In this document: one piece after another, positions 1-64,000 of the stretch
Position numbering within the stretch: position 1 is the stretch's first letter
Layout: each line of letters begins with the position of its first letter
NCBI GenBank assembly: GCA_019309565.1
Contig: JAFDFZ010000013.1
Location: forward strand, 1-64,000
Length of the DNA: 64,000 nt
From: Deltaproteobacteria bacterium
GTDB lineage: Bacteria; Desulfobacterota; Desulfobacteria; Desulfobacterales; SURF-15
Direction: 5' to 3'
Position numbers and translations under genes: made by a program
Notes under the pieces: model-generated
What the model saw: only the letters and a program-made list of their open reading frames with translations
Databases searched by the model: none
What the model was told of the DNA's origin: nothing

Positions 1-77
1 CAGCTTATCAAAAGTCGTTGATACTTGAGGAAAGCAAAAACAAACAGACGGCGTGCTGTTTTTCGCCTGTTAACATC

Positions 78-117
78 GCCGGGCCAGCCTGAGCCTCTCT
101 CAGGTCGCGGGCTTTTT
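78..117 (+). terminator. possible rho-independent terminator or leader hairpin
   Basis: A 6-bp perfect stem (cctgag at 88-93 with ctcagg at 99-104) has a 5-nt loop. It can extend weakly through gcc/ggc and is followed by five T residues at 113-117. It lies only 15 bp before the first start codon, so it either ends a gene to the left of the window or sits in the leader of the first gene. Confidence 0.35.
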
Positions 118-131
118 CACACAGGATTACT

Positions 132-407
132 ATGAGTGAGCGTTACGACCATCTTAAAAGGCGGTGCCCCATACTGGGGGGACCTGTTACATTTCAGTAT
201 TGCCGTCGGTATGAAGGTGGAAATCAACCCTGTGGTAGGGTTTTTGATTGCTGGTGGGAATACTTTGATATCGTAAATTATATGAGAAGCTGTTTATCCG
301 AATCTCAATTTGACGCATTATGTAAAAATCAGCCAAAGCCAAAAATAAGCAGTCTGCTTGAATTGATCGCCCGGGCGAAGTCAAGCAAGGGCTGTGAAAA
401 GAAATAG
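132..407 (+). CDS. conserved small Cys-rich protein, function unknown
   Basis: 91-residue soluble protein with no signal peptide or membrane segment. Six cysteines (C12, C24, C34, C40, C54, C64) occur in a pattern CP.LGG.V.F.YC then C....DCW, which could bind a metal ion but matches no domain I can name. Proteins with this N-terminal pattern look familiar from Desulfobacterota genomes, as hypothetical proteins. The ATG is preceded by aggatt about 6 bp upstream, a modest ribosome site. The metallo-beta-lactamase gene follows 27 bp downstream on the same strand, so the two may be co-transcribed. Function is not inferred. Confidence 0.7.
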   Translation: MSERYDHLKRRCPILGGPVTFQYCRRYEGGNQPCGRVFDCWWEYFDIVNYMRSCLSESQFDALCKNQPKPKISSLLELIARAKSSKGCEKK

Positions 408-434
408 GTCTAATAAGCCATTGAGGAGGGCCTT

Positions 435-1061
435 TTGATCATAAAAGAGCTAACCGTCGGTCCCATCATGGCCAACTGTTATATCGTTGGTTGTAATCAA
501 ACCAAAGAGGCCGTTGTCATCGATCCTGGAGACGAAGCGGATCGGATTTTAAATAGCCTTGCGGAATCAAATCTAAGTGTAGCGTATATCATCAACACAC
601 ACGGTCATTTTGATCATGTTGGGGCGAACAGAAAGATGAAAGAGGCGACCGGAGCGAGCATTCTCATTCATGCATTAGACGCACCCATGCTAAGCCAGCT
701 GTCTGCCAGCGCTGCAGCCTGGGGGCTTAGCGTCGAGGATTCGCCGATGGCGGATAAAATGCTATCAGAGGGCCAGAGAGTATCTTTTGGGATGATCACT
801 CTTGAAGTGTTACACACCCCGGGTCATACACCAGGCGGAGTATCGCTTTACACAAATGGTGTGGTATTCGTGGGCGACACCCTGTTTGCAGGCTCCATCG
901 GGCGCACCGACTTTCCGGGCGGTGATTATGACACCCTGATCGCCAGCATCCGGAACAAGCTCTTTGTGCTTGAGGATAACGTACGCGTCCTGTCCGGTCA
1001 CGGACCGGAGACAACCATCGGACAAGAAAAACGATTTAATCCATTTGTTCGGATCGCTTAA
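435..1061 (+). CDS. metallo-beta-lactamase fold hydrolase, glyoxalase II-like
   Basis: 208-residue member of the glyoxalase II-like group of the MBL fold. The metal motif THGHFDH (H56, H58, D60, H61) is followed by H131 in TPGHTPGG, D148 in FVGDTLF and H189 in LSGHGP, so the dinuclear site is complete. Known relatives hydrolyse thioesters such as hydroxyacylglutathione, or act on persulfides; the exact substrate cannot be read from sequence. The start is TTG at 435, chosen because a strong gaggagg site lies at 423-429 with normal spacing. Length matches bacterial YcbL-type proteins, which lack the C-terminal glutathione-binding helices of classical glyoxalase II. It ends 3 bp before the end of the convergent gene. 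Confidence 0.88.
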   Translation: MIIKELTVGPIMANCYIVGCNQTKEAVVIDPGDEADRILNSLAESNLSVAYIINTHGHFDHVGANRKMKEATGASILIHALDAPMLSQLSASAAAWGLSVEDSPMADKMLSEGQRVSFGMITLEVLHTPGHTPGGVSLYTNGVVFVGDTLFAGSIGRTDFPGGDYDTLIASIRNKLFVLEDNVRVLSGHGPETTIGQEKRFNPFVRIA

Positions 1062-1063
1062 GC

Positions 1064-1489
1064 TTAAAACGCACCCAGTTGACAGGGTTTCACCTTGATT
1101 TTCATTTTTTCGCAAACGCCGCTTACAGTCATTTTGGGAACGTTAAACCGGCTTGCTATTTCCCAGGCGGTCTTACAGGGAAGACGTCCATCCACAAGGG
1201 CTTCTGAAATCGCGGTAACAAGTTCTTGTTGAACATCTTCCTTTGGTTTTACGATCTTCTTACCCGGCCCATAACCAAACAGGCCAAGCTGACATTTTAT
1301 TAATTCGAAATCAATTAGATCGGCGGTTTTCCCGACCTCTGCAGGTGTTACGCTAAGTTCGTCGGCGATCTTAAATGCTACGGCACAGGCAAGAGTGTTA
1401 TTTTTGCCGCGCTTTTCGATTTCGGCTTTGATAATCGGATCGGGTTGTTCTTCGGCTCCGTGTTTTTGGGAATGTTTTCGGAAAGACAT
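1064..1489 (-). CDS. tandem-duplicated small protein with HTH-like halves and CQLG motifs
   Basis: 141-residue protein of unknown function. Residues 33-71 and 103-141 align without gaps at an offset of exactly 70, sharing 12 of 39 residues. Shared positions include L-x-C, I-A, two valines and a terminal CQLGxF motif (C66-F71 and C136-F141). Each half resembles a helix-turn-helix (IA..L.V....V), which suggests a DNA-binding or sensory regulator, but this is inference. C35, C66, C105, C126 and C136 could coordinate metal or be redox active. An arginine-, lysine- and histidine-rich N-terminus precedes the first half. The gene converges on the MBL gene with a 2-bp gap. An upstream aaggag site supports the ATG at 1489. 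Confidence 0.75.
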   Translation of the reverse strand: MSFRKHSQKHGAEEQPDPIIKAEIEKRGKNNTLACAVAFKIADELSVTPAEVGKTADLIDFELIKCQLGLFGYGPGKKIVKPKEDVQQELVTAISEALVDGRLPCKTAWEIASRFNVPKMTVSGVCEKMKIKVKPCQLGAF

Positions 1490-1854
1490 CTTGGTTCTCC
1501 TTTAATGATCTTTTTATTTATATACTTAAGATTGCAGATAAGCGCAACCGCTGCCAGAGACTGTTGGTGAAATGTAAGCCGCAAGCCGAGTGGCGGAATT
1601 TTGAAGTGGATGGCCGGATGAGCGATTTAAGATGCGTTCCACGTTCACCGAGAATGGCTGCTAAAGCATTCATCTCCTTGAATAGAGGGAAAGGGTTTGT
1701 TAAGCTAATTGTTATTTAAACTGATCGGTTCCAGGTTCAGAGTTTAAGGTTAGAGGGTTACAACCCATTTTATTGGGATGATGCTGGATGCTGGTTTCTG
1801 GATACTGGATTTTAAAAGGTAACTAACCTTATTTTATCAAGTTATCGGAAACGC
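1490..1854. other. 365-bp intergenic region with no convincing gene
   Basis: This stretch separates the divergent tandem-repeat gene and ispG and should carry promoters for both, but no clear -35/-10 pair was recognised. A 51-codon open frame on the minus strand behind aaggag was considered and not called. The part next to ispG is low-complexity, with runs like ggttcagagtttaaggtt and the degenerate repeat listed next. Confidence 0.5.
1777..1812. repeat. degenerate atgctggatgctgg repeat
   Basis: Direct degenerate units of about 9 bp (gatgctg, gatgctggtt, tggatactggat). A similar patch lies at 29408-29480 downstream of dus. This looks like a dispersed intergenic simple-sequence family. Confidence 0.45.
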
Positions 1855-2955
1855 ATGCAAATTGTAAAAAAAAGAAAAAAAACCCGAGCTATTTTGGTGG
1901 GAAACGTTCAGGTGGGGGGCTCAGCCCCTGTGGTGGTTCAATCTATGACCAACACTCAAACTGAAAATATTCAGGCCACCGTCACTCAGATTCACCGGTT
2001 ACAGGAGGCGGGGTGTGAAATCATAAGAGTCGCTGTTCCCAACATGGAGGCTGTGGCAGCGCTTGGTGCCATAAAAGCACAAATTTCAATTCCAATAATA
2101 GCAGATGTTCACTTTGATTATCGGCTGGCAGTGGCGGCAGCTGAAGCGGGCGCGGACTGTCTTCGTATCAATCCAGGAAACATCGGAAGCGAAAGGAAAA
2201 TAAAAGCTGTCATCAGAGCAGCCAAGGAGAAGAAAATTGCCATTCGAATCGGGGTAAATTCGGGTTCCCTTGAAAGAGACCTTTTAAGAAAATACGGAAG
2301 CGCAACCGCCGAAGCAATGGTCGAAAGTGCGCTTAGGCACATCGATCGATTCCGATCCAACGATTTTCATGAGTTGAAAGTGTCTATCAAGGCATCGGAT
2401 GTACCTCGAACCGTCGAGGCGTATCGACAGCTTTCCCGAAAAACGGATCTTCCGCTTCATGTCGGGGTTACAGAAGCGGGTGGACTTTATCCCGGTATTG
2501 TAAAATCGGCCATCGGCATTGGAATGCTTCTTGCCGAGGGGATCGGAGATACGCTTCGTGTATCTTTGACACGAGATCCGGTTGAAGAGGTTCGGGTTGG
2601 TTATGAGATACTCAAGGCTCTTGGTATTCGACACAGGGGACCCGACATCGTATCCTGCCCTACATGTGGGCGGTGTAATATTGACATATTCGAAATCCTA
2701 TACGAGGTTGAGAGGGCATTGTTAACCTATCGACATCCCATTAAGATTGCCATCATGGGTTGTGTGGTAAACGGCCCGGGTGAGGCCAGAGAGGCAGATA
2801 TAGGTATTGCCGGCGGAGACGGAAACGGCGTATTATTTAAAAAGGGAAAGATCGTAAGAAAGATTCCCCAGGCTGAATTGGTGTATGAGTTGTTGAAAGA
2901 GGTCGAAGATTATACGGCATCGGTATTTAATGAACACATTGTGCTCAATTCATAA
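1855..2955 (+). CDS. ispG: 4-hydroxy-3-methylbut-2-enyl diphosphate synthase
   Basis: 366-residue IspG (GcpE), the [4Fe-4S] enzyme that reductively converts methylerythritol cyclodiphosphate to HMBPP in the MEP isoprenoid pathway. The N-terminal TIM-barrel runs to about residue 250. The C-terminal domain holds cluster ligands C268, C271 and C303 and the catalytic-type E310 (CVVNGPGEA). An extra C274 follows the CPTCGRC motif. Length is standard for the one-domain-pair bacterial type. The ATG has only a weak upstream ribosome site, but it gives the usual N-terminus with the RK.....VG.V.VGG..P motif. proS starts 34 bp downstream, suggesting co-transcription. Confidence 0.97.
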   Translation: MQIVKKRKKTRAILVGNVQVGGSAPVVVQSMTNTQTENIQATVTQIHRLQEAGCEIIRVAVPNMEAVAALGAIKAQISIPIIADVHFDYRLAVAAAEAGADCLRINPGNIGSERKIKAVIRAAKEKKIAIRIGVNSGSLERDLLRKYGSATAEAMVESALRHIDRFRSNDFHELKVSIKASDVPRTVEAYRQLSRKTDLPLHVGVTEAGGLYPGIVKSAIGIGMLLAEGIGDTLRVSLTRDPVEEVRVGYEILKALGIRHRGPDIVSCPTCGRCNIDIFEILYEVERALLTYRHPIKIAIMGCVVNGPGEAREADIGIAGGDGNGVLFKKGKIVRKIPQAELVYELLKEVEDYTASVFNEHIVLNS

Positions 2956-2989
2956 CAGATAAAAGACGGGGATCGGAAAAAGGAGTAGA

Positions 2990-4510
2990 ATGAAAAGACA
3001 ATCTGAACACGCTATTTCACCCACACGCAGCGAGGACTATCCGGAATGGTATCAGCAGGTAATCAGAGCCTCTGATCTTGCCGAGCGATCTTCTGTTCGG
3101 GGTTGCATGGTGATTAAGCCCTGGGGGTACGCGTTGTGGGAGAATATTGTTAGGAAACTGGATGGGATGTTCAAATCCACGGGAGTAAAGAATGCTTACT
3201 TTCCTCTGTTTATTCCGTTAAGCTTCCTTGAAAAAGAAGCTGAACATGTGGAAGGTTTTGCCAAAGAATGTGCTGTGGTGACCCATCACAGGCTTGAAAA
3301 AAGCCCTGAAGGCGGTTTGGTGCCCAAGGGAGAGTTACAAGAACCCCTTGTGGTTCGTCCCACTTCGGAGACAATCATCGGAGATTCTTTTTCTAGGTGG
3401 ATCAGCAGTTACCGGGATCTTCCCATGCTCATCAATCAATGGGGAAACGTGGTGAGGTGGGAGATGCGAACCCGCATATTCTTGCGAACCAGCGAGTTTT
3501 TGTGGCAAGAGGGCCATACGGTCCATGCCACAAAAGAAGAAGCAGTCGAGCGCACTAAAATGATGCTGGATATCTATGCAAAACTGGCAGAAGACTATCT
3601 GGCGATGCCGGTTGTCAAGGGAAGAAAAACACCGTCTGAAAGATTCCCTGGAGCTGTGGATACTTTGTCCATTGAAGCCATGATGCAGGACCGAAAGGCA
3701 CTTCAGGCGGGCACCTCTCACTTTTTGGGACAGAATTTCGCCAAGGCATCGGAGATCAAGTTCCAATCCGCAAAGGAAACCGAAGAATATGCCTGGACCA
3801 CCTCATGGGGGGCATCTACCCGGCTGATCGGTGGTATCATCATGACTCATGGAGATGATAATGGTATTATTCTTCCTCCAAGAATAGCCTCATCTCATGT
3901 GGTACTGTTGCCCATACTGAGAAAGGGCAGCGACCAGACGAGCGTGATGTCCTATACCGAGTCCCTTGCCAAAGAATTACAGGCCGTCTCATATGATGAC
4001 AGTAAGATTCATGTTGAAATAGATGACCGTCAGATCGGAGGTGCCAGGGGATGGGAATGGATCAAGAAGGGGATTCCTCTTCGTGTTGAAATCGGCCCCA
4101 GAGATATCGCTCAAGATTCGGTTTCCGTGGGAAGAAGGGACAAAGACTTAAGAGAGCGTGTGTCCATGAAGCGCAGCCAGTTTGTTGCAGAAATTACCAG
4201 GCTTCTTGATGACATCCAAAACAATCTTTATAAACGGGCCCTTGAGTTTAAGAAGACCCATACCGTAGAAATTGTCAGCAAAAACCAATTTTATGAATTT
4301 TTCACGCCCATAAATCAGAATAAGCATGAAATTCACGGAGGGTTCGCTCTTTCTGCCTGGTGCGGCTCGGATCGGTGTGAGGAGAAGATCAAAGAAGACC
4401 TGAGTGTTACCATTCGATGCATTCCTTTAGATGCGCAGGACGAAAAGGGCGATTGCATCGCATGTGGAAAGCCAAACAGCCAGCAGGTGGTATATGCAAA
4501 AGCCTATTAG
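2990..4510 (+). CDS. proS: prolyl-tRNA synthetase, archaeal/eukaryal type
   Basis: 506-residue class II synthetase that charges tRNA-Pro. It lacks the ~180-residue INS editing domain of the E. coli-type enzyme. It has the short ThrS-like architecture with the start pattern SEDYPEWY, motif 2 around VRWEMRTR, motif 3 around GGIIMTHGDDNG, an anticodon-binding domain (about 280-390) and a C-terminal zinc-type domain with C-rich segments (CGSDRC, GDCIACG) ending in a terminal Tyr (YAKAY), as in archaeal and eukaryal ProRS. The upstream site aaaaggag at about 2979-2986 supports the ATG. It follows ispG in the same direction. Confidence 0.97.
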   Translation: MKRQSEHAISPTRSEDYPEWYQQVIRASDLAERSSVRGCMVIKPWGYALWENIVRKLDGMFKSTGVKNAYFPLFIPLSFLEKEAEHVEGFAKECAVVTHHRLEKSPEGGLVPKGELQEPLVVRPTSETIIGDSFSRWISSYRDLPMLINQWGNVVRWEMRTRIFLRTSEFLWQEGHTVHATKEEAVERTKMMLDIYAKLAEDYLAMPVVKGRKTPSERFPGAVDTLSIEAMMQDRKALQAGTSHFLGQNFAKASEIKFQSAKETEEYAWTTSWGASTRLIGGIIMTHGDDNGIILPPRIASSHVVLLPILRKGSDQTSVMSYTESLAKELQAVSYDDSKIHVEIDDRQIGGARGWEWIKKGIPLRVEIGPRDIAQDSVSVGRRDKDLRERVSMKRSQFVAEITRLLDDIQNNLYKRALEFKKTHTVEIVSKNQFYEFFTPINQNKHEIHGGFALSAWCGSDRCEEKIKEDLSVTIRCIPLDAQDEKGDCIACGKPNSQQVVYAKAY

Positions 4511-4580
4511 GCGCTTAGGGACATCATATCGATAATTTGTTGTCGTTATCGAATAACATGCTGTGTTCATAGAGAAAAAT

Positions 4581-4694
4581 AGTGAACTAAAGTTTGAAGT
4601 GAGCTTAAGTGAACTAAAGTTAAGGAATTTGATCTATTTTTAAAATGGAAGAGCGAAGCGATACCTTAACTTTAGGCACTTTAGATCACTTAAG
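4581..4694. repeat. imperfect palindromic dispersed repeat with agtgaactaaagtt units
   Basis: The 14-mer agtgaactaaagtt occurs at 4581-4594 and again at 4608-4621. The second copy lies in the left arm (4604-4625) of an imperfect inverted repeat whose right arm is 4664-4694; the right arm carries an extra 9 bp and ends cacttaag. A 21-base piece of the right arm (4672-4692) recurs exactly at 26094-26114. The structure could form a cruciform or RNA hairpin. It has no coding capacity. Confidence 0.65.
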
Positions 4695-4767
4695 ACACCA
4701 AAGGCCCAAAGCAAGAATTGTATATGATGTCCTTTGTGTCTTGGGGTCTCTGTGGTAAGCTTTTTTT

Positions 4768-4835
4768 AGTTCCCCGAAAGATCGGGATTTACGCACTTGT
4801 TGGGTCGTAGCCTGTGGCGAAGCGCAATTGCTCCA
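4768..4835 (-). repeat. dispersed intergenic repeat, copy 1 (minus orientation)
   Basis: Read on the minus strand, this has the order caattgcgcttcgcc, aggctacgaccc, aacaagtg, aaatcccgat, tcgggg. The same order is found at 19045-19132 and 48523-48610. It is more diverged than the other two. It lies in the 419-bp gap between proS and rel, where I see no gene. Confidence 0.5.
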
Positions 4836-4929
4836 ACCGGTTTGTTCGGGTTGGGATTATTAGATTTTCGAGCCGCGGATGATTATTTTATAAGAAAAAA
4901 ATCGGAAAGTTGAAACAAAGATCACCAGC

Positions 4930-7071
4930 ATGATTCGTATCACCGACATTATCGATAAGGTTTCCGCCAATCATCCAGGCTGCGATCTGGACATCATCGA
5001 ACGTGCATACATTTATTCCGCCAGAGTGCACGAGGGGCAGGTGCGGTTGTCCGGAGAACCCTATTTGTCCCATCCCCTTGAGGTTGCCGGCATCCTTGCA
5101 GACATGAAGCTGGATTGGATCAGTGTCTCTGCGGGGCTTCTTCATGATGTCATCGAGGATACTCGTTCCACGCCGCAGGAAGTAAGAGATCTTTTTGGAG
5201 ATGACATTTTCAACATCGTATCCGGAGTGACCAAAATCAGCGTTCTTCCTTTAAAGAGCTCAAAAGAGCGACAGGCTGAGAGCATTCGCAAGATGATCCT
5301 CGCCATGGCGAAGGATATTCGAGTGATCCTCATCAAGTTGGCCGATCGGCTGCACAACATGAGAACCCTGCAATATCATAAAGAGAAAAAACAATTGGAA
5401 ATTGCTCAGGAAACACTCGACATTTATGCACCGATCGCTTCGCGGCTGGGGATTTTCTGGATTAAGACCGAGCTTGAAAATACGTCTTTTATGTTTCTGA
5501 TGCCCCATGAATACCGGAATATTCAGAATCTCGTGAGCAAGGATCGAAAAGAGCGCGAGGAATATATCGAGACCGTAAAAGGATTTCTAAGAGAACAGCT
5601 GGCAAAAAACAAGCTCAACGGAGAGGTTCTGGGAAGATACAAGAACTATTACAGTATTTATCAAAAGATGCAAACCCAGGGCCTTGCTTTCGAAGATATA
5701 TATGATGTGATCGCCTTTCGGATCATTCTCGACACCATCCCACAGTGTTATGAAGCCCTCGGGATAATCCATGCCTTATGGAAACCCATCGCCCATAAGT
5801 TCAAAGACTATATCGGCTTTCCAAAGCCAAACCTTTACCAGTCATTGCACACAACCGTCATCGGACCCAAAGGAGAACGGGTGGAGATTCAGATTCGAAC
5901 CCACGAGATGGATAAGATTGCAAAATCGGGTATCGCAGCCCATTGGGGGTACAAAGAAGGAAAGCAGATCGACGAACGCATGAGCCAAAGGTTCGCGTGG
6001 ATTCAGAACTTGGTGGAAAATCAAGAAAATTTTAGTAATCCCACCGAATTTATGGAAAGCGTCCGCATCGATCTTTTTCCGGATGAGGTCTATGTGCTAA
6101 CCCCGCGCGGAGATGTGAAGACGCTTCCCAAAGGGGCAACCCCGGTGGATTTCGCCTATATGATTCATACGGAAGTGGGAAATCAATGCGTTGGGGCAAA
6201 GGTCAATGGCCGCATGGTGCCGTTACAGTATGAACTGCGCACCGGTGATGTGGTTTCCATCATAACCAATAAGAATCATCAGCCGAGCAAAGACTGGCTT
6301 AACTTCGTCAAAACGGTTAAAGCGCGTTCAAAGATCCGGCAATGGATTAAAACCCAGGAAAAAGATAAAAGCATAGGTCTGGGCCGCGAGATGTGTGAAA
6401 AGGCGTTTCAAAAGAACCGCCTCAACTTCACATCGTTGTTGCGAACAGAAGAGATGGCAAAGGTGGCGGAGCATTTCGGGTTTAAGACCACAGAGGATCT
6501 GATCGCCAGTGTGGGATACGGCAAAATAACACCCCTTCAGGTTCTTAGTAAATTTCTCCAAAAACCTGAATCGAACTCAGCCGAAAAATCTTTGCTCAAT
6601 AAAATCATCGGCCGGGTACGAAAAAAGAAGCCCCATGCAGGTGTCATAGTAAAGGGCATCGACGACGTGCTGTTGCGATTTGGAAAATGCTGCCAACCGG
6701 TGCCGGGTGATTCCATTGTCGGTTACATTACCCGAGGTTACGGGATCACCGTGCATAGGACAAACTGTGTAAATGCTTTAAAGATGAATCCTGACCGGCA
6801 AATCGAAGTCGACTGGAGCCCTGAACTCACTGAGACTTACCCGACAAAAATTCGTGTTCGTTCTTATGACCGGGTCGGATTGCTGGCGGATATTGCTGAT
6901 AGTATCGCTAAAAATGGAGCCAACATCCTCAGCGCCAGCACCGAAACTGCCGAGAGCAAGGAAGTCAACAGTTTCTTTACCATTGCAGTTGAAAACACGG
7001 ATCACTTAAGAAGGGTGCTGTCCACCATAAAGAAGGTCAAGCTCGTTCAGGAAGCGGAGCGGCTCAGTTAG
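4930..7071 (+). CDS. rel: bifunctional (p)ppGpp synthetase/hydrolase, Rel/SpoT type
   Basis: 713-residue stringent-response enzyme. The N-terminal HD hydrolase domain keeps H72-D73 and E76-D77 (LLHDVIEDT), so pppGpp hydrolysis should be active. The synthetase domain (about 230-350) has the [11 protein letters not shown] and EIQIRT motifs. A TGS domain lies at about 385-450, a helical region with [10 protein letters not shown] at about 580-590, and a C-terminal ACT domain from about 640. Full length for the family, so a single Rel could both make and degrade the alarmone here. The ribosome site before the ATG is weak. The 3' end overlaps the convergent rpmB by 4 bp. Confidence 0.96.
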
Positions 7072-7259
7072 GGTGCTTTTGTGATGCGCCCCGACTTAAT
7101 ACAATTGGTGCAGACTACTATCTTTTTTACCCTGCCTGCTTGAACCGCTCTCACACGTTGAAGATTCGGATTGAAACGCCGTTTGGTAACATTGTGGGCA
7201 TGACTGATATGATGTCCACTAAGCGGCTTTTTGCCGCAAATATCACAAACTTTAGCCAT
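7068..7259 (-). CDS. rpmB: 50S ribosomal protein L28
   Basis: 63-residue L28 of the large ribosomal subunit. It is the zinc-binding (C+) form with C5, C8, C50 and C53 in two CxxC pairs (VCDICG and CTNC). Many bacteria keep both zinc and zinc-free paralogues, but only this one is in the window. A gaggagc site precedes the ATG. The gene stands alone, with no rpmG next to it, and its stop overlaps the end of rel by 4 bp on the opposite strand. Confidence 0.95.
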
Positions 7260-7346
7260 ATTTTAGCTCCTCGCACATTTTATAGCTTGCTGAAAATAGA
7301 ATTGATTTTTATACACGAAAAAAAGGACACTGTAAAGCTATTCCTG

Positions 7347-8054
7347 CTACCAGAATTTCCAAAATCGTTTTGAATTTCCTTCCTGAGAAGCCTTCTTTTT
7401 CTCAAGCTCCATGTTTCTGATAGCTTTCTCGCACTCAGCAATATAAACCAGCGCTTTTTGGTGAACACCTACATCGGGATAATTCGATATTATCGATCTA
7501 AAGCGTTGCAGGGCTGCCTCGTAATGCTTGGCCTTATAGTAAAAAATACCGACGTATAGCTCATGGCCAGCGAGAATTTTTTGACATTGGGTCTGATAAG
7601 CCCAAGCCTTTCTGGCATACTCGCTGTTCGGGTAGTTTTTTATCAGCCGATTGAATGTATCAAGCGCTTTTCGCGTGGCAGTCTGGTCTCGATCGATAGT
7701 ATCCACCTGTTTAAAATAGCTTCGGCCTATTTGATAGATCACATAAGGGATCGCTTCGTTTCGCGGATGAAGCGATTCAAATTCTTCATAGGCAAAAATG
7801 GCGTCTTCGAACTCTTTTAGAAAAAAGTGGGCATCGGCAATTTTGAGTTCAGCCAATATCGCGTATTTGCTGAATGGGTACCAGTCTTTTAATTTTTCGA
7901 AAGACTCAATGGCCTTTTTGTATTTTCCTTCCTCAAAGTATTCCATGCCATCGGCGGCAAGTTCATCTGAGGTTTTTTCTTCCTTTGTTTGAAACCATCC
8001 GCAGCCGGTAAAAATATACAGACAAATGAGGCAGGAACAGAATAACCGTTTCAT
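7347..8054 (-). CDS. bamD: outer membrane assembly lipoprotein BamD
   Basis: 235-residue lipoprotein of the BAM complex, which inserts beta-barrel proteins into the outer membrane. The signal peptide ends in lipobox FTGC with the lipidated Cys at position 18. The mature part consists of about five TPR-like helical repeats (DGMEYFEEGKYKKAIESF, YQIGRSYFKQ, AWAYQTQCQ). The C-terminal tail is basic and short. Length fits BamD/ComL. The gene is monocistronic, with trxA upstream on the same strand across a 132-bp gap. YfgL-type or Tol-associated TPR lipoproteins are less likely alternatives. Confidence 0.9.
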   Translation of the reverse strand: MKRLFCSCLICLYIFTGCGWFQTKEEKTSDELAADGMEYFEEGKYKKAIESFEKLKDWYPFSKYAILAELKIADAHFFLKEFEDAIFAYEEFESLHPRNEAIPYVIYQIGRSYFKQVDTIDRDQTATRKALDTFNRLIKNYPNSEYARKAWAYQTQCQKILAGHELYVGIFYYKAKHYEAALQRFRSIISNYPDVGVHQKALVYIAECEKAIRNMELEKKKASQEGNSKRFWKFW

Positions 8055-8121
8055 TTTTTAAGCGATTCTAATCGGTATATGATGCAAAAGTCCATGTCGA
8101 AATGTGCAGGTAAAATGATCG

Positions 8122-8151
8122 AAAAGCCGGTTTATTGGCAATGCATCCGGC
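8122..8151 (-). terminator. possible terminator of trxA
   Basis: On the minus strand, gccgg and ccggc form a 5-bp GC stem around a 16-nt loop, followed by TTTT (plus strand aaaa at 8122-8125). It lies 35 bp beyond the trxA stop. The stem is short, so this is only suggestive. Confidence 0.35.
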
Positions 8152-8186
8152 GGATACCTGTCATATGAACGGTTTGTCTGTTCTAT

Positions 8187-8513
8187 CTATAGAAGTTTGT
8201 CAAGAGCTTCGGCTATTTTCGATTTGGCAACCATCCCTGTGATTTGCTCTGCGACATTTCCTCCTTTGAAGAAGATAAGCGTGGGGATGGCCCGAATGCC
8301 GTATTTTCCCGGGGTTACCGGATTGTCATCAACATTGCATTTTGCAAACTTTATCTTTTCTCCGTAAGTTGCCTTCAACTCTTCTATGACTGGAGCGATT
8401 GCCTTACAGGGACCACACCAGGGCGCCCAGAAGTCCACCAACACTGGTTTGTCTGACTGCAATACCTCGGATTCAAAACTGTCATCATCAATCTCTACGA
8501 TTCCTTCTGCCAT
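8187..8513 (-). CDS. trxA: thioredoxin
   Basis: 108-residue thioredoxin that reduces protein disulfides in the cytoplasm using electrons from thioredoxin reductase. The active site WCGPC has C33 and C36, and the cis-proline is P77 (IPTL). The internal ATG at 8513 was taken because a strong aaggaagga site lies at 8521-8529 and the resulting protein has the exact canonical length. A longer in-frame extension of 42 residues has no thioredoxin homology. No thioredoxin reductase is adjacent. Confidence 0.95.
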   Translation of the reverse strand: MAEGIVEIDDDSFESEVLQSDKPVLVDFWAPWCGPCKAIAPVIEELKATYGEKIKFAKCNVDDNPVTPGKYGIRAIPTLIFFKGGNVAEQITGMVAKSKIAEALDKLL

Positions 8514-9079
8514 AAACCATATCCTTCCTTTTCTTAAAAGCTTAAAATGGGTTAAAGCCCTTTTTGTAACAATAATAAGAAACCAACTGCTCACAAAAGG
8601 GATTGCAATGAAGCCCTGAAAATTCCGGGCATCAGGCAACCAAGATCAGATACGGCACCCCACTTTATGTAACAGAGAAAGGGTGTTGAAATATATTGCA
8701 ACAATGATTTGAACTATAATTACATGTCCGGACATTGTCAACCAGCACCTTCCCCCCACACAGCAATCATTAACCCCCTGGCACGGTTTAAGGATTCCGC
8801 TTTTGTTTCGATTCACGCAAAGCAGAAACTTTTGCCATGATAAAAAATTTTTTTAACCAAAATGTGTTTCCCTGTCAATGGTGGAATATCCTATCAGGAT
8901 TCGATAATTGACTTGTCTTAAGCCTTTTGATACCTGTTTACTTATGTAACGAGCAGTTGAAGTTGGAACAACCCTTGGAGAATGATTCGTATCCCGTATT
9001 TCCGTTTCTCGTTTCAATAGACAAAATTAAAAGCAAAGCCCCATGCCGATGCAAGGCTAGCAGCGGGGGATATGCTAAC
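8514..9079. other. 566-bp divergent intergenic region
   Basis: Separates divergent trxA and purN. It is AT-rich in places (ttgaactataatt near 8710) but no well-spaced promoter pair was found. An in-frame 51-codon extension upstream of purN (from 8927) was judged non-coding. No RNA structure was recognised. Confidence 0.45.
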
Positions 9080-9880
9080 ATGAAAAAAAAACTTAATGTC
9101 GGCGCTCTGATATCGGGCGGTGGAACCAATTTGCAGGCGATCATCGATGCATGCCGTAGGGGTAAAATTGACGCAAAAATCGTATTCGTGGGATCGGACA
9201 ACCCGGATGCTTATGGAATTCAAAGAGCGGGAAAGTACCACATCCCCACATTTATTGTGGATTATCGGAGTATTATTCGACAGGTGAAGGAAAATCCATC
9301 GGCCCTTCCACCGCCAGATGATTTCGATTTACAGACGCAACTTCAAAAGCAGACGCTGTTTGGATCAGATACGGATCCTCAAAGGGTTCGGGATTTTATG
9401 ATTACCAGGGCCATTGCCGAAGCAAGGCTCCTTGAGGAAATGAAGCCCTATAAGTTTGACCTGCTTGTGCTTGCGGGGTTTATGCGCAATTTCTCACCGT
9501 ATTTTATCGATAAAGTCAACACGAACCCTGAACTTCCCCGAATAATGAACATTCATCCTGCATTACTTCCGTCCTTCCCGGGTGTCGATGGATATGGAGA
9601 TACTTTCAGATACGGGTGCAAAGTCGGTGGCTGTACCGTGCATTTTGTCGATTACGGGGAAGACTCCGGTCCGATTATCGGACAGAGGGCGTTTAAGATT
9701 TTTCCGCACGACACGATAGAGAGCATAAAAGAAAGAGGATTGAAGCTTGAATGGGAGCTGTATCCAGAATGTATTCAACTCTATGCGGAGGGTCGGCTTA
9801 AGGTGGTGAGAAAGACATATCAGATGAGAGCTGGAAAAACCTGGACGCGCGCAGTGGTCGAAATTTTGCCTCCTGGATAG
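9080..9880 (+). CDS. purN: PurN-type phosphoribosylglycinamide formyltransferase with an insertion
   Basis: 266-residue formyltransferase fold protein. The N-terminus VGALISGGGTNLQAIID, the catalytic NIHPALLPSFPG (N157, H159) and EDSGPII (D195) are those of GAR transformylase, which transfers formyl from 10-formyl-THF to GAR in purine synthesis. Compared with the ~210-residue E. coli enzyme there is an extra stretch of roughly 45-50 residues at about 61-108, rich in Gln, Pro and Asp, so substrate specificity could differ. The start at 9080 is preceded by ggggga; an upstream in-frame ATG at 8927 would add 51 residues unlike the family. No other pur gene is nearby. Confidence 0.85.
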   Translation: MKKKLNVGALISGGGTNLQAIIDACRRGKIDAKIVFVGSDNPDAYGIQRAGKYHIPTFIVDYRSIIRQVKENPSALPPPDDFDLQTQLQKQTLFGSDTDPQRVRDFMITRAIAEARLLEEMKPYKFDLLVLAGFMRNFSPYFIDKVNTNPELPRIMNIHPALLPSFPGVDGYGDTFRYGCKVGGCTVHFVDYGEDSGPIIGQRAFKIFPHDTIESIKERGLKLEWELYPECIQLYAEGRLKVVRKTYQMRAGKTWTRAVVEILPPG

Positions 9881-10101
9881 CTTGGGGTTTGACATCACGA
9901 TAATTGGTTTTTAGATGAAGCACCGGTAGCGGATTTTCGAAAATTTATGGTGCATGTCTTTGAACAATACCGGTAGAGGATGCCTGAAGGTAGCGAAAAA
10001 CATTTAAATTGGTCAGTGGTGTGGAGTGAGGTTTTCTTTAAATGGGGTGTGTCAGACAAGTTAAATGATCAATCTAATAAATAAGGCATGAGAGGTTTCT
10101 A

Positions 10102-11262
10102 ATGACAAAGCGCTTGATCCGAGGAAAGATGGTCATTGATGGAACCGGAAATCATCCTATTGAGCAGGGAGCGGTGTTAATCGATGGACAAACGATCAAG
10201 GCAGTGGGAAAGCGGACCGATATCGAAACCGAACCCGACACAGAGGAGATAGATTTCAGTGAATGTGTATTGATCCCGGGTCTGATCGATTGCCACAATC
10301 ACCTTTCGCTGGATACCAGGCTGGACAACTATCTTCTTAGGATGAACGACACTATTCCGGAGCTGACGCTAAGAGCGGTTGCAAATCTCCTCGTTGATTT
10401 GGATTCTGGTGTTACCACATCCCGATGCTGCGGTGATAAAGGGTATTTGGATATTGCCTGCAAACAAGCGATTGAAGCCGGGTATCTTAAAGGACCGCGG
10501 CTGCTGGTTGCAGGCAAGGGAATCCGTGCCTCCCACGGGCATGGATTTGTGGGGTATCCGTTTGACGGCCTCGAACCGGTTCGTGGTGCGGTTAGAGAGA
10601 ATCTCAGACACGGGGTTGACCTGATTAAACTGTACATCACCGGCACCATTAAGGCTTCGGGTCATATCCCTGCTTACTTATCCAAATCTGAGATTTCACT
10701 GGCCATTCAGGAAAGTAAGCGGCTGCAGGTTAAAACGGCAACCCATTGTATCGGAGGGATTGGAGTGGACTGGGCTCTTGAGCTCGGGATCGATTCCATC
10801 GAACACGGATATTTCCTTACAGAAGAACAGATTGATCGAATGGCTCAATCGGACAGTTGGCTGGTAATTACCCCCAGCCCTTTTTTTGAAGAGAACCGGA
10901 TTCGAACATTGCCCTCCCATCTCAGGGATGGGTTTCTGCGCCAGCGGGATGAGGTTGCAGAGCGAATTACCGCTGCCATTAAAGGCGGTGTAAAATATGC
11001 CGTAGGAACAGACGGCATGCACGGCGGACTGGCTAAAGAATTAGAATGGCTTACCGAATTTGGGGCATCAGCACAAGACGCACTTAAGGCGGCAACGGTA
11101 AACGGTGCCAGCGTATGTGGTCTTGCCTCGCACATCGGAACACTTGAAAGCGGCAAATATGCTGATATTGTTGCAGTTGATGGAGACCCGCTTAAGGATA
11201 TTCGTTCGCTTAGACGGGTCAGGGGGGTGATTTACCGGGGGCGGATCAGACGTATAAATTGA
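10102..11262 (+). CDS. amidohydrolase, imidazolonepropionase/prolidase-like
   Basis: 386-residue metal-dependent hydrolase of the amidohydrolase superfamily. Metal ligands fit the subtype-I pattern: HNH after GLIDC (about residues 64-68), a Lys in LIKLYITG, H in TATHCIGG, H in SIEHGYF and D in VGTDGMHGG. Family members hydrolyse cyclic amides or Xaa-Pro and Xaa-Arg dipeptides; the substrate is not predictable here. The composite beta-sandwich is formed by the N- and C-terminal ends (GTLESGKYADIVAVDGDPL). The ATG has gagagg about 8 bp upstream. The gene is alone, and a consensus promoter follows 10 bp after its stop. Confidence 0.88.
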   Translation: MTKRLIRGKMVIDGTGNHPIEQGAVLIDGQTIKAVGKRTDIETEPDTEEIDFSECVLIPGLIDCHNHLSLDTRLDNYLLRMNDTIPELTLRAVANLLVDLDSGVTTSRCCGDKGYLDIACKQAIEAGYLKGPRLLVAGKGIRASHGHGFVGYPFDGLEPVRGAVRENLRHGVDLIKLYITGTIKASGHIPAYLSKSEISLAIQESKRLQVKTATHCIGGIGVDWALELGIDSIEHGYFLTEEQIDRMAQSDSWLVITPSPFFEENRIRTLPSHLRDGFLRQRDEVAERITAAIKGGVKYAVGTDGMHGGLAKELEWLTEFGASAQDALKAATVNGASVCGLASHIGTLESGKYADIVAVDGDPLKDIRSLRRVRGVIYRGRIRRIN

Positions 11263-11271
11263 AATTTTTAT

Positions 11272-11300
11272 TTGACATACCACATAGTGGCAATTATAAT
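11272..11300 (+). promoter_or_regulatory. consensus sigma-70 promoter of a short RNA
   Basis: TTGACA (11272-11277) and TATAAT (11295-11300) are both perfect consensus with the ideal 17-bp spacer. A perfect 12-bp palindrome ggacaattgtcc lies at 11308-11319, across the expected transcription start, and may be an operator. The nearest downstream plus-strand gene is 700 bp away, beyond a strong terminator, so this promoter serves a short transcript. Confidence 0.85.
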
Positions 11301-11306
11301 ATGGTC

Positions 11307-11402
11307 AGGACAATTGTCCGACCCAGGTTATTTCGTTAACTTCTAAACGAAACCTAAACCTCCTTCCAGGGGCAGCTATCCTAGGTGGCTGCCCATTTTT
11401 TT
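11307..11402 (+). ncRNA. putative small RNA with anti-Shine-Dalgarno loop
   Basis: About 96 nt between a consensus promoter and a strong intrinsic terminator, with no open frame of note. Predicted by eye: a first hairpin with stem 11325-11328 plus 11332-11337 pairing with 11346-11355 (3-nt bulge, 8-nt loop). A single-stranded purine-free patch containing CCTCCTT (11359-11365) follows, identical to the 16S rRNA anti-Shine-Dalgarno core, and then the terminator hairpin. This layout is typical of trans-acting sRNAs that mask ribosome sites. No Rfam family was recognised. Targets and the chaperone are unknown. Confidence 0.65.
11370..11402 (+). terminator. strong rho-independent terminator
   Basis: gggcagc (11370-11376) pairs perfectly with gctgccc (11388-11394) over an 11-nt loop, followed by a then seven T residues (11396-11402). 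It ends the short plus-strand RNA. There is no T run on the opposite side, so it works in one direction only. Confidence 0.88.
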
Positions 11403-11436
11403 CACTCATTTCGATATTTCTTGCAGCCGGTTTGGG

Positions 11437-11610
11437 TCAGGATTCATTAGAACCTGAGGTGTGGTTAAGAATGTTCAGAAAATCTCTAAACCAAGGCGGG
11501 TTGAACAGAATAATATAAATCAGAAAAAATGCGGTTAAAGGCAGGAAAAAAACGATGAGATCTATCAGAAGGATTGCCGCTGAAAGCATCACACGTTTTG
11601 TCATGCTCAT
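11437..11610 (-). CDS. 57-residue single-pass or hairpin membrane protein
   Basis: A short open frame encodes a basic N-terminus (MSMTKRVM), then a hydrophobic stretch from about residue 8 to 37 broken by Asp17 and Pro24, then an amphipathic tail with NPPWFRDFLN. This composition is that of a real small inner-membrane protein, and similar IDL.VFFLPL...NPPWFR.FL proteins seem familiar from Desulfobacterota. The start is ATG at 11610; a second ATG at 11604 is possible. gaggga sits about 11 bp upstream. It lies directly after a structured RNA with an intrinsic terminator on the same strand, so expression may depend on read-through. Function unknown. Confidence 0.6.
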   Translation of the reverse strand: MSMTKRVMLSAAILLIDLIVFFLPLTAFFLIYIILFNPPWFRDFLNILNHTSGSNES

Positions 11611-11627
11611 AGATAGGAGTTTCCCTC

Positions 11628-11667
11628 AAAAAAAGTGACCCCGGAAGGCCCCTCATACCTTCCGGGG
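11628..11667 (-). terminator. strong rho-independent terminator of the minus-strand RNA
   Basis: ccccggaagg (11639-11648) pairs with ccttccgggg (11658-11667), 10 bp with a 9-nt loop. On the minus strand this is followed by tcac and seven T residues (plus strand A-run 11628-11634). Confidence 0.85.
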
Positions 11668-11800
11668 GTTGGATTTGGGGCCATAGTGCAAAATCAGGGT
11701 TTAATGGGGAGGTTCACTATGACCGATTCAGGCACCTGCTATGGGACCCAGCTTTTTTGCGGTGCCCACCCGTAATATTCTAAGAGCCGCCTTTCATGTA
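11628..11800 (-). ncRNA. structured leader RNA or small RNA with CCUCCCC loop
   Basis: About 170 nt on the minus strand. Stem A pairs 11730-11736 with 11761-11767 (7 bp with inner hairpin). Stem B pairs 11679-11688 with 11715-11724 (10 bp, one G-U) and has a 26-nt loop containing CCUCCCC (plus strand 11706-11712). A 10-bp GC-rich terminator follows. The 57-residue membrane protein starts 18 bp after the U-run, so this could be an attenuator-type leader or a free sRNA. It does not match 6S, SRP, tmRNA or a riboswitch family I know. An alternative antiterminator pairing was not found by eye. Confidence 0.55.
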
Positions 11801-11806
11801 ATAAAT

Positions 11807-11836
11807 TTAATATCACAATATGTAGGTCAATGTCAA
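11807..11836 (-). promoter_or_regulatory. putative promoter of the minus-strand structured RNA
   Basis: On the minus strand TTGACA (11836-11831) is followed after 18 bp by TATTAA (11812-11807). The -35 is perfect and the -10 is moderate. Its position predicts transcription starting near 11800, just before the first stem of the structured RNA. Confidence 0.5.
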
Positions 11837-12001
11837 GAAAAAAATCAATATGTGGTATTTTTTCTGAATTCATTGTCTTTTTTACAAGGGAGGCGCTTCA
11901 TTTTTTTATCATTGTGACGATGTTATCAAATAGGTACAAGCTATTGTATAGGCCCTTCTTTTTTGATAGGTAGCTGTCGTTGAAAACAAACATTGGGATT
12001 G

Positions 12002-12631
12002 ATGATGCAGGCGAAGTTTCGTTTTTTTTTATCATCCATTTTAACCGCAGTGATTTTCGGTACTTTCCCTGTTTCGGCGATATGTGATATCTATATCTAT
12101 GTCGATGATAAGGGGGTTATGCATTTTACAAATGTTCCTGCATCGGCTTCAATACCTTTCCGTTTGTTTATCAAAGAATCGCCCTCCAGTGATGTGGCGA
12201 CAAGATCCACTGACCGAGCTGGGTCGGTGTATAGTTCGAATACCTCCCTTTATGACAGGTACATTGCAGAAGCCGCTAAGCGGTACGGAATTTCCATCTC
12301 CCTGATAAAGGCCATCATCAAGGCTGAATCAAATTTCGATCCCTGGGCGGTATCAAAGAAAGGTGCGCTTGGGCTTATGCAGATCATGCCGCAAAACCTG
12401 AAATCGCTCAAAATCAAGGACCCTTTTGATCCAGAACAAAACATTATGGGTGGTGTGCAATATTTCAAACAATTGTTGAAACGTTTTGACGATAACCTTC
12501 GTTTGGCCATTGCAGCCTATAACGCAGGCCCTGAAAATGTGGAACAATATGACCGTATCCCCCCGTTTAAGGAAACAGAGCACTATGTCAGAAGGGTCTT
12601 ACAATACTATGATATGTATAGAGAAAGCTAA
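12002..12631 (+). CDS. periplasmic lytic transglycosylase, SLT domain with DUF4124-like N-terminus
   Basis: About 209 residues. A signal peptide (FFLSSILTAVIFGTFPVSA) is followed by a DUF4124-like segment (DIYIYVDDKGVMHFTN). The Slt/LysM-type catalytic domain starts at YIAEAAKRYGIS, with the catalytic Glu in IKAESNFDPWAVSKKGALGLMQIMP and the closing AIAAYNAGPENV and YVRRVLQYY motifs. It cleaves peptidoglycan glycan strands to 1,6-anhydro-MurNAc ends. The start is uncertain between ATG at 12002, ATG at 12005 and TTG at 11993; no strong ribosome site distinguishes them. It stands alone 200 bp before tatD. Confidence 0.9.
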   Translation: MMQAKFRFFLSSILTAVIFGTFPVSAICDIYIYVDDKGVMHFTNVPASASIPFRLFIKESPSSDVATRSTDRAGSVYSSNTSLYDRYIAEAAKRYGISISLIKAIIKAESNFDPWAVSKKGALGLMQIMPQNLKSLKIKDPFDPEQNIMGGVQYFKQLLKRFDDNLRLAIAAYNAGPENVEQYDRIPPFKETEHYVRRVLQYYDMYRES

Positions 12632-12833
12632 CCATCCTTCGTATCCCGTTTGAACACGGAGCGGGTCAACGGCCCGTGGATGTCCAAAATACCGGGATAT
12701 CGGCACTGATCTTGGAGGAACCTAGAGGAGGCAATGCAATTGTAGCAGAGAGCTGACTGAAGATTCGCCAAGGGACTTCAATGCTGGAAATAACGGATGA
12801 GACAGGAAAACTTGAAAGGCAATCATTCTGCAA

Positions 12834-13595
12834 ATGATATTGTTTGATACGCATGCCCACATGTGTGATCCGGTGTTCGATGCGGATCGCGCAGAAGTAA
12901 TTTCAAGAGCCAAAGCAACCGGTGTTAAAGCCATCATTTCAGTTGGTGAAACAGTTGCGGATGTAAAGAAGAACCTGAAGCTTGCCTCTTTGTACGATGA
13001 GTTGAAACCGGCCGCCGGGCTTTATCCCACAAGGCTCAACTTAGAGGAGGCCGATGCCATGGTAAGTCTCATTAGAAAGAACAGAAACGCACTTGTTGCT
13101 ATCGGTGAAGTGGGCCTTGATTACTGGATAGTAAAAGATGAGGCTGATCGGGAAACCCAGAGAAAGATATTTAAAACCTTTATTTATCTATCCCTTGAAC
13201 TCGATTTGCCGTTAAATGTCCATTCCCGCTCCGCAGGCCGGCACGCGATCCAGATACTCCTTGAAAGCAAGGCACAAAAGGTGCAACTGCATGCTTTTGA
13301 CGCCAAAACCACTGCGGCGATTCCGGCAATTGAGGCAGGCTATTTTTTTTCAATACCCACATCCGTTATCCGTTCTCGCCAAAAACAAAAGCTCGTCAAA
13401 CAGCTGCCGTTATCCAGCCTGTTGATCGAAACCGACAGTCCGGTCCTAGGGCCCACCGGCCAGGAGCGCAATGAGCCGGCAAATGTTCTGATTGCACTTA
13501 AGGCAATTGCCAGGATCAAAAACCTGTCCGAGCAGGAAATTATGGAGGCTGTTGCCGGCAACACCCGGCGCCTATATGGCGATCTTACGACATAA
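12834..13595 (+). CDS. tatD: TatD-family metal-dependent deoxyribonuclease
   Basis: 253-residue TIM-barrel hydrolase. Metal-site motifs are DTHAHMCDPVFD at the start, EVGLDYW (about residue 88), HSRSAG, a His in LHAFDAK and ETDSPVLGP near residue 200. TatD proteins are 3'-5' exonucleases for DNA repair and fragmentation; the older role in Tat export is not supported. An 18-codon open frame at 12781 with aaggga upstream ends in ATGA overlapping this start, so the two may be translationally coupled. Otherwise the ribosome site is weak. Confidence 0.9.
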   Translation: MILFDTHAHMCDPVFDADRAEVISRAKATGVKAIISVGETVADVKKNLKLASLYDELKPAAGLYPTRLNLEEADAMVSLIRKNRNALVAIGEVGLDYWIVKDEADRETQRKIFKTFIYLSLELDLPLNVHSRSAGRHAIQILLESKAQKVQLHAFDAKTTAAIPAIEAGYFFSIPTSVIRSRQKQKLVKQLPLSSLLIETDSPVLGPTGQERNEPANVLIALKAIARIKNLSEQEIMEAVAGNTRRLYGDLTT

Positions 13596-13667
13596 TAGCA
13601 CAGCAGCGAAGTTTTTCCTGACCCGCAACATGTTCTGCACAACATCGCCCGTGGTTTCCAAATATAT

Positions 13668-13696
13668 TTGACATTGGCCACCAGAAAATCTATTGT
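13668..13696 (+). promoter_or_regulatory. putative promoter of the amino-acid transporter operon
   Basis: TTGACA at 13668-13673 and TATTGT at 13691-13696, separated by exactly 17 bp. It lies about 110 bp before the substrate-binding protein gene, giving a leader of about 100 nt. Confidence 0.5.
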
Positions 13697-13804
13697 AACG
13701 TTGGGTTATTCAGGCGGTCAGACTACGAATTTCGCTCCAAAGAATACTTCGTCTTTCGATCAACAAACCCTATAATCATTACACGTAAAAGAAAGGAGGC
13801 CATT

Positions 13805-14701
13805 ATGAAAAAAACAATGGGCATTGGGCTGGCGGTGCTATTGGTTTTAGGTTTTCTTGCAGCATCATCCATGGCAGACCAAACCATGGATAAGATTGAG
13901 AAAACCGGTAAAATCAAACTTGGTTTCAGGGAAGGTTCCATTCCGTTTGCGTTTGTTGACCCCAAGGTGGGAAAGCACGTGGGATTCTCGGTGGACATGG
14001 CAGGCGAGCTGGCGAAATATTTGGGGATGCGGTTCGGGAAGAAGATTGAAATCGTTCCTTTTACCGTCACACCCAAAACCCGGATTCCAATGGTCATGAA
14101 TGGAACCATCGACGTTGAAATGGGATCCACCACCTATACGCAGAAACGAGAGGAACAGGCCGATTTCAGCATGATCTTTTTCTTTTCCGAAACCACTTTT
14201 CTTGTGCCCAAAGACAGTGGCATTCAAAAGCTTGAGGACCTGAACGGAAAACGGGTTGGGGCTGCCAGAGGTACCACAAATCTAAAGGCCGTGGAAGACT
14301 TGGCCCGGCAAGGAAAATTCAAACCCCGGGATATCATTGTTACCGAAACCCATCCACAGGGTATGCTGGCTTTGAAAAGCGGAAAGATCGAAGCTTACTC
14401 CACAGACCGAAGTCTCCTGGAGGGGTTACGGATGAAGGACCAAAATCCGGACAAATGGATGACCGTGCCGTTTGCCATCGCCTACGAGCCCTATGCTTAC
14501 ATCATGCGGGAAGGCAACTCGGATTTCAGGGACTTTGTTAACAACACCATTATCTGGTCCATTAAAACCGGAAAGTTTTTCGAACTGTATGACAAATGGA
14601 TGGGACCCAGGGGGGTTGTTCCCATTCCCTTGTCCGAAGCATACCGGAATTACCTTCAGATGATGGTCTATCCCATATCCGATGGATGGTGGAAAAAGTA
14701 G
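13805..14701 (+). CDS. polar amino-acid ABC transporter substrate-binding protein
   Basis: 298-residue periplasmic binding protein of family 3 (glutamate/aspartate GltI-like). The signal peptide ends near ASSMA (about residue 23). The mature protein begins MDKIEKTGKIKLGFREGSIPFAF and carries GFSVDMAGELAKYL and LNGKRVGAARGTTN, the typical ligand-binding lobes. Substrate specificity is guessed from similarity to glutamate/aspartate binders only. aaaggagg at about 13793-13800 is an excellent ribosome site. It is the first gene of a four-gene operon with two permeases and an ATPase, separated from the permeases by a strong hairpin. Confidence 0.92.
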   Translation: MKKTMGIGLAVLLVLGFLAASSMADQTMDKIEKTGKIKLGFREGSIPFAFVDPKVGKHVGFSVDMAGELAKYLGMRFGKKIEIVPFTVTPKTRIPMVMNGTIDVEMGSTTYTQKREEQADFSMIFFFSETTFLVPKDSGIQKLEDLNGKRVGAARGTTNLKAVEDLARQGKFKPRDIIVTETHPQGMLALKSGKIEAYSTDRSLLEGLRMKDQNPDKWMTVPFAIAYEPYAYIMREGNSDFRDFVNNTIIWSIKTGKFFELYDKWMGPRGVVPIPLSEAYRNYLQMMVYPISDGWWKK

Positions 14702-14710
14702 CCGATGAAA

Positions 14711-14745
14711 GGAAAGAAGGGGGTATACCATCCCCCCTTCTTTCC
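14711..14745 (+). promoter_or_regulatory. intercistronic RNA hairpin
   Basis: A 13-bp perfect stem (14711-14723 with 14733-14745, ggaaagaaggggg and its complement) has a 9-nt loop between the binding-protein gene and the first permease gene. There is no clean T-run, so it more likely protects the upstream mRNA 3' end or attenuates, giving more binding protein than permease. Confidence 0.65.
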
Positions 14746-14782
14746 CTTAACTATTTGTTTTAGACTGATCGGGGGGGATGGA

Positions 14783-15499
14783 ATGGGTTTTGCTTACGAT
14801 TTCGACTGGGGGGTTCTGTGGCGGCAACCATATGGGATGTGGCTGCTTCAAGGTATCTGGCTGACCATTAAAATCGGTTTTTTGGCGTGGGTAATCGCTC
14901 TTTTCTTGGGAATATTCGTCGGTACCCTGCGAGTTACCCCGTGGCGCTGGCTGCGATTTGTCTCCACAGCCTATACGGAGGTCTTTCGCAATGTTCCGTT
15001 TCTGGTACAACTCTTTTTCTGGTATTACGGTGGGCCCATGATATTTGGCGAAAACCTGGGACGGCAGATCAACCAGATTATGGAGCTAAATTACTACGTG
15101 GCAATCCTTGCACTCGGATTATACACCGCCTCGCGGGTCGCAGAGCATATGAGAGCCGGTTTCGCCTCCATCAGCCGAGACCAGTACCAGGCCGTAATGT
15201 CCACCGGACTGACTCACTATCAAATGTACCGTTATGTGATTATTCCCTATGCTCTTAGAATCATCATACCTCCGCTGACAACCGAATTTTTAACGATTTT
15301 CAAGAATTCATCGGTGGCCATGACCATTGGAGTGGCCGAGCTTACCTTTATGAGCTACCGTATCGATGCCGAAACCTTCCACGGCCTGGAAGCCACCACC
15401 GGGGCGATGCTGATATACCTGCTGCTGGGTTTGACCGTTGTTAGAATCATGGGCATTATCGAAAACAGGTATAAAATTCCCGGCATGGTTGGGAGGTAG
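14783..15499 (+). CDS. amino-acid ABC transporter permease 1 (GltJ-like)
   Basis: 238-residue HisM/GltJ-type permease with about five membrane segments and the EAA-type cytoplasmic loop (STGLTHYQMYRYVIIPYALR). The ATG at 14783 was chosen because ggggggatgg provides a ribosome site and the upstream in-frame extension would be encoded by the intercistronic hairpin. The next permease gene starts 2 bp after its stop. The pair should form the heterodimeric channel for the substrate delivered by the upstream binding protein. Confidence 0.9.
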   Translation: MGFAYDFDWGVLWRQPYGMWLLQGIWLTIKIGFLAWVIALFLGIFVGTLRVTPWRWLRFVSTAYTEVFRNVPFLVQLFFWYYGGPMIFGENLGRQINQIMELNYYVAILALGLYTASRVAEHMRAGFASISRDQYQAVMSTGLTHYQMYRYVIIPYALRIIIPPLTTEFLTIFKNSSVAMTIGVAELTFMSYRIDAETFHGLEATTGAMLIYLLLGLTVVRIMGIIENRYKIPGMVGR

Positions 15500-15501
15500 C
15501 A

Positions 15502-16158
15502 ATGTTCGATGCGGTTATTCGCAATCTGCCCTTTCTCATCGGTGGCTTTGGCGTGACCCTTCAATTGACGGCTTGCGCACTTGCCGGAGGTATTGCACTG
15601 GGAGCGCTGGTGGGATTGGGTCGAATTTCAAAGTGCAAATGGATCTATCATCCGGTAACACTCTATGTGAATTTAATCCGCAACATACCGCTTATCCTGG
15701 TAATATTCTGGTTTTATTTTATAATGCCGATCATTGCCGGGCGGCCCCTAAACCCCTTTCTTTCGGCGGTGATTTCCTTTATCCTTTTTGAAGCGACTTA
15801 TTTCGGTGAAATTTTCCGCGCCGGCTATCAGTCCATCAGCACAGACCTCACCAGTGCCGCGTATTCCACGGGCCTGACGTACTCGCAGACCGCCCGGTAC
15901 ATTATGCTGCCCGTTGCTTTCCGCCGGATGCTGCCCAGTTTGATTACGCAATCGATTGTCACTTTTCAGGATACAAGTCTTGCCTTTGTTATCGGATTGC
16001 AGGAATTTGTCCGGCGAACTTCCATCGTGGACAATATGGAAGTTCGCTCAATCCAGCTCTTTGGTTTTGTCGCCATCGTATTTTTCGTGTTCTGTTTTAT
16101 CGGCTCCAAGATTTCACGACATTTTGAGGAAAAAGGAAGAAAAACGGGCGTGCTATGA
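15502..16158 (+). CDS. amino-acid ABC transporter permease 2 (GltK-like)
   Basis: 218-residue inner-membrane permease. Hydrophobic segments include [19 protein letters not shown]-like and [13 protein letters not shown] stretches. The EAA loop [20 protein letters not shown] is followed by [18 protein letters not shown]. gggaggtag directly before the ATG is a good ribosome site. It overlaps the ATPase gene by 4 bp (ATGA), a sign of translational coupling. It pairs with permease 1. Confidence 0.9.
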
Positions 16159-16877
16159 TTGAAATAAAAAATGTGAGTAAATGGTTCGGCGATTTCCGGG
16201 TATTAACCGACATCAACGAAACCATCAGACGCGGACAGACGGTGGTCATTTGCGGGCCCAGTGGCTCCGGCAAAAGCACGTTGCTCAGATGTATCAACGG
16301 CCTGGAGCCCTACCAAAGGGGAGAGATAATCGTCGACGGCATCTCCCTTAACGACCCAAACACCAGTCTTTACAAGTTGCGGGAGAATATCGGCATGGTG
16401 TTTCAACGATTTGAACTATATCCTCACATGACGGCGATGGAGAATATCACGCTGGCACCGATCAAAGTTCGCAAATGGCCGAAAAAACGGGCTGAAGAAA
16501 AGGCCATGGAACTTCTTGAGCGCGTCGGCATCCCGGAAAAAGCTCACGCTTATCCTGCCAACCTGTCCGGTGGACAGCAACAGCGCGTTGCCATCGCCCG
16601 GTCTTTGGCAATGGAACCGAAATACATGATGTTTGACGAGCCCACTTCCGCCCTGGATCCGGAAATGATTAAAGAAGTTCTCGACGTCATGATCAACCTG
16701 GCCAAAGAAGGAATGACCATGTTGTGTGTCACCCATGAAATGGGATTTGCCAGGGAGGTCGCAGACGAGATTATCTTTATGGATTACGGCAAAATCGTTG
16801 AAAGGGGCACCTATGAGGAATTTTTTAATAACCCAAAGAGCGAACGGGCAAAGGAATTCCTCGCTCAAATTCTATAA
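16155..16877 (+). CDS. amino-acid ABC transporter ATPase (GltL/GlnQ-like)
   Basis: 240-residue ATPase that powers the transporter encoded upstream. Walker [10 protein letters not shown] (about residues 35-43), signature LSGGQQQR, Walker [14 protein letters not shown] and H-loop VTHEMGFA are all intact. Length is exactly that of the GlnQ class. It starts within the end of permease 2 (4-bp overlap) and is the last gene of the operon. No clear terminator was found in the 140 bp before the convergent thiolase gene. Confidence 0.95.
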
Positions 16878-17017
16878 GATTATGGTTCATTCAGATGTTG
16901 CGTAGTTTTAAGTTCTGATCAAATTCGGCCCGAGTCTCATTCGATTAAATAGGGCCTGAGGGTTTCTTTGAATCGAGTTTGAGGCCCAAATGAAAGCGAA
17001 TGTGCCGGGCAGCATCC

Positions 17018-18283
17018 CTAGCAGCGTTCAACAACTGCGGCAATTCCATGCCCTCCGCCACCGCAGATGGTCTCAAGGCCGTACCGCACGCTTCTTCGCT
17101 TCATTTCGTAAAGAAGCGTCACCATACGCATGGCGCCTGTAGCAGAGATAGGATGTCCTAAAGAAATTCCGGAGCCATTCACGTTCACTTTTGCATCGAG
17201 CTCAGCGCCCGAAATACCCATCAGTTTGGCATCTGCCAGCACCTGTACAGCAAAGGCCTCCTGAATTTCAATAAGATGCATCTGATGGATACTAAGCTCC
17301 GCCTTTTTTAGTGCCTTTTCAACAGAAACCGGTACAGCCGGGTAGGTCAGTGTCGGGTCTGTTGCAGAAACAGCAAAGGACACAATGCGGGCCATGGGAG
17401 AAATTTTCAGTTCTTTGCATTTGGCTTCGCTCATCAGAACCACGGCTGCTGCACCATCATTTTCAGTTGAAGAGTTTCCGGCCGTACACACACCGTCGGT
17501 GTAAACGGCAGGCAGTCTTTTAAGCTTCTCAAGCGAGGTGTCCTTTCTGGGTGGTTCGTCGGTGTCGATCACAAGGGGCTCGCCCTTAACCTGCGGTACC
17601 GTTACCGGTACGATCTCTTGCTTGAACTTGCCTGAAGCGATTGCCTCACATGCCTTGCGATGGCTTCGAAGAGCCCACTCATCGGCCTGCTGCCGGGATA
17701 TGTTTTCATTTCTTGCTGCAGCTTCGGCCCAGGACATCATGGAGTTAAGTTCCCCAAACCTCTCAATGGGCTGTGACATGACCCGGGCCCTGGCGATACG
17801 ATCAAAGAACGGAATACCCCACATGGAAAGCGCCCCATGGCCCTTTGCCATAAAGCCCCACCTGGGGTCCGTTCTGCCGCCGACCCCCCATTTGATGAAC
17901 TCACCTGGAATGTAAAACTCGGTGCGACTCATGCTTTCAACCCCGCCTGCAACAATAATATCGGCTTGTCCGCTTAGGATTTTCATGGCTCCAAAACAGA
18001 TGGCATCCAGCCCCGAGCAGCACCGGCGATCAAGTGTAATGCCCGGTATCTCAACCGGCCAATCAGCCTTAAGCAAGGACATCCGGGCAATATTCACAGA
18101 CTCGCCGTTCTGGTAAGACTGTCCCATGATAACTTCATCGATTTTTTCAGCACTCACGCCTGCTCTCTTGATCACTTCGTTTAAAACCACTGCACCAAGC
18201 TCATAGGCCGTCACCTCACGCAATGCCCCAAGGTAACGCCCGATGGGTGTTCGCACCGCACTTACGATCACAGCTTTATCCAT
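17018..18283 (-). CDS. acetyl-CoA C-acyltransferase (thiolase)
   Basis: 421-residue thiolase II-type enzyme, either condensing acetyl-CoA to acetoacetyl-CoA or cleaving 3-ketoacyl-CoA in beta-oxidation. The N-terminus AVIVSAVRTPIGRYLGAL is canonical. The nucleophile is C88 in RRCCSGLDA, followed by NVNGSGISLGHPISATGA and the second catalytic Cys in CGGGGHG near the C-terminus. It is about 25 residues longer than standard thiolases, with extra sequence around residues 125-175. No other fatty-acid gene is adjacent, so direction of use cannot be told. It is divergent from a nitroreductase gene, 98 bp apart. Confidence 0.93.
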   Translation of the reverse strand: MDKAVIVSAVRTPIGRYLGALREVTAYELGAVVLNEVIKRAGVSAEKIDEVIMGQSYQNGESVNIARMSLLKADWPVEIPGITLDRRCCSGLDAICFGAMKILSGQADIIVAGGVESMSRTEFYIPGEFIKWGVGGRTDPRWGFMAKGHGALSMWGIPFFDRIARARVMSQPIERFGELNSMMSWAEAAARNENISRQQADEWALRSHRKACEAIASGKFKQEIVPVTVPQVKGEPLVIDTDEPPRKDTSLEKLKRLPAVYTDGVCTAGNSSTENDGAAAVVLMSEAKCKELKISPMARIVSFAVSATDPTLTYPAVPVSVEKALKKAELSIHQMHLIEIQEAFAVQVLADAKLMGISGAELDAKVNVNGSGISLGHPISATGAMRMVTLLYEMKRRSVRYGLETICGGGGHGIAAVVERC

Positions 18284-18381
18284 GTGCTCTATCTCCTCTC
18301 ATAATGGAAAGATCTGTTTACAAATCAACCCAAAAATTGTAGAAACCCCAAAACAAATCCAATCTTAAAGGAGGCTTTCTT

Positions 18382-18966
18382 GTGATTCAAGAGTTAGTTT
18401 GCAAAAACAGAAGCTATCGCCGATTCCATCAGGATTCTCCAATCGATATGGATACGCTAAAAGAACTGGTTGAGCTTGCTCGCATTTCATCATCCGGGGG
18501 AAACAGACAACCGCTTAAATACATTTTATCATGCGATCCTGAAACAAATGCCGTCATTTTCGATCAACTTACATGGGCGGCCGCATTAAAGGATTGGCAG
18601 GGCCCAGCAGAGGGGGAAAGACCCGCTGCCTATGTCATTGTTCTGGAAGATTCCACCATCGGCAAAGCCGGTGTGGATCATGGTATTGCCTGTACAAACC
18701 TCCTTCTTGGAGCGGTTGAAAGAGGCCTGGGTGGGTGCATGCTCGGTACGATCAAGAAAAAGGAACTGCGCCAGGCGCTGGGTATTGTAGAGAGATACGA
18801 GATCCTTCTTGTAGTGGCTTTGGGAAAACCAAAGGAAATCGTGAAGCTAGAGGAGCTTGAGCCAGGAGGCGATACCCGATATTGGCGAGATGAAAATCAG
18901 GTTCATCACGTGCCCAAACGAAAACTTGAAGAGATTATTGTTAAGGAATATACTTCTTTGGATTGA
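18382..18966 (+). CDS. nitroreductase family protein
   Basis: 194-residue FMN-binding nitroreductase-fold protein. CKNRSYRRF.QD is the FMN phosphate-binding RS.R motif, RISSSGGNRQP follows at about 33-43, and GVDHGIACTNLLLGAVERGLGGCML is the second conserved block. Family members reduce nitro compounds, quinones or flavins with NAD(P)H; the physiological substrate is unknown. The start is GTG at 18382 with a perfect aaaggagg site. The 3' flank is followed by about 800 bp of repeat and gene remnants. Confidence 0.9.
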   Translation: MIQELVCKNRSYRRFHQDSPIDMDTLKELVELARISSSGGNRQPLKYILSCDPETNAVIFDQLTWAAALKDWQGPAEGERPAAYVIVLEDSTIGKAGVDHGIACTNLLLGAVERGLGGCMLGTIKKKELRQALGIVERYEILLVVALGKPKEIVKLEELEPGGDTRYWRDENQVHHVPKRKLEEIIVKEYTSLD

Positions 18967-19044
18967 ACCGAAACAGCGAGCCCTATTGAATTGCGCTTTG
19001 CGCACCCCTGCGGGGATTCAACAGGGCGAGCGCATTCCCCCTTA

Positions 19045-19132
19045 AGCTTGTCGAAGTGAATTGGGCTTCGCGCCATAGGCTACGAGCCCAAAAAGGGCAA
19101 AGATCCCGATTTTCGGGGCTGCAGGGTCTTCA
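19045..19132 (+). repeat. dispersed intergenic repeat, copy 2
   Basis: About 88 bp sharing long blocks with 48523-48610: agcttgtc, ttgggctt, cataggcta, agggc.aagatcccg, gggtcttcaa. A third, inverted and more diverged copy is at 4768-4835. Short inverted repeats inside (gggctt/aagccc-like and gatcccgat/ttcggggct) suggest secondary structure. Non-coding. Confidence 0.65.
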
Positions 19133-19290
19133 ATTTTAGCAAGCGTCAACGGGGGATGCATGCTTCGCCATGCGGACACTGCAAGGCGAAGCACACTGGC
19201 AATTAGTCTGCTAGAAACGTGAAGAGCTGGATAGACAAAAATATTCGGACTTGGAAGACTACCGATTTGAAGCAGGTAAGTAGTTTATTT

Positions 19291-19505
19291 TTAAAATCTG
19301 TTCTCAACGTCGAACTTCTTTAAGAATGCTCTGAGGAGATCTTTCCATGTGACGATTCCCTCAATTTCACTATCTGGCGAAACCACAGGAAGATAAGAAC
19401 ATTCTGTTTTAACAACAGTCTTGTTGCATCATATATAGTTGCTTCTTTGTATTGATCGGAGTCGCCAACATTCATTATAACACAAGAGGCAGAAAGAGCA
19501 GGAAC
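19291..19505 (-). pseudogene. CBS-domain protein remnant, frameshifted
   Basis: Minus-strand translation gives VPALSASCVIMNVGD, then EATIYDATRLLLKQN in one frame and SYLPVVSPDSEIEGIVTWKD followed by LLRAFLKKF in the next frame, ending at TAA (19291-19293). Together they form one CBS domain, a nucleotide-sensing module. The break is near 19396-19401; adding a single T would restore QNVSYLPVV. An in-frame stop lies just upstream of VPAL, so the 5' part is also gone. It may be a true decayed gene, or partly a sequencing error. Confidence 0.6.
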
Positions 19506-19773
19506 TCATTCTATAGATGAAAAATTAAAATCAAGATTTTAAATAGGAGTGAATAGCTGATTTTTATGCTTCGTGTCGCTGCCTCAATTTACAGAAGCAA
19601 AAATAAGTTGCAATGACGCATTTGACACCGGAATTGCGACTTCAGGCCCGTTTGAGCATAGCTCACCTGTCTGCGTGCATCAGCGCCTTGACTTCTATAC
19701 AAAGGTTCCATATCATTATCACATTGAAATTAAAGTGTATATTGCTGTTTACAAACAAAACAAGCGCAGGTAG

Positions 19774-21258
19774 ATGAAAGCAGCCCAAGTTCCAAAGGCC
19801 CTTGAAGATGCAAAGAATCGGCTTCCAGCCCCGGCCATCAACTCAAAAGATGCAGAAGAAAAAGTCAAGCCGTTTCGGCTGGTAAAGTATTTTTCTTTTA
19901 CCAGTATTGTCGTCATATTTCTTGGAATCATGGCCCTTTCTTTGCTTAACACCAACTATGCAAGAACCCTGCAGCACAAGAAAAGCGAAGAGTATGCAAA
20001 GGTGCTTGTTGAAAACCTCAACCACCAGATCTTCATTCAATTTGTTCTTCCGGTTCTGCTGCGATATGGTAAAATTCAGTTAAGGGAAGAAGATCAATAT
20101 CGGAGAATGGATCAAGTGGTAAGGAACACCCTCTATAGTCTGAAGGTCGATTCTTTGAAAGTCTACGACTTAAACAATGTCATTATTTACAGCCTGGACA
20201 AGGAAATGACCGGCAAGAAGGGGCTGGGAGGGGAGGAATACAAGGCGGCACTTTCGGGCAAATACACATCCATACTGGACCGTGAGGGGCATTTTCTTGA
20301 AATTTTTTTCGGCCTGCCCAAACAGGTCAAGCTCATTACATTTGCTCCATTTCGTGCGGAGTTTCAGGTGTCCAGAATTACAGGCCCCGTGCTGGGAGTA
20401 TTCGAGATCGTACAGGACTTATCCGATGATTATAAGACGATTTTCTGGTTCCAAATCCGGGTGATCATCACAAGCACCCTTGTGATGAGTGTGCTGTTTG
20501 TTGTGCTTCTTTTCCTGGTGAAAAGAGGAGAGGCTTTTTTTGAAAAGCGGGCGGAGGAAAGACTTCGACTAAAAGAGCAGTTAAGCCGGGCGGAGAGATT
20601 ATCCTCACTTGGTGAAATGGCGGCAAAGATATCCCACGAAATTCGAAATCCACTTGGAATCATAAAAAGTTCCGCCGCACTGCTTAAGAAAAAAATGCAG
20701 CAGTTGGATCCTTCGAATACCGTTCCGGATGTCATCGTCGAAGAAACAAATCGGCTCAACAACATTATCACCGATTTTTTTAACTATGCCAAACCAAGAA
20801 CCCTGAATTTAACCCCGTGCCATGTTCAAGAGGTACTCCAAAAGAACCTCACTTTTTTGGCTCCGCAGATTGAAGAGCAGGGTTATCGCATTGAAACCCG
20901 TTACGGGGAGAACATTCCGGAAATTATGGCCGATTCATCATTGCTCTACCAGGCATTTCTGAACATCTTGATGAATTCAATGCAGGCCATGCCAGAGGGG
21001 GGGGACATTCAGATTGAAGCCATTGCTGCAAACGGAGCCATCCACATTACTTTTGAAGACAGTGGGGAAGGCATTGCCGAAGAGATACTGGAGAAAATCT
21101 GGGAACCCTTTTACACCACCAAAGAAAAAGGTACCGGTCTCGGGCTGGGTATTGTCAAGAATATCATAGAATCTCACGGGGGCAATATTCAGGTGGAAAA
21201 TCGCAAAACAGGCGGTGCTCGCGTGATTATTGCCCTGCCGATTCAACAGGGGACATAG
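19774..21258 (+). CDS. sensor histidine kinase, NtrB-like
   Basis: 494-residue membrane histidine kinase. There are two membrane segments (about residues 37-57 and 230-250) with a roughly 170-residue periplasmic sensor between them. A short linker leads to the HisKA domain with phospho-acceptor H288 (KISHEIRNPLG), and then the HATPase domain with N-box NILMNSMQAMPEG, DSGEGI and TKEKGTGLGLGIV. The signal sensed is unknown. It precedes the sigma-54 response regulator by 4 bp and the two surely form a two-component system. The ribosome site is weak (caggtag). Confidence 0.93.
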   Translation: MKAAQVPKALEDAKNRLPAPAINSKDAEEKVKPFRLVKYFSFTSIVVIFLGIMALSLLNTNYARTLQHKKSEEYAKVLVENLNHQIFIQFVLPVLLRYGKIQLREEDQYRRMDQVVRNTLYSLKVDSLKVYDLNNVIIYSLDKEMTGKKGLGGEEYKAALSGKYTSILDREGHFLEIFFGLPKQVKLITFAPFRAEFQVSRITGPVLGVFEIVQDLSDDYKTIFWFQIRVIITSTLVMSVLFVVLLFLVKRGEAFFEKRAEERLRLKEQLSRAERLSSLGEMAAKISHEIRNPLGIIKSSAALLKKKMQQLDPSNTVPDVIVEETNRLNNIITDFFNYAKPRTLNLTPCHVQEVLQKNLTFLAPQIEEQGYRIETRYGENIPEIMADSSLLYQAFLNILMNSMQAMPEGGDIQIEAIAANGAIHITFEDSGEGIAEEILEKIWEPFYTTKEKGTGLGLGIVKNIIESHGGNIQVENRKTGGARVIIALPIQQGT

Positions 21259-21262
21259 AGAG

Positions 21263-22645
21263 ATGGACACGGTGTTGATCGTTGACGATGAGAAAAATTA
21301 TCCACCCATTATTGCAGCCGTTCTGCAGGATGAAGGATATGAAACCCTTATGGCATACAGCGGCCAGGAGGCGCTCAATATCCTGGAACGCTCTGATGTG
21401 GATTTGGTGCTTACAGATATGAAGATGCCGGGTATAAGCGGTATTGAGCTTCTTGAGAGAATCAAGGCAAGAGATCCGGATCTTCCCGTGATTATGATGA
21501 CGGCTTACGGAACAGTTGAAAAAGCCGTTGAGGCCATGCAAAAGGGGGCGTACAGCTATATACTGAAGCCGTTTGATAACGAACGGCTTGTGTTATATGT
21601 GAATAAGGCCAATGAAATGTACCGGGTGGTCAAGGAAAACCGGCAGCTTAGGGACGAAATAGAATCGAAATACCAGTTTGGTAATATCATCGGTAAAAGC
21701 AAAGCGATGAGGGAGGTTTTTGAGGCTATCCGTAAGGTCGCCCCCACCAGTGCCACTGTATTGATTGAAGGAGAAAGCGGCACCGGTAAGGAGTTGGTTG
21801 CAAAATCCATTCATTTTAACAGCCCTCGCCGAGAAAAAGCATATCTTGCGGTAAACTGCTCGGCGCTGGCCGAAAGCCTGCTTGAAAGCGAACTGTTCGG
21901 TCACGAAAGAGGGGCATTTACCGGTGCGGTGTCCATGAAAAAAGGAAGGTTTGAGTTGGCCGACGGGGGCACCCTTTTTCTGGATGAGATCGGTGATCTC
22001 TCTCTGAGCTTACAGGTGAAACTGCTTCGGGTGCTTCAGGAAAAAGTCTTTGAACGAGTCGGGGGCGTGAAACCGATTTCTGTGGACATCCGCTTCATTG
22101 CTGCAACCAATAAAAACCTCAAGGCCGAGGTCGATGCAGGAAGATTCCGAGAGGATCTCTATTTTCGGCTGGATGTGGTTCATATCGGACTGCCGCCTTT
22201 AAGGGAACGCACAGAAGATATCCCTTTATTGATACATCACTTTATGGAAAAATACGCAAAAGAGCGAATATCGGATATTCCCGTCACCGGCATCGATCCG
22301 AGCGCCAAGCGCTTGTTTTATGAATACAGCTGGCCTGGAAACGTTCGTGAATTGGAAAATGTAATCGAACGGGCCATGATCCTATGTTCTGATAGTGTTA
22401 TCCGGGAGGAGGATCTGCCAAAGTACATGAAAGAAAAAGTTGGCAGCACGCTGCCCCTGGACGGTATCCCGGAAGGCGGCAGCCTGTATGATACGCTTGC
22501 GATGGTGGAAAAGCGAATGATCGAGTCGGCATTGAAGCGTGCCAATTATGTCCAGTCTCATGCTGCGGAATTACTTGGAATCGGTAAAAGCGGCCTGAAT
22601 CAGAAAATAAAAAAATACAAAATGAACGTGGCTTCAAAGGAGTGA
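21263..22645 (+). CDS. sigma-54-dependent response regulator, NtrC family
   Basis: 460-residue regulator that activates RNA polymerase-sigma54. The receiver domain has acidic residues D8/D9 and phospho-acceptor D52 (LTDMKMPG). The AAA+ domain has Walker A GESGTGKE, the sigma-54 contact loop GAFTGA, Walker B LFLDEIGD and arginine finger region FRLDVV. The C-terminal Fis-type helix-turn-helix ends [17 protein letters not shown]. The ATG at 21263 was chosen because agagag lies 4 bp after the kinase stop. Regulated promoters are not evident. The 3' end overlaps the convergent TPR gene by 12 bp. Confidence 0.95.
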
Positions 22646-23323
22646 CTGAACCGATTCTTTAACCAGTTCGATATAGATCGAATCGGGGTGATTCGATAAT
22701 ATATTGTCAAACGCTTCTTTGCTCTTCTCTTGCTGGCCTGTCTTTGCATAGAGCCTGCCCAGTTGATAGAGCGCCTCGTCTTTCAAAAACTCCATGGGGG
22801 AAGATGCCACCTGTTCAAAGTATTTGATTGCGGTCTTGTAGTCTTTCTTGGCTTCATAAGCATAGCCCAGACTGATTTGTATAAACAGGCTGATCGACGG
22901 ATCCTCGTGAAAGGCCTCTAGCGCCTTTAGGTAATTTTCGATGGCTGTATTGAAATCGCCCGTGTCATAGCTTAAGTTTGCATACATCACCCGGGCGAGT
23001 TTGCCCCCATGGTATCTCGAATACTTTTCCGCCACTGTTTGAAGCGCCTGCTTGACGTCATCAACAAGATCCGCCTTGTCTGAACGATTTTCATCATACC
23101 GGCTCATGGCTTTTTCCAGCAAATCGAATGCCTGGTTTTCCCGCCAGTTTGCATAAACATGAACGGCGGAAATAATAAGCACGACGAAAACCAGGGCCCC
23201 AAGGCCATAAAGAAGCTGGCTCCGATGTGCCTTGGCAAATCGAATCATTTTACCTGCAAAGGTGATAAACTCATCCGGTTCTTTCAACAGCTCTTTGCGG
23301 GTTACTCGTTTCTTTTTCGCCAT
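22634..23323 (-). CDS. membrane-anchored TPR protein, YfgM/BamD-helper-like
   Basis: 229-residue protein with a basic N-terminus, one membrane segment (about 35-58, LLYGLGALVFVVLIISAVHVY) and a periplasmic part with four TPR units (GDFNTAIENYLKALE, SLGYAYEAKKDYKTAIKYFE, YQLGRLYAKTGQQEKSKEAF). This matches the YfgM/DUF2133 architecture, an ancillary SecYEG-chaperone protein. Assignment to YfgM is by architecture only. A gaggtt site precedes the ATG. Confidence 0.85.
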   Translation of the reverse strand: MAKKKRVTRKELLKEPDEFITFAGKMIRFAKAHRSQLLYGLGALVFVVLIISAVHVYANWRENQAFDLLEKAMSRYDENRSDKADLVDDVKQALQTVAEKYSRYHGGKLARVMYANLSYDTGDFNTAIENYLKALEAFHEDPSISLFIQISLGYAYEAKKDYKTAIKYFEQVASSPMEFLKDEALYQLGRLYAKTGQQEKSKEAFDNILSNHPDSIYIELVKESVQSLL

Positions 23324-23437
23324 TTAACCTCCATAAAACAGTTAATTTGAACTGAGATATATCAAAAAGTTGAACCTCCCATTAGTCATATGCGATCTTA
23401 CATGCCGGAAAGGTTCGGCTTAGGTGTCGGCAATTCC

Positions 23438-23908
23438 TTACCATACCAGAGATTTATGTATCCATCCCTTGTCTCCATCGGCATGCTCGATATGAAACCA
23501 GTTGCCCTTGCGTTCGATAACCTTAAAGGGAATTCCCTCCCCCACAGTAAATTCTATGGGGTATTTGGTTCCGGGTCCGGCTCGAATGTTACATTTCTTC
23601 TTCCTTGTAATGACCGTTGACATTTTGCGTAGCAGCGATTTGTGAATCCAGCCTTCGTCACCTTCAAAATCCCGAAACAAATACCAGGAACCTGATTTTT
23701 TCAACACCTGAACCGGATAGTACTTCTCTACCTGCCAGATCCAATCGTACTGTTTACCAGGCCCGGAACGAACATTGGCTTTTGGTACTGAAACCGCATA
23801 TCGTTCACCATGGGCCAGATGATATCCCAGGCAGATAAAAACAACCAAAAAACACAACCATCTCTTTATCTTCCGAAAAACCGTTCCTTTGCTGGCCTGG
23901 TAATTCAT
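23438..23908 (-). CDS. exported protein with two bacterial SH3 domains
   Basis: About 156 residues. A signal peptide (RWLCFLVVFICLGYHLAHG) is followed by two SH3b repeats of about 55 residues. Both contain the N.R.GPG motif (NVRSGPGKQYDWIW, NIRAGPGTKYPIEF) and end GWIHKSL. SH3b proteins bind cell-wall peptides or proteins in the periplasm. The start is uncertain: ATG at 23908 is used although no clear ribosome site is seen. A longer frame from 23995 would overlap the radical SAM gene by 35 bp and put 29 residues ahead of the signal peptide. Confidence 0.8.
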   Translation of the reverse strand: MNYQASKGTVFRKIKRWLCFLVVFICLGYHLAHGERYAVSVPKANVRSGPGKQYDWIWQVEKYYPVQVLKKSGSWYLFRDFEGDEGWIHKSLLRKMSTVITRKKKCNIRAGPGTKYPIEFTVGEGIPFKVIERKGNWFHIEHADGDKGWIHKSLVW

Positions 23909-23960
23909 GGTGGAATTAGATTTGTAAGCCGAATGGTTGCATCCGGCAGAATTTCTTTCT

Positions 23961-24896
23961 CTACCATAGTACAAACACCCTTCTGGGCCTGTCAAGTCTC
24001 GTGATACCTTCTTTTTTGGCCTCCTCTACAGCGGTTTCATATTCCTTTGATGAAATGGGAACCGCCAATTCCTTTATTTCCGAGGCGCGGCCGCATGGTC
24101 GGTACTGAGACATAATGTTCACGTAACTATTGGGGGATAATTCTTTTGCGATGAATCTCATTACCTCCCGTGTTCCTGCCAGAGCATTTGGCAGAACCAG
24201 ATGGCGAATCAAAAGGCCGCGTTGTGCAATCCCGGATGAATCCATCACAAGATCACCCACCTGCCGGTGCATCTCTATGAGCGCCTTGCGAGCCACCTCG
24301 GAGTAATCCGGGGCATCACAGGTTCGACGGGAAACCTCAGGGGCCCAGAATTTGAAGTCCGGCATGTATATATCGAAAACCCCTTCAAGAAGCTTCAGAG
24401 TCGAGACTCGGTCATAAGCACCGGTATTGTATACCAGCGGAACCCTCAGACCTTCGCGGATCGCTATTTCAAGCGCGGCCAGTATCTGACTCACCACATG
24501 GGAAGGAGTGACAAAGTTGATGTTGTGGCATCCGGTGTTTTGCAAGGCAATCATCATCTGTGCCAACGTATCGTTGGACACTTCTTCACCGTGGCCTTCA
24601 TGGCTGATGTCGTAATTCTGGCAAAAGTTGCACATCAGATTGCAGTGAGTAAAGAATATTGTTCCTGAGCCTTTTCTTCCAACCAGTGGGGCTTCCTCTC
24701 CAAAATGGGGGTTGTAACTTGAGACATAGGCTTTGTCCGCTGTTTTGCAAACTCCTGTTTCACCGGAAAGCCGATCAACCTTGCATTTCCTGGGACAAAG
24801 GGTACACGACTTCAACCGTTTGTAAGCGACTTCGATTTTCTGTGCAAGTATTCCTTTTTCGAATGTTTCAAGATAGACAGGTCGAAATTCTGACAT
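23961..24896 (-). CDS. radical SAM protein, PflA/AmmeMemoRadiSam-like
   Basis: 311-residue radical SAM enzyme. An N-terminal cysteine group (C31, C34, C38, C50; CTLCPRKCKV...TGVC) precedes the SAM-cluster motif THCNLMCNFC (C85, C89, C92). This arrangement is that of the pyruvate formate-lyase activating enzyme-like proteins that act on unknown partners. The strand pattern (LPLVYNTGAYDR, FDIYMPDFKFW) follows the family. No glycyl radical enzyme is adjacent, so its target is not known. It is followed after 29 bp by the Fur-FeoA gene upstream on the same strand, suggesting one operon. Confidence 0.9.
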   Translation of the reverse strand: MSEFRPVYLETFEKGILAQKIEVAYKRLKSCTLCPRKCKVDRLSGETGVCKTADKAYVSSYNPHFGEEAPLVGRKGSGTIFFTHCNLMCNFCQNYDISHEGHGEEVSNDTLAQMMIALQNTGCHNINFVTPSHVVSQILAALEIAIREGLRVPLVYNTGAYDRVSTLKLLEGVFDIYMPDFKFWAPEVSRRTCDAPDYSEVARKALIEMHRQVGDLVMDSSGIAQRGLLIRHLVLPNALAGTREVMRFIAKELSPNSYVNIMSQYRPCGRASEIKELAVPISSKEYETAVEEAKKEGITRLDRPRRVFVLW

Positions 24897-24925
24897 AACC
24901 TTAACCGTTTCTTAACCAACCGCGT

Positions 24926-25651
24926 TCAACTCGGCTCGTTTGCAGATGAGAGATCTCCACCCTCGCCGAGCTGTCTGGTCATGATTTTCTGGGCCAGCCC
25001 GCGCCCAAGAACATATCTGCGCCCGCCAGCGGCGATCACCATTTGGCCCCTGCCCTGATTGGTAAGCACTTCGATTTCATCTCCCACCCTAAGCCCCATG
25101 CTCATCAAGCGAAGTCGAGAAGCCGTTCCTCCCGTAAATTCCTCGATGATAAGCCGCTCTCCTTGTTTTGCCGTGATAAGCGGCATCAGACGTACTCGCT
25201 GTTTCAGACACTGGAAGCAGATCCCGTAGATTTCCATTTTATGCTGGAGCATCAAAAATCCCTTTGCCGCAGCAATCTGCACTTGAAGCCTTTCAAGATC
25301 CTCGTCGCTGAATTCGATGATCTTTTGGCATTTTGTGCAGATGAGATGGTCATGATGATGTCCAAGGTGCCTGTGTTCGTAGCGAACCTGCCCATTGTTG
25401 AATCGATTTTTCTGTGCGAAACCGAAGCGGCACATCAACCGAAGCGTATCTCTTACGAACTCCGTGCTATAATTATGCCCGTAATTGCGCAAAATATCCA
25501 CAAGCTCCGAGGTGGTGATATGCCGTTCGGTTTTAAGAAAGGCTTCCAGAACATTGTACCGATCTTCAAACGCATCGATGTTTTCTTGCTGAAATAATTT
25601 TTTGAGCTGCTCCTTTTCCTGATGATGAATCGGTTTCATAACAGATTCCAT
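24926..25651 (-). CDS. Fur-family regulator fused to a FeoA domain
   Basis: 241 residues. The N-terminal Fur winged helix (about 15-90) is followed by the dimerisation part with HHHDH at 98-102 and two CxxC pairs (C105/C108, C145/C148) for structural zinc. The C-terminal SH3-like FeoA domain spans about 155-228 (GGTASRLRLMSMGLRVGDEIEVL, GRRYVLGRGLAQKI). Fur represses genes in response to iron; FeoA normally modulates the FeoB Fe2+ channel. The fusion could link transcription to a small ligand or to FeoB, but no feoB is in the window. The start may be ATG at 25651 or 25639. Confidence 0.9.
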   Translation of the reverse strand: MESVMKPIHHQEKEQLKKLFQQENIDAFEDRYNVLEAFLKTERHITTSELVDILRNYGHNYSTEFVRDTLRLMCRFGFAQKNRFNNGQVRYEHRHLGHHHDHLICTKCQKIIEFSDEDLERLQVQIAAAKGFLMLQHKMEIYGICFQCLKQRVRLMPLITAKQGERLIIEEFTGGTASRLRLMSMGLRVGDEIEVLTNQGRGQMVIAAGGRRYVLGRGLAQKIMTRQLGEGGDLSSANEPS

Positions 25652-25817
25652 ATGAATTTCAAAAGATTGCTTGCCGTGGATGGTGCGTTGGATTCTGAAC
25701 TTCTAAGGCCTATCATTGCGCTGTTCCAGTGTTCCGGACATTCAAGCAGCCCCAAAGCTCCTGTGTTCGAGGGTTGGTAACAATCAAAACGAAATGTGAT
25801 CCAATGGAACGACCTGC

Positions 25818-26063
25818 TCAACCGGTCGGGCCCGGAATTTCGTAAGTGGTACAGGTTCCTCCGGAACACCTTCTGGTTTGCGTTTTCGGGCCGGATGCAC
25901 GATCCGACGTCCCTCTCATGCAATAATTGGTAACGCTCACGACGCGTTCAAAATTTTCAGACTTGCATCTGGGACAATTCATTTCAACATTGTCTTCTTC
26001 GTTTAGTATCAGAAGTTCAAATATATCCTGACACTTACAGCAACGAAACTCATATATCGGCAT
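25818..26063 (-). CDS. FmdB-family zinc ribbon protein
   Basis: 81-residue protein starting MPIYEFRCCKCQDIFE with C8/C9, C11 and a second knuckle CPRC (about 30-33), the classic FmdB zinc ribbon. The tail has further cysteines (C48, C66, C71) in a low-complexity region. Originally named as a regulator of formamidase genes, the family has no settled function. cgggag lies about 7 bp before the ATG. Some relatives in this phylum carry selenocysteine in the knuckle; this one has only Cys there. Confidence 0.85.
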   Translation of the reverse strand: MPIYEFRCCKCQDIFELLILNEEDNVEMNCPRCKSENFERVVSVTNYCMRGTSDRASGPKTQTRRCSGGTCTTYEIPGPTG

Positions 26064-26093
26064 GGCTATTCTCCCGGCATCGATTCAATATGC

Positions 26094-26114
26094 TTAGGCA
26101 CTTTAGATCACTTA
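26094..26114. repeat. second copy of a 21-bp repeat arm
   Basis: Identical over 21 bases to the right arm (4672-4692) of the palindromic repeat downstream of proS; the core is ggcactttagatcactta. Flanks differ. A 9-bp inverted repeat ctttgaaaa/ttttcaaag lies further on at 26170-26198. Confidence 0.55.
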
Positions 26115-26300
26115 CAACTGAGTGCTTCTTTCAACTGTCCTTAAAGGGGCAGCTTTTTCCAGGCTTAATCTTTGAAAAAGTGCAAATTCTTTTCAAAGCA
26201 GTACCAAAATTACCTGAAACGTATTTCTTATGATTCATATTAACAGGATTGTCAAGAAAAGGGAATGATCTCTAAGGCTTCATTGGAATTTTTGCTGCTC

Positions 26301-28001
26301 TTACCTATTTTCAAGCAATTCCTGAGCGTGGGATAGGGTTTTTTCCGTAATGTGAATACCACCCAGCATGCGGGCGATTTCTTCAACCCTTTCTTCATCT
26401 CTAAGCGGGGTGATTGTGGTGTGAGTTCTTCCCTTCAACACGTGTTTTGATATGCGGAAATGATGATCTGCGAATTTTGCGATTTGAGGCAAATGGGTTA
26501 TGCAAAGCACTTGATGATATTTGGAAAGCGATAGCAATTTCCTGCCCACCACCTCTGCAACACTGCCGCCGATACCGGCATCCACTTCATCGAAAACAAT
26601 GGTTTCAACGGATTCGGTTTCAGCCAGAATGGCCTTTAACGCAAGGATCACTCTGGACAATTCGCCTCCGGATACGATGCTCGCCAGCGGTTTTAAGGAT
26701 TCCCCAACGTTGGGAGCGATCATGAAGGCGGCCCGGTCGAATCCTGTATCTGAAATCGTTTTTCCATCCAAGGAAAGATATGGATCGGCGGAATCTGAGG
26801 GCTGCAACGTGTCAAGGGAGACTGAAAATTTCGTTTTCGGCATGCGAAGGGTGGTAAGTTCCTTCTCAACTTTCTTTGCGAAGGTTTGTGCCGTGTCTTT
26901 TCGTTTGTGAGAAAGCTCTGTTGCCAGTTGAACCAGTCGTTTGTGGAGTTGCTTCAACTGCTTTTCGGTATCTGCAATCTGCTCGGGAATGGTCTCGATG
27001 CCGGATAGCTCCTTATGGATTCTGCTCAGATGATCCAGCACCGCCTCAAGGGAGCCGCCATATTTGCGTTTTAACCGGTTTAACAGATCCATTCGTTCCT
27101 CTATTGCCTCAAGACGCCCTTCATCCAGCTCAAGGGTATTCAGATAGGCGCGCAACTTTTCTGTTATGTCCTCAAGATGATAAGAAACCTCTGATAGCTC
27201 CCTGGCCAAAAGACCCAGTGCCGGGTCAAACTCGCCCGCTTTTTCCAGGTCTCTTTTTGCGACCGATAGTTTTTCGATGATGGCCCCCTGAGAGTCGTAT
27301 ATGGAATCAATGCTGCTGGTTACAATTTGATAAAGGGTTGCAGCGTTTCTCAGACGAATCTTCTCCTGCTCAAGAATAGCGTCTTCTCCGGGGGTGATGG
27401 CTGCTTGTTCGATTTCCTTTTTTTGAAACCGGTATAATTCGGTTTGCTCAAACCTCCGACTTTGTAAGTCATTCAGCTCCTTTAACTTCCTAACCAGCGG
27501 AAGTATCTCATTGTAACAGGCGTTCAAATCTTCTCTTAGCCGGATTAACCCCCCGAATTGATCGAGGATAAAAAGATGGTTTTCCTCTTTCAATAATCCC
27601 TGGTGCGCATGCTGGGCGGAAATACTGGCGATATTTTCGGTTATGTTGTTCAGAACGGCCATGGTGGAAAGCCTGCCGTTGATATATATCCTGCTTTTTT
27701 CATTCCGGGAGATAATGCGCCGAATCAACAGCCCCTCTGATCCGTCATAACCGCAAGCTTCCATGGCCCTTGCAGCATTTCCTCCGGGTTGAATCTCAAA
27801 GAACGCCTCAAGCTCCGCAGATTCGGCACCGGTTCGGATGAGTTGGGGGGATGCGCGGCTTCCCAGAAGAAGATTTACGGCATTGATGATAATGGATTTA
27901 CCGGCACCGGTCTCGCCGCTTAATATGGTAAGACCTTCGGAGAAACGAATCTTAAGATCGTCTATTATGGCGAAGTTTCGAATGGAAAGTTCGCGAAGCA
28001 T
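26301..28001 (-). CDS. recN: DNA repair protein RecN
   Basis: 566-residue SMC-like ATPase used in double-strand break repair. The N-terminal head MLRELSIRNFAIIDDLKI has Walker A GETGAGKS (29-36). A coiled coil lies at about 150-370. The C-terminal head has the signature IVSGGELSRV, Walker B ETIVFDEVDAGIGG and the H-loop CITHLPQIA. Length is standard. No LexA-type operator was recognised in the 350-bp upstream gap, but box variants in this phylum are not easily seen by eye. Confidence 0.96.
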   Translation of the reverse strand: MLRELSIRNFAIIDDLKIRFSEGLTILSGETGAGKSIIINAVNLLLGSRASPQLIRTGAESAELEAFFEIQPGGNAARAMEACGYDGSEGLLIRRIISRNEKSRIYINGRLSTMAVLNNITENIASISAQHAHQGLLKEENHLFILDQFGGLIRLREDLNACYNEILPLVRKLKELNDLQSRRFEQTELYRFQKKEIEQAAITPGEDAILEQEKIRLRNAATLYQIVTSSIDSIYDSQGAIIEKLSVAKRDLEKAGEFDPALGLLARELSEVSYHLEDITEKLRAYLNTLELDEGRLEAIEERMDLLNRLKRKYGGSLEAVLDHLSRIHKELSGIETIPEQIADTEKQLKQLHKRLVQLATELSHKRKDTAQTFAKKVEKELTTLRMPKTKFSVSLDTLQPSDSADPYLSLDGKTISDTGFDRAAFMIAPNVGESLKPLASIVSGGELSRVILALKAILAETESVETIVFDEVDAGIGGSVAEVVGRKLLSLSKYHQVLCITHLPQIAKFADHHFRISKHVLKGRTHTTITPLRDEERVEEIARMLGGIHITEKTLSHAQELLENR

Positions 28002-28353
28002 TTAAATACCTTAAGGTTTTTAAGCATGTTTTACCGGATTAGAAATTCTGTAACGTGAATTTTACCGGTGACGGTACCGGAAAATCCATAACCCTGGTTT
28101 TTCAAGGTACTAAAATATTATAAAATTTTAATGTTTCTTATTTCCAATTGCAATGGAGATTTGCCCTTAAAGAACAGGGAAATTGTAAAAAGTCGTGCAA
28201 CCGATTCCACATTTTGTTAAGATTATTCATAAACTAAAACCATCACATGTTTTTTAAGCTGTTGGTAGCTGTGTGACAAAAACCCTGGGGTTTATGTCTT
28301 CCAGGGATATGATTTTCCGGGACATTCTTTAAGAAATTAAGTTGATACGATAA
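28002..28353. other. 352-bp divergent intergenic region
   Basis: Lies between recN and dus on opposite strands. It includes several AT-rich patches (taaaatattataaaattttaatg near 28107-28135) that could hold promoters, but no defined pair, repeat or RNA structure was recognised. Confidence 0.45.
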
Positions 28354-29349
28354 ATGGATTCAGGTCCCTGTCTTAAGATTGGCCCTGTTCTTATACCCGC
28401 TAAGACCATCCAGGCGCCCCTTGCGGGAATTACCAATTTGCCGTTTCGACTCCTGGCTAAATCAGCGGGCTGCGGGCTGGTATACTCTGAAATGATCAGT
28501 TCAAACGCACTGGCGTATGGCTCGAGAAAGACGCTTCAAATGCTGGCTGGCATCCCCGAAGAGAAGCCTGTGGTGGTTCAGATTTTCGGAGCCGATCCTG
28601 CCATCATGGCAGAAGCTGCGGCCATCGTGGAATCTTCGGGAGCCGACATTGTTGATATCAATATGGGCTGTCCGGTGAGAAAAGTGGTGCGAACCGGGGC
28701 AGGAGTGGCGCTTATGAGAACATTTAAAACAGCAGAGGCTGTGATAAAAGCGGTTCGACGCTCGGTGAAGATTCCTGTTACCATCAAAATACGCAGCGGC
28801 TGGAATGCATCTGGAAGGCAGGCGCTTGGCATTGCAACCATTGCGGAGTCCTGTGGTGTTGATGCCATAGCTGTGCATCCGCGGACCGCTATGCAGGGAT
28901 TTAAAGGAAAAGCAGACTGGTCGCTGATTGCGAGAATTAAAGAGCAGGTTCTTATTCCTGTTATTGGCAACGGGGATATTGTAAGCGCTGCCGATGCTGA
29001 GGCTATGATGAAACAAACCGCATGCGATGCGGTAATGGTCGGCAGGGCGGCCATCGGAAACCCATGGATTTTTGAGCAGATAAATCATCTGTTATGCGGC
29101 AAGCCGGTTCCTTCAGTTGATTTGACAAGACGTTTCCGGGGGATGAAAACTTACCTTCGAATGTCGGTAAACTATCTGGGTGAAGCTCAGGCATGCCGCA
29201 TGATGCGAAGCCGGCTGGGCTGGTATGCAAAGGGACTGCCTTACAGCAGCCGTTTTAGGGAATCTATCAATCAGCTTCGCACAGAGGAAGAAGCGCTTGA
29301 AATAATCGACAAGTATCAAGCATTTTTACATAAGAAGCTGGTTATCTAA
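28354..29349 (+). CDS. dus: tRNA-dihydrouridine synthase
   Basis: 331-residue flavoenzyme reducing specific uridines of tRNA. The TIM barrel starts PAKTIQAPLAGITNLPFRLLAK. Signature DINMGCPVRKVVRTGAG contains the catalytic Cys, followed by VTIKIRSGW, AVHPRTAMQGFKG and IGNGDIVSAADA. The C-terminal helical domain carries the tRNA-binding part. Closest in pattern to DusB. No fis gene follows, unlike in enterobacteria. A hairpin (29358-29405) and a degenerate repeat lie after the stop. Confidence 0.94.
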   Translation: MDSGPCLKIGPVLIPAKTIQAPLAGITNLPFRLLAKSAGCGLVYSEMISSNALAYGSRKTLQMLAGIPEEKPVVVQIFGADPAIMAEAAAIVESSGADIVDINMGCPVRKVVRTGAGVALMRTFKTAEAVIKAVRRSVKIPVTIKIRSGWNASGRQALGIATIAESCGVDAIAVHPRTAMQGFKGKADWSLIARIKEQVLIPVIGNGDIVSAADAEAMMKQTACDAVMVGRAAIGNPWIFEQINHLLCGKPVPSVDLTRRFRGMKTYLRMSVNYLGEAQACRMMRSRLGWYAKGLPYSSRFRESINQLRTEEEALEIIDKYQAFLHKKLVI

Positions 29350-29357
29350 CGCAGCTT

Positions 29358-29480
29358 CGCCTCAAAGACGAGTTGATGGGCTATATATCAACGCTGCTTG
29401 AGGCGTATCAATGCTGGATGCCGGATGCTAGATTCCGGACAAAACACCATCCAGGCTTGCCACATAACATCCAGTATCGG
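29358..29480. repeat. hairpin and degenerate repeat downstream of dus
   Basis: cgcctcaa (29358-29365) pairs with ttgaggcg (29398-29405), and gttgat (29372-29377) with atcaac (29387-29392), giving a long stem with an internal loop but no T-run. Then comes aatgctggatgccggatgc, related to the repeat before ispG. Confidence 0.45.
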
Positions 29481-29547
29481 TTCAATTTTTCGTCAGGGCC
29501 TGATAGAAAAACTTGACATAAAATTTAATATCTTCGTTGCAGGTTTC

Positions 29548-30501
29548 TTACTTTGCTTTTACGGCATCTCCAACCTGAATCCCATGGTCTGCGATGACGA
29601 TCGCTTCGGCAAAGTCAGGATGTGCGTATGTGATTCGGATTTCTCCTGTTTCAGGCCCTGGCAGAAAAAATTGCTGCTCTTCCACACCCTTTATCAACCT
29701 GCTGGCGTTATACACCTTGAAAACCATGTTTTGCCGAATACCCGATCTTGAACCGCAGGATATAATGATCCGTTTGCCCTGTTTTGAAATGACATAGCTT
29801 TTCCATGGTTGAGCACTGATTGTATCACAAATCTTCTCCCCCATAATGGATGCGATATATTTAAGAGCTTCGGGTATCTCTACAATGGTGGTCGGCTTCT
29901 TGGCCCTTACAAATTCATAATCTGTTTCGTCCACTTCAAGTTCGTGGATGAAGTTTTCGTCCACAAGCTTTGCACCTGTTTCTGTATCAAAAACTTTAAC
30001 CATTATCTGAATCTGGATGAAACTGTGTGTGTCCCGCAACCAAAAAAGCCCCCGTTTTTCCTTAAATGCAGAGATACTCACTATGGCTCCGGTTGCGATG
30101 GCGTCAAAGCCGTACTGCCTGCCCAACAGCGCCAGATTAAGATTATCTATTCGGTCTGCAATCCGCGGAGGAAGTTCGACAAGAAAATCCGGGTAATTTT
30201 CGTCTTCGGGCCTTGCAAGAAGTAAATGCGAACATGCCGATCCCAGAGTTTCAGTCAGCTTGTTCTGAAATATTTTCTCGATGTTGTCTCGTCTGTAATA
30301 GGACCAATTCTCAAACCTTACGATACCAACGGATTTTACAAGGTCATCATCAAATGTCACCAGATCGCGGGTGACTTTCTTGGTGGCGCGCCGGGCGCTT
30401 AAATAAGTGGAGCATCCGTTTAACTGTGAAGATAGAATACAGATCATGACAAAGGCCACGGAGAAGGTCAACGGGGTGAATCTTCGGATTCGATATTTCA
30501 T
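29548..30501 (-). CDS. lipoprotein with CsgG/FlgT-like features, function unknown
   Basis: 317-residue lipoprotein. The signal peptide ends with lipobox LNGC (Cys30). A central alpha/beta domain (VGIVRFENWSYYRRDNIEKIF, then LLARPEDENYP and YGFDAIATGAIVSI) resembles the TolB-N/CsgG-like fold that detects other envelope factors. The C-terminal part (SCGSRSGIRQNMVFKVYN ... GIQVGDAVKAK) resembles the FlgT C-terminal beta domain. An envelope role is likely, but none is assignable. It overlaps queF by 4 bp at its start, so both are transcribed together. Confidence 0.8.
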   Translation of the reverse strand: MKYRIRRFTPLTFSVAFVMICILSSQLNGCSTYLSARRATKKVTRDLVTFDDDLVKSVGIVRFENWSYYRRDNIEKIFQNKLTETLGSACSHLLLARPEDENYPDFLVELPPRIADRIDNLNLALLGRQYGFDAIATGAIVSISAFKEKRGLFWLRDTHSFIQIQIMVKVFDTETGAKLVDENFIHELEVDETDYEFVRAKKPTTIVEIPEALKYIASIMGEKICDTISAQPWKSYVISKQGKRIIISCGSRSGIRQNMVFKVYNASRLIKGVEEQQFFLPGPETGEIRITYAHPDFAEAIVIADHGIQVGDAVKAK

Positions 30502-30905
30502 TTGCTTCCTTCAAACAATGCAACGGTTTTTGTTGTGATTCCGCCACGGGCGGTAAACTCACCTGTGATTTCCATTCTTTTCGGAGACAGCACATCTACG
30601 AGATCATCCAAAATTCGGTTTACCAGATGCTCGTAAAAGATACCCACATTTCGATACTGAAGCAGGTAAAATTTCAAGGATTTCAGTTCAATAATCAGTT
30701 TGTCCGGCCGATAATTGATGGTAATGGTGCCGTAGTCCGGCAAGCCGCTCATCGGACATACAGACGTATATTCCAGCTGCTTAATCGTAATGTCGATATC
30801 TCGTTTATCTGAATACGCGTACTGAATCGGCTGAAGAACATCCTTTTTTATGATGTCCGGACTCTCAACCTTGTAATTGATATTTTCAAAAGATGTACTG
30901 GACAT
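30498..30905 (-). CDS. queF: NADPH-dependent 7-cyano-7-deazaguanine reductase
   Basis: 135-residue type I (YkvM-like) QueF, which reduces preQ0 to preQ1 in queuosine synthesis. Catalytic C50 and D57 lie in TSVCPMSGLPDYG, the QueF motif ELKSLKFY is at 73-80 and H93 follows in NVGIFYEH. The start at ATG 30905 was chosen for its aagga site and standard length; an upstream extension of 17 residues is not family-like. Co-transcribed with the lipoprotein gene (ATGA overlap). No preQ1 riboswitch was seen upstream. Confidence 0.95.
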   Translation of the reverse strand: MSSTSFENINYKVESPDIIKKDVLQPIQYAYSDKRDIDITIKQLEYTSVCPMSGLPDYGTITINYRPDKLIIELKSLKFYLLQYRNVGIFYEHLVNRILDDLVDVLSPKRMEITGEFTARGGITTKTVALFEGSK

Positions 30906-31042
30906 AAGGATTTCCTTGTATTTCGCTTTTAATATCTCAACAGCCTTAAAACCCAACTGGAATTATATGGTTTGAGCTGTTACTTAAAATGAAAATGCCG
31001 GTGGATCATACATCATGCAATGTCCAAAAAATGAAGTTCATC

Positions 31043-33718
31043 CTAATACTGCACATCCGCCCAGTTGTCACCTCGTCCGATATTGATCTTTAGTGGAACC
31101 CTCAGATGCCATACATTTTCCATGATGGATTTGACAAGCTCTTCAACCTTCTCCAGCTCATCACACGGGACTTCAAAAACCAGTTCATCGTGCACAGAAA
31201 GCAACATGGCGGTTTTGAGGCCATGTTGCTCTAGGGCCGCATCTATTTTTATCATCGCCATCTTGATAAGATCGGCTGCTGTTCCCTGGATTGGCGTGTT
31301 GATGGCAACACGTTCTGCAAAGCTTCGAACCGCTGGGTTTGAGCTGTTGATTTCGGGAATTAGACGGATACGATCAAGCAGGGTGCTTGTTTTCCCTGTT
31401 TTTCTGGCTGTCTCAATAGTTTTTTGTATGAAGCGCTTAACCCCGCTGTAACGGGAAAAATAGTTATCGATGTACACTTTTGCCATTTTTTGGCTGATGC
31501 CCAACTGCTTGGACAACCCATAAGCACTCATACCGTATATGATTCCGAAATTGATGGCTTTGGCCTGTCGTCTGAGCTCCGGTGTGATCTTAGCCGGGGG
31601 GATTCCGAATATTTCACCGGCTGTGCGGGTATGAATATCTTCATCTTCCAAAAAGGCGTTCACCAATATTTCGTCTTCAGAATAATGAGCAAGAATTCGA
31701 AGTTCGATTTGAGAATAATCGGCAGATATGAATTTCCAGCCCTTTTCCGGAATAAAAGCGCTACGGATCTGCTTGCCTTCCTCGGTGCGGATGGGGATGT
31801 TCTGCAGATTCGGATCGGAGCTGCTCAGTCTGCCGGTTGCCGTTACGGTTTGATTGTATGAGGTATGGATGCGCCCGGTTTCCGGGTTGATCAGCTCCAA
31901 AAGCGCATCGGCATAAGTGGATTTTAATTTTGCAAGACTACGATGAGACAAAATGAGAGCCGGCAATTCATGCTGGGTGGCCAATGTGGTCAGCACATCG
32001 ACATCCGTGGAATGGCCGGTTTTCTTTTTGGTCTTCTTTTGTGCCGGCAGCCGGAGTTTTTCAAACAGGATGCGCGATAGCTGCTGGGAGGACTTTATGT
32101 TGAATTCTTCACCGGCAAGTGCGTAAATTTCTGCCTCGATGCGTTCCAGTTGATGGCGAAAGGCTTCCGACAAATCCTTAAGCCGTTTTTTATCGACGCA
32201 GACACCTCGCATTTCCATTTTCATTAGCACCGGTACCAGCGGGATTTCCACGTGTTGAAGCAGACGAATCAATCCGAGTTCTTTGAGTTTTGGTTCGAGA
32301 ACGTTTTTAGCGCAAAGCGTAATATCTGCATCCTCGCAGGCATACGGAACCGCTTTTTTCAGCGATACGGTTTGAAACCCCACCCCTTTTTTCACCTTTC
32401 CCACCACTTCTTTGTAGGAAATAGTTTTATAATCCAAAAAGTCCAGTGCGATCTGATCCAAATTATGGAATCGTTTGGAAGGGTTCAGCAGATACGAGGC
32501 AAGCATTGTATCAAATGCCACACCGGCAAGCCTGATTCCGTGGCGCAGAAGTACCATCCAGTCATATTTGATGTTTTGCCCGATTTTTTTGATGTTCGGA
32601 TTTTCAAGCACCGGTTTCAGCCTGTTCAGCGTTTCGGTAAGATTCAGCTGCGGGGGGGCTTCAGGATCGTCGTGGGCGAAGGGGAGGTAGAACGCTGCAT
32701 CGGGTTCAATTGAGAAGGAAAGTCCCACCAGTTTTGCTTTCATGGGATCTTCTGAAGTGGTCTCTGTATCCAGGGCCATCTCCGATGCCGCATTCAACCG
32801 CTGGATGAGTTCCGCTAGGGCCTGAGAGTCCAAAACGGCCCTATAGTCTTTCTTCGTGCGATCTGTCTCTTCGGGGAATAGTTGCTGCAGTTGTCGAAAC
32901 TCCAGCATTTTGAACAACTTTAACAGTGCGGCTTTATCCGGGGCTCCAATTTTAAATTGTTTTTCGTTAAACTCAACTGGTGCGTGTGTGTCGATCGCCG
33001 CCAGTTTTTTGCTTAAAAAGGCTTGGTCTTTATAAGCAACCAGGATTTCCTTTTGTTTTTTCTTTGTGACGCGGTCTAAATGAAGATAAAGCGTCTCCAG
33101 GTTTCCAAACGCCTTAATCAGAGACAGTGCGGTTTTCTGACCGATACCGGGCACCCCTGGAATGTTGTCGCTCGCATCGCCTGAAAGGCTCATGACATCC
33201 AGCATCTGCTGGGGTGATACACCAAATTCCTTTTTTACGGTGATATCATCGATGATTTTGTCTTTCATCGGATCCCAAATCAGGGTATTGGGTGTTAAAA
33301 GCTGCATGAAATCTTTATCTCCTGTCACTATCACTACGAAAAAACCGTGCTTTTCTGCGCTGCGGGCCAGGGTTCCGATAAGATCATCTGCTTCATAGCC
33401 TGGTATTTCAAAGATTGGTATATTGAAGGCTTCTGTGACCTGTCTTACGTAAGGGATTTGAACTGCCATGTCCTCCGGCATGGTCGGCCGGTTGGCCTTA
33501 TAGGCTTTAAACATTTCGTGACGAAAAGTTGGGCCTTTGGCATCGAAAAACATTCCGGCATACTGCGGAGATCGAACTTCCATGAGCTTTATAAGCATTC
33601 GGGCAAACCCGAATACGGCATTTGTGGGCAGCCCTTTTGAATTGGTAAGACCCCGGATGGCATGATAGGCCCGATGGATATATGCGGTTCCGTCTATCAA
33701 ATACAATGTTTTTTTCAT
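31043..33718 (-). CDS. polA: DNA polymerase I
   Basis: 891 residues. The 5'-3' exonuclease domain begins KKTLYLIDGTAYIHRAYHAI and includes TGDKDFMQLL. The 3'-5' proofreading domain keeps DTETTSEDP, IGQNIKYDW and YACEDADIT, so catalytic acids are intact. The polymerase domain has DYSQIELRILAHYS, RRQAKAINFGIIYGMSAYGL and VHDELVFEVP. It fills gaps in repair and replaces RNA primers. ATG at 33718 was preferred because the 23-residue upstream extension is unlike PolA N-termini. Monocistronic. Confidence 0.96.
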   Translation of the reverse strand: MKKTLYLIDGTAYIHRAYHAIRGLTNSKGLPTNAVFGFARMLIKLMEVRSPQYAGMFFDAKGPTFRHEMFKAYKANRPTMPEDMAVQIPYVRQVTEAFNIPIFEIPGYEADDLIGTLARSAEKHGFFVVIVTGDKDFMQLLTPNTLIWDPMKDKIIDDITVKKEFGVSPQQMLDVMSLSGDASDNIPGVPGIGQKTALSLIKAFGNLETLYLHLDRVTKKKQKEILVAYKDQAFLSKKLAAIDTHAPVEFNEKQFKIGAPDKAALLKLFKMLEFRQLQQLFPEETDRTKKDYRAVLDSQALAELIQRLNAASEMALDTETTSEDPMKAKLVGLSFSIEPDAAFYLPFAHDDPEAPPQLNLTETLNRLKPVLENPNIKKIGQNIKYDWMVLLRHGIRLAGVAFDTMLASYLLNPSKRFHNLDQIALDFLDYKTISYKEVVGKVKKGVGFQTVSLKKAVPYACEDADITLCAKNVLEPKLKELGLIRLLQHVEIPLVPVLMKMEMRGVCVDKKRLKDLSEAFRHQLERIEAEIYALAGEEFNIKSSQQLSRILFEKLRLPAQKKTKKKTGHSTDVDVLTTLATQHELPALILSHRSLAKLKSTYADALLELINPETGRIHTSYNQTVTATGRLSSSDPNLQNIPIRTEEGKQIRSAFIPEKGWKFISADYSQIELRILAHYSEDEILVNAFLEDEDIHTRTAGEIFGIPPAKITPELRRQAKAINFGIIYGMSAYGLSKQLGISQKMAKVYIDNYFSRYSGVKRFIQKTIETARKTGKTSTLLDRIRLIPEINSSNPAVRSFAERVAINTPIQGTAADLIKMAMIKIDAALEQHGLKTAMLLSVHDELVFEVPCDELEKVEELVKSIMENVWHLRVPLKINIGRGDNWADVQY

Positions 33719-34245
33719 GGTACCACCGGATGTGGTTGCATTGACAGGTGAAAGGCCCTGCGTTAAAGTTTTCCAAACTGCGGGCAATCTATACCATTTA
33801 TGGCTTAAAACAACAACCGCCTCGAACAGGAAGCAGCAATTATGGTGTAGGCTTCAAACAGTTGATCGCTCCAAAATCCGATCACCCGGCTCCATAGCAA
33901 ATTGACTTAGAATTCCTGAATAGGAAGGTGTTTGCAGATCTTTTTGCGATAACTCGAAGCGAAAATCCTGGTCAGCAGTCGAGTGACTATGGGAGATGAT
34001 GAGGCAAGCATGTCGGTGGGGGGGCAAAATTAGGTGTTCGACACAGCCCCAGCAAAGCAAAGACATATGAGTGTCACTGCTGCAGGCGGTCTTTTACATT
34101 TTGCTGGCGCTGCCGGTGTGGCTTTAGCATATGCCAGGGTTGCATGGAAGAAAACTTATGGGGCATGTCCTGCAACGGAATTACCTGGCAGTGTCCGGAT
34201 TGCGGCAGCCAGAACGGCTTTGGTAATCAGTAATGATGCCAAGCG
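33719..34245. other. 527-bp region without a convincing gene
   Basis: Between polA and the HAD gene. An 82-codon plus-strand frame (34034-34282) overlaps the HAD gene and lacks a ribosome site. A gggggggc tract is at 34018-34025. No repeat, RNA or promoter pair was recognised. Confidence 0.45.
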
Positions 34246-34860
34246 CTATTTAAGGATTCGTTTAAGCTCCCACAGGCTTTGAATATGGTATTGGGCGGAA
34301 AGCGCCGGGTTGTTATATGCAACAAGGGGGATTCCCGCCCCTTTTGCCGCCGTTTCATCAAGAGCAGAATCACCCACATAGATCGCCTCTTGAGGCTTCA
34401 CATGGAAATGCTCAAGGATTTTAAGAAGGGGTTCCGGATCTGGTTTGGGCCTGTTTACATCCTGTGCGCTTACGACAAGGTCGAAATCGTCTTTCAGATC
34501 GAATTCATCCAGCACCCGATGGATTGTAACCATCCGGTTGGTGGCAATGGCCGTTTTATACCTGCTGCGGAGCCATTTGAGCAAGGGCTTGAGGCAAGGA
34601 TCGATTTCAAGGTATCGAATGAATTTCATATCGTTCATCTGTTTTCTGTATGTTTTTGCAGCTTGAAGCATCTCCGGCTCTTTGAACAGGAATGCTGCTG
34701 TTTCATCAAAGGTATGCATCTGTGCATATGCTGTCTGCTCCGGGGTCAGCTCAGGCATGTTAAAATGATGTAATATTTCATTATAAAAGGTCGTGTTCGC
34801 CTTTACGGAATCAAACATCACCCCGTCGCAATCAAAGGCAACGACTTTAATATGGTTCAT
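34246..34860 (-). CDS. HAD-superfamily phosphatase, phosphoglycolate phosphatase-like
   Basis: 204-residue haloacid dehalogenase hydrolase. Motif I VAFDCDGVMFDS holds the nucleophile Asp, motif II is TAIATNR, motif III has the Lys in NRPKPDPEPL and motif IV is YVGDSALDETAAKGAGI. A helical cap lies between motifs I and II. Such proteins dephosphorylate small metabolites; the substrate is unknown. The DUF1573 gene ends upstream with a 31-bp gap on the same strand. Confidence 0.88.
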   Translation of the reverse strand: MNHIKVVAFDCDGVMFDSVKANTTFYNEILHHFNMPELTPEQTAYAQMHTFDETAAFLFKEPEMLQAAKTYRKQMNDMKFIRYLEIDPCLKPLLKWLRSRYKTAIATNRMVTIHRVLDEFDLKDDFDLVVSAQDVNRPKPDPEPLLKILEHFHVKPQEAIYVGDSALDETAAKGAGIPLVAYNNPALSAQYHIQSLWELKRILK

Positions 34861-34891
34861 TGCGGCTATTCTGTACTTCTCTCTTTACTGG

Positions 34892-35596
34892 TTAGTTGAT
34901 ATTGCCAAATACCCAGATGTCGATATTCGAACGAATCTTGCTATCTATTTTCAATTTTATGGTATCGAAAAATCGCCCTTTTGTTGTCTTCGTATTTTCA
35001 ACAATAAGCAGATATGCGTCTCTGTTTTCCCGTTTTACGGTTTCCATTTCAAATCGAATAAATTTTCCCCTTTCAGCCACAGCATCAACGATCTTAAACG
35101 GATATTTCTTTTCCGGCAAAATGATGACAGATACTTTTTTCGTGGTGCCCACAGGAGCATTCAGCTTGACATGGCGCGGGCGAATGACGACAAATCTCTC
35201 GATATATCCCTGGAGCAGCAAAATTAACCGGGGTCGTTTCGGGTCATTGGTTTCTACGATAATTTTTTTCTTGAATTTTCGGCCGCCGTATCCACTTGTA
35301 TCTCCTTTGATCGTTATGGTTCCCTCGCCACCGGCGGGGATCTGTTTCGTAAAAGAAACAGCAGTACAGCCTCAGCCGGTACGCACCTTATGGATTCTTA
35401 AGATGGCATTACCCTTATTCTGTATCTTAAATTGATGGGTAACCTCGGTGCCCTCTGGAACAGGTTCAAACTCGAATCGAGTTTCGGGCAAAAATGCCTC
35501 GGGACTGCCATTTTCAGTCGAAGCCGTCCCTGCACCGGCTGCAAGAAAAAAAAGATAGCCGATGGCAAATAAAATGGTCAGGGTTCTTGTTTTCAT
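34892..35596 (-). CDS. DUF1573 exported protein, candidate selenoprotein (in-frame UGA)
   Basis: 234 residues if UGA at codon 75 is read as selenocysteine. A signal peptide (TLTILFAIGYLFFLAAGAG) precedes DUF1573: F.F.PVPEGTEVTHQFKIQN, then LRIHKVRTG-Sec-GCTAVSFT and PAGGEGTITI, GGRKFKKKI and VETNDPKRP. The reading frame stays open and in register on both sides of UGA. The UGA falls exactly where Cys homologues have the first Cys of the (S)CGCT motif. DUF1573 proteins are periplasmic with immunoglobulin-like folds and an unknown redox or metal role. Alternatives are a nonsense mutation or a Trp suppressor, both less likely. No strong ribosome site decides the start. Confidence 0.78.
35372..35374 (-). 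other. putative selenocysteine UGA codon
   Basis: UGA followed by GGC UGU ACU (Gly-Cys-Thr), making a Sec-Gly-Cys redox-like motif. Downstream RNA can form CUGUUUC/GAAACAG (stem starting 11 nt after UGA, loop UUUUAC). It can also form a hairpin CCCCGCC-GGU-GGCGAGGG with a GGU loop centred about 40 nt after UGA. Neither is a perfect bacterial SECIS: the first lacks a loop G and the second is slightly distant. Confidence 0.6.
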
Positions 35597-35836
35597 ACCA
35601 AATCCTCCGTGCTGTTTTTAGCAGCATCTGTTCTTAAGATGGCTTCTCATTAACTAGACGGGTTGTAAAGCCTTTCTTAAGAAGCCGCTAAAATCGTGTG
35701 GTAAATTAGCGGCAGTGAAATCGTGCACTGTTTTTGGGTTCGGGCGCTTTAAGATGATACGGTAAAGAGTTCCCCCTATTATGTCAAGTTTCAATTTCCT
35801 GTTGTGCCCACAGGTAGTGGTCGCCTCTGACCCGAT

Positions 35837-38278
35837 TTACATCATATCCACTGGATCCACATCTACTGCAACCGTAACCTGCCTGTTGTTCATCAAGGAG
35901 CGGTTGTCAAGCAGTACTTGGTGAACAAGACGATGAAGCGCTTTGACATCAGATCCTTTCAAAAGAAGCTGCCAGCGGTATCGACCGGAAATCTTCGGTA
36001 CTGGCGCAGCGACAGGGCCGAGCAACTGGATAGTGTCCAAGGACGTCTTTAGGGTCTTAAGCATCGAGCGGCAGCTTTTTCCAACCGCTTGAGCAGCCTT
36101 TTCGGTTTGCTGCTGGTTTTTGCCTGAGATTTTGATTAAAATCATTCTTGTAAAGGGTGGATATTTAAGTGCTTCTCGGAACTGAATTTCCTTTTCGTAA
36201 AACGCGATGAAATCTTGTTGCTGGGCTGTGATGATACTGAAATGATTCGGATTGTACGTTTGTAAAACCACCTTTCCAGGAGATTCCCCTCTTCCGGCCC
36301 TTCCGGAAACCTGTGCAAGAAGCTGAAACGTACGTTCACCTGCCCGGAAATCCGGAAAATTCAAGGAAAGGTCTGCGCAAATGATTCCGACCAGAGTGAT
36401 GTTAGGAAAATCGTGCCCCTTGGCCACCATTTGGGTGCCCACAAGGATGTCGATGGTTTGACTCCTAAGTCCTTTCAGCAGTTTTAATAGCGAGCCCTTT
36501 GCTCTGGTGGTATCTCGATCCATGCGTGCGACCCTGGCAGTCGGAAACAAGCTCTTGACCGCCCCCTCGATTTTTTCAGTACCGAGCCCCAATAGCTGGA
36601 TTTTGGCAGAACCGCAGGCCGAACAATTTGAGACCGCTGGCTTTGCGAAACCACAATAATGACATTTATATGCATTGATTTTCCTGTGCAGGGTAAGCGA
36701 AATGTCGCAATTTTTGCATCGAACGGGCTCGCCGCAAGAGGCGCAAATGGGAAAAGAGGCATATCCTCTACGGTTAAGAAACAAAAGTACCTGCTCTGAG
36801 CGGTTTAAAGTTTCTCTTATGGAAACAACCAGTTCATCGGACAGAAAGCGCCTGATTCCACGTTTATGTCTGATTTTGCATAGATCGACCACGGTTATCT
36901 GCGGCAGACATCGTTTTTCCACGCGATTTTTAAGGATCAATTCCACAAAGTTTTGTCTCTTAACATTGTGATAAGATTGAACGGAAGGGGTTGCAGAGCC
37001 CAAGAGCACGACGGCCTTTTGAAGTTTTGCCCTCACCACGGCAAGGTCTCTTGCATTGTAACGAAGTTGGTGCTCTTGCTTATAGGAGCTGTCGTGTTCT
37101 TCATCTACGATAATAAGTCCCACTTCTGAAAACGGTGCGAAAATGGCCGACCTTGCACCAATGGCAATGTTAACCTCTTTTCTTAGAATCCGAAGCCACT
37201 GATCGTATCGCTCACCACCGGAAAGACCGCTGTGAAGAATTGCCACGCAATCCCCGAAACGAGCCCGAAATCGTCGCTGCATCTGAGAGATCAACGCAAT
37301 TTCCGGCACCAGCACCAGCACCTGATATCCCTGTTGAAGGGCGGCGGCGGCAAGCTGCATATAGACCTCAGTTTTTCCGCTTCCCGTAACCCCCGCCAGC
37401 AGGTACGTAGAAAATCCTTTTCCAAACGAATTCAAAACGGTCTCAACCGCTTTTTGCTGTTCTGCGGAAAGGATGGGCGGGGTATCAGGCGGTATGCTCT
37501 CTCCGAAAGGGTCGCGATAGACCGCCCGATGGAACAAACGAACATGCCCGCTGATTTCCATGGCTTTGATAAGGCGTGAAGCCGAGGGTACGATCTTTTT
37601 CAGATCGGCAACGGGCATTTCCGGATTTGCCGATAACGCTTCGATGATTTTAAGACGCTGCAATGAAAGCCCCTCTAAAGGGCCAGTTGGATCAAGCAGC
37701 GCAGCGAAGCGTTCCATCTTGGGTTTTATCTCTGCGCCTCTAAGTTCTTTTCGCCTGGTTATCCATCCGCGGCATTCTAAACGATGAATCAGTGCTGCGG
37801 AGACATCGGCTTCAAGATTTTTAAGAAATTTCTTTAAACGACAGGGGCCGCTTCGCTTTAAACCTTTAAGGATTTTCGCCTCAAGGGATGTAAGCTCCCC
37901 ACCGGTGAGCGCTGCTTGTCCTTCTTCTGTCAGCTCAATGATTACCGCTTCATAAAGGTTGACCCCTGCCGGCAGGGCGCACTTTATTACATTTCCGATA
38001 GGATGCATGTAATAGGAGGAAATCCATTGAAAAAACGGGATCATTGATGCGGGAAATAAAGGAGTTTCATCCAGTACATCCAATATCGGCTTTACATCCT
38101 TGATTATGGAAGGGTTTCCGGCTCCCAGAACATAACCGGAGATTTTGCGTTCTGAAAAGGGAACAAGCACCCTTTTCCCCGCGCATACGATAGATGACAG
38201 AGGTTTTGGTACCTCATAGGTAAAGGTATGGTAAACGGGTAAATCAACAGCCACTTCAACATATGGCAAACCGGTCAT
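35837..38278 (-). CDS. priA: primosomal protein N' (replication restart helicase)
   Basis: 813-residue PriA, which reloads the replisome at stalled forks. The N-terminal 3'BD domain starts VEVAVDLPVYHTFTYEVP. Helicase motifs include GVTGSGKTEVYMQL, VDEEHDSSYKQ and GSATPSVQSYHNV. The zinc-binding insert has eight cysteines (CASCGEPVRCKNCDIS, CHYCGFA, CSACGSAKIQLLGLGTE). Motifs V/VI appear as GTQMVAKGHDFPNITLV and QVSGRAGRG. Full length. Located upstream of the DUF1573 gene on the same strand with a 240-bp gap. Confidence 0.96.
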   Translation of the reverse strand: MTGLPYVEVAVDLPVYHTFTYEVPKPLSSIVCAGKRVLVPFSERKISGYVLGAGNPSIIKDVKPILDVLDETPLFPASMIPFFQWISSYYMHPIGNVIKCALPAGVNLYEAVIIELTEEGQAALTGGELTSLEAKILKGLKRSGPCRLKKFLKNLEADVSAALIHRLECRGWITRRKELRGAEIKPKMERFAALLDPTGPLEGLSLQRLKIIEALSANPEMPVADLKKIVPSASRLIKAMEISGHVRLFHRAVYRDPFGESIPPDTPPILSAEQQKAVETVLNSFGKGFSTYLLAGVTGSGKTEVYMQLAAAALQQGYQVLVLVPEIALISQMQRRFRARFGDCVAILHSGLSGGERYDQWLRILRKEVNIAIGARSAIFAPFSEVGLIIVDEEHDSSYKQEHQLRYNARDLAVVRAKLQKAVVLLGSATPSVQSYHNVKRQNFVELILKNRVEKRCLPQITVVDLCKIRHKRGIRRFLSDELVVSIRETLNRSEQVLLFLNRRGYASFPICASCGEPVRCKNCDISLTLHRKINAYKCHYCGFAKPAVSNCSACGSAKIQLLGLGTEKIEGAVKSLFPTARVARMDRDTTRAKGSLLKLLKGLRSQTIDILVGTQMVAKGHDFPNITLVGIICADLSLNFPDFRAGERTFQLLAQVSGRAGRGESPGKVVLQTYNPNHFSIITAQQQDFIAFYEKEIQFREALKYPPFTRMILIKISGKNQQQTEKAAQAVGKSCRSMLKTLKTSLDTIQLLGPVAAPVPKISGRYRWQLLLKGSDVKALHRLVHQVLLDNRSLMNNRQVTVAVDVDPVDMM

Positions 38279-38641
38279 TCTCGCTATCCTCGATAGCCGC
38301 TAATTTGCTTTTCAGGTTCAATGATACCATTTACCTGCATGCTATACGATGGTATAAAGAAGCTCTGCAGGTTGTCCGGGAAAAATTTTTTTAAAATAAG
38401 CAAGCACATCCGTTGCTCTTTTTGCTTAATTTCTGTTATTCGCTAAAATAATATTTGCATAAAAAACTAAAACAATCCACGGTTCTTTTGGGGTTCTTTT
38501 GACGGTTCTGGTCTAATATGAGTTTTTATGGGCTACAATTTTCACGAAAATTTAAATATATCGCTATTTCAGTGTGTTACAATTCTTGTTCACGGAATAC
38601 GGGTTGAAAATCATACAACCTGTTGAGAGTAAGGAGGTTTT

Positions 38642-38677
38642 ATGGGAGGCTGGATTTATACCACCCACATGGGATAA
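38642..38677 (+). CDS. possible 11-residue leader peptide
   Basis: A perfect aaggagg site (38631-38637) 4 bp before ATG opens the frame MGGWIYTTHMG followed by TAA. After the stop come a tggagtgatg-type repeat and a hairpin (gttggttcg with cgaagccaac, about 38699-38727), then the peptide-transporter gene at 38802. A translated leader is plausible, but so is a decayed gene start. The rest of the 38279-38801 gap shows nothing else. Confidence 0.35.
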   Translation: MGGWIYTTHMG

Positions 38678-38801
38678 TGGAGTGATGCGGTGATGGAGTG
38701 TTGGTTCGAATGTGAGCGAAGCCAACTGACTTGTTCAATTAGCTGGTTTGCTTTGGGCTTGGAGAGTAGCCAGGTTCAATAATATTCAAGGAGGAAGGTT
38801 T

Positions 38802-40301
38802 ATGAGAAAGCTATTGGTTTGTCTTATTTTTGGTTTGTTGATTCTTCAAATTCATTCGGCTTCTGCATCCGCACCTCAAAGAGGCGGTCATTTGATCGTA
38901 TGCCAGCCTGCAGAACCTCCCGGGCTGGATCCCACCGCCAATACCGCTGCTGCAATCGACCGGGTCGTGTACTCCAACATCTATGAAGGCCTGGTGAAAG
39001 TCAACCGAAATGGACAATATGTGCCGGGTCTTGCCTCTGGCTGGGAGGTGTCGTCGGATGGAAAGGTTTATTCCTTCAAATTACGTCGGGGTGTTCGATT
39101 TCATAACGGAGAACCTTTCAACGCTGAGGTTGCCAAATGGAATATTGAAAGGGCAAAAGCAGAAGGCACCGTCAATCCCCATCCTGAGTATTTCCGTGGT
39201 ATTTACAAAATAGAAACTCCTGATGAGTTTACGTTGGTTCTAAGCTTAAAAGAGGTGGACGCCCTGTTTATTCCTCATATGGCAGAAGGCGATGCCGTGA
39301 TGCTTCCCATGAAGGGATATGAAACAGCCAAATCTAATCCCATAGGAACAGGACCATTCCGGTTCGTTAAGTGGGTACGGGGCGATCGGGTGGAGATGGT
39401 GCGCAATGATGCTTACTGGAATCCGCAGCTTCCATATCTGGATCGTGTTACATTCAAATTTATCGGAGACCCAGGCGCCCAGATCGCTGCCCTTAAAGCA
39501 GGTGACATCGATGTGATCGGATATATCGCAGCTCCAGAATCGGCCATGTTGCTTTCAAAAGACAAGCGCTTCAAAGTCTATGCGGGAACCACCACCGGTG
39601 AGGTGATTATGTCCACCAACAATAAGGCCAAGCCGTTTGACAACAAACTGGTGCGCCAGGCCATGGCGTATGCTATAGACCGGAAGACATTGGTGGATTT
39701 GGTGATGTTCGGCTATGGCACCCCCATCGGTTCCCACTGGTCGCCATCAACACCCTATTACAGGGATCTGACGGGAAAATTTCCCTATGATCCCGAAAAG
39801 GCCAGGGCTCTGCTGGCCAAAGCGGGCTATCCCGACGGGTTTCATGCCACCATCAAACTGCCGGCCATCTACTCCTATTCCAAGCGATCCGGGGAAGTGA
39901 TTGCAGATATGCTTGCAGATATCGGCATCAAGCTTGAAATTGAAATCGTAGAATGGGGTCAGTGGATTGAGCGGGTTTTCAAGAAAAAAGAATACCAGTT
40001 GACACTGATAGGCCATGTGGAGCCTTGGGACATTGGAATATATGCAAACCCCGATTACTACTTCCAGTACGATTCGCAGGAATTTAGGGATGCATATGCA
40101 AAAGCTTTAAGAGCTACCACCGAATCCGAAAAAGCCAAATGGTTCGGCATCTGCCAGGAGATTATTGCAGAAGATGCGGTCAGCGGATATTTGTTTTCCG
40201 CTCCAAGCCTGGCGGTTATGAGGAAAGAGGTGATGAACTGGTGGGAGAACTATCCCACCGTTGCTTTGGACTGTACTGAGGTGTGGTTAAATCCCAATTG
40301 A
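38802..40301 (+). CDS. peptide/nickel-type ABC transporter substrate-binding protein
   Basis: 499-residue family 5 binding protein (DppA/OppA-like). The signal peptide MRKLLVCLIFGLLILQIHSASA is followed by RGGHLIVCQPAEPPGLDP, YEGLVKVNRNGQYVPGLA and LRRGVRFHNGEPF, which are family hallmarks. It delivers dipeptides, oligopeptides or other solutes to the permease pair encoded next. The ATG at 38802 has an aaggaggaagg site; an 18-residue upstream extension is excluded. Unlike typical opp/dpp operons, no OppD/OppF ATPase genes follow the permeases. Confidence 0.92.
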   Translation: MRKLLVCLIFGLLILQIHSASASAPQRGGHLIVCQPAEPPGLDPTANTAAAIDRVVYSNIYEGLVKVNRNGQYVPGLASGWEVSSDGKVYSFKLRRGVRFHNGEPFNAEVAKWNIERAKAEGTVNPHPEYFRGIYKIETPDEFTLVLSLKEVDALFIPHMAEGDAVMLPMKGYETAKSNPIGTGPFRFVKWVRGDRVEMVRNDAYWNPQLPYLDRVTFKFIGDPGAQIAALKAGDIDVIGYIAAPESAMLLSKDKRFKVYAGTTTGEVIMSTNNKAKPFDNKLVRQAMAYAIDRKTLVDLVMFGYGTPIGSHWSPSTPYYRDLTGKFPYDPEKARALLAKAGYPDGFHATIKLPAIYSYSKRSGEVIADMLADIGIKLEIEIVEWGQWIERVFKKKEYQLTLIGHVEPWDIGIYANPDYYFQYDSQEFRDAYAKALRATTESEKAKWFGICQEIIAEDAVSGYLFSAPSLAVMRKEVMNWWENYPTVALDCTEVWLNPN

Positions 40302-40336
40302 TCGGGGATACAGTGATAAGCATAAGGGGGGGGCTT

Positions 40337-41278
40337 GTGGTCCGGTACGTCGTAAGGAAATTGATCATTCTGAGTTTGCTGCTCTTTTTGGTTTCTATTA
40401 TCGTTTTCTCCGTGCTGTTCGTATTGCCGGGTGATCCGGCGCAAATCATTTTGGGAATCAACGCCACGCCGCAGACGCTTGAGAATTTAAGATCGGCTCT
40501 TGGATTAAATCAACCCTTAATAGACCAGTATCTTAAGTGGATTGGGAATTTGCTGTCCGGAGAAAATCGTTCCATCAATTATGATATACCGGTAAACGAA
40601 TTGCTTGTAAGCCGCCTGAAAGTTACAGGACCTCTGGCAGTCATGGCCATGTGTTTCGCCATTCTGTTATCTTTGCCGGCGGGCGTCTATGCGGCCCAGC
40701 ATCGGAACCGACCCGCAGATATTACCGTTATGTTTTTTACCCAGATTGGGTTAGCCACGCCTGATTTTTGGCTGGGGATGCTGCTTATTCTATTGATGGC
40801 GGTAAAACTCGGAATGTTTTCAGCAGGTGGTTTCCCAGGATGGAGTGTGAGTTTTTGGGGGTCCGTCAAAGCATTGTTATTACCCGCATTCTGCTTGGGA
40901 GTAACTCGCGCTTCCATATTGAGCCGCCTGACTCGATCTTCCATGCTGGAAGTTCTAAATGAAGATTATATTAAGACGGCAAGAGCCAAGGGCATGAAAG
41001 AGCGGGGGGTGATTTACAAACATGCACTGGGAAACGCCATGATACCGGTTGTTACCATCATGGGGCTTCAATTGGGCCAGTTGATAGCAGGCGCCATCAT
41101 CATCGAAAACGTGTTTTTTCTTCCTGGGCTGGGGCGCTTGGTTTTTCAAGCCATTGGCCAGAGGGATCTTCCGGTTGTACGGGATATTGTTTTGTTTATG
41201 GCAGCCGCCATTGTCTTCATTAATTTCCTTGTGGATTTAAGTTACGCATATCTTGACCCTAGGATACGGCATGGGTGA
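40337..41278 (+). CDS. peptide ABC transporter permease 1 (DppB-like)
   Basis: 313-residue permease with six membrane segments. The N-terminus VVRYVVRKLIILSLLLFLVS is typical of DppB, with VLPGDPAQIILG and ALGLNQPLIDQYLKWIGNLL. The EAA loop is DYIKTARAKGMKERGVIYKHALGNAMIPVVT, broken here only for naming. GTG at 40337 with aagggggg just upstream was preferred to an ATG at 40283, which lies inside the preceding gene. The next permease overlaps by 8 bp. Confidence 0.9.
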   Translation: MVRYVVRKLIILSLLLFLVSIIVFSVLFVLPGDPAQIILGINATPQTLENLRSALGLNQPLIDQYLKWIGNLLSGENRSINYDIPVNELLVSRLKVTGPLAVMAMCFAILLSLPAGVYAAQHRNRPADITVMFFTQIGLATPDFWLGMLLILLMAVKLGMFSAGGFPGWSVSFWGSVKALLLPAFCLGVTRASILSRLTRSSMLEVLNEDYIKTARAKGMKERGVIYKHALGNAMIPVVTIMGLQLGQLIAGAIIIENVFFLPGLGRLVFQAIGQRDLPVVRDIVLFMAAAIVFINFLVDLSYAYLDPRIRHG

Positions 41279-42104
41279 TGTGAAGGGATTTTTCAAAAAT
41301 CTAAATTTTACGATCGGATTTGTTCTGTGCCTCGTGGTAATTCTTTCCGCTGCTGTCAGTATGGTCTGGACCCCTTATGACGGCAACAAAATGAATGCAA
41401 AAGCACGATTGCAGGGTCCTTCATGGCAGCATCCTCTCGGTACCGATCAATACGGCCGTGATATCCTGTCGAGGGTTATGAAGGGATCGGTAAATTCAAT
41501 TATCGTGGGTCTCATCACCGTGGCGATCGGTATTAGTGTCGGGGTGGTTATAGGGCTTTCGGCAGCCTGTTGCGGTAAACTCATCGATGAGCTGCTCATG
41601 CGTCTGTGTGATCTCCTTTTCGGCTTTCCGGCCGTGCTTACCGCAATTCTGATCACCTCCGTCTTTCGCCCATCCATTGTCAACGCCATGATCGCCATCG
41701 GTATTTTCTATATTCCTGTATTTGCAAGACTGACCCGGGCATCGACGCTGTCTGTTTTAGCCCGTGAATTCATTATCGCCGCCCGGGCGGCCGGTGCCGG
41801 GCAGCTGGCTATTATCTGTCGACACGTTCTTCCCAACATCATATCCCCGCTGATCATACAGGGCACCATACAATTCGCCGTGGCGATACTGGCTGAAGCA
41901 GGGCTAAGCTATCTGGGCTTGGGCACTCAGCCGCCGAATCCTTCATGGGGCCGGATGCTCAATGATGCTCAGACCTTCCTTTCCATTTCTCCCTGGATGG
42001 CAATTTTTCCCGGGCTGGCCATTGCGTGGGCGGTTTTGGGCTTCAATCTGCTGGGAGACGGCCTTCGCGACACCCTGGATCCAAAGATGGCGAAAGGAGG
42101 CTGA
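41271..42104 (+). CDS. peptide ABC transporter permease 2 (DppC-like)
   Basis: 277-residue permease with about six membrane segments. The HPLGTDQYGRDILSRVMKG motif after the first membrane helix is diagnostic of DppC/OppC. The EAA loop is REFIIAARAAGAGQLAIICRH, and GLSYLGLGTQPPNPSWGRML completes the signature. ATG at 41271 lies within the 3' end of permease 1, supporting coupling. The operon stops here; no ATPase gene follows before the convergent cupin gene. Confidence 0.9.
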   Translation: MGDVKGFFKNLNFTIGFVLCLVVILSAAVSMVWTPYDGNKMNAKARLQGPSWQHPLGTDQYGRDILSRVMKGSVNSIIVGLITVAIGISVGVVIGLSAACCGKLIDELLMRLCDLLFGFPAVLTAILITSVFRPSIVNAMIAIGIFYIPVFARLTRASTLSVLAREFIIAARAAGAGQLAIICRHVLPNIISPLIIQGTIQFAVAILAEAGLSYLGLGTQPPNPSWGRMLNDAQTFLSISPWMAIFPGLAIAWAVLGFNLLGDGLRDTLDPKMAKGG

Positions 42105-42156
42105 TGTGCTAACAGGTTAAACCAGGTGGACGGTAACAGCACAGATTCATCTTTAA

Positions 42157-42504
42157 TTACTTTCTGCCGGGGGCCAGAAAGAATGCAATGACAAGCTGCT
42201 CTTTGCCGGTATTTTTCACTGCATGCTCCACTCCCCTGGGGATCCACAAGCCGACTCCCGGACCGATAGAGGTTTCCGTGCGCTCATCACCATACCAGAC
42301 GGTCCCGTTTCCCGAAACACAATAATAGACTTCTTCCTGCTCTTCGTGAACATGGGGCTCCAGGCCTTCACCCGGGGTGAAATCACCCATCACAAACATG
42401 AGATCCTCTGTTCCCACCGTATCCTTTGTAAAAAATGTGCGAATCGTGCCTCCCAGGACCTTTCTGGTTTCCGTTTCGTTAAAACTCGTTTTCTTAACCG
42501 GCAT
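42157..42504 (-). CDS. cupin-domain protein
   Basis: 115-residue single cupin barrel. Motif 1 is GEGLEPHVHEEQEEVYYCVSG and motif 2 GPGVGLWIPRGVEHAVKN, together giving a metal-binding set (HxH, E, H). Small cupins of this form may be sugar or acid isomerases, dioxygenases or ligand sensors; no specific role is visible. A gaggtt site precedes the ATG. It lies downstream of the MFS carrier gene on the same strand (45-bp gap), so it may act on the imported compound. Confidence 0.85.
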   Translation of the reverse strand: MPVKKTSFNETETRKVLGGTIRTFFTKDTVGTEDLMFVMGDFTPGEGLEPHVHEEQEEVYYCVSGNGTVWYGDERTETSIGPGVGLWIPRGVEHAVKNTGKEQLVIAFFLAPGRK

Positions 42505-42549
42505 CTCTAACCTCCCTGGTTATTAAAAATTATTCTTCCTCAATCAATT

Positions 42550-43806
42550 CTACCTTCGGTCTTGACCGGTATCCACCATGGACGGTTTCGGTAAGAAGAT
42601 TGAAAATACCATTCCGATCAAAGAGATCGCTGCTGCCACCAGAAAGGGTGTGGTAAAGGATCGGCTTAAGTCTGCAAGGTACCCTCCCACTGCAGGTCCA
42701 ATTGCCTGGCCGATTCCGAAAAAAAGAGTTATGAATCCAAGCCCTGCAGGCGCCAGCCGGGGGCCCACAAAATCTCCGGTCGCTGCAGCCATGATTGTGG
42801 GGATGCTCCATGCCGTGAGCCCAAACATAACTGCCGACAGGTAAAATCCAAGCTTGATCTTAAAGGTTGCATAGACGATATAAGAAAGCGCTAGAATAAA
42901 ATAGGCAAAAGCTGCTCCGCGGCTTCGCCCCAGTCGATCTGAAATCGCTCCCCAAATAACGCCGCAAAATATGCTCAACCCCCCGACCATGGCCCATAGC
43001 CCCCCCGCCCATTGCTGTGACATACCAATTTCCTTGACAAGATAGGCGGCAAAAAAGATCATATAAACGATATAGGAAAATCCGTAAAAGAAATATACAA
43101 GACCCAGGTACCAGACAGCGCCTTTTTTGTAAACGCTTGCCCACATAAACGAAGATGTCCCTATTTCGGGAGGCTCCGCTGGTTTTTGAATTTCAGCACC
43201 CACGGGAGCCAATCCCTTATCGCTTGGTTGGTTGCGGATAAACAGGTATACGATTCCTGAGACCACAAGAACCGAACCTCCCAAAATATACCAGGAAACC
43301 CTCCAACCCTCAGCACCATATGCAGAAAGAATGGGCGGTACCATAAGGCCTGAAATGAGCGTACCCGTTCCAATGCCTCCGGTTACGATCCCGGTGGCAA
43401 CTCCCCTTTTTTCTGCGGCAAACCACACAGAGCCCAGGGCCATGGCGGGTACATATGAGGCACCGTTGCCTAAACCTGTAAGAAAGCGCATCATGAGCGC
43501 GAATTGAAAGGATTTTGCCAGGCCGGTCAATATCAGGGTGATTCCCATCAACGCAAGGGCAAGTGTGATGACAATACGCATGCCGAAACGAGCGGCAAGG
43601 AAACCTCCAATAAGCGCCATGGTAAGATAACCCACAAAATTGCCGGTACCCAGAAGCCCAAGTTGGGTGTAATTGAATTTAAGACCATCGCGCATGGCCG
43701 GAAGGATTATGGTATACGCCATCCGCCCGAATCCATGAGCGGCAATGGTAGTGATGAAACCCATGAAAATCACAACCCAGCCGTAATGCAATCTGTTCTC
43801 GTTCAT
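42550..43806 (-). CDS. MFS transporter, oxalate/formate antiporter-like
   Basis: 418-residue major facilitator with about 12 membrane segments. The N-terminus HYGWVVIFMGFITTIAAHGFGRMAYTIILP and the G.LGTGNFVGYL region resemble the OFA/monocarboxylate group. The inter-domain loop is hydrophilic (NQPSDKGLAPVGAEIQKP). It probably exchanges or imports a small carboxylate across the inner membrane; the substrate is not predictable. ATG at 43806 with aggggat upstream was chosen over an in-frame ATG nine codons earlier. It precedes the cupin gene. Confidence 0.85.
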   Translation of the reverse strand: MNENRLHYGWVVIFMGFITTIAAHGFGRMAYTIILPAMRDGLKFNYTQLGLLGTGNFVGYLTMALIGGFLAARFGMRIVITLALALMGITLILTGLAKSFQFALMMRFLTGLGNGASYVPAMALGSVWFAAEKRGVATGIVTGGIGTGTLISGLMVPPILSAYGAEGWRVSWYILGGSVLVVSGIVYLFIRNQPSDKGLAPVGAEIQKPAEPPEIGTSSFMWASVYKKGAVWYLGLVYFFYGFSYIVYMIFFAAYLVKEIGMSQQWAGGLWAMVGGLSIFCGVIWGAISDRLGRSRGAAFAYFILALSYIVYATFKIKLGFYLSAVMFGLTAWSIPTIMAAATGDFVGPRLAPAGLGFITLFFGIGQAIGPAVGGYLADLSRSFTTPFLVAAAISLIGMVFSIFLPKPSMVDTGQDRR

Positions 43807-44037
43807 TATCCCCTGTCTCCTCATCCACAGCAAGCAGTTTGGACCACCGATAATTCCCCTTCATACAATTTTTAAAAATAATTTGTAAATAAAGAAAAAA
43901 TGTTTTATCAAGGCATCTTGAATTTATCGATTTTGGTATCCTCTTGTTTCGGGGTTATGAATTAAGCGGTTATTTACTTTTGGATCTAAAAAAGCGGCCG
44001 TATTTAACGGCAACATCCGAACGAAGGAGTAATCACC

Positions 44038-44235
44038 ATGGCAAAGCGAGTTGTTATCGACACCGAAGAATGCACCGGGTGTGAAACATGTGTGGAACTG
44101 TGTTCAGAGGTTTTTGCCTTTAATGAAGATGAAGAAAAGGCAGAAGTAATTCTTCCCGAAGGGGGGCCTGAAGATTGTATCGAGGAGGCCATCGAATCCT
44201 GCCCTGCTGAATGCATATACTGGGAAGAAGATTAA
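44038..44235 (+). CDS. [4Fe-4S] ferredoxin, Desulfovibrio FdI/FdII type
   Basis: 65-residue acidic electron carrier with one cubane cluster: C12, C15 and C18 (ECTGCETC) plus C55 (ESCPAEC). C22 and C47 match the positions of the disulfide-forming pair in Desulfovibrio gigas FdII, so a redox-active disulfide is possible. C59 is an additional free Cys. Where relatives have a Pro after C22, this protein has Ser. gaaggag about 8 bp upstream of ATG is a strong site. Monocistronic and likely highly expressed. Confidence 0.95.
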   Translation: MAKRVVIDTEECTGCETCVELCSEVFAFNEDEEKAEVILPEGGPEDCIEEAIESCPAECIYWEED

Positions 44236-44273
44236 ACAAGGGTATAGAGACGCAATCTGCGGGAAATCATTGA

Positions 44274-44960
44274 TCAGGAAAGTTCAATGGATTCTCCTGG
44301 CTGCAAGACCGTCGGATTTGCAGACGTTTCCTGTCCTACCCTTTGAGCCCAGGCGTTGGGATCCTGCTTGATGACCTCGAACGTGTCATAGTGAATCGGC
44401 ACCACCTGAACCGGTTCGATTAATTTGATCGCTCTTATGGCATCGTCGGGTCCCATGGTAAAATTGTCTCCAATCGGCAGGATGGCAAGATCGATACCTT
44501 CTTCACCGATAAGCTTCATATCGTAAAAAAGGCCGGTATCGCAGGCGTGGTATATTTTTTTCCCCTGGATATAAAGCAAAAATCCGCACGGGTTTCCTCC
44601 GTAGCTGCCGTCGGGAAGGGATGAGCCATGATGGGCGATGGTTAGTTTGACCCTTCCCCAGGGGTAGTCGAAACCACCTCCGATATGCTGCGGATGAACG
44701 GTTTCCACCCCCTGATCCGCCAGCCAGTTTTGTATTTCAAAGTTTGATATGATCATAGCACCGGTTCGTTTGGCAATCTCGACGGTATCCCCCAGATGGT
44801 CGCCATGACCGTGGGAAACCAGGATGTAGTCGGCTTCCACATCATCGGCCTTGACCGCAGACAGAGGATTTCCGGTAAGAAAGGGATCGATCAGGATTTT
44901 AGCTTTCTCGGTTTCAATGAGGAAACAGGCATGGCCTAACCAGGTAACTTTCAAAGCCAT
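44274..44960 (-). CDS. UPF0173 metal-dependent hydrolase (MBL fold)
   Basis: 228-residue UlaG/YtkL-type metallo-beta-lactamase fold protein. The N-terminus VTWLGHACFLIET has an early His, then SHGHGDH (H50, H52, D54, H55), HHG (about 136), CDTGLFYDM and PIHYDTF near the C-terminus. The family (UPF0173) is conserved in bacteria and archaea but has no agreed substrate. aggaggc before the ATG is a good site. Convergent with the ferredoxin gene. Confidence 0.93.
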   Translation of the reverse strand: MALKVTWLGHACFLIETEKAKILIDPFLTGNPLSAVKADDVEADYILVSHGHGDHLGDTVEIAKRTGAMIISNFEIQNWLADQGVETVHPQHIGGGFDYPWGRVKLTIAHHGSSLPDGSYGGNPCGFLLYIQGKKIYHACDTGLFYDMKLIGEEGIDLAILPIGDNFTMGPDDAIRAIKLIEPVQVVPIHYDTFEVIKQDPNAWAQRVGQETSANPTVLQPGESIELS

Positions 44961-45174
44961 TTTAAGCCTCCTTACGCATGTGTTTGAATAATTCGATACC
45001 GGACTTTGTAGAATAAAAAATACTATATCATAACCTCTTCAATAAGAAAAGGATATGTTTTCCGGAAAATGCCGTTGGCGACCATATTTTATTGCATTAT
45101 AGACGAGGATCTGTTACGTTTCTTTAGGCTTGCCCCAGGAACATGACGATTTTTTTTGTACAGGAGATAAGACC

Positions 45175-45519
45175 ATGCCAACCGATGATAACGAGGCTTT
45201 GGATTTTAGAGTCGATAGAAAAAATCTATACAGGGAAGAGATTTTCACCGATCTGAAGGCTTGTTCCATTAAGCGTCTAACACCAGTTAAACCGGATGGA
45301 TCGCTGGATAAATCCCGTAAAACCCTTTTCGTTGGCGAAACGACCCTTCTCCATCCAAATGGTGCGTTACCGATACAGAACGTGATTCAGGCAAAAGAGC
45401 TGCAACAGGCGGTAAAGCGCTTTCCAGAAGCAATGAAAACAGCCATGGAGCGGCTGATAGAAGAGGCCAAGAAAATAAAGGAACAGGAAGATTCACGAAT
45501 CATTGTTCCGGGCAGATAG
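45175..45519 (+). CDS. conserved cytoplasmic protein of unknown function
   Basis: 114 residues, hydrophilic, with no signal or membrane segment. The segment DFRVDRKNLYREEIFTDLK, then IKRLTPVKPDGS and TLLHPNGALPIQNVI, looks like a protein family common in Desulfobacterota that databases label only as cytoplasmic protein. The C-terminal third is a charged helix (RLIEEAKKIKEQE). ATG at 45175 has caggagataag upstream; a 15-residue extension is rejected. Isolated gene. Confidence 0.75.
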   Translation: MPTDDNEALDFRVDRKNLYREEIFTDLKACSIKRLTPVKPDGSLDKSRKTLFVGETTLLHPNGALPIQNVIQAKELQQAVKRFPEAMKTAMERLIEEAKKIKEQEDSRIIVPGR

Positions 45520-45690
45520 ATATTCATTCACAGATGAGACGGCCTTTTTTAATAGGGAAAAACCCGAAAATAAGGACTCACCTGATTTTCTCAAACACTT
45601 TTCCGACAACAGAAGTGAATTTCACCTGAGATGGGGGTATCTTATATTTAGGTTGAGCGGTTCATCGTTCCGCGTTCCGGGTTAAAACCC

Positions 45691-45999
45691 CTAAAGTATC
45701 TCACTCACCTGCCGGATGGGAGTTACATTGGTAAAGTTTGGAATATCGGCGCGTAAAAGCGCTCCCTTTTCCACCATCCCTTTATCATATGCATCTTTTG
45801 TTTCGAAATAGAGATAACCAATACCAATGTAAGGTGCCGGCTGATCGCCTCCACCGGAAATTCCTCTGTCCACCTCGGTTTTTACCAGGCCAAAAGCCTT
45901 CAGGTGTTCCTCTACCATTGGCATATGAGTGTTCTTATAATAGTTGTGGTCAAATTTGGCCCCTTCTTCGTTGGGATACATGACAGCAACTCGAAACAT
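45691..45999 (-). CDS. EthD-family protein (dimeric alpha-beta barrel)
   Basis: 102 residues matching the EthD pattern: FRVAVMYPNEEGAKFDHNYY, NTHMPMVEEHL, then YIGIGYLYFETKDAYDKGM. EthD was first found in ether-degradation clusters, and many homologues bind or transform small aromatics; no function can be set here. ATG at 45999 with aaaggagg at about 46008-46014 was preferred to the TTG two codons upstream. Downstream of the Sfum_1244-family gene, 29 bp apart and on the same strand. Confidence 0.87.
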   Translation of the reverse strand: MFRVAVMYPNEEGAKFDHNYYKNTHMPMVEEHLKAFGLVKTEVDRGISGGGDQPAPYIGIGYLYFETKDAYDKGMVEKGALLRADIPNFTNVTPIRQVSEIL

Positions 46000-46028
46000 T
46001 TCCAATCCTCCTTTTCATCTAACATGCC

Positions 46029-47114
46029 TTACCTGTTTTTAACAACGCCCAAAGGTTTGAGCAGACGCTTTTCTATCTCCTTTTTCGCCCAGTCCATATC
46101 GTTGTGCTGTTTGCCCCTATTGTAAACGCTGCCGATGATATCAGCATATTGTTCGGCTCTGGTGCGGCCGGTCAAAATGGATTGTTCCACCGAGCTCCAG
46201 TCTTCGGTTTTCATAAATATGCGAAATGCCTCGATCAGTTCAGGAAACAGCATTTTTGAAAATCCGTCAAGAAACGCCACATACAGGGCCAGTGAAGCGG
46301 TTTTTCGCTCCCTCGCTATGTGTTTCAGTGGACCATAATTATTGGTATCGGCAAGAAGGTCTTTGACCGAACGAACGAGCAATTCAACAGCGGTATGTGG
46401 AAAAGCAGCAATTATTTCCTTCCAAATCGTTGGATCGAAAGTGGTATCTTTTATCTCTCCCAGCTCGTGATATATGTAAGTGTCCAATTCGGTTTCAAAT
46501 AGTTTGCCCAACAGGCGATGCGGGGCTTTTGGATACCATTGCCTTAATCCGCAACGCTCCAGAGCAAATTTAAGTGCATTACTGCCCGATTTTTTTATGA
46601 AAAGTACTTTATCCCAAAGATAAGGCAATGCGGATTCTTTCCGAACAAGTATGCAATCGTTCTGAGAGAGGGCAGGGGTTGTAGAAAGATCGCGGGCCAG
46701 CTCCCGGCCGAGCAGATAGAGGGGATGCCCCTCAATTTCTGTCTTGTTTTCTATGACAGCAAGAAAAAAAGTCGGCTTTAAGCTCTGGCCATATCCGGCC
46801 CCATAAAGCAGCCCGTGAGGTTCGATTTCAACATTGATAGCCATGGAATCAAAAGGATCATAGGACTTGCCGAAGATGAAGATTTCTTTAAAACTTCTTT
46901 CAGATACCTCATTCCAGAGAGCCTCTTTTTCTTCAATCCATTCAGAAATCTCGGACGTATCTTTTTCTACCCATGGCCTAAGTCCTTTTTCCCACTTATA
47001 AAGATCTCTTAGCCGAAGGGCCAGGTGGCAGAGCGAATAAAACCCCGCATAGCGAGCATCGGAGATACAACAATTGTGGCGTACCTGACTCGTAATGGCG
47101 TCACGATCAAACAT
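46029..47114 (-). CDS. Sfum_1244 family protein, function unknown
   Basis: 361-residue soluble protein. The N-terminal block MFDRDAITSQVRHNCCISDA and SLCHLALRLRDLYKWEKGL match what I know as the Sfum_1244 family of Desulfobacterota. Other conserved-looking parts are LLYGAGYGQSLKPTFFLA and CGLRQWYPKAPHRLLG. No catalytic motif or membrane helix is visible; it is mostly alpha-helical toward the C-terminus. Followed by the EthD gene. Restricted phylogenetic spread is from memory and unverified. Confidence 0.8.
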   Translation of the reverse strand: MFDRDAITSQVRHNCCISDARYAGFYSLCHLALRLRDLYKWEKGLRPWVEKDTSEISEWIEEKEALWNEVSERSFKEIFIFGKSYDPFDSMAINVEIEPHGLLYGAGYGQSLKPTFFLAVIENKTEIEGHPLYLLGRELARDLSTTPALSQNDCILVRKESALPYLWDKVLFIKKSGSNALKFALERCGLRQWYPKAPHRLLGKLFETELDTYIYHELGEIKDTTFDPTIWKEIIAAFPHTAVELLVRSVKDLLADTNNYGPLKHIARERKTASLALYVAFLDGFSKMLFPELIEAFRIFMKTEDWSSVEQSILTGRTRAEQYADIIGSVYNRGKQHNDMDWAKKEIEKRLLKPLGVVKNR

Positions 47115-47214
47115 GGATTATTTCCCGCAATGAAGTATGCTACAATAATTTGAATCAAGACATACGTCAAGCACCCATTCGGGATGGCTTATTGGATGTC
47201 CTTTGACTGGTGCT

Positions 47215-48204
47215 CTATTGATTTCTGGTTGAGGGTTGCTGGTGAGTGGAGATGATGGCAACCAGGCGAAACCCCAGCCCCGGTGCATAATAATCCCCTG
47301 GAAAGCTAAATCGCCTGGCACAACGCACACTCCATGCATCGATATTCCAGCTGCCTCCTCTAATGACCCAATCAGGGCCTCCATCCATGCAAAGGGGGTT
47401 TTTCTTCTGGAGTCGGCGGTAGGCATCTGAGCGAAAGGTATCCAGACACCATTCCCATACGTTGCCGCTCATATCATAAATTCCAAGCCCGTTAGGAGCC
47501 TTTGTACCAACAGGATGCGTCATACCATCGCTGTTTTCATCGTACCATGCCACAAGGTCAGCAACGTTGCTGCCGGAATACATTTCTTCTTTGCCACCGC
47601 TTCTTGCAGCGTATTCCCACTGGGCTTCGGAGGGCAACAGAAACGTATATTGTCCCTTATTTGATTCGTTTAACCTATCGATAAACAACATAACATCTTT
47701 TCTTGTAACCTGCTCCACCGGCAGCATTTCCCCCTTAAAGTGAGAAGGATTTTCCGAAATCAGGGTTTTCCACTGGCCCTGGGTTACCGGATATTTACCG
47801 ATATAAAAGCTGTCCAGGTGGACCTCATGAACCGGTTTTTCGTTATCGATACCTTCACCGAAGGTGTCTCCCATCATAAACGTGCCCGCCGGCACTTGAA
47901 CGAATTCCATACCGGTGACCGGTTCAACAAACACTTCAGGAGATTTGGATTTTGCAGGCTCCGGTCGGGCTGGTTGGCAATCCGGGCAGGTAGAATAACC
48001 TGGTGCCATGCGCCGCCCGCAGGAATTGCAAAAGAGCCTGGCTTCACATTCAGGGCATCGCTTCCAGTTTTCTTTTACCGGGTTAGCACACTGCGGGCAT
48101 ACCAGCTGCTTAAGTGAGGTTTCACATGCAGGGCAGAATTTCCAGTTTTCCTGCACCTGTTCACCACAAGCCGGACATATCCGATTCGAACTGGGTCGCT
48201 CCAT
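47215..48204 (-). CDS. three zinc ribbons fused to a formylglycine-generating-enzyme-like domain
   Basis: 329 residues. Six CxxC pairs (C10/C13, C24/C27, C36/C39, C50/C53, C59/C62, C73/C76) form three zinc-ribbon units of about 22-26 residues. A Pro/Lys linker leads to an SUMF1 (FGE-sulfatase) domain from about residue 95 (GMEFVQVPAGTFMMGD, YPVTQGQWK, LPSEAQWEYAARSG, GNVWEWCLD, RGGSW). The CxxxxC copper-binding pair of true formylglycine-generating enzymes is not present near RCARR, so catalysis is doubtful. The domain may bind ligand, like diversity-generating or protein-binding relatives. The last residues (STHQQPSTRNQ) are read from intergenic repeat-like DNA. Confidence 0.88.
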   Translation of the reverse strand: MERPSSNRICPACGEQVQENWKFCPACETSLKQLVCPQCANPVKENWKRCPECEARLFCNSCGRRMAPGYSTCPDCQPARPEPAKSKSPEVFVEPVTGMEFVQVPAGTFMMGDTFGEGIDNEKPVHEVHLDSFYIGKYPVTQGQWKTLISENPSHFKGEMLPVEQVTRKDVMLFIDRLNESNKGQYTFLLPSEAQWEYAARSGGKEEMYSGSNVADLVAWYDENSDGMTHPVGTKAPNGLGIYDMSGNVWEWCLDTFRSDAYRRLQKKNPLCMDGGPDWVIRGGSWNIDAWSVRCARRFSFPGDYYAPGLGFRLVAIISTHQQPSTRNQ

Positions 48205-48740
48205 TTTATCGAAATCCTCACATCGATTTTTTCATAAATCGTTGATTTTAGTTAATCAAAGATAGTATTTCAGAGCGCTTCAGTCAACTCCGGCAATGCA
48301 ACATTCCCTCCGGGGCGTAAACTCCTTAAGTTAGCGCTTTTGTACCAATTTAGCCTTTTGAAAAAATACCCGATCACCGGGGAGGTTCCCTTTTAGCGCC
48401 GTGAAACTGTTCAAGAAAATCAAGGTGAGTCCTTTTGTGTGAATTTTCACGACACGAAAAGGGAATTGATACTTAGCAAAATTGTTGCTATTGAACCTAA
48501 AAAGAAAGCGTATCCAGTAGCTCAGCTTGTCTGAGCGATTGGGCTTAGACATAGGCTATGACCCAACAAGGGCGAAGATCCCGTTTAAGGCGGGGCCGCA
48601 GGGTCTTCAAAAAATACGATAATTGCGGGTTGCGGCGCGAATTCCACCGGCAATCATTGTCCAGGAAACAAGAAGCGAGACCTTTGAAAAATGTTCATTT
48701 TACAAATGTCTCGAAGCATGATCGGCACCGAGGAGATGTT
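48205..48740. other. 536-bp intergenic region with a dispersed repeat
   Basis: Between the divergent SUMF1 and ogt genes. It contains repeat copy 3 and otherwise nothing convincing; a 73-codon minus-strand frame (48331-48552) runs into the repeat and is not believed. Confidence 0.5.
48523..48610 (+). repeat. dispersed intergenic repeat, copy 3
   Basis: Aligns over about 88 bp with 19045-19132 (agcttgtc, gattgggctt, cataggctatg, aagatcccg, gggtcttcaa), with roughly one difference per four bases. Lies upstream of ogt and falls inside a spurious N-terminal extension of that frame. Confidence 0.65.
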
Positions 48741-49262
48741 ATGTTTGATATGAACAGAATCCGGCATATTAACGTTAAACTGGCATGCACAACCATGAAA
48801 AGTCCTGTGGGCCTCTTGAGGCTCGTTGCATCGGAAGAGGAGCTTCTGGCTGTTATTTTTGAGAAATCGAAAGCACAAGAACAAAAAGGGTTAAGAGCAA
48901 TCGAAGAAAGCCGCGGGCATCCGCTGCTCGGCCATGTTGAAAAACAGCTCAGGCAATATTTTTCGGGCCGTCTTAAGAGTTTCGACATCCCTCTTGGTCT
49001 TTACGGAACCCCCTTTCAAGTAGCGGTCTGGAATGAATTGCTGAAAATACCTTATGGCCGTACCTGTTCATACGGAGATCTGGCCTCTAGGATCGGAGAT
49101 GCTAAAAAGGCCAGGCCCGTAGGCGGAGCTGTTGGAAGCAATCCCATCGGCATCATTGTCCCCTGCCACCGGGTCATTGGAAAAGATGGAAGCTTGACCG
49201 GGTTTGGAGGGGGGCTTGATGTAAAGACATATCTATTGAATCTTGAAACGCGCTGGGCATAA
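48741..49262 (+). CDS. ogt: methylated-DNA--protein-cysteine methyltransferase
   Basis: 173-residue suicide DNA-repair enzyme that removes methyl from O6-methylguanine. Acceptor Cys142 lies in IIVPCHRVIG, with the helix-turn-helix VWNELLKIPYGRTCSYGDLA and the tail GFGGGLDVKTYLLNLE. ATG at 48741 was chosen because gaggag lies 5 bp upstream and the longer frame (from 48558) would be encoded by the dispersed repeat. There is no AdaA-type N-terminal domain. Isolated on +. Confidence 0.95.
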   Translation: MFDMNRIRHINVKLACTTMKSPVGLLRLVASEEELLAVIFEKSKAQEQKGLRAIEESRGHPLLGHVEKQLRQYFSGRLKSFDIPLGLYGTPFQVAVWNELLKIPYGRTCSYGDLASRIGDAKKARPVGGAVGSNPIGIIVPCHRVIGKDGSLTGFGGGLDVKTYLLNLETRWA

Positions 49263-49386
49263 TAAAAACAGATAAGCCACAAAGTGGGAATCTGCGCGGA
49301 ATTCGGCATGTTTTAAATTTTAGTTGCGATTTGAAGAAGCATGATGGTCGATACGATAATAGGCTCATCGAAAGGAGGGAATCACT

Positions 49387-50763
49387 GTGGGTTTATGGGA
49401 ACAGTATTTGAAAGAGAATGAATCTCGATTTTTGAATGAACTGATTGAGTTTTTGCGTATTCCCAGTATTTCAGCACTCTCTGAGTATTCACAGGATGTG
49501 AGAGACGCTGGGCGGTGGGTTGCGGATCGATTGGAAGCGGCCGGCTTGGAAAACGTGCAAATATTGGAAACTGGCGGCCACCCCGCTGTATACGCGGATT
49601 GGTTGAACGCCCCCGGGATGCCGACCGTTATGATTTACGGGCATTTCGATGTTCAACCCGTAGATCCTCTGAATCTCTGGTCGCATCCTCCGTTTGAACC
49701 TGTCGTGAAAGATGAACGCATCTATGCGCGGGGGGCTTCTGATAATAAAGGCAATATGCTGATTCCGATAATTGCCGCAGAGGCGTTGCTGCAAAGTGAA
49801 GGCGGGTTGCCGGTAAACGTAAAATTCTTTTTTGAAGGACAGGAAGAGATCGGCAGCCCACAGATGCCGGAGGCGATTCCCCGGCACAAAGCCCTGCTGG
49901 CCTGTGATGTGATCATAAGCGCCGATGGGGGGCAGTGGGAAGAGGATCAACCAGCCCTGCTCATCGGTCTGAGAGGTATATGCGCTATCCAAATCGATGT
50001 GCAGGCCACAAAGGCTGATGTGCATTCTGGTTCTTACGGCGGAGCATTCTTAAATCCGATTCACGCACTTGTACAAATTATCGATTCGATGCGAAGTGCA
50101 GACGGTAAGATTCTTGTAGAAGGTTTTTATGACGATGTGAGACCGCTGTCCAAAGCCGAACGCTCACAGATGGAGAAAATTCCTTTTGATGAAATGAGCT
50201 TTAAGAATCAGCTGGGAGTCAGTGAACTGTTTGGCGAACCAGGCTACACAACTTATGAGCGTCTGTGGACGCGCCCGACTCTTGATGTTAATGGAATATG
50301 GGGAGGATTTCAAGGAGAGGGTCTTAAGACGGTGATCCCAAGAGAAGCGCATGCAAAGATAAGCTGCCGTCTGGTTGCGGATCAGGATCCGGAAAAAATC
50401 ACACAACTGCTCATTGCTCATGTCAACTCCCATGCGCCCAGGCAGGTTAAGGTATCGGCAAACGCGATTTCCAGCAGGGCAAAACCCTATCTGATACCGG
50501 CGGATCATCCGGGCAATGAAGCGGCCAGAGTTGTACTGAAAACATTATACGGAAAGGAGCCCTATTACGCAAGGCTGGGAGGGACCATTCCGGTATGCAG
50601 CATGCTGTTGGACACGCTTGGGGCATACACGGTGAATTTCGCATTTGGGCTAAAAGATGAAAACATACACGCACCGGACGAATTTTTCCGGCTCAGCAGT
50701 TTCAGGCTGGGACAAAAAGCCTATGTCATGTTGTTGGGTGAACTGAGCGGAAGGAAGTTTTAA
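49387..50763 (+). CDS. M20 family dipeptidase
   Basis: 458-residue zinc peptidase. Metal motifs are MIYGHFDVQP (His), YARGASDNKGN (bridging Asp), FFEGQEEIGSP (general-base Glu plus ligand), IISADGGQW and the C-terminal His in DENIHAPDEFF. A lid domain interrupts at about 210-330. It resembles the CNDP/ArgE-like dipeptidases that finish peptide breakdown in the cytoplasm. The start is GTG at 49387 with an aaaggaggg site. It could work with the peptide transporter at 38.8 kb, though the two are not linked. Confidence 0.92.
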   Translation: MGLWEQYLKENESRFLNELIEFLRIPSISALSEYSQDVRDAGRWVADRLEAAGLENVQILETGGHPAVYADWLNAPGMPTVMIYGHFDVQPVDPLNLWSHPPFEPVVKDERIYARGASDNKGNMLIPIIAAEALLQSEGGLPVNVKFFFEGQEEIGSPQMPEAIPRHKALLACDVIISADGGQWEEDQPALLIGLRGICAIQIDVQATKADVHSGSYGGAFLNPIHALVQIIDSMRSADGKILVEGFYDDVRPLSKAERSQMEKIPFDEMSFKNQLGVSELFGEPGYTTYERLWTRPTLDVNGIWGGFQGEGLKTVIPREAHAKISCRLVADQDPEKITQLLIAHVNSHAPRQVKVSANAISSRAKPYLIPADHPGNEAARVVLKTLYGKEPYYARLGGTIPVCSMLLDTLGAYTVNFAFGLKDENIHAPDEFFRLSSFRLGQKAYVMLLGELSGRKF

Positions 50764-50901
50764 TTTGTATTGTTTTTGTGAATAAATCATTTTAAAATAT
50801 AAATACGAATGATGAAATCTTTTACAGTGTTCTTTGAGTTTCCATAACGGGCAACCCGCAAGCCCCTGGTTTCCCATTACCCTCAAGCAATAGGGGGATA
50901 C

Positions 50902-51666
50902 ATGGATGCAATCACTTATGTCCCTCCCCACAAAGGCCTTGTGCTGGACCAGATTACCAAGCGGTTTGGTTCTGTTGTGGCTGTCGATCGAGTAAGCTTA
51001 AGCGTTGATCTTTATGAATTTTTGGCCGTCATTGGGCCTACCGGATGTGGAAAAACCACCCTGCTTCGTCTCATCGCGGGATTGGAAAAGCTTGATGATG
51101 GCCACATTTATATTTTGGGTGAATGTGTGGACGACAAAAAGCCGGTGCAGCGGGGCATTCGGATGGTTTTTCAGGACTACGCGCTATGGCCGCACATGCA
51201 GGTTTTCAACAGGGATTTCTATAGTAATTTGAGCTTTTCTATGAAAATCCGAAGGACGTTGCCGGTTAACATTCAGGAAAAAGTTCATACTATTGCCTCT
51301 AGGCTCGGTATTGGTAAACATCTCTTTCCCAGGAAGCCCGACGAACTGTCGGCAGGCCAGAAACAAATGGTGGGAATCGGCAGGGCCATGACCATAAAGC
51401 CCAAGATCCTGCTGCTGGATGAACCATTGTCCAACGTAGACCCCCAGCACCGTCTGTCTCTTCGAAAAGAGCTGAAAGACTACCACAATCGAATGGGCAC
51501 CATATCCATATACGTTAGCCACAATCTGCCGGAAGCCTTTTCTCTGGCAGACAGGGTGGCCATAATGAAGGATGGAAAGATTGTCCAGGTCGATGTACCT
51601 TCCAAAATCCGTGAGCGTCCCGCCAATGCGTTCGTAAAAGGGTTTTTACAGTGTTTTGAGCTGTAA
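50902..51666 (+). CDS. orphan ABC transporter ATPase
   Basis: 254-residue ATPase. Walker A GPTGCGKTT, Q-loop MVFQDYALWPHM, signature LSAGQKQM (Ala in place of the usual Gly), Walker B ILLLDEPLSNVDPQ and H-loop VSHNLPEAF. It most resembles the PotA/MalK N-terminal half but lacks the C-terminal TOBE domain. No permease or binding-protein gene is adjacent; neighbours are an M20 peptidase and Hsp33. It may serve a transporter encoded elsewhere. The ATG follows gggggat. Confidence 0.88.
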   Translation: MDAITYVPPHKGLVLDQITKRFGSVVAVDRVSLSVDLYEFLAVIGPTGCGKTTLLRLIAGLEKLDDGHIYILGECVDDKKPVQRGIRMVFQDYALWPHMQVFNRDFYSNLSFSMKIRRTLPVNIQEKVHTIASRLGIGKHLFPRKPDELSAGQKQMVGIGRAMTIKPKILLLDEPLSNVDPQHRLSLRKELKDYHNRMGTISIYVSHNLPEAFSLADRVAIMKDGKIVQVDVPSKIRERPANAFVKGFLQCFEL

Positions 51667-51672
51667 GCGTTC

Positions 51673-52614
51673 TTAATTGTTTGGAAAACGAGCTCCATAA
51701 ATTCGCTCAATATCCTGCCTTGTGAACAGATACGGAGTGTTGCAGTACTGGCATCGTATTTCCAATGGAAAAGGGCCGTTGTCACGGATGTCCTTTAGCT
51801 CATCGATGGGAAGCAACGTAACAATGCTGCGAAGTCGGCTTTTGTTGCAATGGCACATGAATTCTATACGGCGATTCGCAAGAAACCGTGGCTTGTATTT
51901 TGCGAATGTGTTCATGATGAGCTGCTGTGGATCGGTTTCATGGCTGAAGGCAACACCAAGCGATGGTAAGCCGGCCACTCGCCCCTCGAGGTCTGCTACG
52001 GTTTCATCGTCCGTATCGGGTATCGTTTGTAAGAAAAACCCACCTGCTCCTGTTACAACACCGGACTTGTCAAATTTGATGCTTAAATTGAAAGCAGTGG
52101 GTATTTGCTCGGAAGTTAAATAATAGTTGGCCAGATCTTTGGCGATATTTCCGTACTTGAGGATTACCTGCCCGGTGAACGGTTGCTTGGCATCCTCCAG
52201 AAACTTGGTTACAGATAGAACACCGGAACCAAAAAACAAAGACAGGTCGAAATCTTCCATGGGTTTGTCCAGCGGAATCGGAACATTGCTCAAGTACCCC
52301 CGAACCTCCCCAAAGGCATTGGCTTCGACAACCAGGCCCTTTATGGGACCGCTGCATTCGATCCTTAAACTGATGCGATCGTTTCCCTTTAGATCCGAAG
52401 ACATCAAACCAATACCTAAATAGGCTCTGCCCAGTACCAGGGTTTCTAAAATACCGAACTCATGGTTTGCACGCATTTCATTAATCATGCGAGTTCCGTT
52501 CATGATGACACCGCGGATGGCACCATCTGCCAGGATAAAATTATGAAGCCGATCCCGGGCACTGGCCAGCAGTTGCTCTTTAAGGGTTGCTCCATACAGT
52601 TGTTTCTTGTGCAT
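51673..52614 (-). CDS. hslO: redox-regulated chaperone Hsp33
   Basis: 313-residue holdase activated by oxidation and unfolding. The N-terminal substrate-binding domain includes LGRAYLGIGLMSSDLKGNDR. The linker follows, and the C-terminal redox switch has C254-x-C256 (MCHCNK) and C288-xx-C291 (RCQYC) for Zn2+. The complete four-Cys set implies a functional switch, useful in an anaerobe meeting oxidants. Converges with the orphan ABC ATPase gene, 6 bp apart. Confidence 0.95.
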   Translation of the reverse strand: MHKKQLYGATLKEQLLASARDRLHNFILADGAIRGVIMNGTRMINEMRANHEFGILETLVLGRAYLGIGLMSSDLKGNDRISLRIECSGPIKGLVVEANAFGEVRGYLSNVPIPLDKPMEDFDLSLFFGSGVLSVTKFLEDAKQPFTGQVILKYGNIAKDLANYYLTSEQIPTAFNLSIKFDKSGVVTGAGGFFLQTIPDTDDETVADLEGRVAGLPSLGVAFSHETDPQQLIMNTFAKYKPRFLANRRIEFMCHCNKSRLRSIVTLLPIDELKDIRDNGPFPLEIRCQYCNTPYLFTRQDIERIYGARFPNN

Positions 52615-52739
52615 GCCGAAATACTGCTCCCTTCCTTGGAATCAGGCAGGAATTTTCAATAAGCGCAAAACGTGTTTCATTCACTGAGAATTCCTGGATT
52701 TCTATCCGTTATGTTCATTACCTCATTTAATAGTGTACT

Positions 52740-53696
52740 CTAACAAGAAAAAAGGCTCAACTGTTTTGCTTCATTCGATTTCATATTTCTTTTACCTTCA
52801 AAGGCAGTTGAACATTTATGTGCGGGCATATCCGGGTTTTTACATGCGCAAACAAGAAGGGTAATTCCAAATGCTTTCGAATGCTGCTTGAAACGAGCAT
52901 AACCTCTTGCTCTTAGTGGCAGCGGAATCAGTTTACTTTGCGTACAGGCCCCAACCGTGGTCCAGGGCTGATTGTGAAAGCAACTTCTCAGCACATTGAA
53001 TTCTGTGGGCGGCAGCTCACGGCGGAGTTGTTCCAGAATCGCCGGTCTGAGATGCAGGTAGCTTATCGATACGGTTCGGATGTTCCTGTCTGCCAGTGCG
53101 CCAAGTAGTTGTCTGATGGATGCATGGTCATCGGTGTAAAAGGGGATAACCGGATCGATGCGAACTTCAACATGGACACCAAGAGCCAGAAGGCGATCGA
53201 TATTTTCAAGACGTTTTACAGGCGGCGCAGTGCCGGGCTCAAAGAGATTTCGATATCGTTCAGACAGGGAAACGAGCCCGATTCTGGCGATGATCAAGTG
53301 AGGATAACGGGAGAACAGCTTCATAAACCGCTCTGGAATCCACCCTTTCGTTAAGAATGAAAATCCAACTCTCCTCTCCAGCAGTGCCGCCATGGCCTCA
53401 TAGGTTACATCTAAAATATCTGGATGCGTCTGAAATGAATCCGATGCCGTATTAAACATGACCCGATCAATGGGGGCTCTTCTTCTGGGAGACTCAAGTT
53501 CCTGTGCAAGCTTACGGGGCAGGTTGACGTATAGATGGATTTCGTCTGAAGGGGTACCAGGATATCCTCTCGCATAGCAGTACGCACACTTAAACTCGCA
53601 GCCTCTGGTTACATTAATGGTATATGCCCCTGAGAGGCACCCGAAATCGGCCTTTGTAAGCACCCGGCTTTTCCGTTCGATTTCAAGGATCTTCAT
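52740..53696 (-). CDS. radical SAM protein, spore photoproduct lyase-like (SplB family)
   Basis: 318 residues. Cluster motif CEFKCAYC (C33, C37, C40) after TINVTRG. Later blocks DRVMFNTASDSFQTHPDILD and FSFLTKGWIPERFM, then VRIDPVIPFYTDD, match the Rv2578c/SPL-like radical SAM group of unknown substrate. There is no spore biology here, so a true spore photoproduct lyase role is not implied. The C-terminus is Cys- and Lys-rich (VCACKNPDMPAHKC). The ribosome site is weak. Confidence 0.87.
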   Translation of the reverse strand: MKILEIERKSRVLTKADFGCLSGAYTINVTRGCEFKCAYCYARGYPGTPSDEIHLYVNLPRKLAQELESPRRRAPIDRVMFNTASDSFQTHPDILDVTYEAMAALLERRVGFSFLTKGWIPERFMKLFSRYPHLIIARIGLVSLSERYRNLFEPGTAPPVKRLENIDRLLALGVHVEVRIDPVIPFYTDDHASIRQLLGALADRNIRTVSISYLHLRPAILEQLRRELPPTEFNVLRSCFHNQPWTTVGACTQSKLIPLPLRARGYARFKQHSKAFGITLLVCACKNPDMPAHKCSTAFEGKRNMKSNEAKQLSLFSC

Positions 53697-53815
53697 AGCA
53701 TTTTAAAATGTTTCCTGATTGAAAAATTCAAGCCCTGTACATGCACGATCGGCCGAGGCAATTATTAAACAGCCAAGGTGGGTCCTTTTCAAGTTTGACG
53801 TCGCAATGAATTGCC

Positions 53816-54010
53816 TCATTGCGTTTGCTGCTTTTCTCCGTAAATTTCCTTTTCAGCCTTCCACAGAGGACAATGATCCGCGTGGATTCGTGCATGGAGT
53901 ATTTTACCAATAAAAGATTCCGGATTTTTTCTTCCATACCTGCAGATTGGACAGTGGCGGCAAACAGCTCCCATGATTTTTTTGTGAAAACCGATTTTTT
54001 TATCTACCAT
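53816..54010 (-). CDS. small Cys-rich conserved protein
   Basis: About 64 residues. The motif VCRHCPICRYGRKNPESFIG, then HARIHADHCPLWKAEKEIYG has four to five cysteines with two histidines, suggesting a small metal-binding protein. I recall near-identical patterns (CPVCR...HADHCP.WKA) in other Desulfobacterota, unverified. The start is uncertain: ATG at 54010 or GTG at 54034, neither with a strong site. No function assigned. Confidence 0.55.
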   Translation of the reverse strand: MVDKKIGFHKKIMGAVCRHCPICRYGRKNPESFIGKILHARIHADHCPLWKAEKEIYGEKQQTQ

Positions 54011-54168
54011 TGGCACATCTCTGTTGAGGTTCACCGCCTATTTGACCGCTGGAAAATCATACAGCCTTGAAAGAAGTCATCTGGCAAGGATGCATGGCAC
54101 GCCGAAAGTATCATGATATTCGGCAGCAACCCCTTGATGCTATGTGATAGGCAAGGGTAATCACCCTG

Positions 54169-54540
54169 TCAAACTCTGCAGAACAACCCCCCGATGAGGG
54201 CAAAGATCATTGAACTCATACTGACGGTAAGAAAGCGAACTGCTTCAGCACTCGACCGAGATGCACCCGTGGGCCAGAAACGATGGGTGATCATCTTCAT
54301 GCCCATCCATATCATCATTCCTACAACCGCGCCTCCAACGCTGTAAGCAGCAGCCAGCGTGAAAAACAGGCGCTCCATAGAGTCAAAGATCCAATCCTGA
54401 ACCCCCGATGGCTCCTGATCTTCATGCTCAGAGCCCCCGGCCTTTTCCATGAGATAGCCGCGAAACAATGAGGTGAAGAATCCACCCAGAAAAAGAGAAA
54501 TATACAAACCCAATATCCAGAAAACGATGGTTTTTCCCAT
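54169..54540 (-). CDS. membrane protein of unknown function
   Basis: 123 residues with three predicted membrane segments (about 5-25, 60-85, 102-122), separated by a short acidic loop (GSEHEDQEPSGVQ) and a Trp/Arg-containing loop. No family recognised. aaggaa about 9 bp upstream supports the ATG. The zinc phospholipase-like gene lies 12 bp upstream on the same strand, so the two are probably co-transcribed. Confidence 0.72.
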   Translation of the reverse strand: MGKTIVFWILGLYISLFLGGFFTSLFRGYLMEKAGGSEHEDQEPSGVQDWIFDSMERLFFTLAAAYSVGGAVVGMMIWMGMKMITHRFWPTGASRSSAEAVRFLTVSMSSMIFALIGGLFCRV

Positions 54541-54552
54541 AAGTTTCCTTCC

Positions 54553-55422
54553 TTAGCCTGTTTCTGATAGGTATGTTTGCAGTTCCGATGCAAGGCAACA
54601 ATCGGCTCTGTCTCTGTCTTTGAAAAAAAGATAGGCGCAGGAAAACAGTTTTTGGGTTAACGATTCTGTTTTGGTGAATAGATTTGAAAGATTTCCCGTT
54701 TTGTTAAAGCTGTTTCTTGAGGTCGACATCGAAAATTCTCCGGGGAACTTTTCATTCGAAGTCTCTAAATGAGCATAAAAAAGCGGCAATATGACAATAA
54801 GACAGTTGTTTATCAGTGATGTAAACAGTTTTGTCCATAAATAGGCCCATCTCCTGGTAAACAACCTGTTTGCCGTATATTGAAGCCAAAAGGCAACCCT
54901 TAAATCCTTTTCAGAAACCTTCATCTTTTTTGAAAGCAGACGCAGCGAAACAAGTTTTGATAGTCGAGAGATATCGATCATCTGTTCCATATAGAAACGA
55001 CCGTTGATTTGTCTATCAAGAGCTGTTTCCAAAATACGATGTTTATATTTCTCAGCCCATGGGCTGTTCGGATTCTGAACAGCGTAAATTTTGCTAATCT
55101 TTTCTATTACTGGATGAAACCTTCCATCAAGGGCACAATGGGATAGATATCCAAAAACAAATGATAAATCTGCATATGCGCTTTGACGTCGAGCCTCCGA
55201 TAAAAGGTGGATGATTATCTGATAAGGATCATTGCCAATGCCGTGTAGACTGTTGGATACGACCCGAACCGTCTTTTTGGGGTGGTAAAAAAAAGCATCT
55301 GGAAAAACGCTTCCAAGGTAAAACTCCTTCTTGAAACCCTTTATGTGAAATGAAAATTTCTGCTGGTCCCATTTCTCAAGAAGCTTTCCGGCAAAAAACA
55401 GATGGGTGTTTTCCTTAGGCAT
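54553..55422 (-). CDS. zinc-dependent phospholipase C-like protein
   Basis: 289 residues resembling the zinc-dependent phospholipase C family (PF00882-like). The N-terminus MPKENTHLFFAGKL has a His in the first turn. YLGSVFPDAFFYHP and FGYLSHCALDGRFHPVIE give the Asp/His metal ligands. There is no signal peptide, so it would act in the cytoplasm or is a non-secreted variant. Residues 205-225 are hydrophobic (LINNCLIVILPLFYAHL), perhaps a membrane contact. Co-transcribed with the small membrane protein downstream. Confidence 0.8.
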   Translation of the reverse strand: MPKENTHLFFAGKLLEKWDQQKFSFHIKGFKKEFYLGSVFPDAFFYHPKKTVRVVSNSLHGIGNDPYQIIIHLLSEARRQSAYADLSFVFGYLSHCALDGRFHPVIEKISKIYAVQNPNSPWAEKYKHRILETALDRQINGRFYMEQMIDISRLSKLVSLRLLSKKMKVSEKDLRVAFWLQYTANRLFTRRWAYLWTKLFTSLINNCLIVILPLFYAHLETSNEKFPGEFSMSTSRNSFNKTGNLSNLFTKTESLTQKLFSCAYLFFKDRDRADCCLASELQTYLSETG

Positions 55423-55734
55423 TTCAGGGTTTCCTCAATTCGCGACCAAATGAATAAAATACAAGCAATTTCACCGTTATGTTGCTCGAATCCGTCTTGT
55501 TTTGCAAGCATAAAACCTTTTCCAGCCCTAATCTAACGCTTACCAAAGCAGCAGATCAATAATTTAATCATCCGTATTGATTATTATCGATACACCGGGT
55601 ATAAAAGGTTCTACAGGGCGAGCACTCTCATCCCGTGTGCCGCTTAACGGGGCGAAGGGATCTTCCGTACGCTTGGCTCAACCTGTGGTAATCATCTATG
55701 GATGATGCCACTGGTTATCACTGGAGGCCGTAAA

Positions 55735-56391
55735 GTGAGAAAGATTCACATAGGATCATTCTGCATACTGGTTCTGCTGGCAGGCTGTGCCGGTAATATG
55801 GGTCAGATTTCTTCTAATGCCGAAGAAAATTTAATTGCAAATCTCTCCCGGGATCTTTCAGAAATTAATCTGATTGTCGAAAATGCTAGAAAACAGTATC
55901 CCCAGCAAGCATTAAAATTTCAAATTATCGATGCGTGGAGTTTGACCAAGCAAAAACAGGTGCAAGTGCTCGACAGCCGCAAAGCTAAGGTATACAGCGT
56001 CATCCAGAAGTCGACCATTAAGGTTCTAACGGAAAAAGACACGATGCTAATAGATGTTTCCAAGATTCAGGAAGGTGAAAAAATCTTTATCGGAGTGGCC
56101 AGGTTCGGGAGCCTGGTGGCTCTGGATGAGCCTGCTCCAACACTGGAAGAGGCCGGAGGGTATGTTATTAAGCTTTATGATAGGATGCTCAAACTCGATG
56201 CCAGTGCAATGGAAGCCCTTCGCCAGTATGTCGTGCTGAGCTCGAGGTATGAAAAAACAGCGAGAATTATTTTAAAGAAAATTCTCGAAATCCACGAGAA
56301 ATATAAGGGCTCCTCCGTGGCCATCGATCAGTTTATCGTCCATTTTCCGTCCATTTCCATTGAACTTCAATTCAAATTCAGGCCCTTCTAG
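55735..56391 (+). CDS. lipoprotein of unknown function
   Basis: 218 residues with lipobox LLAGC (Cys18) after a short signal peptide (RKIHIGSFCILV). The mature part is mostly helical, with a central beta-rich segment (VLTEKDTMLIDVSKIQEGEKIFIGVARF). No domain recognised. GTG at 55735 was chosen because ggagg lies 7 bp upstream; an ATG at 55702 would add 11 residues ahead of the signal peptide. Isolated gene followed by a transposase remnant. Confidence 0.72.
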   Translation: MRKIHIGSFCILVLLAGCAGNMGQISSNAEENLIANLSRDLSEINLIVENARKQYPQQALKFQIIDAWSLTKQKQVQVLDSRKAKVYSVIQKSTIKVLTEKDTMLIDVSKIQEGEKIFIGVARFGSLVALDEPAPTLEEAGGYVIKLYDRMLKLDASAMEALRQYVVLSSRYEKTARIILKKILEIHEKYKGSSVAIDQFIVHFPSISIELQFKFRPF

Positions 56392-56566
56392 CCCGTAAGC
56401 TTCTTTGCTTTTCCCGAGACTTAGCCAGGGCAAAGTGGCCCCTTTAAGGGCGGTTGAAATAGAAACTCAAAAGCCAAGGGTTCTTTTTGTTGTTGGGAGG
56501 TACGGGAATTGGGTGTTTCTCTGAATAATTAGTACAGGGCGGGCAGGAATATCATCTATAGAAACG

Positions 56567-56877
56567 ATGATGAAGGCCTATCGCAATTATGTTCAAAAAG
56601 GTATAAAGGCTGGAAGACGTCCGGAGCTGTTCGGTGGCGGATTGATCCGGTCTTTGGGGGGTGGTCTGCAGTCAAGGCAATGCGGGGTTCTGGGGATCGT
56701 CAGTTAAGCGATGAGTGGATATTGGGCAGTGCTGAATTTGTTGAGCGGATCATAAAAGAAGCGGAAACCCGAATTAAATATCAACTGCCGGAAAAGGAGC
56801 ATCATCGAATCATTGATGAAAATATCGTCAAATTGTGTAAGGATACGGGGATATCGATTAAAAAACCGTTCGGCTGA
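56567..56877 (+). pseudogene. REP-associated (Y1) transposase remnant, frameshifted
   Basis: Translation in one frame gives MMKAYRNYVQKGIKAG, then RPELFGGGLIRSLGG. After a shift in the G-rich run near 56655-56660 the next frame continues WSAVKAMRGSG and SDEWILGSAEFVERIIKEAE to the stop at 56877. This is the C-terminal half of IS200/RAYT-type transposases. The N-terminal HUH catalytic part with the Tyr is missing, so it is inactive. No flanking repeats were identified. Confidence 0.7.
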
Positions 56878-56897
56878 TTAACGACGTTTGCCTTAAT

Positions 56898-57662
56898 ATG
56901 ATTATGAAAAAAGAATACGTTAAATACATTCCTCTGACAATTGGCGCGGGAGTCGGCTTAACCCTCTTCATTACATTTGGTTGGTGGGGGTTCTTGATAT
57001 TGTTTCCATGGATTGGTTTGTCTATTTCCGTTGGGATATATTTGCGCCAGATACTTCCACAAAAGAAGAAAACGCTTGGAAGACGTATTAGCATATTACT
57101 TATTCTACCCGCATTATTAATATTTGTTCCTCTTGTTAACAGAGAAAATTTTCAACTCGAAGGGATTGTTCTCATAGTTCTTGTCGGCTATTTTTCAAAA
57201 GGCTTTACCCATTACGTAGTAGCCAAATTATTTGGACCTTTAATATGGGGAAGAGGGTTTTGCGGTTGGGCTTGCCGGACATCTGCTATCCTGGATTGGC
57301 TCCCTGTTAGAAAGAAGAGGTCCATTTCTCCAAGTCTCTGGAATTTACGTTACATCGCATTGTTTATCTCCATCACCCTGCCACTCTATTTAGTGCTTGT
57401 TCTGAGATATGATGTGCAAGGTGATTACATCGGAAAAGCTGAATTAGGATGGATGATCAGCGGCAATATCGTCTATTACTTGCTTGCCATTCCCCTGGCT
57501 TACGTGTTTAAAGATAGACGTGGGTTTTGCAAGATAGTGTGCCCGGTTTCGCTTATAATGAAAATTCCCTCAAAATATGCCAAAATTCGTAAAAATCCTT
57601 CTGAAAATAAATGCACAGAATGTGGCATTTGTAATCACGTCTGTTTGATGGATATAGATTGA
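56898..57662 (+). CDS. NapH/CcoG-like iron-sulfur membrane protein, C-terminally short
   Basis: 254 residues with about five or six membrane segments. Conserved cysteine pairs occur in GFCGWACRTSAI and GFCKIVCPVSLI, followed by a CTECGICNHVC cluster motif at the extreme C-terminus. Relatives continue MDIDV... into a second 4Fe-4S cluster; here TGA follows MDID directly, so the second cluster is missing. The protein may be a shortened version, or the gene may be truncated by a stop. It could pass electrons from quinol to a periplasmic or cytoplasmic partner, as NapH does, but no partner is adjacent. The N-terminus includes FGWWGFLILFPWIG. Confidence 0.75.
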   Translation: MIMKKEYVKYIPLTIGAGVGLTLFITFGWWGFLILFPWIGLSISVGIYLRQILPQKKKTLGRRISILLILPALLIFVPLVNRENFQLEGIVLIVLVGYFSKGFTHYVVAKLFGPLIWGRGFCGWACRTSAILDWLPVRKKRSISPSLWNLRYIALFISITLPLYLVLVLRYDVQGDYIGKAELGWMISGNIVYYLLAIPLAYVFKDRRGFCKIVCPVSLIMKIPSKYAKIRKNPSENKCTECGICNHVCLMDID

Positions 57663-57861
57663 GGGTTTTCAAAATAGTAGACAGACCGAAAAGCAAAAGA
57701 AAATCAAATGCCAGGAATTTAAAGAAAGCAACGATCCCCCGGAGCGGTGCCCGATCTGTGGAAAGCGCTTGGTGATAACCACAACTTTTAAATACACCGA
57801 CATGATTTCCTATCCACATGTCCTGCCCTCATTGATGTCATGTAACAAAGAGGCGGCATAA
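57658..57861 (+). pseudogene. possible rubredoxin-like fragment
   Basis: A frame overlapping the end of the iron-sulfur membrane protein reads KIKCQEFKESNDPPERCPIC, then GKRLVITTTFKYTD, ending TAA at 57861. The ..C....DPPE.CP.CG pattern recalls rubredoxin-like zinc/iron knuckles, but one Cys of the first pair is absent and there is no ordinary start codon. Likely decayed. Confidence 0.3.
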
Positions 57862-58280
57862 TGTTGTCACCGCCGGCACTTTTCCTTGACCTCTCTGTAG
57901 AGTTGTTGCTAAAATCAGGCAAAATCAACACTATAGGCTTTTTTTTATACGGAAAATGGAAACAAAGGGTGCCGTCGCAGCAATTTTGAATGTAGGGCAA
58001 TCGACACAACTTTTCTAAAATCTGATTTTTTTCAAATCGACTTGCCATTGAAAACCCATAGCGCGACGGGCACCGTAAAGAATCCGCGGGATGTCCAACA
58101 CAGGGATTATACGGCATTGGTAGTTTCTTAGGTTAATCCCAACTAGGTGGCAATTAGAAAGATTTTCATTTAGCTACCGGTATCTCTGTTTACCTCAAAT
58201 GCCGCATACCCCTAAAACGTTGGGCCTTTCAATACATAAAAGTCAAATTCTTTGTAAGACATACTAAAAGGGAGATATAG
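57862..58280. other. 419-bp region without a convincing gene
   Basis: A 109-codon minus-strand frame (57788-58117) has composition unlike a protein and no ribosome site. The last bases hold the leader of the aspartyl protease-like gene. No repeat or RNA seen. Confidence 0.45.
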
Positions 58281-58670
58281 ATGGGGCGAATAGTCGCACA
58301 AGTCAAATTGACCAATTTCACTGATCCTGACAAGTCGATTTCGTTCAGCGCGCTTGTCGATACTGGAGCTGCGTACATCACCTTACCAGAGTCGTGGCGA
58401 GAAAGACTGGGCGAGATTGAGGAACTGGCTGAGATTGAGGTGGAAATGGCCGATCAATCGGTTAAGAAAGGTATAGTTTGCGGCCCGGTCCGTGCCAAAA
58501 TCGGAGGATTCCGGATCATCATGGCAGAAGTGTTGTTTGTGAATATGCAACCCGATGAGAATGGGCAGTACGAGCCAATTCTGGGATACATCGCTCTTGA
58601 ACAGGCGAGCGCTGCGGTGGACATGCTCGGTCACAGGCTTGTGCATGTTAAGCGGGTTGACTTGAAATAA
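58281..58670 (+). CDS. stand-alone clan AA aspartyl protease-like protein
   Basis: 129 residues with the retropepsin-like motif ALVDTGAAYITLP (catalytic D27-T28-G29) and the second conserved strand PILGYIALEQASAAVD. One such domain per chain means it would work as a homodimer. Bacterial relatives of this size are often next to toxin-antitoxin or mobile regions, and their targets are unknown. aaagggaga before ATG is a good ribosome site. Monocistronic. Confidence 0.85.
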   Translation: MGRIVAQVKLTNFTDPDKSISFSALVDTGAAYITLPESWRERLGEIEELAEIEVEMADQSVKKGIVCGPVRAKIGGFRIIMAEVLFVNMQPDENGQYEPILGYIALEQASAAVDMLGHRLVHVKRVDLK

Positions 58671-58792
58671 TGGTCCAATCAGCCAGTGCACCTGACGCCA
58701 AAAGTTGGGCTTTTAGAAAATACTAACCCTTCTCAGGGGTTTTGGACAGGAAGCAGAAAGCATGGTTTGAAGGTGAAAAGTGGCAATCCGGA

Positions 58793-59578
58793 TTACTCGA
58801 TGTGGGTTCTGCTGAGCAACCCCCGTTTGCGGACAAGTCGCAGAGTCCAGGAAAAAATGCCCGCCCCGGCAACGATGTAAGCAAGGTTTATAACCGATGA
58901 GGCAAGAAGCAGAGAGATGTCCATTTGACCTGTGTTGAACACCGCCCTCATCCCCTCAAACACGTAGGTCGAAGGAAGCATAAAGGCAATCACCTTAAGC
59001 CAGGACGGCAGCACTTCCACCGGGTAGAAAACAGCCGATATGGGTTGAATAAGAAAAGGCACTCCCCAGATGAGTGCTTCGGCCGCATGGCCGAACCGAA
59101 GAATTATGGACATGGTCATCATGCCAAGTGCCCACCCGAACAGAAGCAGGTTCCCAAAAAAGGGGATCAGGAACAGCCCCATTTTCAGTATATTGAAGTG
59201 GTACAGCAAAAAAGCCAGAATACCGAGAAAAGCAGTAGTAATCAGTGATTTAGAGATACCCATGATGCACATGGCAAAAACCAGTTCGAATGTGCGTATG
59301 GGAGCGATGAAGAGGTTCATCACATTTTTCACCCAGAATTCTTCGGTAAGCGAAAGGGTAATCGACTGTTGGGATCGATATAGAAGATCCCACAGTATCA
59401 TTGCACCCAGAAGGTAATCGATGGCAACCGGCAGATCCATTCTTTTTAAGTAATGGGTAAGAAAACCCCAGACCATCAGGTTCATCACCGGCCAAAAAAG
59501 GATTTCCATGACCCGCGCAAGGCTTCTTCGGTAAAGGTAAAGGTTTCGCAGCAACAACCCCCCGATTCGAACCCACAT
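58793..59578 (-). CDS. ABC-2 type transporter permease
   Basis: 261 residues with about six membrane segments. The N-terminus GGLLLRNLYLYRRSLARVMEILFWPV, then PISAVFYPVEVLPSWLKVIAFMLPSTYVFEGMR (the ABC-2 signature, here described in pieces) identify it. It starts within the stop codon of the ATPase gene (TGATG). Such exporters move polysaccharides, lipids or drugs; no substrate clue exists. It is the last gene of a three-gene minus-strand group. Confidence 0.9.
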   Translation of the reverse strand: MWVRIGGLLLRNLYLYRRSLARVMEILFWPVMNLMVWGFLTHYLKRMDLPVAIDYLLGAMILWDLLYRSQQSITLSLTEEFWVKNVMNLFIAPIRTFELVFAMCIMGISKSLITTAFLGILAFLLYHFNILKMGLFLIPFFGNLLLFGWALGMMTMSIILRFGHAAEALIWGVPFLIQPISAVFYPVEVLPSWLKVIAFMLPSTYVFEGMRAVFNTGQMDISLLLASSVINLAYIVAGAGIFSWTLRLVRKRGLLSRTHIE

Positions 59579-60339
59579 CAGTGCATCCTCCTTGCGTCTT
59601 TGACCATGCCGTCTCTTGCGATTTTGATGAAAACATCTTCCAGGGATCCGACCACAGCTCGCTTTTTTACCTCCTCAGGGGTTCCCTTAAGAACAATCTT
59701 TCCCTGGAACATAAATAAGATTCGATTGCACATGATTTCGATTTCAAACATGTTATGGGAGGTGTAAATGATGGTTATCTCATTTTCTTTCTGAATTTGG
59801 CGAAGCATATCTCGAACCCTGGAAGCGATTTCCGGATCAAGGCTTGCGGTGGGTTCGTCAAGAAAGATGATTTCAGGATCATTCAAAAGGGCTTTGGCAA
59901 GGTTAAGCCGAGTGATCTGCCCTGAGGAAAGCTCACCGGTTCTGACATTTAGCGTGTGAAGAATACCGAAAAATTCCAAAAGCTTGTTTATCTTTGTCCG
60001 CGGTTTTCGGATCCCGTAAAGCTTGCCAAATACATTTAGGTTTTCCCAAACCGTCAGATTGGTAGGAAGTTGGGTGTAGGTGGATGAAAAATTAACCCGC
60101 TGCAGGATTTGTCTTCGGTATCTCTTCAGGTCCATTCCCAATATGGTAATACTTCCTTCTGTAGGGGCAGTAAGCCCCAGCAGAAGATGGATGGTGGTGG
60201 TTTTACCTGCACCGTTTGGTCCTAACAACCCCAAAGTTTCTCCCCTGTAAACGGAAAACGACACATCGTTTACGGCGGTTAAATTCCCAAACCGCTTCGT
60301 CAGATCCTTTACTTCTATAACAGGAGATTCGCCTTTCAT
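59578..60339 (-). CDS. ABC-2 exporter ATPase
   Basis: 253-residue ATPase partner of the permease. Walker A GPNGAGKTT, signature LSSGQITRLN (Ser-Ser in place of Ser-Gly), Walker B IIFLDEPTASLDPE and H-loop YTSHNMFEI. The N-terminus is VIEVKDLTKRFGNLTAVNDV. It overlaps the permease start by 1 bp, so the pair is coupled. A small coiled-coil gene lies 30 bp upstream. Confidence 0.92.
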   Translation of the reverse strand: MKGESPVIEVKDLTKRFGNLTAVNDVSFSVYRGETLGLLGPNGAGKTTTIHLLLGLTAPTEGSITILGMDLKRYRRQILQRVNFSSTYTQLPTNLTVWENLNVFGKLYGIRKPRTKINKLLEFFGILHTLNVRTGELSSGQITRLNLAKALLNDPEIIFLDEPTASLDPEIASRVRDMLRQIQKENEITIIYTSHNMFEIEIMCNRILFMFQGKIVLKGTPEEVKKRAVVGSLEDVFIKIARDGMVKDARRMH

Positions 60340-60369
60340 ATCCGGCCTTTCTGGTATTGTTTCAACACG

Positions 60370-60552
60370 TTACCTGGAGCTTTTGCTTGCCTCCAAGATC
60401 CTGCGCACCCGATCGCGTTCGGCCCTGACCTTTCTCGGTTGATTCTCCAGTTCCACACGTCTCTCACCGCAGGCATTCTCAATTTCCTTTTCGAGCTTTT
60501 CCACCTTCCTATAAAGCGAATATAGCTCTTTTGCAATTAATCGGATCGACAT
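60370..60552 (-). CDS. small coiled-coil protein
   Basis: 60 residues, nearly all charged helix: MSIRLIAKELYSLYRKVEKL then a heptad-like EKEIENACGERRVELENQ, ending in a basic tail. The pattern RLIAKELY...VE.LE seems conserved in Desulfobacterota, from memory. Start ATG at 60552 was preferred to TTG at 60561; ribosome sites are weak for both. Its position before the exporter ATPase suggests the same transcript. Function unknown. Confidence 0.65.
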   Translation of the reverse strand: MSIRLIAKELYSLYRKVEKLEKEIENACGERRVELENQPRKVRAERDRVRRILEASKSSR

Positions 60553-60684
60553 GCTGTTCAAGTCCTGTCGATATTTGGACGAAAATGAAAAGTTCGATGG
60601 AATCTATCAGAATATAAAGAATAGTCAAGAACGGGGAAGAAGGAGCAGCATGTGTTAAAAAGTAAGGAGGAAAAGAGTTGTTAA

Positions 60685-61107
60685 TCAGGCAGTTACGGTA
60701 AACCCTTCCCTGACAGCGGCCTTTGATAGGCGCTCATCAAAGCACACCATAGGCAGACGGGGAGGATCTTCCTGGCAGGCAACCAGGGCGGCGGCAAGCT
60801 GGCAGGCATCGGCAGCCCGCAAGAGGTGGACTTCCAGCAATCTTGCCGCTCTTTTTTTCACTCTTTCGATAGCTGTGACTTCATAGGCCCTGTCAAGGTA
60901 GGCATCCAGCAGTTTCTTGGCGGCCTGAAACTCTGAATCCCCAAGGGTTCCGTCCCGGAGTTTTCGACACAGGGCGCTGATGACCTCCACACGGCTCAGG
61001 CACCACACGAGCATTTCCCGGTCACCGGCTATGGCCTGCAGGCAGTACCGTGTCGCGGTTTCTTCCACCAGCAGGGGGACCAGGGCCGATGAGTCCCAGA
61101 ACCTCAT
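60685..61107 (-). CDS. vapC: PIN-domain toxin (VapC type)
   Basis: 140 residues. Acidic residues D5 (RFWDSSAL), E in SRVEVISAL, D in RAADACQLAAA and D in VCFDERL form the PIN nuclease site. VapC toxins cut tRNA or rRNA. It overlaps its antitoxin gene by 4 bp (ATGA), the usual toxin-after-antitoxin order. All catalytic residues are present, so it should be active. Confidence 0.9.
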   Translation of the reverse strand: MRFWDSSALVPLLVEETATRYCLQAIAGDREMLVWCLSRVEVISALCRKLRDGTLGDSEFQAAKKLLDAYLDRAYEVTAIERVKKRAARLLEVHLLRAADACQLAAALVACQEDPPRLPMVCFDERLSKAAVREGFTVTA

Positions 61108-61418
61108 CTCCCGTTTCTCCTCTCCTTTAGCAGAGCCCGCAAAACCCCGGTTTCTTTTTTGCCCTTTATGGCAAGCCGTTTTTTCCCGGACAGGAGTTCC
61201 GGGGGAAATCCCTGCTTTTTAGGTGCTGTGACGATGCCGAGTTGCTGCAGCTCCTGGACCCAGGCCGTTTGTTCTTTCTGGTTTTCCGCCTGTGAAACGT
61301 GTACGATGCGGGCCATGGGCGTGTTCCTGTTCATGATTTCAACCTGTTCGCCGCCCTGCACGAGTTTCAAGTAATAGCTCAGGCGGTTTTTGACATCCGA
61401 AATATTTGCTCGAATCAT
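61104..61418 (-). CDS. antitoxin, Phd/YefM-type
   Basis: 104 residues. The N-terminus MIRANISDVKNRLSYYLKLV and GEQVEIMNRNTPMARIV is the Phd/YefM DNA-binding domain. The C-terminal part (PPELLSGKKRLAIKGKK ... LLKERRNGR) should neutralise the PIN toxin. It is longer than the usual 75-90 residues. A gaaaggtgg site precedes the ATG. It probably represses the promoter upstream together with the toxin. Confidence 0.88.
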   Translation of the reverse strand: MIRANISDVKNRLSYYLKLVQGGEQVEIMNRNTPMARIVHVSQAENQKEQTAWVQELQQLGIVTAPKKQGFPPELLSGKKRLAIKGKKETGVLRALLKERRNGR

Positions 61419-61454
61419 GCGACCACCTTTCTTAATATTATATCCATCTATTTA

Positions 61455-61488
61455 TAGCCATAATAGCCATAAATTGTAACCCTGTCAA
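61455..61488 (-). promoter_or_regulatory. antitoxin promoter with overlapping 9-bp direct repeats
   Basis: On the minus strand TTGACA (61488-61483) is 17 bp from TATTAT (61465-61460). Two perfect tandem copies of tagccataa (plus strand 61455-61463 and 61464-61472) cover the -10 element, a natural operator for toxin-antitoxin autorepression. Confidence 0.7.
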
Positions 61489-61811
61489 CCGGAAACACTG
61501 GAAACTACTTTAATTCCAATTTGCAGGAATGGTTGTACCGATAGTAGTGTGTAATAATTTTGTTTTTGATAGTTCGGACCTTCATGCTTGAAAATCTTCC
61601 TTTTCATTTGTACAGAAACTATGTACATAAGTGCGCTGAAGTCGAAAGGAGCTTTTTTAAAGGCTTAGGGTTTGAAAAATGCAACTATTCGGCTCATAGC
61701 CTGGATTTCACCGAGAATTGCTGCTTACAATCCATAGCACTTGTTTTTCATAAGGGTAAAATGTTACAGAATATGCAGTCAACGAGCGCCAAGAAAGGAG
61801 GCACAGGGATC
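61489..61811. other. 323-bp region before the nitroreductase gene
   Basis: The plus-strand frame is open from 61560 but has the properties of a non-coding extension (no family match, strong ribosome site only at 61795). Nothing else recognised. Confidence 0.45.
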
Positions 61812-62339
61812 ATGGATTTTTATGATGTGGTCAAAACACGACGTTCCGTGCGATCCTATAAGCTGGAGCCAATATCCGATGATGTTTTAAATCGAGTGCT
61901 AAACGCTGCAAGGATTGCACCTTCCGGAGGCAACCGGCAGCCCGCGCGTTTTATTCTGGTAAAGGACAAAGAGCGAAAGCAGGAGCTGGTCCCACTTTGT
62001 AATGGTCAAAAGTTTATTGCCCAGGCACCGATCGTCGTGATCGCCTGCGGGCAAGACATCCAGATAAATCGCGGTGGTTACATGGGAAAACTATCCATGC
62101 TGATCGATGTGGCCATTGCCGTTGACCATCTGACCCTGGCTGCTCGTGCCGAAGGCCTTGGAACCTGCTGGATCGGATCTTTCAAAAATAACGCTATCAA
62201 GCAGTTTTTAAAGATTCCGGAAACCCATCAGGTTGTTGCCCTCACTCCCCTTGGTTACCCGGACGGGAACCCGTTTGTAGAAACAACCAACCGGCTTGCT
62301 CTAGAGCGGCTCGTTTGCGAGGAAACCTGGCAGTTTTGA
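61812..62339 (+). CDS. nitroreductase family protein
   Basis: 175-residue FMN-dependent oxidoreductase. MDFYDVVKTRRSVRSYKLEP and RIAPSGGNRQPARFILV are FMN-binding motifs, and RAEGLGTCWIG is the third block. It is shorter than NfnB types and closer to the small Nfr/HUB group. The gene is a second nitroreductase in the window, only about 25-30% alike by eye to that at 18.4 kb. aaaggagg at 61795-61802 sets the start. Its stop directly abuts the end of the convergent PfkB kinase gene. Confidence 0.9.
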   Translation: MDFYDVVKTRRSVRSYKLEPISDDVLNRVLNAARIAPSGGNRQPARFILVKDKERKQELVPLCNGQKFIAQAPIVVIACGQDIQINRGGYMGKLSMLIDVAIAVDHLTLAARAEGLGTCWIGSFKNNAIKQFLKIPETHQVVALTPLGYPDGNPFVETTNRLALERLVCEETWQF

Positions 62340-63209
62340 TTAGAGCGATTTGCCGACAAGCTGCCGGATGCGTGCAACCTTCGCCTCAAGTCCATTTACA
62401 TTCACTGTGGCCGCGGCGATTCTGTTTGCAAATTCAGCCGCTTCCCAGGGCTCTCCCCCCGTCTGTTCGAGCCGCACCAAGAAGGCTGCAGCAAAGATAT
62501 CCCCTGCACCCGTAGGGTTCACATTTTCAACAGGTATTGTAGGTATGTGTTTTGTCTTTTTGCCATAGAAAACTGTACAGCCGCGGCTGCCGCGGGTTAG
62601 TACCAGCAAGCGGGATAATTTGCGAAAATCCGCAAGTATTTCATCATTGAGGATATCTTCTTCGCTTAAGATAACCGCTTCAGCAAAGGGCAGTATGTCT
62701 GATGCGAATGGCCAGTTTCTTGGGCGCACATAACCGGAACCATTCCAATACCTCATCCATCCCTGAGGTGTCAACCCTACAAGGCTTTTTTCGAATCGAT
62801 GAATAATTTCAGGCTCGATCTCATTGGCAACAGGTCCAAGATGAACTATGCGTGCCTGTCTCCACTGTTCAGGAAGATCTTCGATACACAATCTTTGTGC
62901 CACGCAGTGTATTTTTTGAACTCTGCCGCTCTCTGTATAAACGTTTTCAAACGTGGTGGTGCAGGGCGAGCAAACCGTATGTACCTTTATGCCGAAAAGC
63001 GTCTGATCAAGGTCATAATCACTGGCTGCGCTTGTCAGCACCGCGGCCTTACAGCCCAGCGCCTGGGCGGTTCGACCTGAATAGGCGACCGTACCGCCCA
63101 CCTGACTCCCTTCAGGTGTAAGATCAGAACAAATATGACCCACCACCAAATAGTCAATCTGCGTCATCTGATCATCCATAATCGGCGTGTGCTTTAAAGG
63201 CATCACCAT
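62340..63209 (-). CDS. PfkB-family sugar/nucleoside kinase
   Basis: About 289 residues. VGHICSDLTPEG and GGTVAYSGRTAQALG form the sugar-binding end. The C-terminal signature NPTGAGDIFAAAFLVRL contains the catalytic Asp. Substrate is unknown (ribokinase-like). Start is uncertain: ATG at 63209 has gagg 7 bp upstream; other in-frame starts at 63179, 63167 and 63296 exist. The sequence CSPCTTTFENVYTESGR is an unusual Cys-bearing lid. Monocistronic. Confidence 0.85.
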   Translation of the reverse strand: MVMPLKHTPIMDDQMTQIDYLVVGHICSDLTPEGSQVGGTVAYSGRTAQALGCKAAVLTSAASDYDLDQTLFGIKVHTVCSPCTTTFENVYTESGRVQKIHCVAQRLCIEDLPEQWRQARIVHLGPVANEIEPEIIHRFEKSLVGLTPQGWMRYWNGSGYVRPRNWPFASDILPFAEAVILSEEDILNDEILADFRKLSRLLVLTRGSRGCTVFYGKKTKHIPTIPVENVNPTGAGDIFAAAFLVRLEQTGGEPWEAAEFANRIAAATVNVNGLEAKVARIRQLVGKSL

Positions 63210-63419
63210 CTTCAAGCCTCGTCGGGTCTCTGTGGCACAAGACAGCTCCAGTTGAAATTTCATCGAAAACATAGCCGGATATTTGTTATATTTCAAGGAA
63301 GATGGCCTTCAAAAGTTTTAATTTGTCGTTGACTTGAAATATTGTTTCCCAGAAAATGACAACCATGCAGGAATTGTTATAAGAGCAATGAGTTAACATA
63401 ACGCTTAAAGGAAAGTACC

Positions 63420-64000
63420 ATGGCATTCGGAGAACCCAAGTCGGTAGAAGAGAAAATCAAGGGATACCAGAAATTTTGGAAACAGCAGCAGGTGCTAGGT
63501 CCCCTCATTGGTTTTGATGTGGGGGGATTTTTCCCGTTTAAGTGGTTTAAGGCCCTCAGAACGCTTAAGGAAAATGATTGGTTGTTACCAGAACAGTTGA
63601 TGGTTGAGCAGTACCTTGATGACTATACAAAACTCTACAAGCGCTCCAGCAGCGTCAACGATGATTTAATAAAGGGAGTATCGCCAATCCCGGCCATTCC
63701 CTGGGCCGAAGCCATGTTGGGATGTCCGGTTGAAATATCCGGGGAGAGCATCTGGGGCAGGGAGCGGAATGCGAACTGGAAGGAGCTTGAAGATTTAAAA
63801 CTTGACGATGATAACAAATGGTTTCAGAAATACCTCGAATTCCTGGCCGCTCTGGTTAAAAATGCCGATGGAGAATATCCGGTCAGTCAGCCGATTTTAA
63901 GGGGGGTCACGGATCTCGTAGGGGCGCTTAGAGGAAACAATCAGGCCTTGATCGATACCATGGAAACTCCCGATAAGCTGAAGCGATTGGCCGGGGCATG
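63420..64000 (+). CDS. uroporphyrinogen decarboxylase-family protein, 5' part only
   Basis: An open frame from ATG at 63420, preceded by aaagga, runs off the window end after 193 codons. It begins MAFGEPKSVEEKIKGYQKFW. PAIPWAEAMLGCPVEISGES, then IWGRER and QPILRGVTDLVGALRG match UroD-like proteins of anaerobes (MtaA/cobalamin methyltransferase group) more than true HemE. Function is probably in methyl or corrinoid transfer, not haem synthesis, but this is inference. The 3' end is not in the window. Confidence 0.82.
   Translation, partial: MAFGEPKSVEEKIKGYQKFWKQQQVLGPLIGFDVGGFFPFKWFKALRTLKENDWLLPEQLMVEQYLDDYTKLYKRSSSVNDDLIKGVSPIPAIPWAEAMLGCPVEISGESIWGRERNANWKELEDLKLDDDNKWFQKYLEFLAALVKNADGEYPVSQPILRGVTDLVGALRGNNQALIDTMETPDKLKRLAGA

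Follow-up and report, generated by a model that had tools for sequence, protein, structure and literature searches.

Does the single in-frame UGA of the DUF1573 gene in this stretch of desulfobacterial DNA, from a relative of sulfate-reducing bacteria, end a protein, or does it encode selenocysteine (Sec)? In the window, which is the whole stretch of 64,000 nucleotides that was analysed, the gene and its principal elements lie as follows:

34892..35596, minus strand: OS_HP2-family DUF1573 gene, predicted to contain Sec (234 codons; ATG at 35596-35594, stop codon at 34894-34892)
35519..35596, minus strand: N-terminal hydrophobic leader, approximately residues 1-26, by inspection taken for a signal peptide (helix over residues 3-19 in the AlphaFold2 model)
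35372..35374, minus strand: in-frame UGA, codon 75, read as selenocysteine from the frame and the homologue column
35366..35374, minus strand: U-G-C motif, Sec75-Gly76-Cys77; all 71 aligned proteins have (U/C)-G-C here
35198..35491, minus strand: NF041425/DUF1573 domain, residues 36-133, from profile matches

The plus strand of 34892-35596 is closed and a single frame reads on the minus strand, its only TGA being codon 75 (window positions 35374-35372); the translation runs MKTRTLTILFAIGYLFFLAAGAGTAS...RTG-U-GCTAVSFTKQIPAGG...ETNDPKRP. The initial annotation had proposed a candidate selenoprotein in which a UGA at 35372-35374 interrupts DUF1573 within a frame that is open on both sides, a reading that our analysis supports. 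The position is exact, the strand (minus) being our addition, and the continuity of the frame is borne out by a single stretch of 234 codons in which Pfam DUF1573 gives one match across the UGA (residues 38-123, 71.5 bits, cutoff 26.1); the DNA-level match contains one TGA. The leader, MKTRTLTILFAIGYLFFLAAGAGTA, resembles a signal peptide by inspection and implies that the protein would be exported to the periplasm. False genes had also been foreseen from automatic calling, and the part after the UGA does appear in the ORF list as a false 109-residue ORF with a TTG start (35221-34892); standard callers will annotate the Sec gene as broken or split in many Desulfobacterales genomes.

The family itself is not new, having been listed before as a predicted selenoprotein. 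The protein matches NCBIfam NF041425, 'OS_HP2 family (seleno)protein', over residues 36-133 with 140.3 bits (cutoff 100), sharing with it the profile match, the UGC motif and the assignment to Desulfobacterota, and differing by ordinary sequence divergence only. A DUF1573 (PF07610) 'UGC' selenoprotein is tabulated in two reviews (PMC9312934, Table 1; PMC13188914), both of which cite Zhang and Gladyshev (2007) for the Olavius algarvensis symbiont; in so far as the reviews describe it, the symbiont protein has the same Pfam domain and the same UGC motif, and the organism differs. What is new here is the near-universality of the gene in the order Desulfobacterales, its HAD/priA context, the repeated switching between Sec and Cys, and the unusual two-hairpin form of its candidate SECIS.

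Of 96 Desulfobacterales genomes, 89 carry in-frame homology flanking the UGA, with exactly one TGA in most matches, and its presence on both sides of one TGA in so many genomes excludes chance; the DUF1573 gene is near-universal in this order. The UGA had been assigned to the first Cys of a conserved motif, and alignment with Cys-containing homologues agrees, since homologous frames of the same order have UGA (62 cases) or Cys (17 cases) at this column, followed by a Gly-Cys that never varies. A second, named collection, obtained with an 8-row alignment query and partly overlapping the first (59 of its 77 post-UGA sequences are new), holds 77 UGA and 3 Cys members, mostly from MAGs titled Desulfobacterales or Desulfobacteraceae. 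Cultured carriers of the UGA are Desulfosarcina alkanivorans PL12 and D. widdelii PP31 (complete genomes), D. cetonica and Desulfatitalea alkaliphila. A search of genome contigs with the single DUF1573 protein as query returned no relatives, and a plasmid search for relatives returned no match. The Cys-type proteins of the same order (e.g. L061, L067, L071) have the same fold and CGC in the same column, but differ from the Sec type in having Cys for Sec, in having mostly lost the hairpins described below and, usually, in their neighbours. The residue preceding Sec is Gly in 54 of 62 sequences; among the 17 Cys sequences that position holds Ser in 8 cases and Gly in 4 (alignment A2). One DUF1573 match (G141:C274:20763-21023) contains two in-frame TGAs.

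A check of the Sec machinery, as the initial annotation had suggested, was positive: the genome encodes SelA (627 bits), SelB (393 bits), SelD (350 bits) and a tRNA-Sec with anticodon UCA (76 bits), and SelB exceeds its cutoff in 84 of the 96 genomes of the order. Two lesser tRNA-Sec matches proved to be tRNA-Leu and tRNA-Trp. SelD of this genome (L039, G000:C132:13739-14662) is a Sec protein itself, with one in-frame UGA (...SCG-U-AAK...). UGA-readthrough stretches of the window, taken from a list that is not exhaustive, gave no sign of a second selenoprotein when scanned with Pfam.

Decoding by SelB would depend on RNA structure downstream of the UGA, where two hairpins are found:

35342..35361, minus strand: candidate SECIS hairpin H1, CUGUUUC/GAAACAG, 7 bp, with a 6-nt loop starting 17 nt past the UGA
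35321..35340, minus strand: candidate SECIS hairpin H2, 8 bp interrupted by one bulged A; its apical loop, GGU, starts 39 nt past the UGA

SECIS-like hairpins had been noted at the outset and are present, yet their description as imperfect does not hold, H1 having seven unbroken pairs and H2 eight pairs with one bulge. Their energies in the gene studied are -7.9 kcal/mol (H1) and -12.5 kcal/mol (H2), and 0.06% of its resampled versions fold equally well over H1 and H2 together. We evaluated stability against synonymous codon resampling with the amino acids kept, a null in which related sequences are treated as independent. In UGA genes H1 averages -8.3 versus -3.3 kcal/mol under the null (z -18; each of the 57 genes lies below its own null mean) and H2 -10.2 versus -5.6 kcal/mol (z -14.5; 56 of 57); the size of these z-scores is not readable as a probability, and the sounder argument is the contrast with the 20 nt following H2 in the same genes (z 0.1) and with the Cys genes, a small set (n = 17) that gives z -3.0 at H1 and +0.3 at H2.

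H1 also covaries. Changes on both sides of the stem occur in 46 cells versus 18.3 +/- 5.0 in shuffles, pairing is 81% versus 29-42% when slid, and one pair shows the compensatory states U-A (30), C-G (21) and U-G (6) with zero mismatches. In 59 further UGA sequences H1 retains a mean of 6.05 of 7 pairs, versus 2.67 in Cys sequences. Covariation in H2 is weak because the codons of PGGEG constrain both of its arms, so that the synonymous-codon test is what carries the case for this hairpin. Judging from these comparisons, the post-UGA RNA structure is selected beyond coding in UGA genes and has largely disappeared from Cys genes. Rfam at gathering thresholds gave no match in the window, hence no SECIS family to back the hairpins, and the evidence for them is therefore comparative.

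The published model of bacterial SECIS places a G within the first two nucleotides of a loop that starts 16-37 nt past the UGA, and has an apical loop of 3-9 nt, an upper stem of 4-16 bp and a minimum free energy of -7.5 kcal/mol or lower (PMC13188914, Fig. 2A). H1 (7 bp, 6-nt loop) and H2 (8 bp, 3-nt loop) agree with this model in loop size, stem and energy, but neither combines the loop G with the 16-37 nt spacing. The spacing of H1 fits (17 nt) but its loop, UUUUAC, is without the G, which is absent in 41 and present in 16 of 57 genes; the loop of H2 has the GG (G42G43 in 55 of 57) but starts 39 nt away. By way of illustration, and for one gene only, the SECIS-like hairpin of selD conforms to the model (loop GUUC, 21 nt past the UGA). 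Some bacterial SECIS elements are known to deviate from the model (PMC13188914), and that of DUF1573 may be one of these rather than new. A two-hairpin SECIS, with selection preserving both hairpins in UGA genes alone, is a possibility that we hold tentatively and with less than even confidence; SelB would then read H2 at an unusual distance, or H1 and H2 would act jointly, in which case they would represent a distinct class of bacterial SECIS. The atypical element offers material for probing RNA recognition by bacterial SelB.

How well do these results hold against a UGA that is a real stop, with the gene a decayed pseudogene, the product a truncated protein of 74 residues or the codon an assembly error? 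In genetic code Table 11 UGA is a stop, within the window it terminates 10 of the 35 open stretches that reach 250 codons or more, and the source genome is a draft assembly with 7.9% contamination. Against this, dozens of species and independent genomes share the UGA at this column, among them the cultured Desulfosarcina and Desulfatitalea isolates named above, and the sequence downstream of it is conserved as protein; these comparative data rule out sequencing error or decay as its source, answering the concern about read errors raised initially, and the probability left to a real stop is negligible. Readthrough without SelB, by near-cognate insertion of Trp or Cys or under a reassigned code, could draw on the departure of the H1 loop from the published consensus, but we consider it very improbable: UGA stops elsewhere in the window, which speaks against a global reassignment, homologues in the aligned sets never replace the UGA by anything but Cys, and the RNA structure persists where the codon is UGA but has largely gone where it is Cys. 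Homologues, Sec machinery, post-UGA RNA structure and the use of UGA as a stop elsewhere in the window form four independent lines of evidence that agree: the UGA of the DUF1573 gene is almost certainly decoded as Sec, to which we assign a probability of about 0.95. The product would be an exported OS_HP2/DUF1573 selenoprotein with SelB-decoded Sec75 and a likely Sec75-Cys77 selenylsulfide.

In the mechanism that we propose, which the sequence comparisons strongly support, SelA, SelD and tRNA-Sec would make Sec-tRNA, and the hairpin or hairpins just past the UGA would recruit SelB, with insertion of Sec at codon 75. The AlphaFold2 model of the protein (pLDDT 94.7, pTM 0.79) consists of two beta-sandwich domains and places U-G-C at a turn of the first domain (model residues 73-76), between strands 66-72 and 77-82. 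Foldseek retrieves ASH/HYDIN-type Ig domains and 2qsv (E 7.9e-8), Pfam gives a match to a HYDIN/VesB Ig domain (41 bits), and a PDB sequence search with the protein returned nothing meaningful. The mature exported protein is accordingly modelled as two Ig-like domains of ASH/HYDIN type carrying the motif on a strand-strand turn of the first. The entry 2qsv, a protein of unknown function from Porphyromonas gingivalis W83, resembles it as a two-domain beta-sandwich; the likeness is at domain level, given a whole-chain TM-score of ~0.36-0.38, a different domain packing and no Sec reported.

Sec75 and Cys77 are the sole chalcogen residues noted for the protein, which has no further Cys (nor have 60 of 71 homologues in the aligned region examined), and since they are conserved together they would most likely form a reversible selenylsulfide, by which electrons or thiols would be exchanged with a partner in the periplasm. 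DUF1573 is without a thioredoxin fold, so that a redox role is proposed by analogy with other Sec/Cys proteins, and we regard the odds that Sec75-Cys77 is a redox-active selenylsulfide pair as about even. The Sec form would point to the active site of DUF1573 proteins in general. The genes around the locus bear on this question:

34246..34860, minus strand: HAD_2 phosphatase, next downstream after a 31-nt gap, the same neighbour in 42 of 61 UGA loci
35837..38278, minus strand: PriA primosomal helicase, next upstream, the same neighbour in 26 of 61 UGA loci
31043-33787, minus strand: polA, in the window with priA, DUF1573 and HAD on the same strand

Both priA and HAD flank DUF1573 in 21 of 61 UGA loci (the order is often priA-DUF1573-HAD), and the three counts are lower bounds, given contig ends and simple ORF calling. 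These usual neighbours, priA, HAD and polA, are uninformative on redox chemistry. A subgroup of UGA genes (L050, L084, L108, L119, L115 and partly L099) lies with MauE and rhodanese, and part of it also with an ArsP permease, an arsenite-methyltransferase-like gene, an ArsR-like regulator and SurA-thioredoxin genes. Several Cys genes adjoin HdrA-like and formate-dehydrogenase-like genes, as named from their sequence.

The main rival to a redox function accepts that Sec is inserted and takes Sec-Gly-Cys for a metal or metalloid site (e.g. As, Hg or Cu). U/C-x-C motifs can bind soft metals, a capacity that counts in its favour together with the arsenic-related genes near that subgroup. However, most UGA genes, the one studied here included, lie by priA, HAD or polA without metal genes, and the subgroup holds redox genes too (MauE, rhodanese, thioredoxin). 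We judge metal(loid) binding unlikely, and less probable than the selenylsulfide.

Finally, a quick tree of 71 proteins requires nine changes between U and C, at least four of which are forced by its starred branches, and on this topology the DUF1573 gene has switched repeatedly between Sec and Cys. The closely related sister genes L115 (UGA) and L070 (Cys) illustrate such a switch: the Cys gene still carries a perfect and complete H1, likely a SECIS fossil, as would be expected if Sec was lost recently. The Sec/Cys switches, with loss of the SECIS, form a clean natural series, to which L070 belongs with its first hairpin intact. In both L070 and L115 a MauE-like domain precedes DUF1573 in frame and without a stop, a possible fusion. 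Locus L075 (G066:C37) has a tandem DUF1573 pair, one with UGA and one with Cys, and Cys-type DUF1573 genes lie within ~6-12 kb of an extra selB-like gene in G049:C1 (~1766463-1780000) and G013:C31 (~144350-153478).
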